A stretch of 64,000 bases of DNA from Bordetella genomosp. 4. GTDB lineage: Bacteria > Pseudomonadota > Gammaproteobacteria > Burkholderiales > Burkholderiaceae_B. The stretch lies in NCBI RefSeq assembly GCF_002261185.1, contig NZ_NEVQ01000023.1, positions 62,001-126,000 on the forward strand, read 5' to 3'. Positions 1-64,000 of this stretch are shown one piece after another. The position numbers and the translations under genes were made by a program. Each line of letters starts with the position of its first letter. The first letter of the stretch is position 1. The notes under the pieces were generated by a model. The model was not told where the DNA came from, did not search any database, and was given only the letters and a program-made list of their open reading frames with translations.

Positions 1-111
1 CGCCTGCGCCGCATTTTCGGCTAATTCGACCGTGTGCCCTTCGTCGTAAAGAATCTCGGACAAAAGTTCACGAATGCCAACTTCGTCGTCAACCACCAGA
101 ATTCTGGCCAT
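1..111 (-). CDS. ntrX: NtrX-type response regulator, N-terminal fragment (cut by window edge)
   Basis: The first 37 codons of a receiver domain run off the left edge. The protein starts MARILVVDDE, with the acidic pair (D8, D9) of a response regulator receiver on the edge of strand beta1, followed by the first receiver helix. The ATG lies 11 bases downstream of the stop of the NtrY-like kinase and on the same strand, so the two form a two-component pair. NtrX regulators are usually AAA+ sigma-54 activators; that part is outside the window, so the family call rests on the receiver start and the kinase partner. Confidence 0.85.
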   Translation of the reverse strand, partial: MARILVVDDEVGIRELLSEILYDEGHTVELAENAAQA

Positions 112-122
112 AAACCTTCCAC

Positions 123-2444
123 CTATTGCGTAGCCGCATTATCCTGTTCTTGCGCAGCCGCGTCCATAGCCGCGGCCTTGGAGGCTAGTCGGGTCAATAA
201 TATCGAAACCCGCGCGCCACCTTCCTTGCGGTTGCCCAGATCGATCTTCCCACCATGCTCTTCCACGATCTTGCGCACAATTGCCAATCCTAACCCAGTC
301 CCGTGGGCCTTGGTGGTGACATACGGTTCAAAAGCCCGTTGCATGACTTTATGTGAAAACCCCTGACCGGTATCGGCGACCGTAAAACGCACCGCAGCTT
401 GCGTGGCGCCATTGGATTCTCCCATCAGTTGCGTCGTCACCTGCACACGGCCCTCCGCGCCCTGTTCGGCAATCGCATCCCGCGCATTCGACAGCAAATT
501 ATGGATGACTTGACGCAATTGGGTCGGATCCCCCTCGATGTGCGGCAAGCCAGGCTCCAGCGAGACGTCCAGATTCAACGCCGGCGCCAGCGCGCGCCCG
601 GGGGTCAAATGCTTCTCGCCCGGCTCCCAACCATACAACGCCAGCACATCCGCCACCAAGGCGTTGAAGTCGATAGTTTGCATCACCGCAGGAGGCGTGC
701 GGGCATATTCGCGGAAATCATCGACCATCTGCTTGAGCGAGCCCACTTGATTCACAATGGTATTCGTAGATCGCTCGAGCATCTGCCGATCCGCCGGCTG
801 CAAGCGGTCGGCGAGTTTCATGGCCAGGCGTTCGGCCGACAATTGAATCGGGGTCAGTGGATTTTTGATTTCGTGTGCCAGACGGCGTGCGACCTCGCCC
901 CACGCCACCGTACGGTTGGCCGAGATCACCTCGGTGATGTCATCAAACACCACCAGATAGCCATTGCCGCGCCCATCCACCCGTAAATGCGTGCCCCGCG
1001 CCAGCAAGGTCAATATTTGCGCAGATTCTGTCGACTCTGCCGACGGCGCCAAGGAAATCTCGAACTGCTGTTGCCAGTGCAGCCGCTCGGACCCTACCGC
1101 AGCGTGCTGGGCAAAGGCCTGGCGTACGATCTTGATGAACTCCAGCATGCCATCGACCGTTTCCAGCGGCCGCCCGATGACCGAACGCAAATCGGCCTGC
1201 AAGATGGATTGCGCGCCCTGATTCACGGTCGTGACACGAAAACTCTCGTCAAATACCAGCACTCCCGACGACAGATTCGACAACACGCTTTCCAGATAGA
1301 CGTTCGAACGCTCCAATTGTCGGCGATTGCTTTCTACCATATGGCGCGCCTCGTCCAACTGACGGGTCATCGCATTGAAAGAACGCGTCAATTGCCCCAC
1401 CTCGTCGCGCTCTGGCGGCTCTGGCAGAGGCCGATAGTCGCCCACCCCTACCGCCTGCGTTCCTGCTGCCAAGCGCAGCAGCGGCCGCACCAGCCGCTTG
1501 GACAGCGACAACGCGACGGCGATCGCAGCGAACACGGCCAGCAACAATGCCAAGGTCAGCGTGATGCCATAAAGCTTGCGCAATCCCAGCCGCGACAACG
1601 CGAGCTCTTGATAGTCGCGGAACCCTTGCTGCACTCGGTTGGCGTTATCCGCGATCTGTTCGGGCACGGGTTGCAACAGTTGCAACCAGCGCGGCTCGGA
1701 AGGCGGTGACATCAAGGTGTCGAAACGCTGAGGCGTCGTCAGCGGGATGACCACGCGCAATGTCAGGCTGTCTTTGCCGCCAGCCAGGCTCGCCTCATCT
1801 GCCTCTGCGGCGGAATACCCTCGCCCCAGCCGCAGCTGGTTCAACACCGACGCAGGCGGTATTTCCGGCAGCAGCTGGCCGTATTGATCGGTGGAAAACG
1901 CCACTAGCCGGCCGCCCCCGGTAAACACCATCACATCCTGCACCCCACTGGACTCGCGCAAGCGTGTCAGCGCCAGGGGAATATCGCGATCCGGCGTATT
2001 GTTCAACTCGGACGCCATGGACCGCGCCTTGGCATCCAGATCGGCCAGAGACGAATCCAGCGCGGCGCGCCCCAGATTCAGGCCGGACTCCAGTGCGCTA
2101 TCGACGCGGACATTGAACCAGGACTCAATAGATCGGGACATGAACTGCACCGACACGATGTAGATCAACGCGCCTGGAACAACCCCGATCAGCGCAAAGG
2201 CCAAGGCAAAGCGAGCCGTCAGCCGCGCACCGAACTGGCGCCGGCGAATCTGGCGCACCAGCCGCGTCGTCAGCGCCACCACCCAGACAAACAAGGCCAG
2301 GGCGAAGACACCGTTCAGCACCAGCAAAATATCGTAGTAGCGGGCAAACCGCGACGCGTTACCGGTCGACCAAGCGAGCAGACCCAACAATGCCAGCCCG
2401 CTGATAGCCCCGATGATCAGCGCGATGCGCAGCAGCATTCTCAT
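123..2444 (-). CDS. ntrY: NtrY-like membrane sensor histidine kinase
   Basis: A 773-residue kinase. Hydrophobic segments lie near residues 5-25, 38-60 and 80-102, followed by a periplasmic sensor region to about 290, a fourth segment at 293-314, a HAMP-like linker (about 316-370) and a PAS-like region (about 385-500). The phosphoacceptor is H524 in HEIKNPLTPIQ. The ATPase N box is near 646-659, the G1 box DTGQGF at 691-696 and the G2 box GTGLGL at 715-720. This is the NtrY architecture, linked in other proteobacteria to nitrogen and redox responses. It overlaps the DUF4390 stop by four bases and is followed by ntrX, so the three are probably one transcript. The actual stimulus cannot be read from the sequence. 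Confidence 0.93.
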   Translation of the reverse strand: MRMLLRIALIIGAISGLALLGLLAWSTGNASRFARYYDILLVLNGVFALALFVWVVALTTRLVRQIRRRQFGARLTARFALAFALIGVVPGALIYIVSVQFMSRSIESWFNVRVDSALESGLNLGRAALDSSLADLDAKARSMASELNNTPDRDIPLALTRLRESSGVQDVMVFTGGGRLVAFSTDQYGQLLPEIPPASVLNQLRLGRGYSAAEADEASLAGGKDSLTLRVVIPLTTPQRFDTLMSPPSEPRWLQLLQPVPEQIADNANRVQQGFRDYQELALSRLGLRKLYGITLTLALLLAVFAAIAVALSLSKRLVRPLLRLAAGTQAVGVGDYRPLPEPPERDEVGQLTRSFNAMTRQLDEARHMVESNRRQLERSNVYLESVLSNLSSGVLVFDESFRVTTVNQGAQSILQADLRSVIGRPLETVDGMLEFIKIVRQAFAQHAAVGSERLHWQQQFEISLAPSAESTESAQILTLLARGTHLRVDGRGNGYLVVFDDITEVISANRTVAWGEVARRLAHEIKNPLTPIQLSAERLAMKLADRLQPADRQMLERSTNTIVNQVGSLKQMVDDFREYARTPPAVMQTIDFNALVADVLALYGWEPGEKHLTPGRALAPALNLDVSLEPGLPHIEGDPTQLRQVIHNLLSNARDAIAEQGAEGRVQVTTQLMGESNGATQAAVRFTVADTGQGFSHKVMQRAFEPYVTTKAHGTGLGLAIVRKIVEEHGGKIDLGNRKEGGARVSILLTRLASKAAAMDAAAQEQDNAATQ

Positions 2445-3025
2445 GACGGATCCCGAGGCTTGGCCAATTCAAACGAAAAGCCTGTCCAAGGCGTTCCGAG
2501 GCTCCAGGAACTGCTATTGAGCGCATTGACCTGGAATGGCCGCGTCAACTGCGACGTGTCCAGCCGCAGTCGCAACTGCCCGTGATACGACACCTCGTAA
2601 TCGAGTTCCGAGACATCGATCAAGACCCAATGGCGAATATGGCGCACCATATCCATGGCCTCGTCCAACGAAGACACCGGCCAACTCAGCGAATCCGTTC
2701 CGACACGCCACTGACGCGTCAGCGCGTTATAGATCACGCGCCAGGTCCTGCTGGTATCGACCACCGTATCGTCAAACCACCACCAGCGATCCCGGCTGAT
2801 CACAATGTCGGCCGTGAAATACAACGGCAGTCCGCGCTCGGCAGCGTCGCGCAATTGATCATTCAACCGGACATCGATTTCGGCGTCGATTTCCAATTTT
2901 CCGTCACGGACGGCAGGCTCAATGCGAACCACCTTGGGCTCACTGGCGTACGCCTGCCCGACACCCAACGGTGCCATCAGAAATAACAGCAAGAACGCAC
3001 AACATAAGCGAGAAATCATCGACAT
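2441..3025 (-). CDS. DUF4390 exported protein
   Basis: A 194-residue protein with a Sec signal peptide (hydrophobic run at residues 5-20, likely cleavage after AYA near 27). The mature part is beta-rich and contains WWWF near residue 81. It matches the DUF4390 family, which in betaproteobacteria sits between rsmB and ntrY as here. The four-base overlap with ntrY (ATGA) points to translational coupling. The function is unknown; a periplasmic role next to the membrane kinase is inferred only from the conserved neighbourhood. Confidence 0.85.
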   Translation of the reverse strand: MSMISRLCCAFLLLFLMAPLGVGQAYASEPKVVRIEPAVRDGKLEIDAEIDVRLNDQLRDAAERGLPLYFTADIVISRDRWWWFDDTVVDTSRTWRVIYNALTRQWRVGTDSLSWPVSSLDEAMDMVRHIRHWVLIDVSELDYEVSYHGQLRLRLDTSQLTRPFQVNALNSSSWSLGTPWTGFSFELAKPRDPS

Positions 3026-3063
3026 TCGTTACCTGATCGCATCCTACGGCTATTCTTGGCGAT

Positions 3064-4434
3064 TCAAGACTGCTTGGCAAACAGTGCATAGAAAAAACCG
3101 TCGTGTTGGGCCTGAGGTGTTGCGCCGACCGCAACAGGCAGCAATTGCCCGGGCGCATCCCGGCGCTGCGCGTCTGCGTGACGCTGAGCAAAAGCTTGCG
3201 CCTGACGTTCGCCTTCCTCAGGAAAAATCGAACAGGTCACATAGAGCAGCCGCCCGCCAGGGGCCACCGTGCGCCACAGAGCATCCACAATACGCGCCTG
3301 TAATGCCGCCGTGCGCGCCACGTCCGGCGCGCGACGCAGCCAACGGATATCGGGATGGCGGCGTACGATCCCGGAGGCCGTGCAAGGCACATCGGCCAGC
3401 ACGGCATCAAACTGCCGGCCGTCCCACCAGGCATCCAGATCCGCGGCGTCGGCTGCAGCCAGGGCCACCCGGTCCGAACGCAGACCCAGGCGGTCCAGGT
3501 TTTGTTCCACGCGCGCCAGGCGCGCCGCATCGGAATCCAATGCCAGCAACTCGATGTCGGCGTTTTCCAATAAATGTGCCGTCTTGCCGCCAGGCGCCGC
3601 GCAGGCATCCAGCACGCGTTCGCCGGCGCACACGGCCAGCAGGTCAGCCGCTTGCTGCGCGGCGGCGTCCTGCACCGACCACCAGCCCTCGGCGAACCCG
3701 GGTAATTGAGTCACAGGCCGGGCTTCGGCCAGCACCAGGCCGGCCTGCCCGACCGGCTCGGCCGTGACGCCTGCCGCCAGGAACGCGTCGCGCACCTGAT
3801 CGCGGCTCGCTCGCCGCGTATTGACGCGCACCGTCAACGGCGCTGGAACATTCGCCGCAGCCAGAATGGCTTGCCACTGGTCCGGATATGACTTCCGCAG
3901 CCGCTCCACCCACCAACGCGGGTGATTCCAGCGCGCCTCGGGTAAATCATCCACTGCCGCCTCGATGGCGTCGCGCTCACGCAGAAAGCGCCGCAAGCAG
4001 GCATTGAGCAAGCCCTTATAGGCCGCCAGGCTACGCTGGCCGGCCGCTGCAGTCACGGCCTGATTCACCACGGTATGCGCAGCGTACACAGGCATGCCGG
4101 GTAGCGCCGGGACCTCTCCCGCGCTCGACGACGCCGCCTTCAACAAAGACAACGACACATTCAACAACGCATCAAACTGCGTGCCAGGCGACCGTTGCAC
4201 CAGACCGCTGCTGATCGCGCTGGCCCAACCTAATTGGCGCATGGCATGAAAAGACACCGCCTGCGTTGCGGGCCGCAACGGCGATGGCACGGCAGCCAAC
4301 GTCTCGGTCAGCGAGCGCCCCTCCATGACGGCACGCACCGCGCCCGCCGCGGCCAACAACACTGCCGACAACGGCGGACGGGCGGGTTGCGATTCGAGAA
4401 CATCCAGGGAAGCAGGGGAAACCATGTGGACCAT
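3064..4434 (-). CDS. rsmB: 16S rRNA (cytosine-967-C5)-methyltransferase RsmB
   Basis: Methylates C967 of 16S rRNA using SAM. The N-terminal NusB-like RNA-binding region is followed by a Rossmann methyltransferase domain with the SAM motif VLDACAAPGGKT. Both family cysteines are present: PC in DVPCTASGIVRRHPDIRW (motif IV) and the catalytic cysteine in YVTCSIFPEEGE (motif VI). No good ribosome-binding site precedes any candidate start; ATG 4434 or 4425 fits the usual N-terminus better than the longer frame from 4521. It heads a minus-strand operon with DUF4390 and ntrYX. In many betaproteobacteria def and fmt lie directly upstream; here they are about 6 kb away. Confidence 0.93.
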   Translation of the reverse strand: MVHMVSPASLDVLESQPARPPLSAVLLAAAGAVRAVMEGRSLTETLAAVPSPLRPATQAVSFHAMRQLGWASAISSGLVQRSPGTQFDALLNVSLSLLKAASSSAGEVPALPGMPVYAAHTVVNQAVTAAAGQRSLAAYKGLLNACLRRFLRERDAIEAAVDDLPEARWNHPRWWVERLRKSYPDQWQAILAAANVPAPLTVRVNTRRASRDQVRDAFLAAGVTAEPVGQAGLVLAEARPVTQLPGFAEGWWSVQDAAAQQAADLLAVCAGERVLDACAAPGGKTAHLLENADIELLALDSDAARLARVEQNLDRLGLRSDRVALAAADAADLDAWWDGRQFDAVLADVPCTASGIVRRHPDIRWLRRAPDVARTAALQARIVDALWRTVAPGGRLLYVTCSIFPEEGERQAQAFAQRHADAQRRDAPGQLLPVAVGATPQAQHDGFFYALFAKQS

Positions 4435-4691
4435 CAATGATTGTGCAATCCCGCTATGGTAGCCGCTGACCGGCAAGCGCATCAGGGATAAGGCTATTCG
4501 GGGACAGATTAAACCACGCAAATCATCGGATGAGGCAGAAGAAGTACCGACCCTCAGGAGCCAACCGACGTCCTTTAGTCCGAAAGGCCGCGCAATATGG
4601 AGCCGGTTAAAAGTTCGCCGTCCTTTCTCACTTTCAATACGGATTCACTGCAGTGACGACACGGCCAACTTTGTTATGGGGGGGACACTCG
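4435..4691. promoter_or_regulatory. Divergent intergenic region between rsmB and the small ORF/ABC operon
   Basis: About 260 bases between divergent genes. It should hold promoters for both directions. No textbook -35/-10 pair, tRNA or strong terminator could be picked out by eye. A run of seven to eight G residues near 4678-4685 sits just ahead of the small ORF and may act as its ribosome-binding region. Confidence 0.4.
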
Positions 4692-4775
4692 ATGCAATAC
4701 ATGAGCCCGGGTGGCGCGGCGAACGGCGAGATCGTGGCATTTGCCAGCGACTACAGGTACCGGGCCACGGCATGA
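4692..4775 (+). CDS. Small ORF (27 codons) coupled to the ABC exporter
   Basis: An open frame from ATG 4692 (MQYMSPGGAANGEIVAF, ending DYRYRATA) with an internal ATG at 4701. A G-rich tract lies about seven bases upstream of the first ATG. Its TGA (4773-4775) overlaps the GAGGG ribosome-binding site of the downstream ABC gene, whose ATG is at 4786, so translation of the two could be coupled. The Gly/Ala-rich middle and aromatic, basic tail could be a leader peptide or a small exported peptide, but no recognisable precursor family or modification enzyme is nearby. Chance is a real alternative at this length. Confidence 0.4.
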   Translation: MQYMSPGGAANGEIVAFASDYRYRATA

Positions 4776-4785
4776 GGGCCGACCA

Positions 4786-6183
4786 ATGACACGCTTGTCA
4801 GCACGGCCCTGGACCTGGATTGTTGCCGACTCGGCGGCCATGCTCACTGTCGTACTGGTGGTGCTCCATCAATCCCTCATCGCCTCGTCTGCGTATTTTC
4901 TGACGCAGATCATCATCCACTATCAAGAAGAACAGGCGCTCAGAGAGTATCTCGCGCTGTATTTGCTCTCGATCATCCTGCCCTTCATTCCCGGGTGCCT
5001 GTCATTTATCGCGATGCAGCGCTGGATCAACGCCATACACCGGAAACTCACGCTGGCCATGGCCTCAACGGTCTATGGCCGCCTGGACGAATACCGATCG
5101 ATTGAACACCAGTCGGCATTCGAATCCACGATCTCCAGAGACGCCTTCGACGTAATCTCGTCGTATGCCATGTTGTCACACGATCTTCTCAACCTGATAC
5201 TCAATAGTGTCCTGAGCATTGCGGTGATCAGCATGATCCTGCCGCCGGAGATCGCACTGGGCTATGGCACAAGTCTGGCACTCAGCACGGCAATGGTTTG
5301 CTTCCTTGCCAAAGGAACGCAAAAGCTATCCGTCGACACCGGACGGCGATACGCACGTTACGGCGATACGTTGCGCAAGGCTTGGGACAACGCAGTGCTC
5401 GGCAATGCCTACAACTATGAGTTGTGGAAGGCCGAGTTCCACGCTATCGGTGCTTCGTACTATTCCTCATCCCAGCAGCTCACCACCTACAAACAGCTGG
5501 GCAACATCGCCATCGCGTCAGCTTCTCTCATTCCAACCGCCTATCTCGTCTATCACCTGCTCGTGATCGAACAGATGGAGGCCGCCATCATTGCGGCGAT
5601 CATCGTCAACCTGACGCGGATATTCCATATTCTCAATTCCTTGGGCACGTTGATATACGAGCTGCTCGAATGGGCCAGCGCATCTGCCCGGCTGCGCTAT
5701 CTCCGGGCCTTTCTATTACCGGCCACCACCGCGCCATTGCCGCAGGCCCCTGCGGGCACAATCACACTCAACGGCGAACCGATCAGCGACTATCAGACAG
5801 TGCGAGAAATGCTGCGTCGCCATCGTTGCGGTCGGATGACCCTGCGTGGCGAAAATGGCGCCGGAAAATCCACCCTGCTCAAGTGGATCAAACAAGCTTT
5901 TGCGCAGCAGGCTCATTTGCTGCCCGCTGGCGACAACCAGCTCTGCTGGCGTTTCAAGCACAGCAATCTATCGGCAGGACAACGGGCTCGCGCCATCATC
6001 GACGAGATCCTGCAACAGGGTTCAGACATCCAGTATCTATTGCTCGATGAATGGGATGCGAACCTGGACGACGACAATCGGAAACTCATTGATCAACTAT
6101 TGGAGACACTTAGCAAAGAACGCGTGGTTATCGAAGTCAGGCATCAGAAATCCGCCGGCCGGGGCCCAGCCGAAAAGCCTTAA
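4786..6183 (+). CDS. ABC exporter, fused membrane and ATPase domains, minimal ATPase
   Basis: A 465-residue half-transporter. Six hydrophobic segments (about 12-40, 55-75, 133-153, 157-175, 240-262, 265-290) precede an ATPase with Walker A GENGAGKS (355-362), signature LSAGQ (395-399), Walker B YLLLDE (417-422) and H453. Only about 32 residues separate Walker A and the signature, where typical ABC ATPases have 80 or more, so the helical subdomain is nearly absent. LDEWDANLD after Walker B recalls the DEW motif of PvdE/SyrD-type peptide exporters. ATG 4786 has GAGGG seven bases upstream; a longer in-frame start at 4711 lacks support. The substrate is unknown. A related decayed fragment lies beyond rimO. 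Confidence 0.85.
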   Translation: MTRLSARPWTWIVADSAAMLTVVLVVLHQSLIASSAYFLTQIIIHYQEEQALREYLALYLLSIILPFIPGCLSFIAMQRWINAIHRKLTLAMASTVYGRLDEYRSIEHQSAFESTISRDAFDVISSYAMLSHDLLNLILNSVLSIAVISMILPPEIALGYGTSLALSTAMVCFLAKGTQKLSVDTGRRYARYGDTLRKAWDNAVLGNAYNYELWKAEFHAIGASYYSSSQQLTTYKQLGNIAIASASLIPTAYLVYHLLVIEQMEAAIIAAIIVNLTRIFHILNSLGTLIYELLEWASASARLRYLRAFLLPATTAPLPQAPAGTITLNGEPISDYQTVREMLRRHRCGRMTLRGENGAGKSTLLKWIKQAFAQQAHLLPAGDNQLCWRFKHSNLSAGQRARAIIDEILQQGSDIQYLLLDEWDANLDDDNRKLIDQLLETLSKERVVIEVRHQKSAGRGPAEKP

Positions 6184-6227
6184 GCCGTTGTAAACTATAG
6201 GGTTTATATTCAAATCGGAATTCCAAC

Positions 6228-7553
6228 ATGGAAACCAAGCGGGCACCCAGCATAGCGATGGTCTCTTTAGGGTGTCCAAAAGCCCTGGTCGACTCTGAGC
6301 GCATCCTGACGCAGTTACGCACAGAGGGTTATCAGGTCTCACCCGAATACAACAACGCCGACGTCGTCGTGGTCAACACCTGTGGTTTCATCGACAGCGC
6401 CAAGGCCGAGTCGCTGGAGGCCATCGGCGAAGCCATCGCCGAAAACGGCAAAGTCATCGTCACGGGCTGTATGGGCGTCGAGGAATCCGTCATTCGCGAC
6501 GTACACCCCAGCGTGCTGGCCGTGACCGGTCCGCAACAATACGAAGAAGTCGTGCGCGCCGTGCACGAGGCCGCGCCGCCCAAGACCGATCACGATCCCT
6601 ACATCGACCTGGTGCCGCCGCAGGGCATCAAACTCACCCCGCGGCATTACGCCTATCTGAAGATCTCCGAGGGCTGTAATCACCGGTGCAGCTTCTGCAT
6701 CATTCCGTCCATGCGCGGCGACCTGGTCAGCCGGCCCGTAGGCGAGGTATTGAACGAGGCAGAGCGCCTGGTCAAAGCCGGCGTCAAAGAGCTGCTGGTC
6801 ATCTCGCAGGACACCAGCGCCTACGGCGTCGATATCAAATATCGCAGCGGCTTCTGGAATGGCCGGCCCGTGAAAACACGCATGACCGAGCTCTGTACGG
6901 CCTTGTCCGAACTCGGCGTCTGGACGCGCCTGCACTATGTGTATCCCTATCCGCACGTGGACGAGGTCATTCCGCTGATGGCGCAGGGCAAAATCCTGCC
7001 CTACCTGGATATCCCTTTCCAACACGCCAGCCCGCGCGTGCTCAAGGCCATGAAACGCCCGGCGTTCGAGGACAAAACCTTGGCGCGTATCAAACGCTGG
7101 CGTGAGGAATGCCCCGATCTGACCTTGCGTTCGACCTTCATCGTGGGATTTCCGGGTGAAACCGAAGAAGACTTCCAGTACCTGCTGGACTGGATGAGCG
7201 AGGCCCAGTTGGATCGCGTCGGCTGTTTCCAGTATTCGCCCGTCAATGGCGCCCCTGCCAACGACCTGGCCAACCCCGTCCCCGACGAGGTCAAGCAAGA
7301 GCGCTGGGATCGTTTCATGGCGCATCAACAGGCGATTTCGGCCGCCCGTCTGCAAACCCGCGTCGGACGCGAGATCGACGTGTTGATTGACGAAATCGCA
7401 GCCGATGGCGCGATCGGCCGTTCCAGCGCCGATGCGCCGGAGATCGACGGCAACGTCTACGTCAACGCCGACCGCAAGCTGCGTCCTGGCGATTTGGTGC
7501 GCGTACGCGTGACCGAGGCAGATGAATACGATCTGCACGGCGATCTTGTCTGA
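6228..7553 (+). CDS. rimO: Ribosomal protein uS12 methylthiotransferase RimO
   Basis: Radical-SAM enzyme that adds a methylthio group to the conserved aspartate of ribosomal protein S12. The 441-residue length is normal. The N-terminal cluster-binding domain has C16 ([12 protein letters not shown]), C52 (NTCGFID) and C81 (GCMG). The radical-SAM motif is C150-x3-C154-x2-C157, and a TRAM domain closes the C-terminus. It starts 44 bases after the ABC gene, a gap holding AT-rich sequence that could carry its own promoter. It is bracketed by the intact ABC gene and an inverted ABC remnant. Confidence 0.97.
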
Positions 7554-7596
7554 GCCCACGCGACACGGGACCGGCATTGCGGGTAACACCTTCGTT

Positions 7597-7621
7597 ATGG
7601 GCGGGCACCAGGCCCGCCCAT
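7597..7621. terminator. Perfect 10-bp hairpin after rimO
   Basis: ATGGGCGGGC, loop ACCAG, then GCCCGCCCAT: a fully complementary 10-bp GC-rich stem 43 bases past the rimO stop. There is no T tract on either side, so it is a weak intrinsic terminator or an RNA 3-prime stabiliser. It also marks the edge of the decayed ABC fragment. Confidence 0.6.
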
Positions 7622-7800
7622 CACTACGCCAATCCCGGCCCTCATGCCTCACCTCGGTTACGGCCTTGTCGTGACTGAGGCGCTCTAACAATTCATCGAT
7701 ACCAGTGCGATTGCCCTGATCCAGGTCCGCGTCCCATTCGTCCAGCATGAGTACGACCGCGGTCGCTATCTTTCCCAGCGCCAGCAGCTGATACGTCGGA
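7622..7800 (-). pseudogene. Decayed ABC ATPase C-terminus, related to the exporter at 4786
   Basis: Reading the minus strand gives YQLLALGKIATAV then VLMLDEWDADLDQGNR, IDELLERLSHDKAV and EVRHEG. This aligns in order with the end of the upstream exporter (LLLDEWDANLDDDNR, IDQLLETLSKERVV, EVRH). The Walker B/D-loop core and H-loop region survive. The LSAGQ signature position is replaced and neither Walker A nor a membrane domain can be read upstream. No stop follows the H-loop: the frame simply runs on antisense to rimO. It is best read as the remnant of a second ABC gene in opposite orientation. It explains the otherwise empty 380-bp gap between rimO and the LOG gene. Confidence 0.75.
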
Positions 7801-7934
7801 TAGGCCGTCGGAGGATGCACGAGCGGCGCCGTGCTCCCCGTCCCATGCCCGCCGCCATCTCCCTCCCCGAGCCTGATCGCCCAATTTGCGTAAACTAGGG
7901 GCATACCGTTGTTATTCAGATCTGTTTCGAATCC

Positions 7935-8522
7935 ATGACCATCAAGAATCTCTGCGTTTACTGTGGTTCCAATGCAGGCAGCCGCCCTGACTATATCGAG
8001 GGCGCACGCGCCCTGGCACACGAGCTGGTCAGCCGCGATATCGGGCTGGTCTACGGTGGTGCGAGCGTGGGCATCATGGGCGCCGTGGCCGACGCCGTAC
8101 TCGCCGAAGGCGGCCGCGTCATCGGCATCATCCCCGAGGGCCTGCTGCGTAAAGAAATCGGCCATAACAACTTGACCGAGCTCCATGTCGTCGCGTCGAT
8201 GCACGAACGCAAGACCATGATGGCCGAACGCTCGGATGGGTTCATCGCCTTGCCCGGCGGCGCGGGCACCCTGGAAGAAATCTTCGAAACCTGGACGTGG
8301 GCCCAACTGGGCATGCATCAAAAGCCCTGCGGCCTGCTGAACATTGCCGGCTACTACGATCAACTGGCCGGCTTTCTGAATCATGCGGTGCAGGAGTCGT
8401 TCATGCGAGCCGAACACCGCGCCATGCTGAGCGTCGAAAGCCAGCCCGCTGCCCTGCTGGATCGCTATGCCGCCTACACGCCGCCTACGGTCTCCAAATG
8501 GATAGACCCGGGCGAGCACTGA
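7935..8522 (+). CDS. LOG family protein (cytokinin riboside phosphoribohydrolase-like)
   Basis: A 195-residue Rossmann protein of the TIGR00730 family with the diagnostic PGGAGTLEE motif and an upstream GGASVGIMG glycine loop. Family members hydrolyse nucleotide 5-prime-monophosphates to free base and ribose phosphate. Bacterial versions are called LOG or, historically, lysine decarboxylase-like, the latter a misnomer. It starts a tight plus-strand run with the NTF2-like, HAD and PPOX genes. The true substrate in this organism cannot be deduced. Confidence 0.9.
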   Translation: MTIKNLCVYCGSNAGSRPDYIEGARALAHELVSRDIGLVYGGASVGIMGAVADAVLAEGGRVIGIIPEGLLRKEIGHNNLTELHVVASMHERKTMMAERSDGFIALPGGAGTLEEIFETWTWAQLGMHQKPCGLLNIAGYYDQLAGFLNHAVQESFMRAEHRAMLSVESQPAALLDRYAAYTPPTVSKWIDPGEH

Positions 8523-8552
8523 TCGGACTGCTTTGCTCACCACGCACTCGCC

Positions 8553-9140
8553 ATGTCTACTGCCCACGCACCAGCACTCAATACCGCATCTGTGATGCGG
8601 TATTACCTGCAAGCCAAGGACGAAAACCGCCCCGTCTACATGGCCCGGGCCTTTGCCGCCGATGCCGTACTGAAAATGACGCTGCGTACCCAGGCGATCG
8701 CCTTTCCGCCTGAATCGCACGGCCTCGACGCGATCACCGAGACACTCGTACGCACATTTGGCCAGACCTACGAAAACGTATTCACGTTTTACCTGGCGCA
8801 TCCTGGCGAAAACACCGTCCTGAATACGTATGCGTGCGACTGGTTTGTCGGTATGGCCGAAAAGGCTACCGGCCAGGTCCGCGTGGGCTGTGGCCGTTAT
8901 GACTGGGAGTTCCAGGCCGAGCCTCACCTGGCCCGCCGCCTGACGATCACGATTGAAACGATGTTGAATCTGCCCGCTGACACAGCCCCGGCGATTTTCA
9001 ACTGGCTCACTGCGCTGCCCTATCCCTGGACAGATCCGCAGCGCGTGGTGCAAGCTGCGCCGCCCATCGAGGCTTTGGCGCCGGTCATGCACTGGGTCCG
9101 CCGCGACCATATCGTAGATCCCACCGGCGGCACCGCTTGA
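8553..9140 (+). CDS. NTF2-like (SnoaL-type) fold protein
   Basis: A 195-residue protein beginning MSTAHAPALN. The first 130 residues have the helix-then-sheet pattern of NTF2/SnoaL folds (SVMRYYLQAKDENRP, AADAVLKMTL, ITETLVRTFGQTYENV). No catalytic residue set is recognisable. A Pro/Trp-containing tail of about 50 residues follows. It begins 30 bases after the LOG gene and its stop overlaps the start of the HAD gene, so it is co-translated with it. Possibly a small-molecule-binding or isomerase-like protein; function unknown. Confidence 0.75.
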   Translation: MSTAHAPALNTASVMRYYLQAKDENRPVYMARAFAADAVLKMTLRTQAIAFPPESHGLDAITETLVRTFGQTYENVFTFYLAHPGENTVLNTYACDWFVGMAEKATGQVRVGCGRYDWEFQAEPHLARRLTITIETMLNLPADTAPAIFNWLTALPYPWTDPQRVVQAAPPIEALAPVMHWVRRDHIVDPTGGTA

Positions 9141-9769
9141 AATACGATCTCGCCGCCTTTGATTTCGACGGCACGCTGGCCAACACCTGGCCCTGGTTCG
9201 AATCCATCCTGGACGACGTCGCTGACAAATATGGCTTTCGGAAAACCAACGCCGCCGAACGGGCCGAGTTGCGATATCGCAATGCCCACGACATTCTGAA
9301 ATTCCTCGGTGTACCGCTCTGGAAACTGCCTGCCATCATGGCGCACGTACGCCAGATGATGCGCGACGTGGCACCCACTGTGCAGCTATTTGACGGCATG
9401 GCCGACGCCCTGACCCGTCTGCGCGCAAGCGGCTTGCGCATGACGGTGCTGAGCTCCAACTCCAAAGCCAATGTCCAACGTGTGCTGGGCCCGCACGCGG
9501 ACCAGTGGTTCGACGATTTCGAATGCGGCACGGACATGTTCGGCAAAGCGGCCAAGCTCAAAAGGCTATTAGCGCGCCACAAGGTGGCACCACAACGCTG
9601 CGTCCTGGTAGGCGACGAAATGCGTGACATCGATGCCGCCCGTAAAGCGGGCGTGCAAATCGCAAGCGTTGCCTGGGGCTATAACCATGTCGATGCGTTG
9701 CGCGACCATCACCCCGACGAGCTCATTCTGACCGTCGCCGATCTACCCGCCAAACTGACCCAAGTGTGA
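9137..9769 (+). CDS. HAD-superfamily hydrolase (phosphatase-like)
   Basis: A 210-residue phosphoglycolate-phosphatase-like HAD enzyme. Motif I is DFDGT (nucleophile D9, acid/base D11), motif II SSNS, motif III the lysine in the KAAKLK stretch and motif IV GDEMRDIDAA. The cap sits between motifs I and II (C1 type). The start is TTG 9137, embedded in TTGA with the stop of the upstream gene; the next in-frame ATG would delete motif I, so the TTG is needed. Translational coupling is expected. Substrate unknown. Confidence 0.88.
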   Translation: MKYDLAAFDFDGTLANTWPWFESILDDVADKYGFRKTNAAERAELRYRNAHDILKFLGVPLWKLPAIMAHVRQMMRDVAPTVQLFDGMADALTRLRASGLRMTVLSSNSKANVQRVLGPHADQWFDDFECGTDMFGKAAKLKRLLARHKVAPQRCVLVGDEMRDIDAARKAGVQIASVAWGYNHVDALRDHHPDELILTVADLPAKLTQV

Positions 9770-9771
9770 TC

Positions 9772-10398
9772 ATGGAACTCAACGACGACTATCGCATCAC
9801 CGATCTGAACGCTCTGCAGACGCTGTATGGCCAGCCTGCAGGCGCCTCGATCATCAAGGAAGTGGACCACGTGCATCCGCACTACCGCGCCTTTATCGAG
9901 GCTGCGCCATTCGCGATCCTGGCGACATCCGGCCCCGACGGGCTGGACGCTTCGCCGCGCGGCGATCCAGCAGGTTTTGTGACGGTGGCCGACGACAAGA
10001 CGCTGTTGATTCCAGATCGACGCGGCAACAATCGCATCGACAGCCTGCGCAACATCCTGGCCGATCCGCGCGTCGCCTTGCTGTTTCTCATTCCAGGGGT
10101 GGGCGAGACCTTGAGAGTCAACGGCCGCGCCAGCATCAGCACAGACCCCGAGCTGTTGGCGCGTTTCTCGATGAATGACAAGCCCCCTCGGTCGGTCTTG
10201 GTCATACACGTCGAGACTGTGTTTTTTCAGTGTTCGCGCGCGATTTTGCGGTCCGAACTCTGGGATGCTGCCAAACAAGTGGATCGCAGCAGCCTGCCGA
10301 GCGTGGGGCGTATGCTGGCCGATATCAGCGCAGGCACGTTTGATGGCGTGACGTATGACCGGGAATTACCGGAGCGGGTGCGCAGTACGCTGTACTAG
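9772..10398 (+). CDS. PPOX-type flavin-binding (pyridoxamine 5-phosphate oxidase family) protein
   Basis: A 208-residue split-barrel protein of the group annotated MSMEG_1061-like FMN-dependent PPOX flavoproteins. Markers are FAILATSGPDGLDASPRGD, LLIPDRRGNNRIDSLRNIL and the later VLVIHVETVFFQCSRAILRSELW. It probably reduces or oxidises a small substrate with bound FMN. GTG at 9766 overlaps the preceding stop, but ATG 9772 is in the same frame and equally likely as start. It closes the four-gene LOG/NTF2/HAD/PPOX run and converges on fmt. Confidence 0.85.
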   Translation: MELNDDYRITDLNALQTLYGQPAGASIIKEVDHVHPHYRAFIEAAPFAILATSGPDGLDASPRGDPAGFVTVADDKTLLIPDRRGNNRIDSLRNILADPRVALLFLIPGVGETLRVNGRASISTDPELLARFSMNDKPPRSVLVIHVETVFFQCSRAILRSELWDAAKQVDRSSLPSVGRMLADISAGTFDGVTYDRELPERVRSTLY

Positions 10399-10428
10399 GC
10401 CGGAAAGAACCTCGCCAGGCCCCGCGGC

Positions 10429-11373
10429 TCACGCTGTGGGCTGCCATCCCCGCACAAACACATCCACGGGCTGACGTTTACCCCCGGCTTTCTGCAACTC
10501 CAGCAAGCGCAGCACACCGTCGCCCGTCGCAATGTCTATCCCTGCCTCCGTGGCTTGCAACAGCGTGCCTGGCGCATGCGTAACGACCGTATCCAACGCC
10601 TCTGCCCGCCATACCTTGACCGGCGCCTCCAGGCCCGGCAACCGTACCGTCGCACCGGGTACAGGATTGAACGCGCGAACACGCCGCGCCAGCAGCGTTG
10701 CAGCTTGCGTGCAATCCAGGGCAGCCTCGGCTTTGTCGAGCTTCGCAGCGTAGGTCACGCCATCGGCAGGCTGCGCTTGCGGCTGCAAGCCCCCGGCTTG
10801 CAGCAATTGCAGGGCTTGCACGATGGCCTCGCCACCAGCGGCAGCCAAGGCGTCATGCAATTGTGCAGCGCTGTCGGTATCGCCGATCGGCACGCGGCGT
10901 TCGAGCAGCATGTCGCCCGTATCCAGGCCTTCGTCCATCTGCATGATGGTGACGCCGGTTTCCGCGTCGCCAGCTTCGATAGCACGTTGAATCGGCGCCG
11001 CACCGCGCCACCGCGGCAGCAGGCTGGCATGGATGTTCAGGCACCCGCGCGGGGGCAACTGCAACGTCCACGCCGGCAAAATCAAGCCATAGGCCGCCAC
11101 CACCATCACCTCGGGCGCGGCTTGCTCCAATTGCGCACGGGCTTGCGCCGCCTCGTCAGGATAACGGCCGTCCAGACGCAAACTGCGCGGCTGCGCGACG
11201 GGGATTCCGGCCGCCAACGCGGCCTGTTTGACCGGACTGGGTGTGAGCTTCAGCCCGCGGCCGGCGGGCCGGTCCGGCTGCGTCAGCACCAGCGGGATCT
11301 CGTGCCCCGCGGCCAACAAAGCGTCGAGTGCGACGCGGGCGAATTCAGGAGTTCCAGCAAAAACCAGGCGCAT
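10429..11373 (-). CDS. fmt: Methionyl-tRNA formyltransferase
   Basis: Formylates Met-tRNA(fMet) using 10-formyl-THF for translation initiation. The 314-residue length is typical. The catalytic set matches E. coli Fmt with a seven-residue offset: N113 and H115 in [18 protein letters not shown], and D151 in DEGLDTGD. The C-terminal OB-like tRNA-binding domain follows from about residue 210. It lies 146 bases downstream of def on the same strand. Confidence 0.97.
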
Positions 11374-11519
11374 AAGAGATCAGGAGAACGCGCCACGGCG
11401 CGTCGGGCAAGAGTCAGCAAATGCCGATGATCGCATATTCGTCACGCAGCCCCATGACAAGCCCTGCAAGCAGCCGGAATGCCGCCATCGCGCCAGCGTG
11501 AGACCGTCTCGATCGAGCT

Positions 11520-12032
11520 TCAGGCGCGCAGCGCTTCGCGCTCGGCTTTTTTCAGTTTGGTCTTGATGCGGGTCTGTTTCAGGTTGGACAGGTATTCCAC
11601 AAACACCTTGCCGTCCAGATGGTCCAGCTCGTGCTGGACACACACCGCCAGCAGCCCATCGGCCTCGGCCTCGTAGGCATTGCCGTCGATATCCAACGCC
11701 CGATAACGAATACGCGCGGCACGCTCGACCTCGTCATAAATGCCGGGCACGGAGAGGCAGCCTTCTTCGTAGGTCTGGCGTTCGTCGCTTTTCCAGGTGA
11801 TCTCGGGGTTGATCAACACGCGCAGGTGGTTGCCTTCTTCGGAGACGTCAATCACGACGACTCGCTCGTGGACATCAACCTGCGTCGCCGCCAGTCCTAC
11901 ACCGGGCGCGTCGTACATGGTGTCGGCCATATCGCGCACTAACTTCCGGATGCGGTCGTCCACCACCGCAACCGGCTTGGCCTTTTTGTGCAAGCGCGGG
12001 TCGGGGTAATGAAGAATAGGAAGTAAAGCCAT
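11520..12032 (-). CDS. def: Peptide deformylase
   Basis: Removes the N-terminal formyl group from nascent proteins. All three motifs are present: GVGLAATQ (motif I), EGCLSVPG (motif II, metal ligand C92) and QHELDH (motif III, ligands H134 and H138, catalytic E135). 170 residues is standard for type 1 enzymes. It is divergent from dprA across an AT-rich region and precedes fmt, the usual def-fmt order. Confidence 0.97.
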
Positions 12033-12241
12033 GGCAAACAGAGATGTGGGTTGATTAGTCAGCGATTCGTTAATAATAATTCATTAGACATATGATTTCT
12101 AATAGTTTTCGACTAATAGCACCATGAAAAAACTCGACGGCCGGCTTTTGGCGGGTCTTTTTCGTCCCTGGTGGCGCGAGATCGTGGCCAAGCCCATGCG
12201 ACACTAGGGCCCCGCCATCAACTGACGGCCTTTCACGCACT
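12033..12241. promoter_or_regulatory. AT-rich divergent promoter region, def/dprA
   Basis: 209 bases between divergent def and dprA. An AT-rich core at about 12060-12120 (runs such as TTAATAATAATTCATTAG) contrasts with the flanking genes and should contain the def promoter. The dprA side is GC-richer, with no clear -35/-10 visible. No RNA gene was seen here. Confidence 0.45.
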
Positions 12242-13465
12242 ATGCCGCTCGCCCATTCCGCCACCGAACTCTCTGCCTGGCTACGCCTGTCGCTGGAACC
12301 CGGCTTGACACCGTCGATGCGCTATCCACTGCTTTCGGCACTGGGATTGCCCGAACAGATCTATGCACTGAGCGCACCGGCCCTGGCCCGTTACGTGCCA
12401 CAACAACTGGCGATCCAGTTGGCGGCCGACACGCCGACCGAGATTCAAGCCCAGATTGACCGAACGCTGGAATGGGCGGCGCAGCCGAATCATCACATCC
12501 TGACGCTGGCGGATCCCGCGTATCCGCAGAGCCTGCTCACCATCGCCGACCCGCCTGTCGTGCTGTATATCAATGGCAATCCGGCACGCCTGACTCAACC
12601 GGCGCTGGCAGTGGTAGGCGCGCGCAGTGCCACGCCCGGCGGATGCGAAAACGCCCGGGCCTTTGCCCGGCATCTGGCCAGTCACGGCTGGTGCGTGGTC
12701 AGCGGCCTGGCGCAGGGGATCGATGCGGCAGCGCACGAAGGCGCGCTGCTGGCAGGACCTGATGGCGCAGGCACGGTGGCCATCATGGGAACCGGCATCG
12801 ACCGAGTCTATCCCGCCGGGCACCGCGAGCTCGCGCATCGCATTGCCGAACATGGCGCCCTGGTCTCGGAATTGCCGCTGGGCATGGGCGCCCTGCCTCA
12901 CCATTTCCCGATGCGCAATCGTCTCGTTGCGGGCCTGGCGCGCGGCGTGCTCGTGGTCGAGGCCGCGCGCCAGAGCGGCTCGCTCATCACGGCGCGCCTG
13001 GCGGGGGAAAGCGGCCGCGAAGTGTTCGCCATTCCCGGCTCGATCCATTCCCCGTTGTCACGCGGCTGCCATGCCCTGATCCGGCAAGGGGCGAAGCTCG
13101 TGGAAACGGCTCAGGACATCACCGATGAGCTCGGCGGCGAACAGCCAGGCGCATCCCGGGCAACGTCCCGCACGCGGACGCCCACACGTGCCAGCACCAG
13201 AGGGAAATCGTCCGATACATCGCCGTCCCCAGCCCGCACGGCAACGTCGTCGGTAACCGTTGCCGACGCGCAGGAGGCCGTGGCCGACGTCGATATACCC
13301 GAATCCCCACTGTTACAAGCGCTCGGCTACGATCCCCTGCATCTGGACGCCTTGCAAGCACGCACCGGACTCGACATCCCCACCCTGACCACGCAATTGC
13401 TCGAACTGGAATTGGCCGGCCATATCGCGCGGCTGGACGGCGGACAGTTTCAGCGTCTTAAATAG
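12242..13465 (+). CDS. dprA: DNA-processing protein DprA (Smf)
   Basis: Loads RecA on incoming single-stranded DNA during natural transformation. An N-terminal helical region precedes the Rossmann-like DprA domain (GLAQGIDAAAHEGAL, GTGIDRVYPAGHREL, FPMRNRLVAGLARGVLVVEA, SGSLITARLA). A low-complexity Thr/Arg/Ser linker (about 300-340) leads to a C-terminal winged-helix domain (ALGYDPLHLDALQARTGL). The 407-residue length is normal. Pairing with def/fmt is the widespread arrangement. Presence of DprA alone does not prove competence. Confidence 0.95.
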   Translation: MPLAHSATELSAWLRLSLEPGLTPSMRYPLLSALGLPEQIYALSAPALARYVPQQLAIQLAADTPTEIQAQIDRTLEWAAQPNHHILTLADPAYPQSLLTIADPPVVLYINGNPARLTQPALAVVGARSATPGGCENARAFARHLASHGWCVVSGLAQGIDAAAHEGALLAGPDGAGTVAIMGTGIDRVYPAGHRELAHRIAEHGALVSELPLGMGALPHHFPMRNRLVAGLARGVLVVEAARQSGSLITARLAGESGREVFAIPGSIHSPLSRGCHALIRQGAKLVETAQDITDELGGEQPGASRATSRTRTPTRASTRGKSSDTSPSPARTATSSVTVADAQEAVADVDIPESPLLQALGYDPLHLDALQARTGLDIPTLTTQLLELELAGHIARLDGGQFQRLK

Positions 13466-13663
13466 CTGGCACAGCACCCAGCGGGCGCATCCCGCGCCGG
13501 GCTACAGTTCGATGGACATAGCAAGGCCTCAAGTAGCTGGCACGGACGTTCAGCCCCGCTCCTTGTGCATCCGGTTCGGCAGCATAGGATTACTATACGT
13601 TTAGTCATCAGCCTCAATCGCAGGTATGCGTCCCACGGTACGCAGCCCTTCCCAGGAAAAGAA

Positions 13664-14572
13664 ATGAGCTTGCCTTCACGCGTCAAAATCGTCGAGGTTT
13701 CTCCTCGCGATGGTCTGCAAAACGAAAAAGAACTGATCAGCACGGATATCAAGGTAGAGCTGGTTGATCGCTTGACCGCTGCCGGGTTTCCCAATGTCGA
13801 GGCCACGTCATTCGTTTCGCCCAAATGGGTACCTCAGATGGCTGACGCTGCCGAGGTCATGTCGCGCATCCAGCGCAAACCGGGTGTCATCTACTCCGTC
13901 CTGACGCCGAACATGAAAGGCCTGGAGGGCGCATTGGCCGCCAAGGCCGACGAAGTCGTCATTTTCGGCGCAGCCAGCGAGGCATTTTCGCAAAAGAACA
14001 TCAACTGCTCCATCGCCGAATCGATCGCGCGCTTTGAGCCCGTTGCCGAAGCCGCACGTGCCGCCGGCCTGCGGCTGCGCGGCAGCATCAGTTGCGCGCT
14101 GGGCTGTCCCTATCAAGGCGAAGTCCCCATCGAGTCCGTCGTCGATGTGGCTCGGCGCTATCTGGCGCTGGGCTGCGATGAAATCGACGTGGCCGACACA
14201 ATAGGCGTAGGCACCCCGCAGCGCGTGCGCGAGGTGATGGCTGCCGTCACCCAGGTTGTCGATCCCGGCCGGATTTCGGGGCATTTCCACGACACGTATG
14301 GGCAAGCGCTGGCCAACATTCTGGCCGCGCTGGAGACGGGTATCAGCATTTATCATACGTCGGTCGCGGGCCTGGGCGGCTGCCCGTATGCCAAAGGCGC
14401 GACGGGCAATGTCGCCACTGAGGACGTGTTGTACATGTTGCGCGGCCTGGATATTGAGACCGGCGTGGATTTCGATGCGGTCGTCGATATCGGCCAGTGG
14501 ATGTCGGCCAATCTGAACCGCAAGGGCGGCAGCCGTGCCGGCAATGCCATTGCAGCCAAACGAGCCGCGTGA
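13664..14572 (+). CDS. mvaB: Hydroxymethylglutaryl-CoA lyase
   Basis: Cleaves HMG-CoA to acetoacetate and acetyl-CoA at the end of leucine (and leucine-like) breakdown. A TIM-barrel DRE-metallolyase: SPRDGLQNEK near the start, and the family signature SVAGLGGCPYAKGATGNVATED with the active-site Cys near residue 240. ATG 13664 follows AGGAAAAG and gives 302 residues, the family norm; the upstream frame extension from 13565 has no support. It stands apart from other leucine-degradation genes. A small membrane-protein gene starts 10 bases after it. Confidence 0.95.
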   Translation: MSLPSRVKIVEVSPRDGLQNEKELISTDIKVELVDRLTAAGFPNVEATSFVSPKWVPQMADAAEVMSRIQRKPGVIYSVLTPNMKGLEGALAAKADEVVIFGAASEAFSQKNINCSIAESIARFEPVAEAARAAGLRLRGSISCALGCPYQGEVPIESVVDVARRYLALGCDEIDVADTIGVGTPQRVREVMAAVTQVVDPGRISGHFHDTYGQALANILAALETGISIYHTSVAGLGGCPYAKGATGNVATEDVLYMLRGLDIETGVDFDAVVDIGQWMSANLNRKGGSRAGNAIAAKRAA

Positions 14573-14582
14573 TTACAGCGCC

Positions 14583-15059
14583 ATGAATCTTCTCGATACC
14601 GCCCCGTCCGAAAGCGAACACGAAGCGCTGCTACGCGATATCGGTCCCTTACCGCTGTCAGGTCAGGCCTGGCCAGACTGGGTACGCATTCTGGCCTGGG
14701 TCATTCTGGCGATCATTGGCGTACAGATCGTCATGTCGGCGATACGCATGCCGCCCGACCAGGTCAATTCGGTGGTCGCAGGAATAGTCATCCTGTGTTT
14801 TTTGGGGCTGGTGCTGGTGTCATGGCACATGCAAAAATCCGTCACGACGATCAACGAAGCGGGTCTGCATCAAACCTGGATAACTCGGCGCGAGGTGGCT
14901 TGGCAGGACATTCACTTTGCCAAATTCGTCCCGTTGCTGTTCTCCAAGCGCCTGGTCGTTTTTACTCAACGCGGGCGGCCGGTGGTGTTCCAGGGCGGCA
15001 CGAAGGAACTGCAGATCGCGTTTGCCAAGATCTCGCTGTTATATCGGCGCAAACGGTGA
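14583..15059 (+). CDS. Small membrane protein with C-terminal PH-like region
   Basis: 158 residues. Two hydrophobic segments (about 36-57 and 63-84) are followed by a beta-rich cytosolic part (TTINEAGLHQTWITRREVAWQ, RLVVFTQRGRPVVFQGG) resembling the bacterial PH-like domains found in YcxB/YdbT-type proteins. The start ATG 14583 lies 10 bases after mvaB, so the pair is probably co-transcribed. Function unknown. Confidence 0.7.
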   Translation: MNLLDTAPSESEHEALLRDIGPLPLSGQAWPDWVRILAWVILAIIGVQIVMSAIRMPPDQVNSVVAGIVILCFLGLVLVSWHMQKSVTTINEAGLHQTWITRREVAWQDIHFAKFVPLLFSKRLVVFTQRGRPVVFQGGTKELQIAFAKISLLYRRKR

Positions 15060-15142
15060 ACCGGGTGTGCTGAATTCGGCGCCCCAGGTGACCAGGCGGC
15101 GAATGGCGGCCGATACCGAAAAATAATCGCCCGCCGGTGGCG

Positions 15143-16384
15143 TTACGCCGCCAAGGAAATCGACACCGGCGCATTTGCCTCGCAAGCATCCAGCGCGCGG
15201 CCCAGACGTGTCATGCCTTCGGCTATCTGGCTTTCGTTCATGGTGGCAAACGACATGCGCATGGCGTAAAGATCGGCCTGCGCGGGATCGGCGTAGAAGA
15301 CTTTGCCTGGGACGTAGACGACGCCCTGTTCAATGGCGTAGGGCAACAAACGCGTAGCGTCTATGTCGCCGTTGAGCCTGGCCCAGAAAAACATGCCGCC
15401 CTCGGGTTTGTTGAACACGATACGGCCGGCAAGCGACTGGGTCAGAGATTGCGCCATGGCATCGCAACGGGAGCCGTAGGCGGCCTGGATGCGAGGGACA
15501 TGCTGTGCGTAGCGGCCATCGGCCAAATATTGAGCGACGACTTCCTGAATCCATGCCGATGACGCCATGTCGTCGGCCGCTTTGGCGCCGACGCAGCGAC
15601 GGCGGACTTCAGCCGGGGCAACGATCCAGCCTATGCGCAAAGCAGGTGCCATGGTCTTGGACATGGTCGAGATATAAACCGCCCAATGACGGGCCTCGCC
15701 CTCGGCCAGCGCAGCAATCGGTGGGACCATTTCGCCAGCAAAGCGCAGTTCGCCATAGGGATCGTCTTCGACGATCAGAAACTGATGCTTGACGGCCAGT
15801 TCGAGCAAACGCAGACGCCGTTGCCGGCTGATCGTGGCGCCGCAGGGGTTCGAGAACGACGCAACGACACAGACTATTTTGGGCTTGATACGGCCCGCCA
15901 TCTCGTCCAGCGCATCAACGTCGACCCCATCGGGCCCCGAAGGCACCGTATGGACAGTGGCGCCGGTATAACGCAAAGCCTGTACGGAGTTCGGAAACGC
16001 GGGACTCTCGATAATGGCATGATCGCCGGGCTGCAACATGACGCGGCTGATCAGCGCCAATGCCTGCTGCGACCCGCCGGTGACGGCCAGCTCGGTGTCT
16101 GGATCACACACCAAACCCCGTTCGGCCGTCAGACGCGCGAGCTCCGTGCGCAAGCTGGCCTGCCCATCGATATTGGAATACTGCAGGCACGTTCCCAAAC
16201 GCGCCACGACCTGATTCGAGGCCGCCGTCAGACCATCCACGTCGAATAATTCCTGCGCCGGATAGCCGCCCGCAACGGAAATATTGCCCGGCTTCATGGC
16301 ATACGGCATCAAGGAACGAATGGGCGAAGCGGGAGGCGTTTCGAACGGCGCGGCGAAAGCGTAGCGGGGTGCTGCGAGCGACAT
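15143..16384 (-). CDS. PLP-dependent aminotransferase, class I/II (2-aminoadipate transaminase-like)
   Basis: A fold-type I aminotransferase of about 413 residues. It has the GGSQQAL cofactor loop, SNPCGATIS, the aspartate in EDDPYGELRF and the PLP-binding lysine in STMSKTMAPALRIGW. It resembles the catalytic half of MocR proteins and LysN-type 2-aminoadipate transaminases, and lacks the GntR helix-turn-helix, so it is an enzyme, not a regulator. The start is uncertain: MSLAAPRYAF (16384) fits homologues better than the frame from 16447. Divergent to the PLP-homeostasis gene yggS, an apt but possibly coincidental neighbour. Confidence 0.85.
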   Translation of the reverse strand: MSLAAPRYAFAAPFETPPASPIRSLMPYAMKPGNISVAGGYPAQELFDVDGLTAASNQVVARLGTCLQYSNIDGQASLRTELARLTAERGLVCDPDTELAVTGGSQQALALISRVMLQPGDHAIIESPAFPNSVQALRYTGATVHTVPSGPDGVDVDALDEMAGRIKPKIVCVVASFSNPCGATISRQRRLRLLELAVKHQFLIVEDDPYGELRFAGEMVPPIAALAEGEARHWAVYISTMSKTMAPALRIGWIVAPAEVRRRCVGAKAADDMASSAWIQEVVAQYLADGRYAQHVPRIQAAYGSRCDAMAQSLTQSLAGRIVFNKPEGGMFFWARLNGDIDATRLLPYAIEQGVVYVPGKVFYADPAQADLYAMRMSFATMNESQIAEGMTRLGRALDACEANAPVSISLAA

Positions 16385-16584
16385 GAGGAGGGCGAAGCCG
16401 GTAAAAGTATGCGCTGAATCGAGCGTCAGCGTGGCGCCGGGTCGCACCAGACAGCTCAGCGCCCAACGAAATAAGTAAATGACGAAGAATTCTATGCCTG
16501 CCCCCGGAGGCGGTCAACGACTGCAGTAAACAGCCAGCACACCGGCGCGATTATCATGATGCTTTTACCCAGCATTCTTCCATT

Positions 16585-17295
16585 ATGAGTATCGATGACT
16601 CGATGTCGACCCGCGTGGCCCAACTGCGCGCCCGCATCGACGCCGCTTGCGTCCGCGTAGGCCGGCCAGCCGGCAGTGTGGCCCTCTTGCCAGTGAGCAA
16701 GACTTTCGGCCCCGACGCCGTCCGCGAGGCAGCAGCCCTGGGTTTTACGCGTTTCGGCGAAAACAAAACGCAGGAAATCCGCCAGAAAATTAATGCACTG
16801 GCAGATCTGCCCGTGCAATGGGTCATGATTGGCCACTTGCAGACCAACAAGGCCAAAGACGCAGCGCGCGACGCCTCGGAAGTCCAATCCCTGGATCGCC
16901 TGGAACTCGCTCACGCGCTACAGCGCCGACTACAGACCGAAGGCCGCGACATCGACGTGCTGGTGCAAATCAAAACCTCGACCGAGCCTAGCAAACATGG
17001 CCTCCCGCCCGAGGAGGCGGCAGATTTCCTGCGGACCGTCGTGCGGGAATGCCCGGCCTTGCATGTAAAAGGACTGATGACCCTGGCAGTACAGTCTGAC
17101 GACACGCAAGCCGTACGCAGCTGTTTTCGTGCGCTGCGTGAACTGCGTGACCGCCTGAAAGACGCGTCCATCGAGGGCGTCGAACTGGACAGGCTGTCCA
17201 TGGGGATGAGCGGCGATTTCGAAATCGCCATCGAAGAAGGCGCCACCGAAGTCCGAATTGGCAGCGCAATTTTTGGCGCCCGGCACTACCCCTGA
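16585..17295 (+). CDS. YggS-type pyridoxal phosphate homeostasis protein
   Basis: A 236-residue single-domain TIM barrel that binds PLP without known catalytic activity and buffers the cofactor. The Schiff-base lysine is K39 in LLPVSKTFG. Further hallmarks are FGENKTQEI, WVMIGHLQTNKAKDA and the C-terminal LSMGMSGDFEIAIEEGATEVRIGSAIFG phosphate-binding stretch. The typical neighbour proC is absent. The stop lies four bases from the convergent PCuAC gene. Confidence 0.95.
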   Translation: MSIDDSMSTRVAQLRARIDAACVRVGRPAGSVALLPVSKTFGPDAVREAAALGFTRFGENKTQEIRQKINALADLPVQWVMIGHLQTNKAKDAARDASEVQSLDRLELAHALQRRLQTEGRDIDVLVQIKTSTEPSKHGLPPEEAADFLRTVVRECPALHVKGLMTLAVQSDDTQAVRSCFRALRELRDRLKDASIEGVELDRLSMGMSGDFEIAIEEGATEVRIGSAIFGARHYP

Positions 17296-17299
17296 CAGA

Positions 17300-17794
17300 T
17301 CAGTGCTTCATGTGGTCCATATGTGCATGATCCGCATCCGGCTGATGCCCGATAGGCTTGATCTCGAACTTCACCGCGACCTCGCCTGCTTTCTCGAACT
17401 TCAGCGTAGCCGGGACCTCACCTCCCGCCACGAACGGCTGTTTTAAATTCATGAACATCACGTGATAGCCGCCAGGCGCAAGTTTGACCTCGCCGTCGGC
17501 AGGCACGTCGATGCCCTCAGGCAGATGACGCATGCGGGCCACGCCCTTTTCGGCTTGTACGGTATGCAATTCAACTCGCTCGGCCGCATCCGAGCTCACT
17601 GACACAAGACGATCTGCCGTCTTGGCGTCGTTATCAATGTCCAGATAGCCCGCGCCATTGGTCTGGCCAGGCGCCGAAGCGCGTACCCATGGATCATCAA
17701 TCTGAATCTGTCCGACCTTGTAATCGTGCGCCCAGGCCGACGTGACAGAAGACAGCCCCAAGAGGGCGCCCAACGCCCATTGACGGAATTTCAT
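17300..17794 (-). CDS. Periplasmic PCuAC copper chaperone
   Basis: A 164-residue secreted cupredoxin-like protein that delivers Cu(I), usually for cytochrome oxidase assembly. Signal peptide at about 1-22 (ending SAWA). The metal site is H-x10-M-x22-H-x-M (ELHTV, ARMRH, YHVMFM), one residue longer than the common H-x10-M-x21-H-x-M. A His/Met-rich C-terminal tail (DADHAHMDHMKH) offers additional copper ligands. ATG 17794 (MKFRQW) gives a better signal peptide than the in-frame ATG 17803. No SCO or oxidase gene is adjacent. Confidence 0.9.
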   Translation of the reverse strand: MKFRQWALGALLGLSSVTSAWAHDYKVGQIQIDDPWVRASAPGQTNGAGYLDIDNDAKTADRLVSVSSDAAERVELHTVQAEKGVARMRHLPEGIDVPADGEVKLAPGGYHVMFMNLKQPFVAGGEVPATLKFEKAGEVAVKFEIKPIGHQPDADHAHMDHMKH

Positions 17795-17834
17795 GCAAAA
17801 CATCTCCGTGACGGTCAGCCTAAGCGCTGACGAG

Positions 17835-18740
17835 TTAACGCCGCCGGATCAGACCTCCGTCTGCGGCGGCAGCCAAGACCGAATCGGTCAATGCCTCCAT
17901 AGCTTGTGAGTTTACCCGCCAGTGCTGCCAATACAAGGGGACGTCCTCGGTGGCGCGGGCGCGTAATGGGACTAAAGCACCCGTGTCGAGCTCATCCTGA
18001 ATCAGCGGCAACGGGTTCATCGTCCAACCGAGACCATCGCGCGTCGCCTGTACGAAAGCGCGGGACGAAGGCAGCCACCACACAGGCGGCTGCCACGGCT
18101 CCTCGCCCATGACTTTGCGCGCAAAACGCGCCTGCAATGCGTCTTTGCGGTTAAACACCAGTACCGGTGCAAGCGCCAGAGTGCGCGCGTTCACGCCGGC
18201 GGAAAAATACTGCGCATGAAATGCGGGGGTACACGTCGCAACATAGCGCATGCTGCCCAACGCATGAATACGGCACCCCTGCACTGGATCCGCCAAGGCG
18301 GTCACCGCGCCCAACACCGAGCCGTTGCGCAATAACGCCGCCGTGTGATCCTGGTCTTCGGATTGCAGATCCAGGGTGGCTCGGCTGCGGGCCGCAAAGC
18401 GCCGCGCCGCATCCATAAACCAGGTTTCCAGGCTGTCATGGTTCACGGCCACCGTCAGGCTGGCCTGCGTCACGGCGTCGTCCTCCAGGCCCAGACGGTC
18501 CAGCGCATCATGCTCCAGCAAGGCCGTCTGATCGGCCAATTGCACCAGCACCTGTCCGTCTGGCGTAGCCATGACTGGCACCGTACGCTGCACCAGCAAA
18601 CGCCCCATGCGCGCCTCCAGCGACTTGATGCGCTGTGACACCGCCGAGGGCGTCACATTCAGAGCGGCGGCCGCGCGCTCGAAGCTCCCTTCACGCACCA
18701 CAGCAGCCAGGGCGCGCAGATTGCCATGATCGATTTTCAT
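17835..18740 (-). CDS. argP: LysR-family regulator, ArgP/LysG type
   Basis: About 301 residues. The N-terminal winged helix (LRALAAVVREGSFERAAAALNVTPSAVSQRIKSLE) and the start MKIDHGNLRAL match ArgP (IciA/LysG). It is divergent from a LysE/ArgO exporter gene, the standard arrangement in which the regulator, with arginine or lysine as effector, activates the exporter. ATG 18740 is preferred over 18758. The 142-base AT-rich gap should carry the operator. Confidence 0.92.
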   Translation of the reverse strand: MKIDHGNLRALAAVVREGSFERAAAALNVTPSAVSQRIKSLEARMGRLLVQRTVPVMATPDGQVLVQLADQTALLEHDALDRLGLEDDAVTQASLTVAVNHDSLETWFMDAARRFAARSRATLDLQSEDQDHTAALLRNGSVLGAVTALADPVQGCRIHALGSMRYVATCTPAFHAQYFSAGVNARTLALAPVLVFNRKDALQARFARKVMGEEPWQPPVWWLPSSRAFVQATRDGLGWTMNPLPLIQDELDTGALVPLRARATEDVPLYWQHWRVNSQAMEALTDSVLAAAADGGLIRRR

Positions 18741-18882
18741 CCGTGCTTGCTGCGGCAAATGCTGCCGCTCTTATTGGTTTAGAAAAACTTAATCAACTTA
18801 AACAAAATTAGCTTTATTTCATATCCTATGCAAGCCAAAATATGCTCCTGGCCGCGGCAATTGCTGCGGCGCTGTTTTGTAG
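18741..18882. promoter_or_regulatory. argP/argO divergent promoter region
   Basis: 142 bases, with an AT-rich block (about 18775-18835, including AACTTAATCAACTTAAACAAAATTAG) between divergent regulator and exporter. By analogy with other LysG/LysE pairs it should hold the ArgP binding site. No single dyad stands out enough to name. Confidence 0.45.
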
Positions 18883-19530
18883 ATGCTTGCAAAGATGTTC
18901 ACGTTTGCTTCCTCCCCCGCCCTGTTCACCGCCTGGGCCAGTGGCACCGCCACCGGACTGGGACTATTTGCCGTGGTCGGCGCGCAAAGCGCCTTTATTC
19001 TGCGGCAGGGATTGATGCGCGCGCATTTGCTCAGCATCCTGGCGATTTGCGCCTTGCTGGACGGCATCTGCATATTTGCCAGCGTCTGGGGATTGCAGAC
19101 CGCGGTCAATTGGTTTCCCTGGTTGACGCACGCCATCCTGTGGTTTGGCGTTGCCTTTCTGGCCTGGTATGCCTTTCAATCCGCCCGACGCGCCGTTCGG
19201 GCCCAAGGCGGCCTGACTGCCGCGCAGCATGCCGTCCCCTCGCGTTCCGCAGCCCTGCTGGCGGCCGCGGGCTTCACCTTGTTGAACCCGCATTTCTGGC
19301 TGGACATCATGGTGATCGGCTCATTGGCACACGGATTTAACGATGCGCGGCTGGCCTTTGCGGCAGGCGCCGTCACCGCCAGTGTCCTGTGGTTGATCGT
19401 GCTGGGCGTCGGATCGCGCCTGTTTGCGCCCTATTTCGCCAACCCCAAAGCGTGGCGCATATTGGATGGGGTGATCGCCGTCATCATGGCCGGATTGGCA
19501 ATGCGATTGGCGTGGAATGGCCTGGCCTGA
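18883..19530 (+). CDS. argO: LysE/ArgO-family basic amino acid exporter
   Basis: 215 residues with about six hydrophobic segments, the LysE/RhtB fold. The N-terminal GLGLFAVVGAQSAFILRQGL corresponds to the family motif near the first helix, with later FTLLNPHFWLD. Likely exports L-arginine and/or L-lysine, protecting against toxic accumulation. ATG 18883 or 18895 could be the start. Control by the adjacent argP product is expected. Confidence 0.92.
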   Translation: MLAKMFTFASSPALFTAWASGTATGLGLFAVVGAQSAFILRQGLMRAHLLSILAICALLDGICIFASVWGLQTAVNWFPWLTHAILWFGVAFLAWYAFQSARRAVRAQGGLTAAQHAVPSRSAALLAAAGFTLLNPHFWLDIMVIGSLAHGFNDARLAFAAGAVTASVLWLIVLGVGSRLFAPYFANPKAWRILDGVIAVIMAGLAMRLAWNGLA

Positions 19531-19656
19531 GCAGTCATCCTGACAACTGACCGACGGTTCGGTGATTCACCCTCACGATTACACGACAGTCGTTGCTGAC
19601 GTGACGCTTACGCAATCGGTCGTCTCACCATCGGCCTGAGCGCTGCCCCGCCGCGC

Positions 19657-20358
19657 TCACTCGTCGCCCTGTCCGCTCACCGCGTCGGCGCCATAGCGTT
19701 TCAATCCGCTCAGGTCCAACACGCGCACGGCGCCATACTCCACGCGCAGCAGGCCCGCTTCCTCGAGTTTGCCCAGAGCCTGGTTGGCGCGCTGACGCGA
19801 GACGCGGGCCAGATAGCCGACTTCCTCTTGAGTGATGGTCAACCGCATCCCCATCCCGGGATATAGCAAGGGGTTGAACAATTCCGCCAGGCAGCGTGCC
19901 ACCCGCGCGTCAGGATCGAGCAAACGGTCATATTCCGCCTTGCCGATGAACTGCGCCACGCGCTCGTTGAGTTGATGCAGCAAATAACGATTGAATGGAA
20001 TACTGGTATCCAGCAACCATTCAAACGTCGCCGCCGGCATGCGCGCGACCACTGAATCGCGCAGGGCCACCACATCGTACTTGCGCACCTCGCGCTTGAG
20101 CAGCGAACCCTCGCCGATCCAGCCACCGGCGGGCACACCGGTCAATGAGGCGACTTTGCCTTCGGCGTTGCCGACCGACACTTTGATCAATCCCGCCAAC
20201 ACCCCGATCCACGCCTGGGCAAGCTCTCCTTTGCGTTCTATGATCGTTCCTGCTTGCACAGGCTGCACCACGATATCCCGCTCGACGCGCGATTTTTGCT
20301 CGTCGGTCAAGACTCGGAACCAGGCTGCTGCGAGATGCAGAGAATCAGTTAATTGCAT
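19657..20358 (-). CDS. Crp/Fnr-family transcriptional regulator
   Basis: About 233 residues: a cyclic-nucleotide-binding-like beta roll (AGTIIERKGELAQAWIGVLAGLIKV, GGWIGEGSLLKREVRKYDVVAL), a dimer helix, then a Crp-type winged helix (LTITQEEVGYLARVSRQRANQALGKLEEAGLL). There is no N-terminal cysteine cluster, so it is not an Fnr oxygen sensor; the ligand is unknown. It is divergent from the CoA-ligase/liv operon and is the obvious candidate to regulate it. ATG 20358 is preferred over the upstream frame start at 20412. Confidence 0.9.
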   Translation of the reverse strand: MQLTDSLHLAAAWFRVLTDEQKSRVERDIVVQPVQAGTIIERKGELAQAWIGVLAGLIKVSVGNAEGKVASLTGVPAGGWIGEGSLLKREVRKYDVVALRDSVVARMPAATFEWLLDTSIPFNRYLLHQLNERVAQFIGKAEYDRLLDPDARVARCLAELFNPLLYPGMGMRLTITQEEVGYLARVSRQRANQALGKLEEAGLLRVEYGAVRVLDLSGLKRYGADAVSGQGDE

Positions 20359-20384
20359 CGGGAATACCCTAAATATTCTTGGAA

Positions 20385-20400
20385 TGTCGTGATCATGACA
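20385..20400. promoter_or_regulatory. Pseudo-palindrome between the Crp-like regulator and the ligase operon
   Basis: TGTCGTGATCATGACA is symmetric at 14 of its 16 positions and lies in the divergent region, 26 bases upstream of the regulator start. It resembles the TGTGA-N6-TCACA layout of Crp-family sites in size and symmetry. GTTGGCGACCAAC follows directly (20401-20413) as a second short dyad. A candidate operator, not demonstrated. Confidence 0.4.
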
Positions 20401-20468
20401 GTTGGCGACCAACCAAGCTTATACCTTACTGCTGCCGTACATCGAAAATGAACTGGTCAAGCGCCGCC

Positions 20469-20499
20469 CCGATGTTCATACCGCCAGTGTGAACATCGG
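20469..20499. promoter_or_regulatory. 10-bp inverted repeat in the leader of the ligase/liv operon
   Basis: CCGATGTTCA and TGAACATCGG form perfect arms separated by 11 bases, ending about 30 bases before the GTG start of the acyl-CoA ligase gene. It could be a protein operator or an RNA hairpin close to the ribosome-binding site (GGAGGAG just upstream of the start). Confidence 0.45.
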
Positions 20500-20529
20500 A
20501 CCAGCGGCCCCCAAACCGGAGGAGACAAC

Positions 20530-22509
20530 GTGGTGCATGCACAGCCTGCCGTCGACGGCAACACGTCGGCCGCACCCAGCACCTTTCCTGGCCTGCTCCT
20601 GCAGCATGCCAGCGTACGCGGGTCGCGGCCCGCCATACGCGAAAAGGACCTGGGCATCTGGCAGACCCTGACCTGGAGCGACGTCGCGCGCGACGTGCGC
20701 CTGACTGCGCATGGCTTGGCGGCATTAGGGATAACACCCGGGATGCACGTCGCCGTCATTGGCGAGAACCGGCCACGCCTGTACATCGCCATGATGGCCA
20801 CGCAGGCTTTAGGCGCCATTCCCGTGCCGCTTTATCAAGACGCCGTCGCACAGGAAATGGTCTATGTCCTGCAAGATGCCAGCATCACCGTTGCAGTGGT
20901 CGAGGATCAAGAGCAAGTCGACAAGATGCTGGAGGTGCGCGATCAGTGTCCCGACCTGGCACATGTCGTCTATGACGATCCGCGAGGACTGCGCCATTAC
21001 GCCGATCCTATGTTGCGTTCATATGACCAATTGATCGCAACCGGCCAAAAACACGCGGAACAGCATCCCGGATTTTTCGAAGCATCTGTCGCCACCGTGC
21101 GGCCGGATGATGCCGCAGCCATGTTTTACACCTCGGGCACGACAGGCAAGCCCAAAGGCGTTGTGTTGACTCACCATGCCTTGATCGATCGCGCCCGTGC
21201 CGTTGCCGACATGGAAAAACTCACCGATCAAGAAGACGTGCTGGCTTATCTGCCTCCCGCCTGGATCGGGCAGAACATGTTCTCGTATACGCAGCTGCTC
21301 GTCAGCGGCTTTACGGTAAACCACCCCGAGTCTCCAGAAACCGTATCGATCGACATGCGCGATATCGGCCCGACCTATTATTTCGCGCCGCCTCGCGTGC
21401 TGGAGGGTTTGCTTACGCACGTGATGATCCGCATGGAAGACGCGGGCCGCATCAAGCGCAGCCTGTTTCAGGCTTGCATGAAACTGGCCCGGCGGGTGGG
21501 CGTGCGTATTCTGGATGGCGAACCGGTTGGCCTGTGGGATCGGCTGCGCTATGCCTTGGGCAATGTCTTGATCTACGGTCCGTTGCGCAACGCGCTGGGA
21601 ATGAGCCGCGTGCGTGTGGCGTATACGGCTGGCGAAGCCATCGGTCCCGATCTGTTTGTGTTCTATCGGTCCATCGGCATCAACCTCAAACAGCTTTACG
21701 GCTCGACCGAAACTTCGGTGTTTGTTTGCGTACAACCCGACGGCCAAGTCCGTGACGATACCGTTGGGCCGCCAGTCAGCGGCGTGGAGATCCGTGTTGC
21801 CGATAACGGCGAGATTCTCGTCAAGAGCCCGGGCTTGTTCAAAGAGTATTACCGCAACCCGCAAGCCACCGCAGAAGCGCGCGACGCCGAGGGGTGGTTC
21901 CATACGGGGGATGCCGGCTATCTGGATACCGATGGTCAATTGAAAATCATCGATCGCGCCAAGGACGTGGGCAAGCTCGCCGATGGCAGCCTGTTTGCGC
22001 CCAAATATCTGGAAAACAAGCTCAAGTTCTTTCCTCATATTAAAGAAGCCGTGGCCTTTGGCGCCGACCGGGATCACGTTTGCGCTTTTGTGAATATCGA
22101 CCTGGAGGCCGTAGGCAACTGGGCCGAGCGCCGCGGTCTGCCTTATGCGGGTTACACCGACCTCGCGGGCAAAGACGAGGTGTATCGTCTGGTGGAGGAA
22201 TGCATCGAACAAATCAATGCCGATCTCGCGCTGGACCCCAAGCTCGCCGCCTCGCAGATTTCGCGCTTTCTCATTCTGCATAAAGAACTCGATCCCGATG
22301 ATGATGAACTGACACGCACTCGCAAAGTGCGGCGCGCCTTCATTGCACAGAAATACGGTGTGCTGGTCGATGCCTTGTTCGCAGGGTCGGACACGCAATA
22401 TATCGAGACCGAAGTCAAATTCGAAGACGGCCGTATCGGCAAGATTGCAGCGGATATCAAGATCCGCCCAGTCAAGACCTTTCCCGCCATTACTGCCCGG
22501 GCAGCCTAG
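20530..22509 (+). CDS. AMP-forming long-chain acyl-CoA synthetase-like ligase
   Basis: A 659-residue ANL-superfamily enzyme that activates a carboxylic acid to its CoA thioester through an adenylate. ATP loop YTSGTTGKPKGVVLTHHAL (about residues 199-217), YGSTET near 393, and the hinge region GWFHTGDAGYLDTDGQLKIIDR. It resembles the long-chain type with a bulky insert in the middle. Start is GTG 20530 behind a strong GGAGGAG. First gene of an operon with liv-type ABC genes and a second ligase, so the substrate is more likely an imported organic or aromatic acid than a membrane fatty acid. Confidence 0.92.
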   Translation: MVHAQPAVDGNTSAAPSTFPGLLLQHASVRGSRPAIREKDLGIWQTLTWSDVARDVRLTAHGLAALGITPGMHVAVIGENRPRLYIAMMATQALGAIPVPLYQDAVAQEMVYVLQDASITVAVVEDQEQVDKMLEVRDQCPDLAHVVYDDPRGLRHYADPMLRSYDQLIATGQKHAEQHPGFFEASVATVRPDDAAAMFYTSGTTGKPKGVVLTHHALIDRARAVADMEKLTDQEDVLAYLPPAWIGQNMFSYTQLLVSGFTVNHPESPETVSIDMRDIGPTYYFAPPRVLEGLLTHVMIRMEDAGRIKRSLFQACMKLARRVGVRILDGEPVGLWDRLRYALGNVLIYGPLRNALGMSRVRVAYTAGEAIGPDLFVFYRSIGINLKQLYGSTETSVFVCVQPDGQVRDDTVGPPVSGVEIRVADNGEILVKSPGLFKEYYRNPQATAEARDAEGWFHTGDAGYLDTDGQLKIIDRAKDVGKLADGSLFAPKYLENKLKFFPHIKEAVAFGADRDHVCAFVNIDLEAVGNWAERRGLPYAGYTDLAGKDEVYRLVEECIEQINADLALDPKLAASQISRFLILHKELDPDDDELTRTRKVRRAFIAQKYGVLVDALFAGSDTQYIETEVKFEDGRIGKIAADIKIRPVKTFPAITARAA

Positions 22510-22512
22510 ATC

Positions 22513-23310
22513 ATGAGCCATACAGACCGCGACCAGCGTATCGGCAAGGTCATGCTCGACCTGCAGAATATTTCCCTGTCATTCGGTGGGGTCAAAGCGC
22601 TGACCGATATTTCATTCAATGTGCGCGAGCACGAGATCCGCGCCATCATCGGCCCCAACGGCGCAGGCAAGAGCTCGATGCTCAACGTCATCAACGGCGT
22701 CTACACCCCTCAACAGGGCGGCATCGAATTCGAGGGCACGCGCTACACCCGTATGAACCCGCGCCGTGCCGCCGAAATGGGCATCGCGCGCACCTTTCAG
22801 AACTTGGCCTTGTTCAAAGGCATGAGTGTGCTGGACAACATCATGACAGGACGCAATCTGCGGATGACCTGCGGACTGCTGGCGCAGGCCTTTCGCTGGG
22901 GCCCCGCCGAACGCGAGGAAATCCGGCATCGCGAGTTTGTCGAAAACATCATCGATTTTCTGGAAATCCAGGCCTATCGCAAAACCCCCGTGGGCCGTCT
23001 GCCCTACGGTTTGCAAAAGCGCGTGGACCTGGGACGCGCATTGGCAATGGAGCCGCGCCTGCTGCTGCTGGACGAGCCCATGGCGGGCATGAATATCGAA
23101 GAAAAGCAGGACATGAGCCGCTTTATCCTGGACGTCAATGACGAGTTTGGCACCACCATCGTGCTGATTGAACACGATATGGGCGTGGTCATGGACATTT
23201 CCGATCGCGTCGTGGTTCTGGATTACGGCAAGAAAATCGGCGATGGCAAACCCGATGAGGTTCGCTCCAACGAGGCCGTCATTCAAGCCTACCTGGGCGT
23301 ATCGCACTAG
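22513..23310 (+). CDS. Branched-chain-type ABC transporter ATPase, LivG-like
   Basis: 265 residues. Walker A GPNGAGKS (about 52-59), signature LPYGLQKRVDLGRAL (degenerate LSGGQ, as often in LivG), Walker B LLLLDEP and the switch histidine in VLIEHDMGVV. One of two ATPases of a HAAT-type importer; it starts four bases after the ligase stop. Two permeases, a binding protein and the LivF-like ATPase follow in order. Confidence 0.95.
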   Translation: MSHTDRDQRIGKVMLDLQNISLSFGGVKALTDISFNVREHEIRAIIGPNGAGKSSMLNVINGVYTPQQGGIEFEGTRYTRMNPRRAAEMGIARTFQNLALFKGMSVLDNIMTGRNLRMTCGLLAQAFRWGPAEREEIRHREFVENIIDFLEIQAYRKTPVGRLPYGLQKRVDLGRALAMEPRLLLLDEPMAGMNIEEKQDMSRFILDVNDEFGTTIVLIEHDMGVVMDISDRVVVLDYGKKIGDGKPDEVRSNEAVIQAYLGVSH

Positions 23311-23331
23311 CACCAAGGCGGAAACAGAACC

Positions 23332-24261
23332 ATGGGATTTTTTCTAGAAACCTTGTTCGGCGGCTTGATGAGCGGCATGTTGTATGCGCTGATCGGCTTG
23401 GGATTTGTGCTGATATTCAAGGCATCGGGCGTATTCAACTTTGCGCAGGGCGCGATGGTATTGGTCGCGGCGCTGTCGATGGCGCGTTTCTCGGAATGGA
23501 TTCCGCAATGGCTGGGATTCGAGAATCTGCTGTTGGCCAATGTCCTGGCATTCATCGTCAGTGCCTTGCTGATGTTTGTGCTGGCGGTAGTGATCGAACG
23601 TTATGTGCTGCGCCATCTCGTCAACCAGGAGGCCACCACGCTCCTCATGGCAACGCTGGGCATCAGCTATTTCCTCGATGGCATGGGGCAGATCGCCTTT
23701 GGCAGTTCGGTCTACAGCATCGATGTAGGCATGCCTAAAGACCCGGCCTTTATTTTGGAATCGGTCTTTGAAGGCGGTGTCCTGATCAACCTGGAGGACC
23801 TGACCGCCGCGGTCGTCGCCGCCTTGCTTGTTGCCGCGCTGGCCGTTTTCTTTCAATACACCAGCACAGGGCGCGCGCTGCGTGCGGTCGCGGATGATCA
23901 CCAGGCCGCTCAATCCATCGGTATCCCGCTCAACCGCATCTGGGTCATTGTCTGGAGCGTGGCAGGTTTGGTCGCGCTCGTCGCCGGCATTATCTGGGGC
24001 TCGAAATTCGGCGTGCAGTTCACCTTATCCACGGCGGCATTGCGGGCCTTGCCTGTGGTGATTCTGGGAGGACTGACTTCGGTGCCCGGCGCCATTCTCG
24101 GCGGGCTCATCATCGGTGTAGGAGAAAAACTGTCAGAGGTGTATCTGGGCTCTCTAGTAGGCGGTGGCATCGAAATCTGGTTCGCCTACGTGTTGGCGCT
24201 TGTCTTCCTGCTGTTCCGTCCGCAAGGGCTGTTCGGCGAGAAAATCATCGATCGGGTCTGA
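23332..24261 (+). CDS. Branched-chain-type ABC permease, LivH-like
   Basis: 309 residues with about eight hydrophobic helices. FVLIFKASGVFNFAQGAMV is the typical LivH start, and GRALRAVADDHQAAQSIGIPLNRI is the cytoplasmic coupling loop. Forms the membrane channel with the LivM-like partner. It lies 21 bases after the LivG-like gene. Confidence 0.95.
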   Translation: MGFFLETLFGGLMSGMLYALIGLGFVLIFKASGVFNFAQGAMVLVAALSMARFSEWIPQWLGFENLLLANVLAFIVSALLMFVLAVVIERYVLRHLVNQEATTLLMATLGISYFLDGMGQIAFGSSVYSIDVGMPKDPAFILESVFEGGVLINLEDLTAAVVAALLVAALAVFFQYTSTGRALRAVADDHQAAQSIGIPLNRIWVIVWSVAGLVALVAGIIWGSKFGVQFTLSTAALRALPVVILGGLTSVPGAILGGLIIGVGEKLSEVYLGSLVGGGIEIWFAYVLALVFLLFRPQGLFGEKIIDRV

Positions 24262-24271
24262 GGGAAACATC

Positions 24272-25336
24272 ATGTTCTATCGCGAAAACGGCCAATTCAA
24301 GACGGGCTATCGCGCCGACCAGCAGATCTTTCCGATCCGCCAGGACCGCATTTTCATGGTGCTGCTGCTGGCAGTGGCCTTTATTGCAGTCCCCATGTTG
24401 GCCAGCGATTATTTTCTGCGCGCCATTCTGATCCCGTTTTTGATCTTGTCGCTGGCGGCGGTGGGCCTGAACATCCTGGTGGGCTATTGCGGCCAGATTT
24501 CGCTGGGCACGGGCGCCTTTATGGCGGTAGGCGCGTATGCGGCATGGAACTTTGGCGTGCGCTTTCCCGGCATGCCGCTGGTGATACAGATATTGCTGGG
24601 CGGCTGCTTTGCTACCCTCGTGGGCGTGTTGTTCGGCATTCCCAGTTTGCGTATCCGCGGACTGTATCTGGCAGTCGCCACATTGGCAGCACAGTTCTTT
24701 GTCGACTGGGCATTTTTACGCATCCCGTTTTTTACGAATTACTCATCGTCGGGCAGCGTATCGGTGCCGCCCCTCACCGCGTTTGGCATGCCGGTGCAAA
24801 CCGCTCTGCAACGCTACCTGCTCGTTCTGTGTTTCGTCGTCGTGTTCGCGCTACTGGCCAAGAATCTGGTGCGCGGGGCCATCGGCCGCCAGTGGATGGC
24901 CATCCGTGACATGGACGTGGCCGCTGCGGTGATCGGTATCCGCCCCATGTACGCCAAGCTCACTGCATTCGCCGTCAGCTCGTTCATCGTCGGCGTCGCC
25001 GGCGCGTTGTGGGGCTATATCCATCTCGGGTCGTGGGAACCCTTGGCCTTTGACCTGGCGCGCTCGTTCCAACTGTTGTTCATGGTGATCATCGGCGGAC
25101 TAGGCTCTATCGTCGGCAGCTTCTTTGGCGCGGCCTTTATCGTGTTGGTGCCTGTCGCACTGACCAATGTGCCGCACATGCTGGGGCTCTCGCTGTCGGT
25201 GGACACGGCGGCGCACGTCGAACACATGGTTTTTGGTGCATTGATTGTGTTTTTCCTGATTGCCGAGCCGCATGGTCTGGCCCGGCTCTGGGGTATCGCA
25301 AAAGAGAAACTGCGAATCTGGCCTTTCCCGCATTGA
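24272..25336 (+). CDS. Branched-chain-type ABC permease, LivM-like
   Basis: 354 residues. The hydrophobic core has the LivM hallmark LNILVGYCGQISLGTGAFMAVGAYAAWNFG and the coupling loop GRQWMAIRDMDVAAAVIGI. A hydrophilic N-terminal stretch of about 30 residues (YRENGQFKTGYRADQQIFPIRQD) precedes the first helix. ATG 24272 lies just after GAGGGAAAC; the longer frame from 24164 overlaps the LivH-like gene and is not supported. Confidence 0.94.
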   Translation: MFYRENGQFKTGYRADQQIFPIRQDRIFMVLLLAVAFIAVPMLASDYFLRAILIPFLILSLAAVGLNILVGYCGQISLGTGAFMAVGAYAAWNFGVRFPGMPLVIQILLGGCFATLVGVLFGIPSLRIRGLYLAVATLAAQFFVDWAFLRIPFFTNYSSSGSVSVPPLTAFGMPVQTALQRYLLVLCFVVVFALLAKNLVRGAIGRQWMAIRDMDVAAAVIGIRPMYAKLTAFAVSSFIVGVAGALWGYIHLGSWEPLAFDLARSFQLLFMVIIGGLGSIVGSFFGAAFIVLVPVALTNVPHMLGLSLSVDTAAHVEHMVFGALIVFFLIAEPHGLARLWGIAKEKLRIWPFPH

Positions 25337-25448
25337 TGTTGCGTACTGTTCCCGGCTGCCGCCCGCCGTCCGCGAAGCAGCAGCCTCTTTGACTACCCGG
25401 CTTCAGACCGGGCCAATCCTGGTGTCAACCACACCAAGCAGGAGGTAA

Positions 25449-26783
25449 ATGGAGATGAAGCGTCTTAACTTGAAATGGGCAGCGGCCTGCCTGGCCGCCA
25501 CAGGCGCCCTCAGCGCCGCCGCGCCGGTGTTGGCGGCTGAAGAGCAGTTTGTTCCGCTCTTGGTGTATCGCACCGGCTCGTTTGCACCGCTGGGCATTCC
25601 GTGGGCCGACGGAAAACTGGACTATCTGAAACTCGTCAATGCCCGCGATGGCGGCGTCAACGGCGTCAAGATCACCTACGAAGAGTGCGAAACGGCTTAT
25701 GCCACGGATCGTGGTGTGGAATGCTACGAGCGCCTGAAGGGCAAGAGCGGCGGCGCATCGGGCTTTGACACCCAATCCACAGGCATCACCTTTGCCGTGA
25801 CGGACAAAGCCATCGTCGACAAGGTCCCCGTAGAAACGATGGGCTACGGCCTCTCGCAATCGGTTGACGGCAGTGTCTTTGAATGGAACTTCCCTTTGCT
25901 CGGCACCTATTGGACGGCGGCCGACGTCATGATCCAGGATATCGCCAAGAAAGAAGGCGGCATGGACAAGCTCAAGGGTAAAAAGATCGCCCTGGTCTAC
26001 CATGACTCGCCCTACGGCAAAGAGCCCATCGCATTGCTGCAAAAACGCGCGGCCAAGGAAGGCTTCGAACTGCTGCTCTACCCGGTCACTGCGCCAGGGG
26101 TAGAGCAAAAGTCCACCTGGCTGCAAATCCGCCAATCGCGTCCCGCCTACGTGCTGTTGTGGAGCGCCGGCATCATGACGCCGACGGCGATACGCGAGGC
26201 CCAGGCCACCGGCTATCCGCGCGAAAAAATGTATGCCATCTGGTGGGCAGGCTCTGAAGGCGACGTCAAAGACCTGGGCGCGGTTGCCAAAGGCTATAAC
26301 GCGATCACCATCCACAACAGCGCAGCCCAGGGCAAGGTCTACGAAGACTTGAAAAAGTTCGTCTACGACAAAGGCCAGGGCAGCGACGCGTCGGGCAGCT
26401 CCACGCTCGGGACGATCGCGCACACCCGCGGCATGATGATCTCGATGCTGCAGGTCGAAGCCATCCGCGCTGCGCAGGAGAAATTCGGCAAAGGCAAGCA
26501 CATGACGCCCGAACAAGTCCGTTGGGGTTTTGAAAACCTGAACCTGACTCAGGAACGCCTGAATGAATTGGGCTTTGGCGACATCATGCGTCCGGTGAAA
26601 ACCTCTTGCAGCAACCACATGGGTGATGACTGGGCGCGCATCGTGCAATGGGATGGCAAGGACTTCAAAGTCGTTTCCGACTGGTACCAGGCCGACAAGG
26701 CGATTACCGGGCCGCTGGTGAAAGAGGCCGCAGAGAAATACGCCAAAGAGAAGAACATCACGCCTCGCAAGTGCGAAGGTTGA
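25449..26783 (+). CDS. Periplasmic substrate-binding protein of the liv-type transporter
   Basis: 444 residues, longer than classic LivK (about 370). Signal peptide with hydrophobic core at about 10-27 and cleavage near AAPVLAAEEQ. A type I periplasmic-binding fold follows (VNGVKITYEECETAY, GKKIALVYHDSPYGKE). The size and sequence match the group linked to aromatic or aliphatic acid uptake operons more than leucine binding. AGGAGGT sits just upstream; ATG 25449 or 25455 could be the start. The 112-base gap before it could permit separate, higher expression. Confidence 0.9.
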   Translation: MEMKRLNLKWAAACLAATGALSAAAPVLAAEEQFVPLLVYRTGSFAPLGIPWADGKLDYLKLVNARDGGVNGVKITYEECETAYATDRGVECYERLKGKSGGASGFDTQSTGITFAVTDKAIVDKVPVETMGYGLSQSVDGSVFEWNFPLLGTYWTAADVMIQDIAKKEGGMDKLKGKKIALVYHDSPYGKEPIALLQKRAAKEGFELLLYPVTAPGVEQKSTWLQIRQSRPAYVLLWSAGIMTPTAIREAQATGYPREKMYAIWWAGSEGDVKDLGAVAKGYNAITIHNSAAQGKVYEDLKKFVYDKGQGSDASGSSTLGTIAHTRGMMISMLQVEAIRAAQEKFGKGKHMTPEQVRWGFENLNLTQERLNELGFGDIMRPVKTSCSNHMGDDWARIVQWDGKDFKVVSDWYQADKAITGPLVKEAAEKYAKEKNITPRKCEG

Positions 26784-26791
26784 TGTGAACC

Positions 26792-26820
26792 AGCCGCCGG
26801 CGCTTCGCGCGCTGGCGGCT
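26792..26820 (+). other. Intercistronic hairpin between binding-protein and LivF-like genes
   Basis: AGCCGCC-GGCGC, loop TTC, GCGC-GCTGGCGGCT forms a strong stem right after the binding-protein stop and 17 bases before the LivF-like start. No T tract follows. It probably stabilises the 3-prime end of the binding-protein message or lowers read-through, a common way to give the binding protein excess over the ATPase. Confidence 0.6.
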
Positions 26821-26837
26821 ACCACGCAGGAACTGCT

Positions 26838-27731
26838 ATGACTGCTGCAAACACTGCCCAACCTGCCTCCGTGGCTGGCGCCCCGATTGCAAACCCGGGG
26901 ACAGCCAAGGCAACGGCACCCGACATCGCTGCGCCGTTGCTGGACGTCAATGGTATCGAGGTCATCTACAACCACGTGATCCTGGTGCTGAAAGGTGTCT
27001 CGCTGCAAGTCCCCGAAGGCCGCATCGTCGCCTTGCTGGGCGCTAATGGCGCAGGCAAGACCACCACGCTGCGCGCCGTGTCGAATCTGTTGAAGGGCGA
27101 ACGCGGCGATGTCACAAAAGGCTCCATTCAATACCGAGGCCAACGCATCGACCAACTCTCGCCTGCCGAGCTGGTAAAACGCGGCGTCGTACAGGTCATG
27201 GAGGGCCGCCATTGTTTCGCCCATCTGACCATTGAGGACAACCTGCTGACGGGCGCCTACACCCGAGACCTCAGCCGTGGCGAAACGGCGGCAGCCTTGG
27301 ACCGCGTCTATCAATATTTTCCGCGCCTGAAGCAGCGGCGTACGAGCCAGGCCGGCTATACCTCGGGCGGAGAACAGCAGATGACTGCAATCGGCCGCGC
27401 GCTGATGGCCAATCCCAACATGATTTTGCTCGACGAGCCTTCCATGGGGTTGGCGCCGCAGATCGTCGAAGAGATTTTCGAAATTGTGCGAGACCTGAAC
27501 CAACGGGAACGGGTGAGTTTCCTGCTTGCCGAGCAGAACACCAACATTGCGTTGCGCTATGCCGACTACGGCTACATCCTGGAAAACGGGCGCGTCATGA
27601 TGGACGGCGATGCCGGTGAACTCAGCCGCAATGAAGACGTGAAAGAGTTCTACCTGGGAATCTCCAGCGGTGAACGAAAAAGCTTTCGTGATAACAAGTT
27701 CTACCGGCGCCGCAAACGCTGGCTGGCTTGA
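26838..27731 (+). CDS. Branched-chain-type ABC transporter ATPase, LivF-like
   Basis: 297 residues, about 50 longer than LivF owing to an Ala/Pro/Thr-rich N-terminal extension (residues 1-35). Walker A GANGAGKT, signature TSGGEQQMTAIGRAL, Walker B MILLDEP and a C-terminal YILENGRVMMDGDAGEL. The tail (SSGERKSFRDNKFYRRRKRWL) is unusually basic. It completes the importer after the LivGHM and binding-protein genes. Confidence 0.94.
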   Translation: MTAANTAQPASVAGAPIANPGTAKATAPDIAAPLLDVNGIEVIYNHVILVLKGVSLQVPEGRIVALLGANGAGKTTTLRAVSNLLKGERGDVTKGSIQYRGQRIDQLSPAELVKRGVVQVMEGRHCFAHLTIEDNLLTGAYTRDLSRGETAAALDRVYQYFPRLKQRRTSQAGYTSGGEQQMTAIGRALMANPNMILLDEPSMGLAPQIVEEIFEIVRDLNQRERVSFLLAEQNTNIALRYADYGYILENGRVMMDGDAGELSRNEDVKEFYLGISSGERKSFRDNKFYRRRKRWLA

Positions 27732-27795
27732 CCCTTAATGCCTTTGCATTAGTGCCTTTGTTTACGCCTTTTGGCCTTTCATAGAGTGCGATCAC

Positions 27796-29061
27796 ATGCC
27801 TGCGTTTTTTGATGCACTGGAAACCCGCGCCCCCGAGCAGCGCGAACGCGATCTGATGGCAGCGCTGCCGGGTGTGGTTGCACACGCCATGGCCCGCGCG
27901 CCTGCCATTGCCGAACAATTGCACGGCGTCGATCCACGCAGCGTGGCCTCGCGTCAGGCACTCGCAGCGCTCCCCGTTTTGCGCAAGCACGAGCTGCTGG
28001 AGAAACAGCAACATAGTCGTGCCAGCAACCGTCCTGCCAGTGCTACCAAGGCATTTGGCGGCTTTTCAACCATAGGTTGGGGACAAGCACTGCGCGTGTT
28101 TGCGTCGCCTGGTCCGATCTACGAACCGGAAAGCAGCCGCGCCGATTATTGGCGTTTTGCGCGCGCGCTCTATGCTGCTGGTTTCCGGTCAGGCGAGTTG
28201 GCGCACAACTGCTTTTCGTACCATTTCACCCCTGCCGGCTCGATGATGGAAACTGCGGCTCACGCGGTGGGTTGCACGGTCTTTCCCGGCGGCACAGGCC
28301 AGACCGAACAACAAGTCCGAGCCATTGCCGATCTGGCGCCCAGCGGCTATCTGGGCACGCCGAGTTTTCTGAAAATCATTTTGGAAAAAGCTGATGAGTT
28401 GGGCGTGACATTACCGTCGTTGCGCCGTGCGCTCGTATCGGGCGAGGCCTTTCCCCCGTCGCTGCGCGATTGGCTCACAGCGCGCGGCATTGACGGCTAC
28501 CAAGCCTACGGCAGCGCCGACCTCGGCATGATTGCGTTTGAAACGCCAGCCCGCGAAGGGCTGGTCGTCGGCGAAGAAATCATTCTGGAGATCGTGCGTC
28601 CCGGCACCGGCATACCGGTGCCCGACGGCGAGGTCGGAGAAGTCGTCGTCACGACGCTGAATCCCGATTATCCCTTGGTGCGTTTCGGCACCGGCGACCT
28701 GTCTGCCGTACTGCCCGGCACATCGCCGTGCGGCCGCACGAATCTGCGCATCAAGGGCTGGATGGGCCGCGCCGATCAGACCACCAAAGTCCGAGGCCTG
28801 TTTGTACATCCCTCGCAGGTGGCTGAAATCCTGGCGCGCCACCCAGAAATCCACCGAGCGAGGCTGGTCGTCAGCGGACAAATGGGCAGCGACCGCATGG
28901 TGCTTCAGGTCGAGGCCGACGAACACTCCGAATCCCTGGCCGAACGTATCGCCACCTCGGCCCGTGACATCACCAAACTGCGTGCCGACGTGCAATGGGC
29001 TGACGCGGGCAGCCTGCCCAATGATGGCAAAGTCATCGATGATGTACGGTCTTACGACTGA
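27796..29061 (+). CDS. Phenylacetate-CoA ligase-like AMP-forming enzyme
   Basis: A 421-residue ANL enzyme of the PaaK branch. It has AYGSADLGMIAFE near residue 235, a conserved GTGDLSAV region, and IKGWMGRADQTTKVRGLFVHPSQVAEIL typical of the PaaK C-terminal domain. The classic P-loop (SSGTTG) is replaced around SNRPASATKAFGGFSTIGWG, seen in some PaaK paralogues. Last gene of the ligase/liv operon. Together with the first gene it means two ligases frame one importer. An aromatic acid substrate is inferred, not proven. Confidence 0.88.
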   Translation: MPAFFDALETRAPEQRERDLMAALPGVVAHAMARAPAIAEQLHGVDPRSVASRQALAALPVLRKHELLEKQQHSRASNRPASATKAFGGFSTIGWGQALRVFASPGPIYEPESSRADYWRFARALYAAGFRSGELAHNCFSYHFTPAGSMMETAAHAVGCTVFPGGTGQTEQQVRAIADLAPSGYLGTPSFLKIILEKADELGVTLPSLRRALVSGEAFPPSLRDWLTARGIDGYQAYGSADLGMIAFETPAREGLVVGEEIILEIVRPGTGIPVPDGEVGEVVVTTLNPDYPLVRFGTGDLSAVLPGTSPCGRTNLRIKGWMGRADQTTKVRGLFVHPSQVAEILARHPEIHRARLVVSGQMGSDRMVLQVEADEHSESLAERIATSARDITKLRADVQWADAGSLPNDGKVIDDVRSYD

Positions 29062-29137
29062 CAGCGCCTAGACTCAGACTGGTGTGCAATCGGCCCATCG
29101 CCGCGGGCCTATTGCTCTTTGGCTCAGACTCGTTGGC

Positions 29138-29932
29138 TCAGATATAGGCAGCGAAGTTGCGGCGCGGCGTATGCGTCATCATCGAAACGATCAGATCGTC
29201 TTTCGACAAAACGCCAGGACTCGCCGGGCGCGCCGCCATGGTGGTGGTGATATCGACCTCATCCGACGACAGAACGTCGACTGCGTTGCCGGCCTGCATT
29301 TCGCTGCTCGTCACAACAGCCGTGCGGGCTGCCAGAATCGCGACCACATCGACCTGTCCACGGGGCTGCGCCTTGAAGGCAGCGACCATCGCAGGCGTGA
29401 TGTGCTCGGGGTACAAATCGCTGTCGGCCTTGATGGCATTCCAGGTGTCCAGAATATCGCCGAAACCGTTGCCGGTCAGCCCCAGGTCGCGCCCATTGGT
29501 TTTAAACGCCGAGTAGGCGATTTCCTCGGGGTTTTTCTTCTTGCTCAGCCCCTCGTAGGTGGCATTGTCCGAGCCGTACATCAGGAGGTTACGAATCCAG
29601 ATGCCTGCCTGCCCCAGCCAGGAGGTTTCGGCCTGATGGGCCTTTTTGATCTCGTCCCGCATGTTGAACGCCTTGCGCGCCAATTCGTCGCCAAAGCATT
29701 GCTGTTCGTCATGAAAGACCGCAGCTTCCTTGGCGAAGGCCTCATAGGCCTTGCTGACTGCCGCGTTATAGCTTTCACGCACGTCGCTATCGCTGCGCGG
29801 CTGGATCCGCGCCGTCTGGGCGTCGGCCTGCGGACTATAGGCGTTGCGCAGCAGGGCCGCGCCGACGGTCATTGAACTGTGGGCGTGCCGCAGCAGGGAC
29901 GCACCGATGGTCACTGAACTCATCACGTTCAT
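29138..29932 (-). CDS. Unrecognised 264-residue protein with an N-terminal tandem repeat
   Basis: I do not recognise this family. ATG 29932 has AGGAG eight bases upstream, a strong site. Residues 5-18 and 19-32 are a 14-residue tandem duplication (SSVTIGASLLRHAH / SSMTVGAALLRNAY). The middle is predicted helical and charged (YNAAVSKAYEAFAKEAAVFH, DELARKAFNMRDEIKKAHQ), and a Gly/Asn-rich segment (NGRDLGLTGNGFGDILDTW) precedes a Ser/Thr/Ala-rich tail ending NFAAYI. There is no signal peptide or transmembrane segment. A secreted effector, a structural protein or an orphan are all possible. It is convergent with the PaaK-like gene and may follow a small broken ORF. Confidence 0.7.
   Translation of the reverse strand: MNVMSSVTIGASLLRHAHSSMTVGAALLRNAYSPQADAQTARIQPRSDSDVRESYNAAVSKAYEAFAKEAAVFHDEQQCFGDELARKAFNMRDEIKKAHQAETSWLGQAGIWIRNLLMYGSDNATYEGLSKKKNPEEIAYSAFKTNGRDLGLTGNGFGDILDTWNAIKADSDLYPEHITPAMVAAFKAQPRGQVDVVAILAARTAVVTSSEMQAGNAVDVLSSDEVDITTTMAARPASPGVLSKDDLIVSMMTHTPRRNFAAYI
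29837..29920 (-). repeat. Two tandem 42-bp units encoding a 14-residue repeat
   Basis: Units 29879-29920 and 29837-29878 share most bases and encode SSxTxGAxLLRxAx twice at the N-terminus of the unrecognised protein. The unit is an exact multiple of three, so gain or loss keeps the frame. Confidence 0.8.
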
Positions 29933-29951
29933 TTGGTTTACTCCTGTTAAC

Positions 29952-30130
29952 TCATGGGAAAATCGCCACAAACAACACCAATATGGCCCCCATGAGTAAC
30001 CCACCCCATGCTCTTGTTCCATGAAATCCATGGTTGCCGATTTTGGCTTTTCAGCATGACAGAACGCTAGTTCTCGGGCGGCCTCGCGCGCCATGATTTG
30101 CTTGTGCCCCTTTTCGATATCCTGCACCAT
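29952..30130 (-). pseudogene. Possible small membrane-protein gene with a one-base frameshift
   Basis: From ATG 30130, preceded by GAGGAG at seven bases, the minus strand reads MVQDIEKGHKQIMAREAAREL and on to MDFMEQEHG. At the GGGGTGGG stretch (about 30000-30006) the neighbouring frame gives GGLLMGAILVLFVAIFP and a TGA at 29952-29954. One extra base would join the two into a protein of about 59 residues with a C-terminal membrane segment, ending 19 bases before the next start. It might be a broken gene, a sequencing slip in a G tract, or coincidence. It begins only 25 bases from the divergent PPK2-type gene, which argues for caution. Confidence 0.3.
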
Positions 30131-30155
30131 CGGACATCTCCTCATTCACACCGAG

Positions 30156-31634
30156 ATGTCATCTATGTTTGCAGAAGCCCAGTCCGACCCCTCGCTGTCC
30201 GAAGACGAGTTTGAGGCGCAAGAGCCGCGGTTGCGAACTGCTTTGCTCAAGGCGCAATATCGACAGCTCGAACGAGCGGATCGCAGTCTGCTGATCGTCG
30301 TAGCCGGGATAGACGGGGCAGGCAAAGGCGCCGCCATCAATTTGCTCAACGAGTGGATGGATCCTCGCCATATTCAGACCCTGGCGTTCGGTGCGCCCAC
30401 GTTCGATGAGCAGGAGCGCCCGCCGTTCTGGCGCTACTGGAATGAACTGCCGGCCAAGGGGAGAATCGGCATTGTGTTCGGCTCCTGGTACGCACCGCTG
30501 TTACTCGAAGCATCGCGCAAAAAACCACGGCCGCGTCGAATGACAGCCTACGCCGAAGCGATTGATCGCTTCGAGGCTGGGCTCGCCGCCGAGGGCGTAC
30601 AGATCATCAAGCTCTGGTATCACCTGTCGGCCCAGGCTCAAGCCGACCGCACCAAAATGCTGCTATCCAGCCCGGAAACTGCCTGGCAGGTCAAGCCAGC
30701 CGATCGTAAAGTCCACAAAAAGTATGATCGGATCTACCGTGCGGGCCAGCATGTCATTGAACGCCTGAACCCTGCCCACGCTCCCTGGACCATCATCCCC
30801 AGCGCAGACGAGCGCATTCGGGCAGTGCGCACGGCACAGGCTGTGCTGCACGCGCTGCAGCAGCGTTCTCCCACGCCCAAGGCACAGGTCTTCAGTGCAC
30901 CCGCTCTCGCCGGGCGACGCAGCCCTGATCGCCTGGGACAGCTCGATTACCACACCAAAATCGACAAGGACGATTACGAGTCGGCGCTCGGCTTGCTGCA
31001 AGGCCAGCTCGCTCGCGCAGTCCGATCAGACGCGTTCAAAAAACGGGCTTTGATCCTGGTCTTCGAAGGGCAGGATGCCGCTGGCAAAGGCGGCGCCATT
31101 CGCCGCGTGACACGGGCACTCGACCTGCGGCAAGTCGATATCCATCCCATCAGCGCGCCCACGCCTGACGAATTGATGCACCCCTATCTGTGGCGATTCT
31201 GGCGTCACATGCCGCGGCATGGCCGCATCGCCATTTTCGACCGTTCCTGGTACGGCCGCGTGCTGGTCGAGCGAGTCGAAGGTTTTGCCTCGAGCGCAGA
31301 GTGGCGGCGCGCCTACGCAGAGATCAACGACTTTGAACGCCAACAGACCGATCACGGCGCCATTGTGCTGAAGTTCTGGCTGGCCATTACCCCCGAAGAA
31401 CAGCTGCAGCGTTTTCAAGAGCGCGAACGTTCGCCGTTCAAGAATTTCAAGATCACGCCCGACGATTGGCGCAATCGCGAGAAATGGAACCAATATGCCA
31501 GTGCCGCCAACGATATGCTGGCGCGTACCGATACGGACCATGCGCCGTGGCACGTCATCGGGACCAACGACAAACGCTATGCTCGCATACACGTGCTAAA
31601 AAACATTGTCGCAGTCCTGGAACAAACCCTGTAA
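30156..31634 (+). CDS. Two-domain PPK2-family polyphosphate kinase / polyphosphate:AMP phosphotransferase
   Basis: 492 residues with two PPK2 domains in tandem. Domain 1 has Walker A GIDGAGKG (51-58) but VFGSWYAP in place of FDRSWYNR, so its Walker B aspartate is lost. Domain 2 has GQDAAGKGG and an intact FDRSWYGRVL, so it should be the active half. This pattern is known from class II PPK2/PAP enzymes, which transfer phosphate from polyphosphate to AMP. ATG 30156 or 30165 is the start. The following GNAT and HIT genes are close enough to be co-transcribed. Confidence 0.92.
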   Translation: MSSMFAEAQSDPSLSEDEFEAQEPRLRTALLKAQYRQLERADRSLLIVVAGIDGAGKGAAINLLNEWMDPRHIQTLAFGAPTFDEQERPPFWRYWNELPAKGRIGIVFGSWYAPLLLEASRKKPRPRRMTAYAEAIDRFEAGLAAEGVQIIKLWYHLSAQAQADRTKMLLSSPETAWQVKPADRKVHKKYDRIYRAGQHVIERLNPAHAPWTIIPSADERIRAVRTAQAVLHALQQRSPTPKAQVFSAPALAGRRSPDRLGQLDYHTKIDKDDYESALGLLQGQLARAVRSDAFKKRALILVFEGQDAAGKGGAIRRVTRALDLRQVDIHPISAPTPDELMHPYLWRFWRHMPRHGRIAIFDRSWYGRVLVERVEGFASSAEWRRAYAEINDFERQQTDHGAIVLKFWLAITPEEQLQRFQERERSPFKNFKITPDDWRNREKWNQYASAANDMLARTDTDHAPWHVIGTNDKRYARIHVLKNIVAVLEQTL

Positions 31635-31654
31635 CTTCTCTGGTGACCACCCTC

Positions 31655-32104
31655 ATGGCTCAATCTCCCGATATTCGCCCCGTTTCCGATGCCGATTTCG
31701 AAGCTTGGCTGCCGTTATGGAAAGGCTATCAAGCGTTTTATCAGGTCGATATCCCCGAGACCGCCACGCGTACGGCCTGGACTCGAATGCTCGATCCCGC
31801 CGAGCCTGTCCATGCCGCGCTTTCCTATCACGATGGACGGGCCGTGGGGCTGGTGCATTGGATATTTCATCGGTCGACCTGGACGCCCGGCGATTATTGT
31901 TATTTGCAGGATTTGTTTGTCGCCCCGGACGTACGCGGCGGCGGCCATGGCCGTCATCTGATCGAGCATGTCTACGCACAGGCTCGTGCTGCCAAAGCCG
32001 CTCGCGTCTATTGGCTGACTCACGAAACCAATACCACCGCGCGGCAGCTCTACGACCACGTGGCCGATCAACCTGGCTTCATTCAATACCGGAAAACCCT
32101 GTGA
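31655..32104 (+). CDS. GNAT-family N-acetyltransferase
   Basis: 149 residues. The acetyl-CoA pyrophosphate loop is in LQDLFVAPDVRGGGHGRHLIEHV (Q/RxxGxG/A-like), with motif B in VYWLTHETNTTARQLYDHVADQPGFIQY. Its ATG is 20 bases after the PPK2-family gene, and its stop overlaps the GTG of the HIT gene. The acceptor substrate is unknown. Confidence 0.88.
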   Translation: MAQSPDIRPVSDADFEAWLPLWKGYQAFYQVDIPETATRTAWTRMLDPAEPVHAALSYHDGRAVGLVHWIFHRSTWTPGDYCYLQDLFVAPDVRGGGHGRHLIEHVYAQARAAKAARVYWLTHETNTTARQLYDHVADQPGFIQYRKTL

Positions 32105-32565
32105 GCGCACGCGATCCGAACTGCCCTCTCTGCCGCGAAGACGGCGGCACCGTACTGTGGCGCGGCACTCACCTGCGTGTCATCGAGGTCGACGATGCCG
32201 ATTACCCGGGCTTCACGCGCGTCATCTGGCACGGCCATCTGCCGGAAATGACCAGCCTGTCCACCCGCGGGCGCGACTTGATGATGCGGGCTGTCTATAC
32301 CGTGGAACAAGTCCAGCGCGACATCCTTGCGCCAGACAAAATCAATCTGGCATCGCTAGGCAACATGGTGCCGCATCTGCATTGGCACGTCATACCGCGC
32401 TGGCATGGAGACCGGCACTACCCAGACGCGATCTGGGCCGCGCCTCGCGTGGCGCCGGGCACGGAATCTGCGGACTGGCACGCGAAACAGGCACAAACCC
32501 GGCAGTTGCTGTCGCGTTATCGCGATCGTCTGGTCGAAGCCATGAACGCCTTGCTCTGGCACTGA
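32101..32565 (+). CDS. HIT-family (histidine triad) hydrolase
   Basis: 154 residues. The histidine triad H-x-H-x-H is in VPHLHWHVIPRW. A CPLC pair near the N-terminus is a probable zinc site. Family members hydrolyse nucleoside phosphoramidates or dinucleotides. GTG 32101 overlaps the GNAT stop (GTGA), indicating coupling; earlier in-frame codons would run through the GNAT gene. Confidence 0.88.
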   Translation: MSARDPNCPLCREDGGTVLWRGTHLRVIEVDDADYPGFTRVIWHGHLPEMTSLSTRGRDLMMRAVYTVEQVQRDILAPDKINLASLGNMVPHLHWHVIPRWHGDRHYPDAIWAAPRVAPGTESADWHAKQAQTRQLLSRYRDRLVEAMNALLWH

Positions 32566-32727
32566 GCAGCAGAGGTGGCCGTGCCCGTTTAGACTCGTGC
32601 CACCTCGCCACCGCATAGAATCCTTATTCCATCCCGTTATTTGGCAAGCTTGGACAAGCGCGTTACGCTGCCGGATTCGCACAGTCGGGCCACTTTGATC
32701 GTCGGCTTGGGTAGAGGGGAAGCAACT

Positions 32728-33744
32728 ATGAAGATCACGAAAGGACTAATCGCTGCCGCGTTGCTGCTCGGCACATTCGCTGGCGCACAAGCCGCCACAC
32801 TGGACGTCGTCAAGAAACGCGGGGAAGTCCGCTGCGGCACCACCACAGGTTTTGCGGGTTTTTCAGCGCCCGACGCCAAGGGAGTCTGGCGCGGCCTGGA
32901 CGTGGACCTGTGCCGCGCCGTCGCTGCCGCTGTCTTTGGGGACGCCACCAAGTTCAAAGTTGTGCCGTTGAATTCGCAGCAACGCTTCACCGCGCTGCAA
33001 TCGGGCGAAATCGATGTGTTGACACGCAACACGACCGTCACGCAACAGCGTGACACGGCACTGGGCCTGATCCATGCGGGCATCAATTTCTATGACGGCC
33101 AAGGCTTTCTTGTGCCCAAATCGCTGGGCGTGAAAAGCGCGACCGAGCTCAACGGCGCAACGATCTGCCTGCAAACGGGCACATCCAACGAAAACACCTT
33201 GGCCGACTGGGCACGTGCTCACAAGGTGGAATACAAACCCGTCGTCATCGAAACCTTCGACGAAGTCGTCAATGCCTTTGCCTCGGGCCGCTGCGATGTC
33301 TTCAGCACAGACGCCTCGGGCTTGGCTTCGATCCGGATTTCCAAATTGCAGAAGCCGGATGATTATCTCGTCTTGCCCGAAATCATCTCGAAAGAGCCGC
33401 TCGGCCCCTTTGTGCGCCAAGGCGACGATCGCTGGCTGAATATCGTGCATTGGTCATTGTCGGCCATGATCGAGGCCGAGGAATACGGCATTACCTCGGC
33501 GAATGTGGACGAGCAAACCAAAAGCACGAATCCCAATGTCCGACGCATTCTCGGTGTGACGCCGGGGGCCGGCGCCAACATGGGCCTGGATGACAAGTGG
33601 GCGTATCACATCATCAAACAGGTCGGTAACTACGGCGAAAGCTTTGATCGCAATGTCGGTGCGGGCAGCCCACTGAAAATTGCGCGCGGGTTGAACGCCC
33701 AATGGAATCAGGGCGGATTGATGTACGCGCTGCCTATACGCTGA
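32728..33744 (+). CDS. Amino-acid ABC transporter substrate-binding protein (AapJ/BztA-like)
   Basis: 338 residues. Signal peptide (TKGLIAAALLLGTFAGAQAA) then a type II binding fold with VKKRGEVRCGTTTGFAGFSAPD and TNPNVRRILGVTPG, characteristic of the general L-amino-acid binding protein AapJ. ATG 32728 follows GGGGAAGC; the frame extension to 32641 is not supported. AapJ genes are usually followed by aapQMP; here a terminator follows instead, so the permease and ATPase must be elsewhere or shared. Confidence 0.93.
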   Translation: MKITKGLIAAALLLGTFAGAQAATLDVVKKRGEVRCGTTTGFAGFSAPDAKGVWRGLDVDLCRAVAAAVFGDATKFKVVPLNSQQRFTALQSGEIDVLTRNTTVTQQRDTALGLIHAGINFYDGQGFLVPKSLGVKSATELNGATICLQTGTSNENTLADWARAHKVEYKPVVIETFDEVVNAFASGRCDVFSTDASGLASIRISKLQKPDDYLVLPEIISKEPLGPFVRQGDDRWLNIVHWSLSAMIEAEEYGITSANVDEQTKSTNPNVRRILGVTPGAGANMGLDDKWAYHIIKQVGNYGESFDRNVGAGSPLKIARGLNAQWNQGGLMYALPIR

Positions 33745-33764
33745 TAGGCATAGGTAAATCGCGA

Positions 33765-33806
33765 CGGCGGCCAGCCTCCAGCAAGGAGCTGGCCGCAGCC
33801 GTTTTT
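33765..33806 (+). terminator. Rho-independent terminator after the AapJ-like gene
   Basis: CGGCGGCCAGCCTCC, loop AGCAA, GGAGCTGGCCGCAGCCG form a long GC stem with one or two bulges, followed by TTTTT. It lies 20 bases past the stop codon and shows that the binding-protein gene is transcribed without downstream permease genes. Confidence 0.85.
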
Positions 33807-33891
33807 GATCTGCGCATGGCAACTTCTTCGCCGATGCGCTGCCTCTTGCTCACCTCAGTCCGGTAATGAGGGCACTTTGTCGAACGCTGCA

Positions 33892-34413
33892 TCAGTTGAT
33901 GCTGTATCCCTTGCCCTTGAAACACGCTCCCATTGCCCGCGTGTAAGACTCAGCCGAGGCACTCGTGGTGTATTCGGTGATGTAGTCAGGATCCAGCCCA
34001 CTCTGGTTCATCGCCCAGTTTTCGCAGTCCAGACGGTCCTGTTGCTGCTGGGCTTCGCTTTGGCCCTGGGCTGGATAGGCGACGACGTTGAGGCTGGATG
34101 ACGCCACGGCCACGCGCGGCCTTGAATAGGTCACCACAGGCGCTGGCGTCACGTAGGTGACAGGCGGCGCCACATACGGTCCGGGTGAGTAATACACAGG
34201 AGGCGAGGTATAGGTCACGCCGCTGTATGCGTAACGTGGGCCGCTGGTCAACGCCAATGCCACGCCGGCGCCCAAAAGCGCCCCGCCTATCCACCACCCC
34301 GAGCCGCCGTAATAACCGCCGTGATAGCGGTACCCGCCGTGGGCAGAAACCTGCCCGCTGCATGCCGCCAGTGCCACGGCCAACGCCGCCGCACGCCAAA
34401 ATCGGGACTTCAT
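33892..34413 (-). CDS. Exported Gly/Tyr/Pro-rich protein of unknown function
   Basis: 173 residues. The N-terminus MKSRFWRAAALAVALAACSGQVSA is a signal peptide with a possible lipobox (LAAC, Cys18) or a cleavage after VSA. It is followed by GGYRYHGGYYGGSGWW, a glycine-rich hydrophobic segment (IGGALLGAGVALAL) and a Pro/Tyr/Val repeat-like stretch (SPPVYYSPGPYVAPPVTYV). The C-terminal part (QQQQDRLDCENWAMNQSG, YTRAMGACFKGKGYSIN) has two Cys and resembles small envelope proteins with a glycine-zipper region. Role unknown; probably envelope. Confidence 0.75.
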   Translation of the reverse strand: MKSRFWRAAALAVALAACSGQVSAHGGYRYHGGYYGGSGWWIGGALLGAGVALALTSGPRYAYSGVTYTSPPVYYSPGPYVAPPVTYVTPAPVVTYSRPRVAVASSSLNVVAYPAQGQSEAQQQQDRLDCENWAMNQSGLDPDYITEYTTSASAESYTRAMGACFKGKGYSIN

Positions 34414-34698
34414 GTTGTCTTTCCTGAAAAACAGCTCAGCCGCGACATGTAATCATGTCTCCGAGCGCCGAGCCGATACTGCGGTATAGCGTGTTTTACT
34501 TTACTCCCGCGCGCGAGGCCTGTCTCGCACGGGAGTGCGAGGAAACGCGGAAATGACTACAAGCTGTTTCCGTTGCGGCGCACACGGCCATGCCAGATGC
34601 TGACTCGGACCTCATTTCGGCCTACAGCTCTGATGTCCCGACGGACGTTCGCCTGCAAACCGCGGGCGATGGATTCAGGCATGTGCCAAAATTCCACG

Positions 34699-35463
34699 AT
34701 GGCACATGACAATCGCTTGCACAAAAACACGCTGGCTGCGCAGGCCAGCCATCTACCCAAAGCCTGGCAGGCCGCCCTTCAGGCTCCTGGCGTCGCGCAG
34801 GCGCTTTCCGGGATCATCGACCACGTCGAAGCACGCCTGGCCGCCGGCGCGGTGGTGTACCCGGCTACTCCTTTTCGCGCTCTGGACCATCTGGCGCCGA
34901 CCGACGTTCGAGTCGTGATTCTGGGTCAGGACCCCTATCACGGCCCCGGACAAGCGCAAGGCCTGGCGTTTTCTGTGCCGGATGACTGCAAACGCCCTCC
35001 CAGCCTGCGCAATATCTTTAACGAGATCGCCAAGGATTTCCCGGGCACCTCCTTGCCCCGAGGCAATGATCTGTCCCCCTGGGTAGACCAAGGGGTCCTG
35101 CTGTTGAACACCTCATTGACCGTCGAAGACGGGCAACCCGCATCGCACGCCAAGCGCGGCTGGGAAACCGTGACCGATGCCCTGATCAGCCTGGTCGCCC
35201 GAGACCCCGCCCCCAAGGCCTTTCTGCTCTGGGGCGCCCATGCGCAGGCCAAGCAATCGTTGCTGCCAAGCAACAGCAATCACCTGGTATTGACGGCCAA
35301 TCACCCTTCACCGCTTTCCGCGCGCCGCCCCCCTGTTCCCTTTCTGGGCTGCGGACATTTCGCCAAAGTGAACGCCTGGCTCGTTGACCAGGGAAAACCC
35401 CCTATTGACTGGGCAATCGAAAAAAACCAGGGGGCTGTACTCCAAGGGGAATTCAGGTTATAG
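34699..35463 (+). CDS. ung: Uracil-DNA glycosylase (family 1)
   Basis: Removes uracil from DNA. Water-activating D78 is in GQDPYHGPGQAQGLAFSVP, and the catalytic histidine H202 is in LTANHPSPLSA. 254 residues from ATG 34699, which fits the family; the frame is open upstream to 34573 without a better start. A 285-base gap separates it from the divergent exported-protein gene, with no other gene visible there. Confidence 0.96.
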   Translation: MAHDNRLHKNTLAAQASHLPKAWQAALQAPGVAQALSGIIDHVEARLAAGAVVYPATPFRALDHLAPTDVRVVILGQDPYHGPGQAQGLAFSVPDDCKRPPSLRNIFNEIAKDFPGTSLPRGNDLSPWVDQGVLLLNTSLTVEDGQPASHAKRGWETVTDALISLVARDPAPKAFLLWGAHAQAKQSLLPSNSNHLVLTANHPSPLSARRPPVPFLGCGHFAKVNAWLVDQGKPPIDWAIEKNQGAVLQGEFRL

Positions 35464-35737
35464 TCGCGGCACTGCACAAAATTGTTCTGGCATTTCATAC
35501 GCGTGTAATTGCGCGATTGGTTTTCGCAGTCATAGTTTGTCGGGGAATGTTGCCCGACCTTATGCCGAACACCATCGATTCCTGACCTCCTTTCCTTCCG
35601 CCTCGCGTTTCAGAAAACGCGCCGTGCGCACGGTTGATCCGGTCGGCCCGATGCTCCATCAACCGTCGCCCGGATCTCGCCGCTATTTATTTCGGCTATC
35701 CCGGCACATGCGCCGCTTTACGCGGCAAGGACAAGTA
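35464..35737 (+). promoter_or_regulatory. Long leader of the RhlE-like helicase gene with a hairpin at 35630-35666
   Basis: 274 bases between ung and the helicase start. ACGGTTGAT (35630-35638) and ATCAACCGT (35658-35666) form a perfect 9-bp stem around a GC-rich 19-base loop. Long structured leaders are frequent on cold- or self-regulated DEAD-box helicase genes, so autoregulation is possible. The promoter itself was not identified with confidence. Confidence 0.45.
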
Positions 35738-37588
35738 ATGTCTTTTGAAACGCTGGGTCTCGCTCCTACTCTGTTGTCGGCCCTCCAAGAAGCCGGTTTC
35801 TCCGCCCCCACCCCTGTTCAAGCCGCCGCGATTCCGCAAGCGCTCGCTGGCCATGACCTGATGGTGTCCTCGCAAACAGGTAGCGGCAAGACCGCTGCCT
35901 TTATGCTGCCTGCGTTGAACCGCATCGCTGGCCAGCCCGGCAACAAGGGCGTAGGCGTGCAGGTGCTGGTCCTGACGCCCACCCGTGAACTGGCTCTGCA
36001 AGTCACCGAAGCCACCGGCTCCTATGGCCGCAATCTGCCCGGCCTGCGTACCGCCACTGTGGTGGGCGGCATGCCCTATGGCGCCCAATTGAAAGCCCTG
36101 TCGCGTCGCGTCGACGTGCTGGTTGCCACGCCAGGCCGTCTGCTCGATCACCTGAAGGCCGGTCGCGTCAAGCTGAACACGGTCCACACGCTGGTGCTGG
36201 ACGAAGCCGACCGCATGTTGGACATGGGCTTTATCGAGGACATCGAAACCATCGTCGCCCGCTTGCCCCAGGAACGCCAAACCTTGTTGTTCTCGGCAAC
36301 GCTGGATGGCACCGTGGCCAAGCTGGCCGCGGCCATGATGCGTGAACCTCAACGCATCGAAATCGCCGGCCACAAAGACAAGCACACCAACATTACGCAA
36401 AGCCTGCTGTACGCCGACGACGCCAGCCACAAGATGCAATTGCTGGATCACGTCCTGCGCGATGCCAAGCTGGATCAAGCCATCGTCTTTACCGCCACCA
36501 AACGCGGCGCCGACGATCTGGCAGACCGCCTGGCCGACCAGGGCTTTGCCGCTGCAGCGCTGCACGGTGACATGAACCAGCGCCAACGCACCCGCACGCT
36601 GACCCAGTTGCAACGCGGCCAATTGCGTATTCTGGTTGCGACCGACGTCGCAGCGCGCGGCATTGACGTGCAAGGCATCAGCCACGCCGTCAACTTCGAT
36701 CTGCCGATGCAAGCCGAAGACTACGTGCACCGTATCGGCCGTACCGGCCGTGCCGGCCGGGATGGTCAAGCATTCACACTGGCCACGCACTCCGAACGCC
36801 ACAAGGTCCGCCGCATCGAGCACTACATCGGCCAATCCATCACGCCGGAAACCATCGCCGGTCTGGAACCCAAGCGCACGCCGCGTCCCTTTACTGGCGG
36901 CGGCGCTGGCCGTGGCGGCAAACCGTTTGGCAAGCGCCCCGGCGGCTTCGGTGGCGGCGATCGCCCGTTCCGCGAAGGCCGTGGCAGCCATGGTGGTGCC
37001 CGTGCTGAAGGTCCCCGTGAAGGCGGCTGGCGCGGCGGCGAGCATAAATCCCGCGACGGCGGTGCCCGTGGCGAATTCCAACCGCGTGGCGAGTTCAAGC
37101 CGCGTGGCGATTTCCAGCCCCGCGGTGAATTCCAGCCCCGTGGTGAATTCAAACCCCGTGGCGAATTCCAGCCTCGCGGTGAATTCAAGCCCCGTGGCGA
37201 CTTCCAAGCCCGTTCGGGCGGCCCGCGCGGTGAATTTCAACCGCGCGAAGGCGGCTGGCGTGGCCGTGACGAGCGTCCCGCAGGCGGCCGTCCTGCCCGC
37301 TCGTTCGGCGATCGTCCGCAACGTGGCGACTGGCGTGCTGAACGCGATGCCCAACCGACCGCAGGTTTTGGTGACCGTCCGCAACGCGATGGCCAACGCG
37401 GTGAATTCAAACCTCGCGGCGAGTTTCAAGCCCGTGGTGAATTCCGCCCCCGTGCCCGCGCCGAAGGCGAATTCCGCGGCGCAGAGCGTCGTCCCAGCGG
37501 TTTTCGTCCCTCGTCCAAGCCGTTCGCCCAGCGCGACGGCGGCCCGGGCAAGCGTTTTGGCAAGCCCGCCGGCGCACGTCGCGACTAA
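35738..37588 (+). CDS. DEAD-box RNA helicase, RhlE-like, with Arg/Gly repeat tail
   Basis: ATP-dependent RNA helicase of 616 residues from ATG 35738. Q motif GFSAPTPVQAAAIP, Walker A SQTGSGKT (45-52), PTRELALQ, LDEAD (near 155), LFSATLD, and motif VI HRIGRTGRAGR. The core ends near residue 375. The remainder is a positively charged low-complexity tail with repeats of G-E/D-F-Q/K-P-R, typical of RNA-binding tails on RhlE proteins, but long here. The tail probably drives RNA clustering or ribosome-assembly contacts; its exact role is inferred. Confidence 0.94.
   Translation: MSFETLGLAPTLLSALQEAGFSAPTPVQAAAIPQALAGHDLMVSSQTGSGKTAAFMLPALNRIAGQPGNKGVGVQVLVLTPTRELALQVTEATGSYGRNLPGLRTATVVGGMPYGAQLKALSRRVDVLVATPGRLLDHLKAGRVKLNTVHTLVLDEADRMLDMGFIEDIETIVARLPQERQTLLFSATLDGTVAKLAAAMMREPQRIEIAGHKDKHTNITQSLLYADDASHKMQLLDHVLRDAKLDQAIVFTATKRGADDLADRLADQGFAAAALHGDMNQRQRTRTLTQLQRGQLRILVATDVAARGIDVQGISHAVNFDLPMQAEDYVHRIGRTGRAGRDGQAFTLATHSERHKVRRIEHYIGQSITPETIAGLEPKRTPRPFTGGGAGRGGKPFGKRPGGFGGGDRPFREGRGSHGGARAEGPREGGWRGGEHKSRDGGARGEFQPRGEFKPRGDFQPRGEFQPRGEFKPRGEFQPRGEFKPRGDFQARSGGPRGEFQPREGGWRGRDERPAGGRPARSFGDRPQRGDWRAERDAQPTAGFGDRPQRDGQRGEFKPRGEFQARGEFRPRARAEGEFRGAERRPSGFRPSSKPFAQRDGGPGKRFGKPAGARRD
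37070..37212 (+). repeat. Tandem 18-bp units encoding G-E/D-F-Q/K-P-R
   Basis: About eight consecutive in-frame units encode hexapeptides such as GEFQPR, GEFKPR and GDFQPR within the helicase tail; a shorter second group lies at about 37400-37455. Units alternate Q and K and vary at synonymous positions, so copy-number change is plausible but the tract is not freshly duplicated. Confidence 0.85.
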
Positions 37589-37680
37589 GTTCACGACGAC
37601 GTCTGCGACGGCTTCCCTGACCTCGCTGGCGCCCATCAAAAAACGGCCCCTGAATTGACTGCCGTTTCGCGATAGCCTCC

Positions 37681-37723
37681 ACACTGCCCGCCCTGCCGTT
37701 TCTGACGGCGCGGCGGGCAGTGT
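37681..37723. terminator. Large hairpin after the helicase gene
   Basis: ACACTGCCCGCC (37681-37692) pairs perfectly with GGCGGGCAGTGT (37712-37723); an inner GCCGT/ACGGC stem sits in the loop. It lies 92 bases after the helicase stop and has no T run, so it may act as a terminator in concert with Rho or as a 3-prime-end protector. Confidence 0.55.
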
Positions 37724-37854
37724 CACGTTCGGGCCTCGTGCGACGTGCGAATGCGCCCAACATGGGACAATCCAATAATCCCGCAGTTTTGCCACTGCGC
37801 CCCTTTCGTCCTCGGCATGGATGCCGGGGGCTCTTGGAGTAACGGATCACGTTC

Positions 37855-39051
37855 ATGCATCGCCCGGCTTCCTCTTCCCTTCCTGCGCTGGACCCAGACA
37901 GCGCACAGCACAGCTCACGCACTGCTGCGCATTTGCGACGCACCATCGAGGCGTCCGGCGGCTGGTTGCCGTTCGATCAATGGATGGCGCAAGCACTGTA
38001 TGCGCCGGGCCTGGGGTATTACACAGCGGGAACGATCAAGCTCGCCTCTACCGCCGCCACAGACGCGCGCGGCATTCCCATCGCCCAAGGCGATTTTGTG
38101 ACGGCCCCGGAGCTCACGCCGCTGTTTGGCCACACACTGGCCCGGCAAGCCGCTCAAGTACTGAACGACACAGAGACCAGCACGGTGCTGGAATTCGGTG
38201 CGGGGACTGGCGCGCTTGCCGATAGTGTCTTGAGCGAACTCGATCGCCTCGGTCTGCCCGCGCAATATCGCATCATCGAGGTATCCGCCGATCTGCGTGC
38301 GCGCCAACAGACGCGCTTGGCATCGTACGGTGACCGGATCCAATGGCTGGACGCACTGCCAGAGAGTTTTTCGGGCTGTGTGTTGGCCAACGAAGTGCTC
38401 GACGCCATGCCGGTATCGCTCTTTTGCTGGAGCCCGGAGGCCACCGTACTGGAACGTGGCGTAGCCCTGGATGCCAACGGTGACTTTATCTGGCAAGACC
38501 GCCCCGCCAGCCTCGAACTTGCCCAAGCGGTCGCGGCTCGCATGCCGAGCCTGCCTGGATATACCTCCGAGATCAATCTGCAAGCCGAAGCATGGATGCG
38601 CGCAATGGGCCGCTGGCTGACGCACGGCGCCGCATTGCTGGTGGACTATGGCTTTCCACGCAATGAGTACTATCACCCGCAGCGGGCGGGCGGCACGCTG
38701 ATGTGCCACCTGCACCATCACGCGCACGCGGATCCGTTGATCGCGCCTGGCGTGCAGGACATCACGGCACACGTCGACTTCACCGCGATGGCGGATGCAG
38801 CGCATGAGGCCGGTCTGCAAGTGCTGGGCTATACCTCGCAGGCACGGTTTCTGATGAACGCCGGACTGACGGAACTGCTCGCGCAATACGACCCGGCCGA
38901 CGCACGCGGTTATGCGCAGGCGATCGCCCCCGTACAGAAACTGCTGAGCGAATCGGAGATGGGGGAATTGTTCAAAGTGCTGGCAGTAGGACGCGGCATC
39001 ACAACACCCCTGCAAGGATTCAAGCGCGCGGACCGATTGGCTGCGCTTTGA
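37855..39051 (+). CDS. Class I SAM-dependent methyltransferase, MidA/NDUFAF7-like
   Basis: 398 residues of the COG1565 family. GGWLPFDQWMAQALYAPGLGYY opens the protein and FVTAPELTPLFGHTLARQ follows; the SAM-binding glycine motif is VLEFGAGTGALADSVL. In mitochondria the homologue methylates an arginine of complex I subunit NDUFS2. The bacterial target is not established. It is flanked by the helicase gene and the convergent cca. Confidence 0.88.
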   Translation: MHRPASSSLPALDPDSAQHSSRTAAHLRRTIEASGGWLPFDQWMAQALYAPGLGYYTAGTIKLASTAATDARGIPIAQGDFVTAPELTPLFGHTLARQAAQVLNDTETSTVLEFGAGTGALADSVLSELDRLGLPAQYRIIEVSADLRARQQTRLASYGDRIQWLDALPESFSGCVLANEVLDAMPVSLFCWSPEATVLERGVALDANGDFIWQDRPASLELAQAVAARMPSLPGYTSEINLQAEAWMRAMGRWLTHGAALLVDYGFPRNEYYHPQRAGGTLMCHLHHHAHADPLIAPGVQDITAHVDFTAMADAAHEAGLQVLGYTSQARFLMNAGLTELLAQYDPADARGYAQAIAPVQKLLSESEMGELFKVLAVGRGITTPLQGFKRADRLAAL

Positions 39052-39163
39052 TATCGGCGCAACAAACGGCACGGCACCACGTGGCTCGGCGACGCCACGT
39101 CAATTTCGATGTCGATAGTCTGATCGATTCCTCATCACACTGAACGTGGCGCCGGACGTTCTG

Positions 39164-40306
39164 CTAGTGAGGCAAATCGATCAGCGCCTGCAAGCGCGCA
39201 GCGCGAACCGCGCTCTTGATACGCTGCGGGTCTGCAGCACATTGCCGCGCAATGGCCCCTGCATCGACGGCACGGGCAGCGTCCAGCCGCAATCGCCATA
39301 CCGCATCGTCTCCGTCATGCACGATCGCAGCCGTCTGCAGCAATGCGATGAATCGCTCGGGCTTGCGCAACGCATCGGTTTGCTCGATCAAACGCAATTG
39401 CGCATCCGCGTCTGCCGCGTCGAAACCGTCGAGCAACATCGGTAGCAATCGCGCCTGATCTGCGCACTCGGAGGGCACACGTAGTCGCCGGCTCAGTGCA
39501 TCACGTTCTGGGGTGAGACGGCACAACAAGGCATAACGCCCTGCCACCGCCAAGGTGGCTTGCGATGCGCGATCCAGATCGCTGCCCACGATGTCGATCT
39601 GCTGCAGTTCCGGCATGACGCGCGCAAGCGCATCCGACTGGGCCAGAACCTGCAACATGCGCGACGGCGTCTTCGCCTGCAGGCCGCGCGAGAGTTCTTT
39701 CCAGACACGTTCGGCGACCAGCGCGTCGGCCTCGCCGGCGGCGACCATGCGGCGGCATAAAGCCAAGGTCTCATCTGCCACTGTGAAATCGCCGAAGCGC
39801 GCGGCAAAACGCCCCAGGCGCAAGATCCGCACCGGGTCCTCGGCAAACGCGTCGCCGACATGCCGCAGCACACGGGCCTGAATATCGTGCACCCCATTCA
39901 AGGGATCATGCAGTTGTCCATCCGGCGTGCAGGCAATCGCATTGACCGTCAGGTCGCGGCGTTGCAGATCTTGTTCCAAGGTCACGTCGGCGCCGGTATA
40001 AAAGGTGAAACCCTTATAGCCGCGCCCCGACTTGCGCTCAGTGCGCGCCAACGCGTATTCCTCTTTGGTGCGCGGGTGCAGGAACACGGGAAAATCGCCG
40101 CCCACGGGAGTAAATCCGCGGCGCGCCATGTCCTCCGGTGTTGCGCCGACGACCACCCAATCGCGGTCGCCGGCAGGCAGGCCCAGCAATGCATCGCGCA
40201 CGGCCCCGCCAACGATATACACCTGCAAGCCTGTCACAACAGGATCCGCGGCCAACCCTTGAACGGCGGCGGCCACAGACATGGCCGGCGTGCTCGCCGA
40301 CACCAT
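39164..40306 (-). CDS. cca: CCA-adding tRNA nucleotidyltransferase
   Basis: Adds or repairs the tRNA 3-prime CCA end. [10 protein letters not shown] binds the nucleotide, DRDWVVVG carries the metal-binding aspartates (DxD), [10 protein letters not shown] is motif B, and [15 protein letters not shown] follows. About 380 residues, without the HD phosphohydrolase domain found in E. coli Cca. ATG 40306 and GTG 40309 both overlap the slt stop, so the two genes are translationally coupled. Confidence 0.94.
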
Positions 40307-42366
40307 CACTGCACCTCTGCGGTACGTACGGCGCTGGTCGGCTCGATGCGCCCTAAACGCGCTTTCAGCGACTGCGGTTGACCAGAAAACAGGGCAGCAT
40401 AGTAGGTCGCGTTGGACAACACGTGCTTGACGTAGAGACGCGTCTCCGTGAACGGAATCGTCTCTGCAAAAATGGCGCCCTCTACAGGATGCGATAAGGT
40501 CGCGCGCCAGGTTTTCGGTCGCCCCGGACCGGCGTTGTAGCCCGCGCTGGCAAGCACCTGTGAGCCATCCAGGCCATTGAGCACGATGCTCAGGTAGTTG
40601 GTGCCCAGCTTGGTGTTGGTATCGAAATCATTGACGCTGGACGGCGTGAAATCCGCCATGCCGATCTGGCGGGCCACCCATTTGGCGGTGGCGGGCATCA
40701 ATTGCATCAAGCCCGATGCACCGACATGCGAGCGCGCATTCATGACAAAGCGCGATTCCTGACGGATCAGGCCATAGACCCAGGCAGGGTCCAAGGCAAT
40801 CGCATTCGCTTGCGCCGTCACACGGCCCTCAAAAGGCGCGATGTAGCGTTGCGTAAAGTCGACTTCGTTTTGCGTGCGTTCGGAGGTGTTGACCACCCGA
40901 TCGTAGATGTCTTCGGCGCGTGCCAGCTCTGCAGCGGCCAACAACTGCCGATCCGACATCCCCCGCAGGGCGAAATTCCACTCGCCCACAGCCTCCGAGC
41001 GCCACCCCAAGCGGAATAGATGCACCGCGCGGCGCAGGCTGGCATTGGCGCGGGCCTCATTCATTTCCGCGTCGGTCACAGGGGCCGGCCGAGCAGGAAC
41101 TGTGATGCTGCGCCCCAGCTCCTCGGACGCCAGTTGCCCATAAAAATGGTATTGATCAGCGATGCTGGCGTAACCGCGTTTGGCCTGCTCATGACGGCCG
41201 CGCGCGGCATCGGCACGCGCTTTCCAATAGACCCAGACAGGTTCTTCTTGTTGTGTCTTGGGCATATGCTCGATTGACTCTTCTACCCAGCGCCAATCGA
41301 TTTTCGGCTGACGCAGCGCCGAACGCACCCGCCACGCCCCGTTGTATTCAGTCAGCGCAACGGTATTGCCGGCTTCGCGATACCAGCTATCGGCACGGCT
41401 ATCGAGATTCAATGCCAGGATCAAGGCATATTGGCTGCGGACCCAGGCCAAATCGGATTTGGACAGGTTGTTGGCCCATTCGCGACGCAAGTAGCTGTCG
41501 GCGACGTCGATGTCCTGCCGCGCAAGACGCGCCAGCGCAATGGCGGTCAGTTCTTTTTCATTACGCCCTATTCGCTGATGATCTTGCCGGGTCAGCCACT
41601 TCATCGGGCTTTTCATCAGCGCATCGTAGGCTTTCTGATCCTTGGGCTCGAAGATATAGGCGGCGAACTTGCGGGCGTCGCCTGTGCGGTTGCTCTCGAT
41701 GGCCTCCCGCAATTGCGGTTGGATTTCATCCCATCCCAGGACACCGTCGGCAACCAACTGATCGTATAGATTCCAGCAGTCTTTCCCCGGCTGGAACACG
41801 GCCAAGGCCTGCTTTGCCGTCGCGCGCTGCCCCGTCATATGACGGGCCTCAAGTATGGCGCATTGCGTTTGCGAACCCGCATTCGGAATATCGCCCAAAT
41901 CTCGAGCGGTTTCAAAATCGCCACGGCGCGTCGCGGACAAGATCCAGTTGCCACGCAGGCGTTCGCCTAGATAGGTATTGCTGTTTTCCTGCAAAAACCG
42001 CGTCACCTCGGCTTTGGGAAAAGCGCTGCTTGGCGCATTCCACACTTGATAGTTCAACAGCCAGAACTGGGGATAGTCGCCCAATACATCGCCGCGCGCC
42101 TGTGGAACGGTCATACCGAGCACCGACCATTGCTTGCGGTCGTTGGCGTCGCGCGCCGCCAGGACCGCCTGAAAGGCCGATGTCTGCGGCGTTGGAGGCA
42201 GCCCGGCCAACTTTACTGCAGGGATGTGAATGCTCGCCTGAGCTGGCTGAGTGCGCGCCGCAGGCGTGCCGTGCCCTTGTTGGGCATCCACGGACGAACA
42301 CGCAACGGTAATCAAAGCCAGCGCCGGCAGCCAGCGGCTGGCGCGCCGATCGACGCGGCCCGGCAT
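40306..42366 (-). CDS. slt: Soluble-type lytic transglycosylase (Slt family)
   Basis: Cleaves peptidoglycan glycan strands. About 686 residues: signal sequence ([20 protein letters not shown]), a long alpha-helical superhelix region, then the goose-lysozyme-like domain with catalytic glutamate in [26 protein letters not shown] and a following [14 protein letters not shown] motif. An imperfect lipobox (TVAC) leaves lipoprotein status open. ATG 42366 is preferred because earlier in-frame starts would place a charged stretch before the signal. Divergent from the cyclo-ligase gene. Confidence 0.93.
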
Positions 42367-42443
42367 CCCTGCCCGGCGGGGCTCGGGAACCGCAGATTTC
42401 TGATAACGTCTTGATTCAAGCCACTGCCGCATCGCCGATCCGA

Positions 42444-43124
42444 ATGAACACTCAAAATACCGCACAGAATAACGCAGTCGCGCTACGCGCGCGATTACGG
42501 CAAGCCCGTAATGACATTCCCGAGTCGCAACGCAGCCGCGGCGGCCTGCTCATGCGCGGCCGGCTGTTCACCTGGCTCAATGCGGTGCGGGAACAATCGG
42601 CCAGGCAAGGAACAAAGGTGCCTGCAACCGTGGCGGCCTTCTGGCCTCTGGCGGGCGAGCCTGATCTACGTCCATTGCTGCAACAATGGGCAGACGCCGG
42701 CATCGCCATCGCCCTGCCGGCAATCCGCGACACGGACGCCCCGCTGGAGTTTCGTGCCTGGACACCTGGCGATACGCTGGAGTGCGGCCCTTTTAATGTC
42801 CAGGAACCGTCAGCCGATCGGCCGGCGCTGCGCCCCGACGTCATCCTGGTCCCCACGCTCGGCTATACCGATCAGGCCGACCGCCTGGGCTATGGCGGCG
42901 GTTATTACGACCGGACGCTGGCCGACTTGCGGCAAGCCGGCCACGAGTTCACCGCTATCGGTATTGCCTGGAACGAGGGCCTGCTGGATGAGGACTACCA
43001 GCCGGCCCCACACGACGAACGTCTGGACGCGGTTCTGACGCCCGATGGATGGCTGCCCGAGCCGCCACTGCTGGGACCAGGTGCACCCTCCGGGGGAGTC
43101 GTGGGATCGTTTGTGCTGCGTTGA
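42444..43124 (+). CDS. 5-formyltetrahydrofolate cyclo-ligase
   Basis: Converts 5-formyl-THF to 5,10-methenyl-THF with ATP. 226 residues. N-terminal LRARLRQARNDIPESQRSRG, and the signature PTLGYTDQADRLGYGGGYYDRTLADL containing the GYGGGYYDR loop. ATG 42444 is preferred over 42411. In many bacteria this gene neighbours 6S RNA; no 6S candidate is apparent here. Its 3-prime end borders the regulatory region of the Anbu operon. Confidence 0.93.
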   Translation: MNTQNTAQNNAVALRARLRQARNDIPESQRSRGGLLMRGRLFTWLNAVREQSARQGTKVPATVAAFWPLAGEPDLRPLLQQWADAGIAIALPAIRDTDAPLEFRAWTPGDTLECGPFNVQEPSADRPALRPDVILVPTLGYTDQADRLGYGGGYYDRTLADLRQAGHEFTAIGIAWNEGLLDEDYQPAPHDERLDAVLTPDGWLPEPPLLGPGAPSGGVVGSFVLR

Positions 43125-43127
43125 ATT

Positions 43128-43150
43128 GGTGCATGCACCACAACGGTGCA
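43128..43150 (+). promoter_or_regulatory. NtrC-type binding site (overlapping half-sites)
   Basis: TGCACC (43134-43139), five bases, GGTGCA (43145-43150) matches the enterobacterial NtrC consensus TGCACC-N5-GGTGCA exactly. A further GGTGCA (43128-43133) abuts it, forming the palindrome GGTGCATGCACC. The site lies about 100 bases upstream of the sigma-54 promoter, the usual distance for an NtrC enhancer. Confidence 0.75.
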
Positions 43151-43245
43151 TTAATTACCCTAGGGGCAACCCTCTCACTCCTCGCGCGCCTCCTCTGCTA
43201 CAAGGGAAATGCACAGGCGCGGGCCGTATCAGGCCCGGTCAGATC

Positions 43246-43261
43246 TGGCACAAGGGTTGCT
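43246..43261 (+). promoter_or_regulatory. Sigma-54 (-24/-12) promoter of the Anbu operon
   Basis: TGGCAC, AAGGG, TTGCT is a full match to the RpoN consensus TGGCAC-N5-TTGCW, with GG and GC at correct spacing. Predicted start of transcription is near 43272, leaving a leader of about 87 bases before ATG 43359. With the NtrC-type dyad upstream this implies nitrogen-limited expression. Confidence 0.8.
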
Positions 43262-43358
43262 TATCAGTTTGATATGGCGCACGCACCCAGCGCCCCCTGT
43301 CGGGCCGCAGGCTCCATCCGGATCACGCGGCAGGCCCGCGCAGGATACGGAGGAGCCC

Positions 43359-44792
43359 ATGCTGCATGCACAATCCGCCCCGTCGGCGGCCTACGACGAA
43401 ATGGTCGACGCCCAGGGCCTGGTACGCCCCCACTACGCGGGGTTTTCACAGTGGCTGACTCAGGAATCCACCGACGCCATGGCGGCGCGGCAGATCGAGG
43501 CCGATCTCAGTTTCCGCCGCGTCGGCATCACGTTTTCTGTGGCCGGTGACGAGGCCGGTACCGAACGGCTGATCCCTTTCGATCTCATTCCCCGCATCAT
43601 TCCCGCCGACGAATGGGCCCATCTGTCGGCCGGCCTGACACAACGAGTACGCGCTCTCAACATGTTCATCCGCGATATCTATCACGGTCATGACATTGTG
43701 CGCGCCGGGATCGTGCCGGCCGAGCAGGTCTTTCTGAATGCGCAGTACCGCCCGGAAATGCAGGACGTAGATGTCGCCGAAGACATCTATTGCCACATTG
43801 CCGGCGTTGATATCGTGCGCGCCGGCGCTGGCGAGTTCTACGTTCTGGAAGACAATCTGCGTGTTCCTTCCGGCGTGTCATACATGCTGGAAAACCGCAA
43901 AATGTCGATGCGGCTGATGCCCGAGGCGTTCAGCAGCCTCAAGGTCAAGCCCGTCGCGCATTATCCCGATCTGCTCCTGGACAACCTGCGCGAGGTCGCG
44001 CCGCGCAGCAACGACGCACCCACCGTCGTCGTGTTGACGCCGGGGATGTACAACTCGGCTTATTTTGAACACGCCTTCCTCGCACAGCAAATGGGCGTGG
44101 AACTGGTCGAGGGTCAGGATCTCTTCGTAGACCAGAACACGGTGTACATGCGTACTACGCGAGGGCCGCGCCGTGTAGATGTCATCTACCGTCGAGTGGA
44201 CGATGATTTTCTGGACCCCCTGTCATTTCGTGCGGACTCGGCATTGGGCGTGCCGGGACTGCTGTCGGTCTACCGCGCCGGGCGCGTCACGTTGGCCAAT
44301 GCCATCGGCACAGGCATTGCCGATGACAAATCCACGTACCAGTACGTGCCCGACATGATCCGTTTTTATCTCCAGGAAGAACCCATTCTGTCCAACGTCC
44401 CGACGTGGCGCTGTTCGCGGCCCGATGAGCTGTCGCATGTCCTGGCCCACATGCACGAGCTGGTCGTAAAGGAAGTGCACGGCGCAGGCGGCTACGGCAT
44501 GCTGGTCGGCCCCACCTCGACACGCGCTCAAGTAGAGGCCTTTAAAGAACGTGTCCGCAGCCATCCCAGCAACTACATCGCTCAGCCCACCTTGGCGCTG
44601 TCGACGATTCCGACTTATGTGCAGTCTGGGGTCGCTCCCCGCCATGTCGATCTGCGTCCCTATGTACTGTGCGGCAAAGATATCCGCACCGTGCCGGGAG
44701 GCCTGTGCCGCGTCGCGTTGACTGAAGGCTCGCTGGTCGTCAACAGCAGCCAAGGCGGCGGCACCAAAGACACCTGGGTACTGGGAGAATGA
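43359..44792 (+). CDS. Circularly permuted ATP-grasp protein
   Basis: 477 residues of the CP-ATP-grasp family (formerly DUF404/DUF407). Landmarks are IYCHIAGVDIVRAGAGEFYVLEDNLRVPSGVSYMLENR, VVLTPGMYNSAYFEHAFLAQQMGVELVEG and VVKEVHGAGGYGMLVGP. The family is predicted to join amino acids or peptides through acyl-phosphate chemistry. GGAGG lies just before ATG 43359. It overlaps the alpha-E gene by four bases. First gene of the operon with alpha-E, a transglutaminase-like protease and Anbu. Confidence 0.93.
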   Translation: MLHAQSAPSAAYDEMVDAQGLVRPHYAGFSQWLTQESTDAMAARQIEADLSFRRVGITFSVAGDEAGTERLIPFDLIPRIIPADEWAHLSAGLTQRVRALNMFIRDIYHGHDIVRAGIVPAEQVFLNAQYRPEMQDVDVAEDIYCHIAGVDIVRAGAGEFYVLEDNLRVPSGVSYMLENRKMSMRLMPEAFSSLKVKPVAHYPDLLLDNLREVAPRSNDAPTVVVLTPGMYNSAYFEHAFLAQQMGVELVEGQDLFVDQNTVYMRTTRGPRRVDVIYRRVDDDFLDPLSFRADSALGVPGLLSVYRAGRVTLANAIGTGIADDKSTYQYVPDMIRFYLQEEPILSNVPTWRCSRPDELSHVLAHMHELVVKEVHGAGGYGMLVGPTSTRAQVEAFKERVRSHPSNYIAQPTLALSTIPTYVQSGVAPRHVDLRPYVLCGKDIRTVPGGLCRVALTEGSLVVNSSQGGGTKDTWVLGE

Positions 44793-45736
44793 CAATGCTG
44801 AGCCGTACTGCCGACAATTTGTTCTGGATGTGCCGCTATATCGAACGGGCCGAGAACACGGCCCGCATGCTGGACGTCAATCTGCAGATGTCGCTCATGC
44901 CACAGGACGCTCAGGCCCGCGACAGTCTATGGCGTGCCGTCTTGCGGATTTCCGAACTGCAACGTGACTACGATGCCCGCTATCCCGCGGTCACGCCGCT
45001 GGACGTGCTGCATTACCTCGTGCGCGAGCCGACGAATCAATCTTCTATCTATTCCTGCCTGCGTGCAGCCCGCGAAAATGCGCGCGCCGTGCGTGGCAGC
45101 CTGACAACCGAGGTCTGGGAAACGTACAACACGACGTGGCTGGAACTGCAGAAACACTTGCAGACCCATTTGCCTGAACGCAATCCCGGTGAATTTTTTG
45201 AATGGGTGAAATTCCGCGCTCATCTGGTGCGTGGTGTCACCATCGGCACGATGCTGGATGACGAAGCGCTGCATTTCCTGCGATTGGGGATGCATCTGGA
45301 GAGAGCCGACAACACCGCGCGGCTGTTGGATGTGAAGTTTCACGAAGAGCAAGATGATCTCGCTGCACGCAGCAGCGAGTTCTATCGTTGGGCATCGCTG
45401 CTGAGTTCGGTATCGGGCCTGGAGATCTATCGCAAGGTCTACCGCGATGTCATCACGCCTGATCGCGTTGCGGAGTTGTTGATCCTGCGTCCCGATATGC
45501 CGCGCTCGCTATTGGCCTCGGTACAAGCGTTGACGGAAGATCTGGCGCGCGTCGCCAACCAACGCTCCGCCGAAACCGAGCGTCGTGCGGGCCTGTTGTA
45601 TGCGGAACTGCGCTACGGGCGTATCGAAGACATTTTGCATAGCAGCCTGCACCGCTATCTGGAACGTTTTTTAGAGCGCATCAACGACTTGGGCAACCGT
45701 ATCAGCCAAGACTTCCTCGTGCCGCTGGCGGCATAG
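44789..45736 (+). CDS. Alpha-E domain protein
   Basis: 315 residues, all-helical, beginning MTMLSRTADNLFWMCRYIERAENTARMLDVNL, the signature start of alpha-E proteins. WYxER-type helices recur (HFLRLGMHLERADNTARLLDVKF). It always accompanies CP-ATP-grasp proteins and is thought to act with them, possibly as a substrate or ligase partner; its biochemistry is not settled. The start ATG overlaps the upstream TGA. Confidence 0.93.
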   Translation: MTMLSRTADNLFWMCRYIERAENTARMLDVNLQMSLMPQDAQARDSLWRAVLRISELQRDYDARYPAVTPLDVLHYLVREPTNQSSIYSCLRAARENARAVRGSLTTEVWETYNTTWLELQKHLQTHLPERNPGEFFEWVKFRAHLVRGVTIGTMLDDEALHFLRLGMHLERADNTARLLDVKFHEEQDDLAARSSEFYRWASLLSSVSGLEIYRKVYRDVITPDRVAELLILRPDMPRSLLASVQALTEDLARVANQRSAETERRAGLLYAELRYGRIEDILHSSLHRYLERFLERINDLGNRISQDFLVPLAA

Positions 45737-45753
45737 CATCACCCGGAGCCCTC

Positions 45754-46563
45754 ATGAAACATCTCATTCGACATGTCACTCAATATCGCTACACGGCACC
45801 GGTCAGCTATAGCATCCAGACATTGCGCCTGACGCCACGCATGGACGACCATCAGCGCGCATTGCGCTGGCGCATCGACGCCCCCGGCTCTCTGGAACAA
45901 CAGGTCGACGCCTACGGCAATATCACGCACATGCTGACCTTGCCCAGCGCTCATGACAGTATTGATCTGTGCGTCACCGGCCAAGTGGAAATCGACCCAT
46001 TGCGTGATGGACGGCTGCATCCCGAGGACAACCGCCTGCCTGTGCATGCCTTCTGCGTACCCACTTCGTTGACGCAAAGCGATGACACCATCCGGGATTT
46101 TGTCCACACGACGCTGCCTCATGGGCTGCGTACGCCTGATGACGCTCTGGCACTGGCCAGCGCCATATGCGACCGTGTGGCGTACGAACCGGGAACGACG
46201 GACGTCACCACGGCGGCCAATCAGGTGCTGGCCCTGGGCCACGGCGTCTGCCAAGACCACGCCCATCTGTTTCTCGCCTGCGTACGCGGCATAGGCGTGC
46301 CAGCGCGTTATGTCAGCGGGTACCTTTACACCGAAGCGGAGCATGCTGCCAGCCATGCATGGGCCGATGTCTGGCTGGACGATATAGGCTGGACCAGTGT
46401 GGACATCACTAATCGCCAGTTCGCCTCGGATTGCCATTGCCGGCTGGCCATTGCGCGGGACTACGATTCAGCCTCGCCGGTGCGAGGTGTCCGGCATGGT
46501 GGTGGAGAGGAATCAATGACCGTGTCGGTACAGGTCCAGGCGGCTCGCCAACAGGCCCAGTAG
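45754..46563 (+). CDS. Transglutaminase-like cysteine protease
   Basis: 269 residues. An N-terminal beta domain (residues 1-100) as in bacterial transglutaminase-like proteins, then the catalytic core with C166 (LGHGVCQDHAHLFLACVR), H201 (ASHAWADVW) and D217 (TSVDITN), a complete Cys-His-Asp triad. Probably a peptidase acting on the product of the ATP-grasp enzyme. It sits 17 bases after the alpha-E gene. Confidence 0.93.
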   Translation: MKHLIRHVTQYRYTAPVSYSIQTLRLTPRMDDHQRALRWRIDAPGSLEQQVDAYGNITHMLTLPSAHDSIDLCVTGQVEIDPLRDGRLHPEDNRLPVHAFCVPTSLTQSDDTIRDFVHTTLPHGLRTPDDALALASAICDRVAYEPGTTDVTTAANQVLALGHGVCQDHAHLFLACVRGIGVPARYVSGYLYTEAEHAASHAWADVWLDDIGWTSVDITNRQFASDCHCRLAIARDYDSASPVRGVRHGGGEESMTVSVQVQAARQQAQ

Positions 46564-46610
46564 GAGTGGCTACGCAGTACAATACGCTAGCTGTTATTCA
46601 CCGACTCACC

Positions 46611-47474
46611 ATGACCTACTGTGTTGCCGCCCGCCTGGATTCAGGCTTGGTTTTCCTCTCCGATTCACGCACTAATGCGGGCGTGGACCAAATCAGCGTT
46701 GCGCGTAAGCTCAACGTTTTCGAACAGCCGGGCGACCGTGTCATGGTGCTGCTCACGTCGGGCAATCTGGCCATCAGCCAAGCCGTTGTGAATCTGTTGG
46801 CTCAGCTCGATAGCGATAGCACGGATTCGCTATGGTCTGCACCCGATATGTACGAGGCAGCCCGTCGCGTTGGCGAAGCCGTTCGCCGGGTTCACGAACG
46901 TGATGCCGAGGCCTTGAGCGAGCATGGGGTCGATTTCAATATCAATTTGATTTTTGGCGGCCAGATTGGCGCCGAGCGCGGCCGGCTGTTTCAGGTGTAT
47001 TCCGCCGGCAATTTCATCGAGGCCAGCGCGGACTGTCCGTACGTGCAGATCGGTGAGGCCAAATACGGCAAGCCGATCCTGGACCGCGTCTTGCGTCCTG
47101 ATACGCCGCTGGACGAGGCGGCGAAATGCGCGCTGATCTCTATGGATTCGACCTTGAGATCAAACATCTCTGTCGGCTTGCCGCTGGATCTGCTGGTCTA
47201 TGAGGCGGATACGCTTCGTGTGACGCATTTCACGCATATCGACGAAGACAACGAATACTTTCGGATGATACGCAAGACCTGGGGGGAACGGCTGCGGCAG
47301 GTGTTCACCGAGATCGACGATCCGACTTGGACGGACGCGGGGGCCTCGGGGTCATTGGCAGCGGCTGGTCGGCTGCATCAGCCGCATCGGTTGACGCCGA
47401 ACGGGGTGACGCCGAATAGCCCGGCGCCGTTGCAGGTGGTCGCGCAGGATCCGGGGAAGTCGCAAGCTTCTTGA
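46611..47474 (+). CDS. Anbu: ancestral beta-type proteasome homologue
   Basis: 287 residues of the Anbu (BPH) family of Ntn hydrolases. The sequence begins MTYCVAARLDSGLVFLSDSR; Thr2 would become the N-terminal nucleophile after Met removal, with D18 and K33 at the positions of the proteasome D17 and K33. No propeptide is present, as in known Anbu proteins, which form helical or ring assemblies. A Pro/Gln-rich tail of about 45 residues extends beyond the usual length. ATG 46611 is correct because any upstream start would bury the nucleophile. Last gene of the operon. Confidence 0.94.
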   Translation: MTYCVAARLDSGLVFLSDSRTNAGVDQISVARKLNVFEQPGDRVMVLLTSGNLAISQAVVNLLAQLDSDSTDSLWSAPDMYEAARRVGEAVRRVHERDAEALSEHGVDFNINLIFGGQIGAERGRLFQVYSAGNFIEASADCPYVQIGEAKYGKPILDRVLRPDTPLDEAAKCALISMDSTLRSNISVGLPLDLLVYEADTLRVTHFTHIDEDNEYFRMIRKTWGERLRQVFTEIDDPTWTDAGASGSLAAAGRLHQPHRLTPNGVTPNSPAPLQVVAQDPGKSQAS

Positions 47475-47548
47475 ATGCGGGATTGGTTGACGTGATGTTG
47501 AGTGTCGTCGTTGCATCGCCTGTGTTGATGCAGTATCTCTATTAAGCC

Positions 47549-47762
47549 GTCCCGGCTGGCGGCCCAGTCTGTGCTGGCCCTATCGCCCGGTCCGGCCGCC
47601 TGCGCGGCCAGACTCCCCTTCACCTGCCTTGCCAGGCGGGGCGGCTGGGCAAACTCGCTCCGCTGCGCTCCACTCAAACATGCCCAGCCGACTGCCCCCC
47701 GCCTGGCAAGGCAGGTTCGGCGGGCTCTACGGGCCAGCACAGACTGGGCCGCCAGCCGGGAC
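47549..47762. repeat. 214-bp nested palindromic element
   Basis: Outer arms of 32 bp (47549-47580 and 47731-47762) are perfectly complementary. Inner arms 47623-47651 and 47681-47715 also match, apart from a six-base insertion (ACTGCC) in the right arm. A 29-base centre contains CTCGCTCCGCTGCGCTCC, and a side hairpin GGCCGC/GCGGCC lies between the left arms. It fills most of the 371-bp gap between convergent anbu and metF. It codes for nothing recognisable and may be a miniature mobile element, an interspersed palindromic repeat or a strong bidirectional terminator. Confidence 0.9.
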
Positions 47763-47845
47763 TCACAACAGTGGCATGCATGAACGGTGTAGGCCACAAG
47801 CTGCGTGGGACATGGCCTGCAAGATAATGCGAGCAAACACGCAAT

Positions 47846-48700
47846 CTATCGCGCCCCGGTCAGATCCAGCTCCCGCCAAATCCCCAACGCCGCTTCAGCT
47901 TGATTCAACGTATAGAAATGCAAGCCAGGCGCGCCGTTATCCAACAAGGTCTGGCACAACGCACCCACTACGTCTACGCCAAACGCCCGGATTGAAGCCT
48001 TGTCGTCCCCAAACTCGGCCAACCGTAACCGTATCCAGCGCGGAATTTCGGCACCGCACATTTCCGAAAAACGCACCAGTTGCGTATGGTTGGTAATCGG
48101 CATGATCCCGGGCACGATAGGAATCGTGACGCCTTTGGCCTGGGCACGATCGACAAAGTCAAAATACGCGTCGGAATTGAAGAAATACTGCGTGATCGCC
48201 GCATCCGCGCCGGCGTTCACCTTGGCCACGAAATGATTCAAGTCTGCCTGCGGACTCGCCGCCTGCGGATGCATTTCCGGATATGCAGCGACTTCGATGT
48301 GAAACGCATCGCCTGTTTCTGCACGGATAAAGGCGACCAGATCAGCTGCATAACGCAATTCGCCGGCATCGCCGCCCATGCCCGAAGGCAAATCCCCCCG
48401 CAATGCCACCAGCCGCCGCACGCCTTGCTCGCGATAGGCCGACAGGATCCCTCTCAGGTCATCACGCGTCGCACCAATGCAGGACAAATGCGGCGCGGCA
48501 TCGCACCCCAGGTTCTGCAACATGCGTACGGTATCGGCCGTGCCGGCGCGCGTGGATCCGCCCGCCCCAAACGTCACGCTGACGTAGCGAGGCTGAATCG
48601 CCAACAATTGCTTGGCCGCGCGTACCAGCCGCTCTTGGGCGGCGATATCGCGCGGGGGGAAAAACTCCAGGCTCAGGGCCGCAGTGGAAGGTCCGGTCAT
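47846..48700 (-). CDS. metF: 5,10-Methylenetetrahydrofolate reductase
   Basis: Makes 5-methyl-THF for methionine synthesis. 284 residues, FAD-binding TIM barrel: LSLEFFPPRD near the N-terminus (catalytic Glu), VSVTFGAGGSTR, and ADAAITQYFFNSDAYFDFVDRA. Third gene of the ahcY-holin-metF operon, so it should be under the SAH riboswitch upstream of ahcY. The stop faces the palindromic element. Confidence 0.96.
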   Translation of the reverse strand: MTGPSTAALSLEFFPPRDIAAQERLVRAAKQLLAIQPRYVSVTFGAGGSTRAGTADTVRMLQNLGCDAAPHLSCIGATRDDLRGILSAYREQGVRRLVALRGDLPSGMGGDAGELRYAADLVAFIRAETGDAFHIEVAAYPEMHPQAASPQADLNHFVAKVNAGADAAITQYFFNSDAYFDFVDRAQAKGVTIPIVPGIMPITNHTQLVRFSEMCGAEIPRWIRLRLAEFGDDKASIRAFGVDVVGALCQTLLDNGAPGLHFYTLNQAEAALGIWRELDLTGAR

Positions 48701-48727
48701 TAGAGAATCAAAGAGGGGAAATCGGAA

Positions 48728-49063
48728 TCAGGGAATCAGCCGCGAAAGCAGGCCGGAAATGATGCTGTACAAAATCGCGCCCCCAACGGCCCACCAGAAC
48801 CCATTGACCTGAAAGCCTCGCAAAATCGAGCCAGCCAGCCAGAACAACAGGGCATTGAGCACCAGCAGAAACAAGCCCAACGTGACGATCGTGATCGGCA
48901 ACGTCAATAGCACCAACACGGGTTTGACCAGCATGTTCAGCAAACCCAACACCAGCGCGGCAACGAGCGCCGAGCCGAAACTGGCCACTGTGATGCCTGG
49001 CAACAGATAGGCCACAATCAACAGAGCCACCGCGTTCAATAGCCAAACTAAGATCAAAGTCAT
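48728..49063 (-). CDS. Four-helix membrane protein (phage holin family IV-like)
   Basis: 111 residues with four hydrophobic helices and few charges, the profile of the actinobacterial/proteobacterial 4-TMS holin family (LLPGITVASFGSALVAALVLGLLNMLVKP). No phage genes are nearby. In Bordetella-like genomes such a gene commonly lies between ahcY and metF. Function unknown; the holin name reflects only fold similarity. Confidence 0.85.
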   Translation of the reverse strand: MTLILVWLLNAVALLIVAYLLPGITVASFGSALVAALVLGLLNMLVKPVLVLLTLPITIVTLGLFLLVLNALLFWLAGSILRGFQVNGFWWAVGGAILYSIISGLLSRLIP

Positions 49064-49103
49064 CGTGCTCTCTCCGGTAAAGCGCCCACAGTCAGGCGAA
49101 ATG

Positions 49104-49124
49104 CGCTGCGCCCGGGGCGCAGCG
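49104..49124. other. Hairpin between ahcY and the holin-like gene
   Basis: CGCTGCGCC, loop CGG, GGCGCAGCG: a 9-bp perfect stem inside the 164-base gap of the operon. There is no T tract on the minus strand, so it is more likely an mRNA processing or stability element than a full terminator. Confidence 0.5.
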
Positions 49125-49227
49125 ATACAGCAAGCCTGGCATAACCCATTGCAGCGGCGCCGCCCTGTGGGGCAGCGCCCTGCGGTCTATGCACAGGCCT
49201 TAAGCATCCACCTATTGTGCTACAGGA

Positions 49228-50631
49228 TCAATAGCGATAGTGGTCGGGCTTGAAGGGGCCCTCGACCGGCACATTAATGTAATCGGCTTGATCCTGACGC
49301 AACGTCGTCAGCTTCACGCCCAGTTTCTTCAGGTGCAGGCGAGCGACTTTCTCGTCCAGTTGTTTGGGCAACACGTACACTTGGCCGCGCTCGTAGGCCT
49401 CGTTACGCGTGAACAATTCGATCTGTGCGATGGTCTGGTTCGCAAACGAGGAAGACATCACGAATGAGGGATGGCCCGTGGCGCAGCCCAGGTTCACCAG
49501 ACGCCCCTTGGCCAGCAGGATGATGCGCTTGCCGTCCGGGAACACGATGTGATCGACCTGCGGCTTGATTTCTTCCCATTGCAGGTTTTCCACCGAGGCG
49601 ACATCGATTTCGTTGTCGAAGTGACCGATGTTGCACAGGATGGCCTGGTCTTTCATGGCATCCATGTGCGCGCGCGTGATGACGTGATAGTTGCCCGTGG
49701 CGGTCACGAAGATGTCTGCCAGCGGAGCGGCTTCTTCCATGGTGACGACCTTGAAACCTTCCATCGCGGCCTGCAGAGCGCAGATAGGATCAACCTCGGT
49801 CACCCAGACTTGGGCGCGCAAGGCGGCCAAGGCCTGCGCGCAGCCTTTGCCCACATCGCCATAACCCGCCACCACGGCGATCTTGCCAGCGACCATCACA
49901 TCGGTTGCGCGCTTGATCCCGTCGACCAGCGATTCACGGCAGCCATACAGGTTGTCGAATTTGGACTTGGTGACCGAGTCGTTGACGTTGATGGCGGCAA
50001 ATGCCAACTCGCCTTTTTGCGACATCTGGTACAGACGATGCACACCGGTGGTGGTTTCTTCGGTCACGCCCTTGATCTCGGCCAGGCGGGTGGAATACCA
50101 CTTGGGATCGCGTTCCAGCGTTGCCTTGATGGAGGCGAACAACACACGCTCTTCTTCGCTGCCCGGCTTGGCCAGCACCGAGATGTCTTTTTCAGCACGT
50201 GCTCCCAGGTGCAACAGCAGCGTGGCATCGCCGCCGTCGTCCAGGATCATGTTGGCATGACGGCCTTCGGGCCATTCGAAAATGCGGTGCGTGTATTGCC
50301 AGTATTCTTCGAGCGTCTCGCCCTTGACGGCGAACACCGGCGTACCGGTCGCGGCGATCGCGGCGGCTGCGTGATCCTGGGTCGAGAAAATGTTGCACGA
50401 TGCCCAGCGGACTTCGGCGCCCAGCGCCACCAGCGTTTCGATCAGCACACCGGTCTGAATGGTCATGTGCAGGCTGCCGGCGATACGCGCGCCCTTGAGC
50501 GGCTGGCTGGCGGCGAATTCTTCGCGAATGGCCATCAGGCCGGGCATTTCAGTTTCGGCGATCGCCAGTTCGCGGCGGCCCCAGCCGGCCAGCGAAATAT
50601 CGGCAACGAGGTAATCGGGGGTGGTAGTCAT
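49228..50631 (-). CDS. ahcY: S-adenosylhomocysteine hydrolase (adenosylhomocysteinase)
   Basis: Splits SAH to adenosine and homocysteine with bound NAD. 467 residues. [12 protein letters not shown] and [13 protein letters not shown] near the substrate site, the NAD motif [12 protein letters not shown], and C-terminal [24 protein letters not shown] 50631 ([21 protein letters not shown]) is the correct start; the extension to 50694 would enter the riboswitch expression region. It heads the ahcY-holin-metF operon. Confidence 0.97.
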
Positions 50632-50697
50632 GTGGTGAGTGCTCCTAGATATCAACGGCAGTGCTTGTCGCAGGCAACCGTACGGAACACCCAATCA

Positions 50698-50720
50698 TGA
50701 AAAAGGCGCCCGCCTTTGCC
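50698..50720 (-). terminator. Terminator-like hairpin between riboswitch and ahcY
   Basis: On the minus strand AAAGGC, GGGC, GCCTTT followed by two more T residues forms a short stem with a U tract, directly downstream of the SAH aptamer and about 70 bases before the ahcY start. It is the likely attenuator of the expression platform, although it is short. Confidence 0.55.
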
Positions 50721-50732
50721 TGCTGCGACAAA

Positions 50733-50848
50733 GGTGAGCGCCGTTGCTGGACGCCGCCTGGGCGACGTCTGGTGAGATTCCTGAGCCTGGCAACCCGCCT
50801 GGCCGCCCCGACAGGGACAAACCGGGGATCGTCGCAGCGCTCCTCAGG
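50733..50848 (-). promoter_or_regulatory. S-adenosylhomocysteine (SAH) riboswitch
   Basis: The minus strand carries the conserved SAH aptamer elements in order: CCTGAGGAGCGCTGCGAC, a variable stem, GCCAGGCTCAGG and CAACGGCGCTCACC. CCTGAG/CTCAGG forms P1, and GAGCGC with GCGCTC the pseudoknot. In this riboswitch class SAH binding turns on genes that remove SAH, consistent with ahcY downstream. An 8-base GTCGCAGC just 3-prime of the aptamer (plus-strand 50722-50729) is exactly complementary to the aptamer GCTGCGAC, suggesting the alternative OFF fold. Confidence 0.92.
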
Positions 50849-50858
50849 ACTGAGGTGA

Positions 50859-50886
50859 ATTGTACCGGGTGCAACGAGGGATGCAA
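50859..50886 (-). promoter_or_regulatory. Sigma-70-type promoter of the ahcY operon
   Basis: On the minus strand TTGCAT (-35), 16 bases, TACAAT (-10). The expected start lies about 7 bases downstream, right at the 5-prime edge of the SAH aptamer, a consistent arrangement. Confidence 0.6.
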
Positions 50887-50914
50887 CCAAACGGCGCCAA
50901 AACGGGAAAGCGCC

Positions 50915-51985
50915 TTATACCTGCGGGGTCAGTGAGTTCGTTGCCGCCGAATTTGCCGAGATGGGCCAGGCAGCCTCGCCCGCCGGCGTCAAAGGCACCA
51001 ATGCCTGCAGCAGATCCTGCGCAATCTTTTCCCAAGTACGCTTCAATGCGCCCTCGCGTACACCCGTACGGTCGAGTTCCAGCGCCTGACGGCACGCCAT
51101 TGCCAGATCGTCATTCACGAACCCCGTGGCCCCGGCATCGATCACCGCGAGCGGCGCTTCGGTATGAAACGCGGCCACGGGGGTACCGCAGGCCATGGAT
51201 TCCAGCATTACCAGGCCGAACGTGTCTGTCAGGCTGGGGAATACGAAAACATCGGCCGACGAATAATAAGCCGGCAGTTTTGCATCCGGCTGCATGCCCA
51301 GGAAGCGGACGTTGGGATAGGCTTTGCGCAGCCGAGCCTCATCGGGTCCCGTGCCGACCACCACCTTGCTGCCTGGCAGATCCAGCGACAGGAACGCATC
51401 CAGATTCTTTTCACGAGCAACACGGCCCACGTTCAGGAAAATCGGCCGCGGCAGATCCTCGAACGCATCTCGCTTGCCTGGACGAAAGTGCGCAGCATCC
51501 ACTCCGCGGGACCACACGCGCAGGTTTGCCAACCCACGAGCCGCCACGATGTCGCGTACGGTCGGCGTCGGCACCAGTACACAAGCCGACGGTCGGTGAA
51601 ACCAGCGCATGAATCGCCAGGGCAGCGATGCGGGAATGCCCATCCGTGCCTGCAGATAATCTGGAAACAGCGTGTGAAACGACGTAGTGAACCGCCACCC
51701 TTTGCGCAAGGCCATGCGCCTTGCCGCCAGGCCCAGCGGCCCCTCGGTAGCGATGTGCAAGGCATCAGGCACGGTATCGCCCAGGATGCGCCGCAATTGG
51801 CGGCCCGGCGTCAGACATAGGCGCAGCTCCGGCTCGGACGGCGCGGGCACCGACGGGGCGCCATTGGGATTGACCACGATCAATTCGTGTCCCCATTGCG
51901 TCAGCAGGCGCTGCATGGTGGTCCAGGTACGGACCACACCATTGACCTGGGGAGGCCAGGCATCAGTAACCAAAACGATACGCAT
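50915..51985 (-). CDS. Glycosyltransferase family 4 (GT-B fold)
   Basis: 356 residues. The N-terminal Rossmann domain starts MRIVLVTDAWPPQVNGVVRT, the acceptor side of GT4 enzymes; the C-terminal donor domain contains FLNVGRVAREKNLDAFL and the EX7E motif region FVFPSLTDTFGLVMLESMACGTPVAAF. Similar to MgtA/SQD2-type alpha-glycosyltransferases that modify lipids. The nucleotide sugar and acceptor are unknown. ATG 51985 is preferred over 52009. Not co-operonic with ahcY: a promoter lies between them. Confidence 0.9.
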   Translation of the reverse strand: MRIVLVTDAWPPQVNGVVRTWTTMQRLLTQWGHELIVVNPNGAPSVPAPSEPELRLCLTPGRQLRRILGDTVPDALHIATEGPLGLAARRMALRKGWRFTTSFHTLFPDYLQARMGIPASLPWRFMRWFHRPSACVLVPTPTVRDIVAARGLANLRVWSRGVDAAHFRPGKRDAFEDLPRPIFLNVGRVAREKNLDAFLSLDLPGSKVVVGTGPDEARLRKAYPNVRFLGMQPDAKLPAYYSSADVFVFPSLTDTFGLVMLESMACGTPVAAFHTEAPLAVIDAGATGFVNDDLAMACRQALELDRTGVREGALKRTWEKIAQDLLQALVPLTPAGEAAWPISANSAATNSLTPQV

Positions 51986-52079
51986 AGGTATCCCCGGCGC
52001 GAAAGTCATCGATCTCGCGATTTAGCCTGCCTAATGTGACACGTCAAAGACAGAAATATGACGGCTGCAAGACGAGGAT

Positions 52080-53003
52080 TTACCACACGTCCCGGTCGCT
52101 GCCCGGCGGCCGTACATGGCCGGCGAACCGCTGGACCAGAAAATCCACGAACGCGACGGTCTTGGCGGGCAGATTCAGCTGTTCCGGATACAAGGCATGG
52201 ATGTCGGCCGGCGGCGTATGCCAGTCAGACAACACCTGCCGCAATCGCCCCGAACGCAGATACGCCGCGGTTTCCCATTCGGATCGCATGACGATGCCGT
52301 GGCCGTCCAACGCCCATTGCAGCGCGCTCTCGCCGTCGTTCGAGCTCAGCGGACCGCGCACTTTGACGGTCTCCACACGCTGTCCGCTGCGCAGGTGCCA
52401 CGTACCATAGGCCACATCATTTTCACGTACCACGATGCAACGGTGACGCGACAGATCGCCTGGCGCACGCGGTTCGCCCGCTGTCTGCAGATAGCGGGGC
52501 GACGCACAGAGCAGCCTCCGGTTGGACGCAATCTTGCGCGCCGTGAGCCGGGCATCGGGAATGTCGCCAAAACGCACGGCCACATCAAAGCCTTCGTCCA
52601 ACAGGTTGACGGGGCGATCCGTCAAACGCATCTGGACCTCGACCTCGGGAAACGCGCGCGAGAAATCAGACACCGCCGGCACGATGTGGGCGCGCCCGAA
52701 CCCAAAGGTGGCATTCAATCTGAGCAGCCCGCGGGGCTGGGCCTGGCCGCTGGCGATGCTGCGTTCCAGTGCTTCCAGGTCAGCCAGGATGCGGTTGCCT
52801 TCGGCCAGATAGCGCTCGCCCTCATGCGTGACGGTAATCCGTCTGGTGGTACGGTTGAGCAACCGTACGCCCAGGCGGCGTTCCAGATTGGCCAGCCGAG
52901 TGCTTACGGCTGGCGGTGTCAAGCCGAGCTCGCGTGCCGCTGCCGACAAATTGCCGTGTTTCACCAGCAGTGAAAAAAACGCCAAATCAGAGATGGCATT
53001 CAT
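52080..53003 (-). CDS. LysR-family transcriptional regulator
   Basis: 307 residues: N-terminal winged helix (LAFFSLLVKHGNLSAAARELGLTPPAVSTRLANLERRLGVRLL) and a LysR substrate domain with FGRAHIVPAVSDFSRAFPEVEVQM. Of the CrgA/DmlR-like subgroup judged by NRTTRRITVTHEGERYL. Divergent from a Bug receptor and dehalogenase-like hydrolase; most likely their regulator. The effector is unknown. Confidence 0.92.
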   Translation of the reverse strand: MNAISDLAFFSLLVKHGNLSAAARELGLTPPAVSTRLANLERRLGVRLLNRTTRRITVTHEGERYLAEGNRILADLEALERSIASGQAQPRGLLRLNATFGFGRAHIVPAVSDFSRAFPEVEVQMRLTDRPVNLLDEGFDVAVRFGDIPDARLTARKIASNRRLLCASPRYLQTAGEPRAPGDLSRHRCIVVRENDVAYGTWHLRSGQRVETVKVRGPLSSNDGESALQWALDGHGIVMRSEWETAAYLRSGRLRQVLSDWHTPPADIHALYPEQLNLPAKTVAFVDFLVQRFAGHVRPPGSDRDVW

Positions 53004-53147
53004 AGGCGTCTCGGCCTGTCGATTATTAAATTATTTTAAATAACGGTTTATTTATTAATTAATTATAAGAACAAACTTGGCCTATACACTGGCTGTACAA
53101 CATCAAACCACAGCCGTGCCAGATTCGCGGCCCCAAAGGAGACCTCC
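53004..53147. promoter_or_regulatory. AT-rich LysR/Bug divergent promoter
   Basis: 144 bases with a very AT-rich core (53020-53070). TTATTAAATTATTTTAAATAA (53024-53044) is partly symmetric and contains T-N11-A spacings expected for a LysR operator. AAAGGAGAC precedes the Bug start. Confidence 0.5.
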
Positions 53148-54131
53148 ATGACGTCATTGCTTTCCCGACAGCTCCTCTGCGCAGTCGTATCAGCCGCAGG
53201 CTGTATCGTCGCGACATCCGCCTCGGGGCAGACATTCCCTCAGCGCGCCATTACGTTGGTCGCGCCATTCGCACCGGGGGGCAGCGTGGACATCACGGCC
53301 CGCTTGATCGCGGATGCCTGGGCCAAGCAGTTGGGGCAAAGCGTGGTGGTGGAAAACCGTGCAGGAGCCTCCGGCAATATCGGCATGGCGGCCGTGGCAC
53401 GTGCCCAGCCTGATGGCTACACGCTCGCCATCAACACGATGTCCTTGGCGATCAATCCGTCGCTATTCAAGGACATGCCCTTCGATACGCTGAAAGACCT
53501 GCGATCGGTGGGCACGATCGCGACGTCGCAGCATGTGCTGACGGTGACCAACAGCCTGCCGGTCAACAATGTCGCCGAGCTGCTGGCCTACGTTCGCGCG
53601 CGGCCCGACAATGCGTTGAGCTTTGGATCGGCCGGGACCGGCAGCACCTTTCACATGGCGGCAGAGCTATTCAAGTCCGTCTCCAAAACACAAATCCTGC
53701 ACGTGCCCTATAAAGGCGGCGGCCCCGCCATGCTGGACACGATCAGCGGGCAAGTGCAGATGAGCTTTCCGGTGCTGTCTGCTGCAAAACCGCAGGTCGA
53801 CGGCGGCAAGCTCAAGCCACTGGGGGTGACCGGAAAAACCCGATCTCCGCTCTTGCCCAATGTGCCGACCATCGCCGAATCGGGTCTGCCTGATTACGAA
53901 TTCAACACGTGGTTTGTGATCAGTGCGCCGGCAGGCACACCCCAGGCGGTGGTGGACACACTTAATGCCAAGTTGGGCGATGCATTGCGTTCGCCGGAGG
54001 TGGTCGAACGCATGAAAAAAGAAGGTTTTGAACCGCTGATCTCCACCCCCAGCCAAACCGACGATATGGTTGCTGCCGAGATGAAGCGTTGGGCCGGTGT
54101 CATCCAGGCCGCCGGCATCGAACCTAACTAA
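53148..54131 (+). CDS. Bug-family (TctC) tripartite tricarboxylate receptor
   Basis: A 327-residue periplasmic binding protein with signal peptide (residues 1-26, ASGQTFPQRA). Bug hallmarks are ITLVAPFAPGGSVDITARLIADAW, VVENRAGASGNIGMAAVARAQPDGYTL and ILHVPYKGGGPAM. This family is hugely expanded in Bordetella and relatives and binds small carboxylates. No TctA/TctB membrane partners are nearby. Together with the next gene it could sense or import a halo- or other carboxylic acid. Confidence 0.93.
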   Translation: MTSLLSRQLLCAVVSAAGCIVATSASGQTFPQRAITLVAPFAPGGSVDITARLIADAWAKQLGQSVVVENRAGASGNIGMAAVARAQPDGYTLAINTMSLAINPSLFKDMPFDTLKDLRSVGTIATSQHVLTVTNSLPVNNVAELLAYVRARPDNALSFGSAGTGSTFHMAAELFKSVSKTQILHVPYKGGGPAMLDTISGQVQMSFPVLSAAKPQVDGGKLKPLGVTGKTRSPLLPNVPTIAESGLPDYEFNTWFVISAPAGTPQAVVDTLNAKLGDALRSPEVVERMKKEGFEPLISTPSQTDDMVAAEMKRWAGVIQAAGIEPN

Positions 54132-54184
54132 GGAGTTTTTGGTGATCCGACACGCGATTGGCCGTGTATTGTTGTATGCCTTGA

Positions 54185-55081
54185 ATGGGAACGCACGTGA
54201 CTGACTCACTATTCGATCTGCCTTTGCAAACCTTTGTGGCCAATGGCGTACGCATAGCCGCCCGCATCCAGGGCGACGGACCACCACTGCTGCTATTGCA
54301 CGGCCACCCGCAGACGCACGTCATCTGGCATCGCGTCTGGCCCGAGCTGATTCGCAATCACACCTGCATCGCCGCAGATTTGCGCGGCTACGGCGACAGC
54401 GAAAAACCCGAGGCCACGTCCGATCACGCCTCGCATTCAAAACGCGAGATGGCGCGTGACATGGCCGAGCTGATGACCGCGTTGGGCCACGATCAATTCG
54501 ATGTGTTGGCTCACGACCGCGGCGCGCGTGTCGCACATCGTCTGGCGCTGGATCATGCCGCGCGCGTGCGGCGCATGATGTTGCTGGATATCGCACCCAC
54601 TCTGGATATGTACGAAGGCACCACGCGTGCCTTTGCACAAGCGTATTTCCATTGGTTCTGGCTCATTCAACGCGCGCCGATTCCCGAGACCATGATCGAA
54701 CATGACCCGGTGTTTTATATCCGCTCCGTCATGGGCAGCCGGCCGGGGGGCCTGGCGCTATTCACCCCCGAAGCGTTAGCCGAATACGAACGCTGCGCCC
54801 AGCTGCCGAACTGGGCCACCGGCATCTGCGAGGACTACCGCGCCTCAGCCACCATCGACCTGCAACACGACCGTGACGGCCGAGCACAAGGCGAGCGCCT
54901 GCGCATGCCCGTGCGCGTATTCTGGGGCGAGCGCGGCGCCGTCGGACAGAATTTCGATGTGCTGGGACTATGGCGCGCCGTAGCCGACGACATCGCGGGC
55001 CGTGCCTTGCCCGGTGCGCATTATCTGGCCGAGGAAATCCCTGAGTTGATTGTGGACGAAGCACGGCGGTTATTTAACTGA
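54185..55081 (+). CDS. Alpha/beta hydrolase of the haloacetate/fluoroacetate dehalogenase type
   Basis: 298 residues. Every active-site position of the Rhodopseudomonas fluoroacetate dehalogenase is matched within one residue: nucleophile D111 with R112 and R115 (AHDRGAR), acid D135, halide pocket H156, W157 and Y218, and base H279. The nucleophile is Asp rather than Ser, as expected for C-halogen cleavage by an ester intermediate. ATG 54185 or GTG 54197 is the start. It follows the Bug receptor by 53 bases. Related enzymes differ in whether they cleave C-F or only C-Cl/C-Br, so the substrate is open. Confidence 0.87.
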   Translation: MGTHVTDSLFDLPLQTFVANGVRIAARIQGDGPPLLLLHGHPQTHVIWHRVWPELIRNHTCIAADLRGYGDSEKPEATSDHASHSKREMARDMAELMTALGHDQFDVLAHDRGARVAHRLALDHAARVRRMMLLDIAPTLDMYEGTTRAFAQAYFHWFWLIQRAPIPETMIEHDPVFYIRSVMGSRPGGLALFTPEALAEYERCAQLPNWATGICEDYRASATIDLQHDRDGRAQGERLRMPVRVFWGERGAVGQNFDVLGLWRAVADDIAGRALPGAHYLAEEIPELIVDEARRLFN

Positions 55082-55192
55082 TCGGCTCCAGCGTAGCCGG
55101 GCCGGATAATCCGACCATCACGTGCGTGCTTATCCGACCCTGCATCAGGGCCTTGCAAAAAGGGACGCACCGCGGATGCTAAGCTGCGCCTG

Positions 55193-55441
55193 ATGAGTCA
55201 CACCCTATCCACCTCTGGCAGCGACACAGCTGCCCCTGGCGACGCAGAGCCGTCGCAAAACGCTTTTGTTGCGACCGATTCCCCCTGCGTAGCAGTCTGC
55301 TCCACGCTGTTCGACGAGATCTGCCGCGGCTGCGGCCGCACGGCCATGGAAGTCTCCAACTGGGTTTTCATGACCGAAGAAGAAAAACAGATTGTGTGGC
55401 ACCGGATCCGTGCCCAGGGATACCCGCGTCGCAAGGGATAG
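55193..55441 (+). CDS. DUF1289 four-cysteine protein
   Basis: 82 residues. SPCVAVCSTLFDEICRGCGRT holds four cysteines in C-x3-C-x7-C-x2-C spacing, typical of DUF1289, which probably binds zinc or an iron-sulphur cluster. EVSNWVFMTEEEKQIVWHRI follows. Function unknown. It converges on metK, with a shared terminator between them. Confidence 0.88.
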   Translation: MSHTLSTSGSDTAAPGDAEPSQNAFVATDSPCVAVCSTLFDEICRGCGRTAMEVSNWVFMTEEEKQIVWHRIRAQGYPRRKG

Positions 55442-55479
55442 TGAGGCGTGTGCTCAATATTGCGATGGCCATAAACGAA

Positions 55480-55503
55480 ACGGCCACCCCTCTGGGTGGC
55501 CGT
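55480..55503. terminator. Bidirectional terminator between DUF1289 gene and metK
   Basis: ACGGCCACCC, loop CTCT, GGGTGGCCGT is a perfect 10-bp stem. On the minus strand it is followed by TTCGTTTAT after the stem, giving a U-rich tail for metK transcripts. Confidence 0.85.
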
Positions 55504-55523
55504 CAGATCAGCATCAGAAGGAC

Positions 55524-56687
55524 TTAAGCGCTTTTCTTCAGATCCTGAGCCTTGTCGATGGCTTCCCAAGAGAATTCGGGCTCGGCACGGCCAAAGTGGC
55601 CGTATGCCGCCGTCTTGGTGTAGATCGGGCGCAGCAGGTCGAGCATGTTGACGATGCCCTTGGGACGCAGATCGAAGTGCTCACGCACCAGCTTGGCGAT
55701 CTGGTCATCGGGAATCACGCCGGTGCCCTCGGTGTAGACGGTGATGTTGATCGGCTCGGCCACACCGATGGCGTAGCTGACCTGCACCTGGCATTGACGG
55801 GCCAGGCCAGCGGCCACGATGTTCTTGGCTACGTAGCGCGCAGCATACGCCGCCGAACGGTCAACCTTGGACGGATCCTTGCCGGAGAAAGCACCACCGC
55901 CGTGCGGGCAAGCGCCGCCGTACGTGTCGACAATGATCTTGCGCCCCGTCAAACCGCAATCGCCTTGCGGGCCGCCAATCACGAAACGGCCGGTCGGGTT
56001 GACCAGGAATTTTGTCTTCGGCGTGATCAGGCCATCAGGAAAGCTGGGCTTGATGATGTCTTCGATGACGGCTTCGTGAATCGACGATTGCGAGATCTCG
56101 GGCGCATGCTGCGTGGACAGCACCACGGTATCGACCTCGACCGGGCGGCCGTCGACATAGCGGAACGTGACTTGTGACTTGGCATCCGGGCGCAGCCACG
56201 GCAGGCGGCCGTCTTTGCGCAACTCGCTCTGGCGCTGCACCAGACGGTGCGCGTACCAGATCGGGGCCGGCATCAGGTCCGGGGTTTCGTCGCAGGCGTA
56301 ACCGAACATCAGGCCTTGGTCACCCGCGCCCTGGTTCAGGTAGTCTTCGGAAGTGCGATCCACTCCCTGAGCGATGTCAGGCGACTGCTTGTCATAGGCC
56401 ACGAGCACCGCGCAGCCTTTGTAATCAATACCGTAATCGGTATTGTCGTAACCGATGCGGCGGATGGTGTCGCGCGCGACCTGGATATAGTCGACGTTGG
56501 CGGTCGTGGTGATTTCACCGGCCAACACGACCAGTCCGGTGTTGCACAGCGTCTCGGCGGCAACGCGCGCGTTCGGGTCTTGGGTAAAAATGGCGTCGAG
56601 AATGGAATCGGAGATCTGGTCGGCGACCTTGTCCGGATGCCCTTCGGAGACGGATTCAGAGGTAAAGAGAAAATCGTTACTGGCCAC
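55524..56687 (-). CDS. metK: S-adenosylmethionine synthetase
   Basis: Makes SAM from methionine and ATP. 387 residues, the family norm. [24 protein letters not shown] near the start, the [12 protein letters not shown] signature, and [27 protein letters not shown] with the second signature. Monocistronic here; no SAM-type riboswitch could be recognised in its 193-base upstream region. Confidence 0.98.
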
Positions 56688-56973
56688 GGATACGTCCTTA
56701 CGAGACCGGCAAAAACCGGCACACAGGTTTAACGAGGCGCGTTGCGCGCGGATCTGAACCTGAATGGATAAGGATCTGGGCGCGACGCTTTAGCGGATTT
56801 TGCCCGAAACGCTCGCGCGTAACAGGCGTCGCCCCGCAAGTTGTCGGTTAACTCGGCGACAGAACGCATTTTAGGCGAAAATGCCGGGTCCATGCTTATG
56901 GCATAAATTCATACGCTTATCTGTAGAAACTTCGCACCGTGGGCTTCACGATGCGACATATGATCCAACCCGC

Positions 56974-57888
56974 ATGCTGCTTGCCTTGTTTCGCGCCGTT
57001 GCCTTGCTTCCCCTGCCTGTCTTGCACATGGTAGGGCGAGTGCTGGGCCGCCTGGTCTATGCGTTTCCGGGGCGCTACCGGCAACGCCTGCAGGCCAACG
57101 CCGCCCAGGCGGGCTATCCGGATCCCGCATTTGCCCGCCGGGCGGCCGCCGAAACCGGCGCCATGATGATGGAAATGCCCAAGGTCTGGTTCCGCGGCGC
57201 AGAGAGCCTCGCCAAGACGGTTTCCGACGACTTTCACGTGGTCGAGGCTGCCTTGGCCGAAAATCGGGGCATCCTGTTCCTGACACCGCATCTCGGATGT
57301 TTCGAGATCACGGCGCGCTACGTCGCCGTGGCGCGCCACGTCCCGGTGACCGTCATGTTCCGGCCGCCTCGCATGGCAGCTTTTGCGCCATTGCTCGATA
57401 CCGCGCGTAACACCTCCGGCCTGAAGGCAGTACCCGCAAATATGCAGGGCGTACGCGAGTTCGTGCGCGCCTTGCGCCGGGGCACAGCTGTCGGTCTCCT
57501 GCCCGACCAGGCCCCCGGCGAAGGCGACGGCGTCTGGGCGCCATTTTTCGGGCGCATGGCGTACACCATGACATTGCCTGGCAAACTCGCTACACAAACC
57601 CAGGTCGCCGTGATTGTCGTGGCGGGCGAACGCCTGCCAAAAGGCCGCGGTTGGCGCGTCCATTTCTCGCGCGTGCCCGATCCATTGCCACAGGATCCAC
57701 AGGCCCAGGCCGCCTTGTTCAACGCCGCCATGGAAAAGGTGATTCGCCACGTGCCGCATCAATACCTGTGGAGCTACAACCGCTATAAGACCCCACGCGG
57801 CGCGCCGCCCATTCCGCCCATGCCTGGGCCTCAGGCGTCCGACAAGCCGTCCTCGTCCGCATCCCCCGGGGCTGCCTCTCATGAATGA
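56974..57888 (+). CDS. LpxL/HtrB-family lipid A acyltransferase (first of two)
   Basis: 304 residues. One N-terminal membrane helix (about 3-22), then the acyltransferase motif HLGCFE (H106, E111, an HX4E variant of HX4D/E) and LLPDQAPGEGDGVWAPFFGR. Transfers a secondary acyl chain to lipid A in the inner membrane. ATG 56974 is preferred; the 286-base upstream interval holds the promoters of this gene and metK, with no other gene seen. Pro/Ser-rich C-terminal tail. The next gene overlaps by eight bases. Confidence 0.9.
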   Translation: MLLALFRAVALLPLPVLHMVGRVLGRLVYAFPGRYRQRLQANAAQAGYPDPAFARRAAAETGAMMMEMPKVWFRGAESLAKTVSDDFHVVEAALAENRGILFLTPHLGCFEITARYVAVARHVPVTVMFRPPRMAAFAPLLDTARNTSGLKAVPANMQGVREFVRALRRGTAVGLLPDQAPGEGDGVWAPFFGRMAYTMTLPGKLATQTQVAVIVVAGERLPKGRGWRVHFSRVPDPLPQDPQAQAALFNAAMEKVIRHVPHQYLWSYNRYKTPRGAPPIPPMPGPQASDKPSSSASPGAASHE

Positions 57889-58771
57889 TTTCAAACTGCG
57901 AGCCCTGAACGCGTTATTCGCCTGGTTCGGCCGCATCCGGCCATCCACCCGCCAACGCATAGGTGCCGGACTCGGCTGGCTGACCCGCAAACTGGCCCGC
58001 TCGCGGGTGCGCATTGTGCGCCTGAACCTGAAACTGTGCTTTCCTGAACTCTCCGAGACAGAACGGGAAAGCTTGATGCGAGCGCATTTCCGCGCGCTGG
58101 CACAGACTATCGTTGACCGGGGCGTCCTGTGGTACGGCACGCCCGAGGCCATACGCGAAATGGTGACCACCGAGGGTGCCGAGCGCATCAACGCCTTGAT
58201 CGCCGAGGGCCGGCGGGTCCTGCTGCTGGCGCCGCATTTTGTGGCGCTGGACGCGGCCGCGACGCGCTTGACGATGGATGTGCCCAGCAGCGCCACCATG
58301 TACACGCCTCAGAGCGATCCGGCAGTGGACACCCTGGTGCGTAACGGCCGCGGCCGATTCAACGAGGTATTTCTCGTGAGCCGCAAAGACGGCGTGCGCG
58401 ATCTGATCCGCCATCTGCGCGCGCCACGGCCGGTGTATTACCTGCCCGATATGGACTTTGGCCGCCAGGGCGCGGTGTTTGTGCCTTTTTTTGGCGTACC
58501 GGCAGCCACGCTCGAGGCTACCGCTCAACTGGCCCGCAAATGGGATGCGGCGGTGGTGCCCGTGATCGATTTCTGGAATCCCGATACAGGCCGATATCGC
58601 GTCGAAGTCATGCCGCCGCTGGCGGATTTCCCTGGCGAAGGCACACTGGAAGAAGCCACCGCACGCTTGAACCAGCACATCGAAAGCTGGGTCCGGCGTT
58701 GCCCCAGCCAGTACTACTGGGTTCACCGGCGCTTTAAGACACGCCCCCTGGGTCAAGCCAAATATTATTGA
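57881..58771 (+). CDS. LpxL/HtrB-family lipid A acyltransferase (second of two)
   Basis: 296 residues, a paralogue of the preceding gene with the HX4D motif HFVALD (H119, D124) and YYLPDMDFGRQGAVFVPFFGVPA. The pair, between metK and dapF, matches the tandem late acyltransferases of Bordetella. The two motifs differ (HX4E and HX4D) and the sequences diverge widely, so they probably add different acyl chains at different positions. Start ATG 57881 lies inside the upstream gene. Confidence 0.92.
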   Translation: MNDFKLRALNALFAWFGRIRPSTRQRIGAGLGWLTRKLARSRVRIVRLNLKLCFPELSETERESLMRAHFRALAQTIVDRGVLWYGTPEAIREMVTTEGAERINALIAEGRRVLLLAPHFVALDAAATRLTMDVPSSATMYTPQSDPAVDTLVRNGRGRFNEVFLVSRKDGVRDLIRHLRAPRPVYYLPDMDFGRQGAVFVPFFGVPAATLEATAQLARKWDAAVVPVIDFWNPDTGRYRVEVMPPLADFPGEGTLEEATARLNQHIESWVRRCPSQYYWVHRRFKTRPLGQAKYY

Positions 58772-58896
58772 ATGCTTTGCGGGGCAGGCGTTGGCTTGCT
58801 CGCCACCAGCATCACACAAAAAATACGGGGTGACCGACTGTCTCCAGCCATTTCATCCCCCTGCCACGCCCTCACGTAATGCGCGATAATCCTCCC

Positions 58897-59793
58897 ATGA
58901 TCTGGAACTTCACCAAAATGCATGGCGCGGGCAACGACTTTGTCGTGCTCGACGGCGTACGCCAAGCCATCCACATGACGCCCGAGCGCGCGCGCGCCCT
59001 GGCCGATCGTCATTTCGGCATCGGCGCGGACCAAATTCTGCTGGTCGAGCCGGCCACGCGTTCGGATGCGGATTTTCGCTATCGCATTTTCAATGCCGAT
59101 GGGTCGGAGGTCGAGCACTGCGGCAACGGCGCACGCTGCTTTGTGCGATTCGTACACGAGCAGCATCTCTCCGACCGCAACCCGCTGCGCGCTGAAATCG
59201 CAACAGGCATTTTGGTGCTGGACGAAGGTGACGACGAACAGGTCACCGTGGATATGGGCCTGACCCGCTTCGATCCGGCGGCTCTGCCGTTCGATACCGA
59301 TGGCCTGGCCTCGCACACGCAGGGCGAGGACACGTTGTGGCAATTGGACTTGCCCGACGCGCCTGCGGATGCGCCACGCAGCGTACAAGTCTCGGCCGTC
59401 GCGATTTCCAATCCCCATGCCGTCCAACAAGTCGACGACGTGGACACTGCGCCCGTCGGCATCATTGGCCCGCTGGTCGAACGCCATCCCCGCTTTGCCC
59501 GTCGCGTCAACGCGGGTTTTATGCAAGTCGTCGACCGCCACACCATCCGACTGCGCGTGTACGAGCGCGGAGCGGGCGAGACCCTGGCTTGCGGGACAGG
59601 CGCCTGCGCCGCCGTCGCTGCCGGCATTCGCCGCGGCCTGCTGGATTCGCCTGTGCGGGTCCATACCCGGGGCGGCACCCTCACCGTGGACTGGAACGGC
59701 GAACGCCTGCGCATGACAGGCCCCGCCACTTCTGTCTATAACGGCCAGGTCGATATCGACAAGCTGGTTTTCTCCATGGCCCTAGGCCGATAA
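58897..59793 (+). CDS. dapF: Diaminopimelate epimerase
   Basis: Interconverts LL- and meso-diaminopimelate for lysine and peptidoglycan. The two catalytic cysteines are C75 (EHCGNGARC) and C232 (LACGTGACA). 298 residues from ATG 58897; the upstream ATG 58879 is less likely. First gene of the dapF-DUF484-xerC run that is conserved in many gamma- and betaproteobacteria. Confidence 0.97.
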
Positions 59794-59807
59794 ACGCTAC
59801 GCATTCA

Positions 59808-60491
59808 ATGACCGATACCGCTCTCACAGCCCAGGACATCGCGAATTTCCTGCAAAACAACCCGGAATTCTTCGATCAGCACGCCGAGGTCTTTGCCACA
59901 CTGCAAGTCCCGCACCCACACGGTACGCGCGCCATTTCGCTGGGCGAGCGGCAGATTCTGGCCCTGCGTGAGCGCAATCGCGAACTCGAATGGCGCCTGA
60001 ATGAGCTGATCAACAACGCCGATTCGAATGAGGCCATTGGCGATCATGTCTCGCAATGGTGTGCGCGCCTGCTGGGCGAAAGCGAGCCGCAACATCTGCC
60101 GGGCGAAATCGCACTGGGTCTGGCCGAGCAGTTCGACCTGAATCATGTCGGCCTGCGGTTGTGGAACCTGGCCGGACTGGCTCCCACAGGTTATGGCGCT
60201 CCTGTCTCGCAGGATGTACGCGACTTTACCGATAGCCTGAAAACGCCGTACTGCGGCCCGGACACCGAATTCGAGGCGGTGAACTGGCTGGACGCCAAGC
60301 CCCAATCGCTGGCCTTGATTCCGCTGCGTTTCGACGTGGATCAACCCAGCATCGGCCTGCTCGTACTGGGGTCAGATGATCCTGCCCGCTTCAACCCGGA
60401 AATGGGCACGGTATTTCTCGAAGCCATCGGCCGCCTGGCTTCGGCAACACTGCGCCGGCTGAATACGCCTGCGCCGCAGAATCCAGCCTGA
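59808..60491 (+). CDS. DUF484 protein
   Basis: 227 residues: N-terminal helix region (IANFLQNNPEFFDQHAEVFATLQVPHPHGTRAISLGERQI), coiled-coil-like LRERNRELEWRLNELI, then a GAF-like domain. Always found between dapF and xerC. Function unknown. ATG 59808 starts 14 bases after dapF. Confidence 0.92.
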   Translation: MTDTALTAQDIANFLQNNPEFFDQHAEVFATLQVPHPHGTRAISLGERQILALRERNRELEWRLNELINNADSNEAIGDHVSQWCARLLGESEPQHLPGEIALGLAEQFDLNHVGLRLWNLAGLAPTGYGAPVSQDVRDFTDSLKTPYCGPDTEFEAVNWLDAKPQSLALIPLRFDVDQPSIGLLVLGSDDPARFNPEMGTVFLEAIGRLASATLRRLNTPAPQNPA

Positions 60492-60629
60492 CATATCGAG
60501 AGGACAGGGATCAGGAGCACACCACGTCAATCCCGTGCTTACCTTTAACCCATACGGATCGCAGGCCGGTCGCCCGTGCCTGCCCCTCGTCGTAAAAGCG
60601 GCGATGCCTGGACCTGAGGCTTATCCATC

Positions 60630-61613
60630 ATGACCGAGCCAGTGCCCGATCCCGTTTCAGAATCCCTGCCGCAGCCCCTGGATGCGTGGCTGCAACACTT
60701 GCAGGCCCATCGGCGCTATTCCTCTCACACGCTGGACGCCTATCGACGCGACATGCGCCAGTTGGCCACCTTGGCCCATGCAGTCAAGCTGCCGCTCGAG
60801 CAGCTCACCAACAGCCACATCAGGCAGTTTGCCGCCCGCCTGCATGCGCAGGGCCTGGGACCGCGCAGCCTGGCCCGCACGCTGGCCGCCTGGCGAGGTT
60901 TTTATCAATGGTGGGCGCCCACGATAGATCTGGCCGGCAACCCCGTGGTCGGCGTGCGCGCCCCCAAAGCCCCGCGCGGCCTGCCCAAGGCACTCTCTGT
61001 GGAACAGGCACAGGCACTGCTGGATCATGCCTCGGCGCAACTGGCCACCGAGCCCGCAGGCTTGCGCGATCGCGCGATGTTCGAGCTCCTGTATTCCAGC
61101 GGTCTGCGGCTCTCTGAGCTCGTGGGGCTCGATTTGCACTACACCCGTACCGCCGACTACGAATCGTCGAGTTGGCTCAACCTCGCCGAGGCCGAGGTCG
61201 TCGTATTGGGCAAAGGCGGCAAACGCCGCAGCGTCCCTGTCGGGCAAGCCGCGTTGACGGCCATACAACGCTGGATCGAAGTCAGATCCCAGTTGGTGGC
61301 GGCGAGCGCTACTGATACCGACGCCAATGCCCTGTTCGTCGGAACGCGAGGCCGGCGCATCTCGCCTCGTGTTGTACAGACACAGCTTGCGAAATTCGCG
61401 CAGGCAGCCGGCCTGCCTGCGCACGTACACCCTCATGTGTTGCGCCATAGCTTCGCCAGCCACGTTCTGCAATCCGCGCAAGACCTGCGGGCGGTGCAAG
61501 AGATGCTGGGTCATGCCAACATCTCTACGACGCAGATCTACACCCGACTGGACTTCCAGCATCTGGCCAAAGCCTATGACCAGGCTCATCCACGAGCGGG
61601 ACGTAAATCCTAG
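60630..61613 (+). CDS. xerC: Tyrosine recombinase XerC
   Basis: Resolves chromosome dimers at dif with XerD. 327 residues: N-terminal SAM-like core-binding domain and catalytic domain with R160, K195, H269-x2-R272, H295 and nucleophile Y304 (TTQIYTRLD). An insertion around residues 173-188 and 218-235 makes it slightly longer than E. coli XerC. It sits 138 bases after DUF484. No dif site was identified in the window. Confidence 0.95.
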   Translation: MTEPVPDPVSESLPQPLDAWLQHLQAHRRYSSHTLDAYRRDMRQLATLAHAVKLPLEQLTNSHIRQFAARLHAQGLGPRSLARTLAAWRGFYQWWAPTIDLAGNPVVGVRAPKAPRGLPKALSVEQAQALLDHASAQLATEPAGLRDRAMFELLYSSGLRLSELVGLDLHYTRTADYESSSWLNLAEAEVVVLGKGGKRRSVPVGQAALTAIQRWIEVRSQLVAASATDTDANALFVGTRGRRISPRVVQTQLAKFAQAAGLPAHVHPHVLRHSFASHVLQSAQDLRAVQEMLGHANISTTQIYTRLDFQHLAKAYDQAHPRAGRKS

Positions 61614-61677
61614 ATTTACCGGCGACAACAACCACCACCCTGGTGGCTCGCATAATCACCGAGCTGATTGCCGATGT

Positions 61678-61700
61678 GCTGGCGACATACTGCCGCCAGC
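61678..61700. terminator. Hairpin between convergent xerC and the TonB receptor gene
   Basis: GCTGGCG (61678-61684) and CGCCAGC (61694-61700) form a 7-bp stem around a nine-base loop. The position between convergent genes fits a bidirectional terminator, but no clear T tract follows. Confidence 0.5.
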
Positions 61701-61719
61701 GTTGACGCTCAGATCACTA

Positions 61720-63795
61720 TCAGTAAGTCACCCGTACTCCCAATAGCACGCTTCGACCGGCCAACGGCGCCGCGGTCGAGATGAAAGAGGCGTGGTTATA
61801 CGCCAACTTGTCCAGCAGATTCGTCCCGCGCAGATAGATCTCATAGGCAGTGTCGGAGCCAAATGTGTTGCGATAACTCACCACGGCATTCACCATGTCA
61901 TAGCCTCCGGTGCTTGATTCATACGACGCGATATCGTTCTGGCGAAATACATGCGCATATTCCACCCCGCCTGACCATTGCTTCCACTTGACGTTGGCCC
62001 GCACCCCCGCTCGCGCGGCGGGAATACGCGGCAGATTGCCATCGCCACCGGTCAATTTGCCACGCACGTAGTCACCGAACACCCCGGCCGAAAACACCTT
62101 GTTGAACTGGTGGCGCACCTCGCCCTCGATGCCTGTGAATTCCGCGTCATGCTGCGCGTATTCGATCAAACGGAAATCCTCGTACTGATCGAGCGTGTTC
62201 GCATAAATGTAGTTCTTGACCCGATTATGGAAAGCGCTCACGCTGAACGTCGTATCGCCTTGGTGCTTGCGCAAGGTCAAATCGATATTGTGCGAAGTTT
62301 CCTTGCTCAAATCTGCATTGCCGATTTCGTAGGTATTCGTCGCCAAATGCACGCCGTCGGCATACAGCTCCTGTGCGGTGGGCAGGCGCTGAGAGCGCGA
62401 CAGCGACAAGGCCACCGAATACTGCGGCGCAAAATCCCAGATCGCGGCGGCCGACAGCGACGTGCCGGATTGGCTGGAACGCGGGTTATCGCCCTCGGGA
62501 GAAATACGCTGCCAGTCCTGGCGCGCACCAACCTCAAAGCGCCAATCGTTAAGACGATACTCCTCTAGCAGAAAGATGCCCGTCGATTGCGTATCGCTGC
62601 GTGGCAAGAACGCCTCTTCGCCTTCGGCGCTGAAATCGCTGAACGAGTTCTGCAGACCGATCACACCGCGCCAGCCGTACAGCGGCTTGTGCTCCAGCTC
62701 CAGCCGCGCGTCATAGCCGCGGTTTTTAAAGGTAGTGCCGACTTCTCCGCCTTCGATTTCCTGATGCTGATAATCCGTCAGGCCGCCACGAAAGCGGATT
62801 TTTTCGAAGCCGGCGAAAGGCTCGGTGTATTCCGCACGGACGTCCACGCGTTTGCTGCGCAGTTTGACGTAGGGAGGATCCTCATCCTCACCATGTTCGT
62901 GGTCATGATCGTGACCGTCTTCACCCTCATGATCGTGATCGTCGTGGCCGCCGCAATGCAGATGCGTGCCATGGGGATGGCAACCCTCGTATTCGTGATT
63001 GTGACCGGGCAAACCGTACTTGCTGTCCAGATAGGTGAATGCCACCCCGACATAACCGCGCGGCGTGACCCACGACAGGCCCAGGCTGCCTTGCGAGGAC
63101 TCGCTATACGAGCCTGCCAGCTCTTTGCTGGTCCAATCCGGCACGTCGTAATCGTCGGTGCGTCGTTTCATACCTTCCACGTGGACGGCAAACTGGCCTG
63201 TGCCGGCAGTGATGCTCACTGCGCCTGCACGTTCGTTAGTGCCGGTCGCACCGCGGACCTCTGCTTCGGCTTCAACGCCTCTCTCCGGGATTGCCGTGGG
63301 GATACGGTTATCGAGCACGTTGACGACGCCGCCGATGGCGCCGCCCCCGTACAACAACGTGGCCGGACCGCGCAGGACTTCAATGCGTTGCGCCAAGAGG
63401 GGCTCTGTCGTCACGGCGTGGTCGGGGGAAATGCTGGAAGCATCCATCAACTCCGAGCCGTCTGACAGCACCTTGACCCGTGGCGCGGTCTGGCCGCGGA
63501 TCACAGGCCGGCTAGCGCCACCGCCGAACGTATCCGAGTTGATGCCCGGCAGGCCGTTCAACGTATCGCCCAGCGTGCCTTGACGACGTTCGATCAGCGC
63601 ATTGCCGTCCAGCACCAGTGCGGGCAAGGCCATGCTGTCGGGGTCCAGGCCTAGAGGATTGGCCGAAACGGTGATGGGAGCCAAGGTAGCAGCAGTGTCT
63701 GCATTGGTGTCGGCCGTTGGAGCTTGTTGTGCCTGCACGGCAGGGGCTAGCGCCAGGGAGAGTGTCAGCGCTAGCGGATGAGGGTTCAGAGTCAT
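61720..63795 (-). CDS. TonB-dependent receptor with His/Asp-rich loop, ZnuD-like zinc receptor
   Basis: 691 residues: signal peptide (1-22, AVQAQQA), plug domain (RRQGTLGDTLNGLPGINSDTFGGGASRPVIRGQ, ELMDASSISPDHAVT), and a beta barrel ending in the C-terminal aromatic residue (VRVTY). An extracellular loop at about residues 264-308 carries 13 histidines with many Asp/Glu and a Cys pair (CHPHGTHLHC), the hallmark of ZnuD-type zinc receptors. The upstream dyads match a zinc-repressor operator. Zinc uptake is the best inference; other metals remain possible. Confidence 0.9.
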   Translation of the reverse strand: MTLNPHPLALTLSLALAPAVQAQQAPTADTNADTAATLAPITVSANPLGLDPDSMALPALVLDGNALIERRQGTLGDTLNGLPGINSDTFGGGASRPVIRGQTAPRVKVLSDGSELMDASSISPDHAVTTEPLLAQRIEVLRGPATLLYGGGAIGGVVNVLDNRIPTAIPERGVEAEAEVRGATGTNERAGAVSITAGTGQFAVHVEGMKRRTDDYDVPDWTSKELAGSYSESSQGSLGLSWVTPRGYVGVAFTYLDSKYGLPGHNHEYEGCHPHGTHLHCGGHDDHDHEGEDGHDHDHEHGEDEDPPYVKLRSKRVDVRAEYTEPFAGFEKIRFRGGLTDYQHQEIEGGEVGTTFKNRGYDARLELEHKPLYGWRGVIGLQNSFSDFSAEGEEAFLPRSDTQSTGIFLLEEYRLNDWRFEVGARQDWQRISPEGDNPRSSQSGTSLSAAAIWDFAPQYSVALSLSRSQRLPTAQELYADGVHLATNTYEIGNADLSKETSHNIDLTLRKHQGDTTFSVSAFHNRVKNYIYANTLDQYEDFRLIEYAQHDAEFTGIEGEVRHQFNKVFSAGVFGDYVRGKLTGGDGNLPRIPAARAGVRANVKWKQWSGGVEYAHVFRQNDIASYESSTGGYDMVNAVVSYRNTFGSDTAYEIYLRGTNLLDKLAYNHASFISTAAPLAGRSVLLGVRVTY

Positions 63796-63809
63796 TTCCC
63801 GTCCCGATT

Positions 63810-63848
63810 ATGTTATATCATTCTAAAAACTACGAGATGATATAACAT
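63810..63848. promoter_or_regulatory. Zur-like operator dyads upstream of the zinc receptor
   Basis: ATGTTATATCAT (63810-63821) and ATGATATAACAT (63837-63848) are perfect inverted 12-bp arms separated by 15 bases. Each contains the GTTATAT half of the proteobacterial Zur consensus (TGTTATA-N-TATAACA). The site starts 15 bases upstream of the receptor ATG, where repressor binding would block transcription. Confidence 0.7.
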
Positions 63849-63983
63849 ATCAATTGCGAGTGCAGAATTACGGCGATTGCTCGGTCAGCTGGCGGAATGT
63901 GTCTCTGGGAAGACGTCCCTGCCGGGTGCCTGGAAGCCGCACCGGCCCTATCGCACGGACTCGGCCCATGACCAGGGGCCTCG

Positions 63984-63998
63984 GCCCGCTTCGCGGGC
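63984..63998. terminator. Hairpin at the right window edge
   Basis: GCCCGC, loop TTC, GCGGGC. A 6-bp GC stem next to the right edge; its parent transcript lies outside the window. Between 63849 and 63983 I see no gene. Confidence 0.35.
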
Positions 63999-64000
63999 TA

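Follow-up and report, generated by a model that had tools for sequence, protein, structure and literature searches.

The Anbu operon of Bordetella genomosp. 4 is preceded by an exact sigma-54 promoter element and a perfect NtrC-type dyad, and sites of both kinds recur in front of related operons far above the level of shuffled controls. The window in which it was found is a stretch of 64,000 nucleotides (GCF_002261185.1, contig NZ_NEVQ01000023.1, forward-strand positions 62,001-126,000). We consider it probable that these genes form an NtrC/sigma-54-controlled unit with an amide-forming core and accessory hydrolases. Taken alone, the regulatory part of this proposal, argued from sequence and from analogy with published relatives, is very probably correct; the amide chemistry, taken alone, is offered tentatively. 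Under nitrogen shortage, phosphorylated NtrC would occupy the dyad at 43134-43150 and activate the sigma-54 polymerase waiting at 43246-43261, upon which the four genes would be co-produced. The ATP-grasp and alpha-E proteins would then represent the constant, controlled part, most likely building an amide or peptide linkage onto an acceptor, and the transglutaminase-like protein and Anbu would have accessory roles, as hydrolases or transferases by which these amides are trimmed or opened. That the operon serves the turnover of a storage peptide is a guess.

Promoter elements, regulators and gene complement

Sigma-54 promoters have the -24/-12 consensus TGGCAC-N5-TTGCW, and NtrC sites have the dyad TGCACC-N5-GGTGCA. 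PMC5491218, in its accessible part, gives the same -24/-12 form. Both elements lie within the 234-base gap 43125-43358, downstream of a folate cyclo-ligase gene, in which a scan for sigma-70-type sites found none. The forward-strand sigma-54 element TGGCAC-N5-TTGCT at 43246-43261 (TGGCACAAGGGTTGCT) is the only exact match in the window, and the dyad at 43134-43150 (TGCACCACAACGGTGCA) is the only one there with at most one mismatch (0.38 expected; at least one in 34 of 100 shuffles). The distance from the dyad centre downstream to the -24 element is 104 bases, a usual spacing. The full matches and the spacing of about 100 bases given in the preliminary description are thus borne out. A possible weaker second NtrC-type site with three mismatches, TGCGTTGAATTGGTGCA at 43117-43133, directly adjoins the perfect dyad and could be due to chance.

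In the 5.5 Mb genome there are three perfect dyads, including this copy, and 23 exact matches to TGGCAY-N5-TTGCW versus 6 for a backward control. The same genome encodes NtrC, with a score above the curated cut-off, and has the RpoN DNA-binding domain in two genes; its glnA and glnK-amtB loci show the same NtrC/sigma-54 layout as the Anbu operon.

Open reading frames and Pfam matches in the window recover the gene order typical of Anbu operons, all on the forward strand, and with the alignments they confirm the four linked genes and catalytic residues reported earlier. The first gene (43359-44792) codes for a circularly permuted ATP-grasp ligase (PF14403 and PF04174; solved relative 3n6x), in which PF14403 scores 562.7 bits and is covered whole (profile positions 1-374 of 374). 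It is followed by the alpha-E protein (start at 44789 or 44795, end at 45736; PF04168), which contains an internal repeat; its predicted model has a mean pLDDT of 90.6, and fold comparisons, including those with NIT-domain sensors such as NasR, gave only weak helical-bundle matches. The transglutaminase-like protein (45754-46563; PF08379 and PF01841) carries the Cys-His-Asp triad C166/H201/D217, with the aligned-column cysteine absent in 3 of the 21 sequences compared. The last gene (46611-47474; PF00227) codes for Anbu, which matches the solved chains 5loy, 5nyw, 5nyj, 5nyf and 5lox (E 2.1e-99 to 5loy_A) and has T2, D18 and K33, invariant across 20 aligned Anbu proteins.

Conservation of the sites among relatives

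The main comparison covered the upstream regions of 80 named relatives and the window, 81 in all. Strict sigma-54 sites had at most two mismatches to a pattern fixed before the sequences were inspected; a relaxed pattern was picked after inspection. Of the 81 regions, 50 carry a strict site, where shuffling gave 2.3 on average over 50 sets and the reverse strand had a single one (1 of 81). Dyads were found in 44 (3.1 expected from shuffles), and suitably spaced pairs of the two in 27 (0.04 expected). At the level of named genera, a strict sigma-54 site is present in 22 of 33 (1 of 33 on the reverse strand), and among the best 29 family loci a sigma-54 site is present in 26 (reverse strand, 1) and the dyad in 20, in 17 of them at an NtrC-like distance.

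These figures bear on the alternative that the GC-rich genome simply produced these motifs by chance. In its favor, sigma-54 matches that tolerate a mismatch are frequent in the window (7 with at most one mismatch to TGGCAC-N5-TTGCW, 3.4 expected), and the motifs are missing in two to three of the four sampled relatives of the same genus that have the operon. Among the four relatives both sites are kept only in L200; the sigma-54 element is degraded in L199, L201 has a two-mismatch dyad without a sigma-54 site, and L198 has neither, so that a good sigma-54 site is missing in three of the four. However, relatives keep the sites at the same place and on the same strand far more often than shuffled, reverse-strand and block controls do, which leads us to reject a chance origin at the family level, on both the 81-region set and the best 29 family loci, and makes it very improbable as an overall explanation.

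The pattern of conservation is uneven. Neither site was found in Herbaspirillum (2 of 2 loci) or Glaciimonas (1 of 1), and the strict site is absent at three alphaproteobacterial plasmid loci (Sinorhizobium, Azospirillum and Paracoccus). The Sinorhizobium locus has a sigma-54-like stretch that lacks the GG core. In Polynucleobacter-type loci, which have no sigma-54 element, a dyad lies roughly 59 bases ahead of the gene, and loci from Steroidobacter, Peristeroidobacter, Rubrivivax and Roseateles have a sigma-54 site without a clear dyad. The latter raise the possibility that the sigma-54 element is real, but that the main activator in many relatives is an enhancer-binding protein other than NtrC, the dyad being accessory or recently gained. 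Consistent with this, the class-wide set of 89 upstream regions has sigma-54 sites with at most one mismatch in 19 (reverse strand, 1) and dyads with at most two mismatches in just 16; dyads are also scarcer at betaproteobacterial loci without Anbu (see below). We nevertheless regard such an activator as unlikely, given the frequency and NtrC-like distances of the dyads at the best 29 family loci and the NtrC dependence of the B. cenocepacia cluster (PMC5491218, as far as its accessible text goes).

Anbu and the ATP-grasp/alpha-E core

Among the named betaproteobacteria, 20 of 27 loci without Anbu and 34 of 48 with it have an upstream sigma-54 site; for dyads the counts are 11 of 27 and 29 of 48, respectively (Fisher p 0.15). 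For this set, the sigma-54 counts lead us to reject an element specific to Anbu. The class sample says little on this point. Its 57 loci with 3 kb or more of downstream sequence (32 of 89 were dropped) have a sigma-54 site with at most one mismatch in 10 of 52 cases lacking a co-oriented downstream Anbu gene and in 0 of 5 cases with one, Anbu often being elsewhere or divergent. Across betaproteobacterial loci, Anbu and a transglutaminase-DUF2126 gene alternate. The nitrogen switch seems to track the amide-forming ATP-grasp/alpha-E pair rather than Anbu. Of the earlier claim that nitrogen limitation switches on the whole system, NtrC/sigma-54 control is upheld by the conserved sites, the glnA and glnK-amtB layout and the published relatives; the emphasis on Anbu is unsupported, though dyads are somewhat rarer where it is absent.

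A different role has been proposed from P. putida expression, in which Anbu is a protease that recycles proteins in general when nitrogen runs short (PMC5666114, PMC6376114, both in their accessible parts), served by the other genes. The invariance of its active-site residues agrees with such a role. Against it stand the equal frequency of sigma-54 sites without Anbu, the lack of any AAA+ family match, and hence of an unfoldase partner, among the four operon genes in Pfam searches, and three purified Anbu proteins for which the accessible text reports no detected peptidase activity (PMC6376114); we consider it rather unlikely. As a more general, still tentative proposal, the NtrC/sigma-54-driven ATP-grasp/alpha-E amide ligase of betaproteobacteria could be a nitrogen-stress unit to which Anbu or a transglutaminase-amidoligase (DUF2126) is added as an exchangeable module, both acting on one nitrogen-rich amide product.

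If the switch does belong to the ligase core, Anbu-containing and DUF2126-containing versions become comparable side by side, and the search for the substrate should turn to amides produced by nitrogen-starved cells. Anbu is a widely discussed proteasome relative for which we know of no substrate. A vague question about it would become a metabolite search under a defined growth condition.

Comparison with known systems

Among known sigma-54 targets are flgE and urtA-D, which affect the reading of data from P. putida, where PP_2688-2685 has the four gene types of the window operon. PP_2685-2688 are induced by nitrogen limitation and assigned to NtrB/NtrC (PMC7801951, PMC8050072, PMC3325844, PMC5666114), and the PP_2688 promoter rises 3.7-fold upon nitrogen depletion (PMC8050072). 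Unlike the window, this is another bacterium, its Anbu gene varies among data sets, and a published rpoN mutant keeps PP_2686-2688 induced, 14- to 20-fold; these mutant data are hard to interpret because flgE and urtA-D were up in all strains of the same study (PMC7801951). PP_2685 (Anbu), uninduced in one of three data sets, stands at 1.12 in the wild type there (PMC7801951); the 200-300 bp upstream of it give constitutive expression (PMC8050072). These statements reflect the accessible portions of the papers.

The solved Anbu proteins match the window protein over residues 1-241 and have the same operon neighbours in print, but the window protein extends further at the C terminus (287 residues in all, compared with 240-251). 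The window ATP-grasp protein resembles glutathionylspermidine synthetase-type ligases, a name that 3n6x owes to its depositors, and amide-forming chemistry is predicted by family. A literature search pairing Anbu with NtrC found no paper. The B. cenocepacia H111 cluster I35_5080-5083 shares the ATP-grasp (DUF404/407), alpha-E (DUF403) and transglutaminase genes and NtrC/sigma-54 control; its fourth gene codes for a large transglutaminase protein, and Anbu is not among the genes named for the cluster in the accessible text (PMC5491218). An ntrC mutant limited for nitrogen shows log2 changes of -8.2, -9.4, -9.4 and -6.0 for I35_5080, 5081, 5082 and 5083, which are listed as common sigma-54/NtrC targets (PMC5491218). 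Regulation of these operons, earlier called poorly defined, is accordingly less open, the P. putida and Burkholderia clusters having already been assigned to NtrC (PMC7801951, PMC8050072, PMC5491218). The proposed nitrogen regulation of the window operon is not new in kind, being known for these relatives; what is added here is that in betaproteobacteria sigma-54 sites are no rarer in the absence of Anbu than in its presence, and that Anbu alternates with a transglutaminase-DUF2126 gene.

The promoter region and its place in the genome

The 5-formyltetrahydrofolate cyclo-ligase gene ends at 43124 and the ATP-grasp gene begins at 43359; the intergenic stretch separating them contains an NtrC-type dyad (TGCACCACAACGGTGCA, 43134-43150) and a sigma-54 -24/-12 element (TGGCACAAGGGTTGCT, 43246-43261), with the dyad upstream and its centre 104 bases from the -24 element. 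A scan of this stretch for sigma-70-type sites returned no further promoter-like sites. The four genes that follow encode, by Pfam, CP_ATPgrasp (43359-44792), Alpha-E (44789 or 44795-45736), Bact_transglu_N plus Transglut_core (45754-46563) and Proteasome (46611-47474) domains; the product of the fourth matches solved chains of the proteasome relative Anbu, and the catalytic residues are intact. A repeat 3' of the operon (47549-47762) has perfect inverted arms of 32 bases and at least 16 similar stretches of at least 150 bases elsewhere in the genome (40 of 72 candidates scored).

The window holds a single exact sigma-54 match and a single dyad with at most one mismatch. Genome-wide, exact TGGCAY-N5-TTGCW sites number 23 versus 6 for the backward control, and dyads with at most one mismatch number 20 versus 10, three dyads being perfect. 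Nine of the 23 exact sites have a dyad (at most two mismatches) no more than 260 bases upstream. This set includes glnA (type I GlnA, above the cut-off), glnK-amtB (a P-II protein and an ammonium transporter) and an allophanate hydrolase gene (above the cut-off), as well as genes with matches below the cut-off to a NarK-type transporter, an amino-acid/urea-type binding protein and a polyamine/phosphonate-type ABC ATPase. Given this co-occurrence at glnA, glnK-amtB and other nitrogen-type genes, the Anbu operon looks like part of an apparently coherent nitrogen regulon. The genome encodes NtrC (above the cut-off), and the RpoN DNA-binding domain is found in two genes (G000:C21:226692-227159 and G000:C16:153462-153929, G000 being this genome and C a contig). 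An exact sigma-54 site (C16:154963-154978) lies upstream of the second of these, on the same strand.

Conservation of the two sites among relatives

A scan with the ATP-grasp protein gave at least 592 confirmed places, of which the best 80, all titled genome records, were used along with the window. A strict sigma-54 pattern (TGGCACG-N4-TTGCW with at most two mismatches, GG and GC fixed, in the last 400 bases upstream, or 337 at one locus) occurs in 50 of these 81 upstream regions, while 50 shuffled sets averaged 2.3 and never exceeded 6, and the reverse strand had 1/81. Dyads with at most two mismatches are present in 44/81 (shuffles: mean 3.1, maximum 7), and pairs of the two sites 30-200 bases apart in 27/81 (shuffles: mean 0.04, maximum 1), with one such pair among 3924 blocks taken from other parts of these loci. 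Several loci without the strict site, which we take to be largely Oxalobacteraceae, have TGGCACG-N4-TTGAT or something close to it. Picked after this form had been noticed, a relaxed pattern is found within 300 bases upstream (at most two mismatches) at 67/81 loci versus 1/81 on the reverse strand. In the sigma-54-like elements of such Oxalobacteraceae-type loci, the replacement of TTGCT by TTGAT at -12 (L008, L010, L011, L013, L016, L017, L038 and L061, L-numbers denoting homologous loci) is common to several genera. When the 55 loci with a genus in the title are collapsed into 33 genera (25 loci dropped), the strict element is seen in 22 (reverse strand 1/33), dyads in 20, and both, with the relaxed sigma-54 form counted too, in 19. 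At L051, L052, L056, L062, L064 and L068 (Polynucleobacter and similar) a TGCAC-N7-GTGCA-like dyad stands about 59 bases before the gene, and the sigma-54 element is absent.

By genome counts, shuffles and reverse-strand controls, the sigma-54 element and NtrC dyad that the preliminary description had placed before the operon are correct and beyond chance. Its expectation that they would be conserved at orthologous operons holds for this betaproteobacterial sample and for the window's family, but only poorly in the window's own genus. The gene is found in 41/121 genomes of the family at the limit used, the window's own included. Among the best 29 loci besides the window (11 further loci left out), the sigma-54 element (Y at the fifth base, at most two mismatches) is present at 26 (reverse strand 1), the dyad at 20 and the spaced pair at 17. 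Four same-genus relatives have the operon and L200 alone keeps both sites: the sigma-54 element is degraded in L199, L201 has a two-mismatch dyad without a sigma-54 site, and L198 has neither; a fifth same-genus genome gave no match. Thus site conservation is worse within the genus than in the family. In the window's class, 120/370 genomes match, and sigma-54 elements occur in 19/89 upstream regions with at most one mismatch (reverse strand 1) and in 36/89 with at most two (reverse strand 6), and 16/89 regions have a dyad with at most two mismatches. These sigma-54 counts indicate that sigma-54 control, as predicted from sites, is recurrent, yet patchy outside betaproteobacteria.

The ATP-grasp/alpha-E pair and its neighbours

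At least 3 kb of downstream sequence was available for 75 of the 80 loci, in which transglutaminase-like proteins were counted at 35% identity or more, leaving out more distant ones. Alpha-E is accompanied by both a transglutaminase-like match and Anbu at 39 loci, by Anbu without such a match at nine, by the match without Anbu at four and by neither at 22; one locus lacks all three within 4.2 kb. Sigma-54 elements precede 34/48 loci with Anbu versus 20/27 without it in the relaxed form (at most one mismatch), and 29/48 versus 20/27 with the strict -12 form. The composition of the loci and these counts thus identify the ATP-grasp/alpha-E pair as the constant core. Dyads (29/48 versus 11/27, Fisher p 0.15) give a weaker picture of independence from Anbu than sigma-54 does.

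Pfam examination of large neighbours at six Anbu-less loci revealed a transglutaminase-DUF2126 protein in five (L045, L047, L058, L061, L072); at the sixth, L033, the large neighbour is a fusion of ATP-grasp and alpha-E. A large upstream gene is a competence-type protein in L019, L045 and L074 and a histidine kinase in L060. DUF2126 occurs in the fetched stretch of 4/48 Anbu loci versus 16/27 Anbu-less loci (Fisher p 3e-6, uncorrected for shared ancestry). Of the 75 loci, 44 have Anbu only, 16 DUF2126 only, four both and 11 neither, making Anbu and the transglutaminase-DUF2126 gene near-alternative neighbours of the pair; L045, L053, L067, L072 and L073 are examples. Across the Anbu-only, both, DUF2126-only and neither sets, sigma-54 elements number 32/44, 2/4, 11/16 and 9/11, and dyads 28/44, 1/4, 5/16 and 6/11.

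NtrC is active under nitrogen shortage and drives sigma-54 promoters, and ATP-grasp enzymes form amide bonds. Under nitrogen shortage the ATP-grasp and alpha-E proteins would then make an amide or peptide product, on which the transglutaminase-like protein and Anbu may act. The best explanation is that the Anbu operon is probably under NtrC/sigma-54 control, with the ATP-grasp/alpha-E pair as its putative amide-forming core. A more tentative proposal, somewhat against the odds, is that the nitrogen-stress unit is this core itself, with Anbu or DUF2126 as exchangeable modules. The thinner dyads in the DUF2126 set lower the odds of both.

Alpha-E is internally duplicated (44795-45733; residues 1-119 align with 153-273 at a score of 86, whereas 500 shuffles averaged 30 and peaked at 52). 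Its predicted structure is confident and all-helical, and the best fold match, the nitrate-sensing antiterminator NasR, is too weak to build on. In 3/21 transglutaminase-like sequences (L032:7505-8314, L035:7405-8199, L057:7451-8233) the aligned column lacks the catalytic Cys; L032 has a Cys at the preceding position, so this may be an alignment error there.

Comparison with published nitrogen-regulated relatives

Passages of PMC5666114 and PMC6376114 describe the operon contents and, by citation, nitrogen-linked expression of P. putida Anbu; the latter also reports that peptidase activity was undetected for three Anbu proteins. An excerpt of PMC3597751 associates these domains with urea-metabolism domains in marine metagenomes. 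In the literature searched, no paper links the nitrogen switch to the core in preference to Anbu. According to portions of PMC8050072, transcripts rise on nitrate (PP_2688 log2 3.99, PP_2685 log2 4.44) and nitrogen depletion induces the PP_2688 promoter 3.7-fold, with the PP_2685 upstream region unresponsive; a list in PMC3325844 has PP2685-2687 up in nitrogen-limited conditions. Sections of PMC7801951 assign PP_2685-2688 to NtrB/NtrC, with PP_2686, 2687 and 2688 up 12.6-, 11.0- and 14.7-fold in wild type (PP_2685 at 1.12); despite this assignment, PP_2686, 2687 and 2688 are up 14.2-, 16.0- and 19.6-fold in an rpoN mutant. Parts of PMC5491218 place the I35_5080-5083 cluster among common sigma-54/NtrC targets, with log2 changes of -8.2, -9.4, -9.4 and -6.0 for I35_5080, 5081, 5082 and 5083 in a nitrogen-limited ntrC mutant. 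These P. putida and Burkholderia data mean that this kind of regulation was already known. The nitrogen regulation claimed in the preliminary description is very probably correct, but adds a further example of an established arrangement; what is new is its predicted presence in this Bordetella operon and its predicted breadth.
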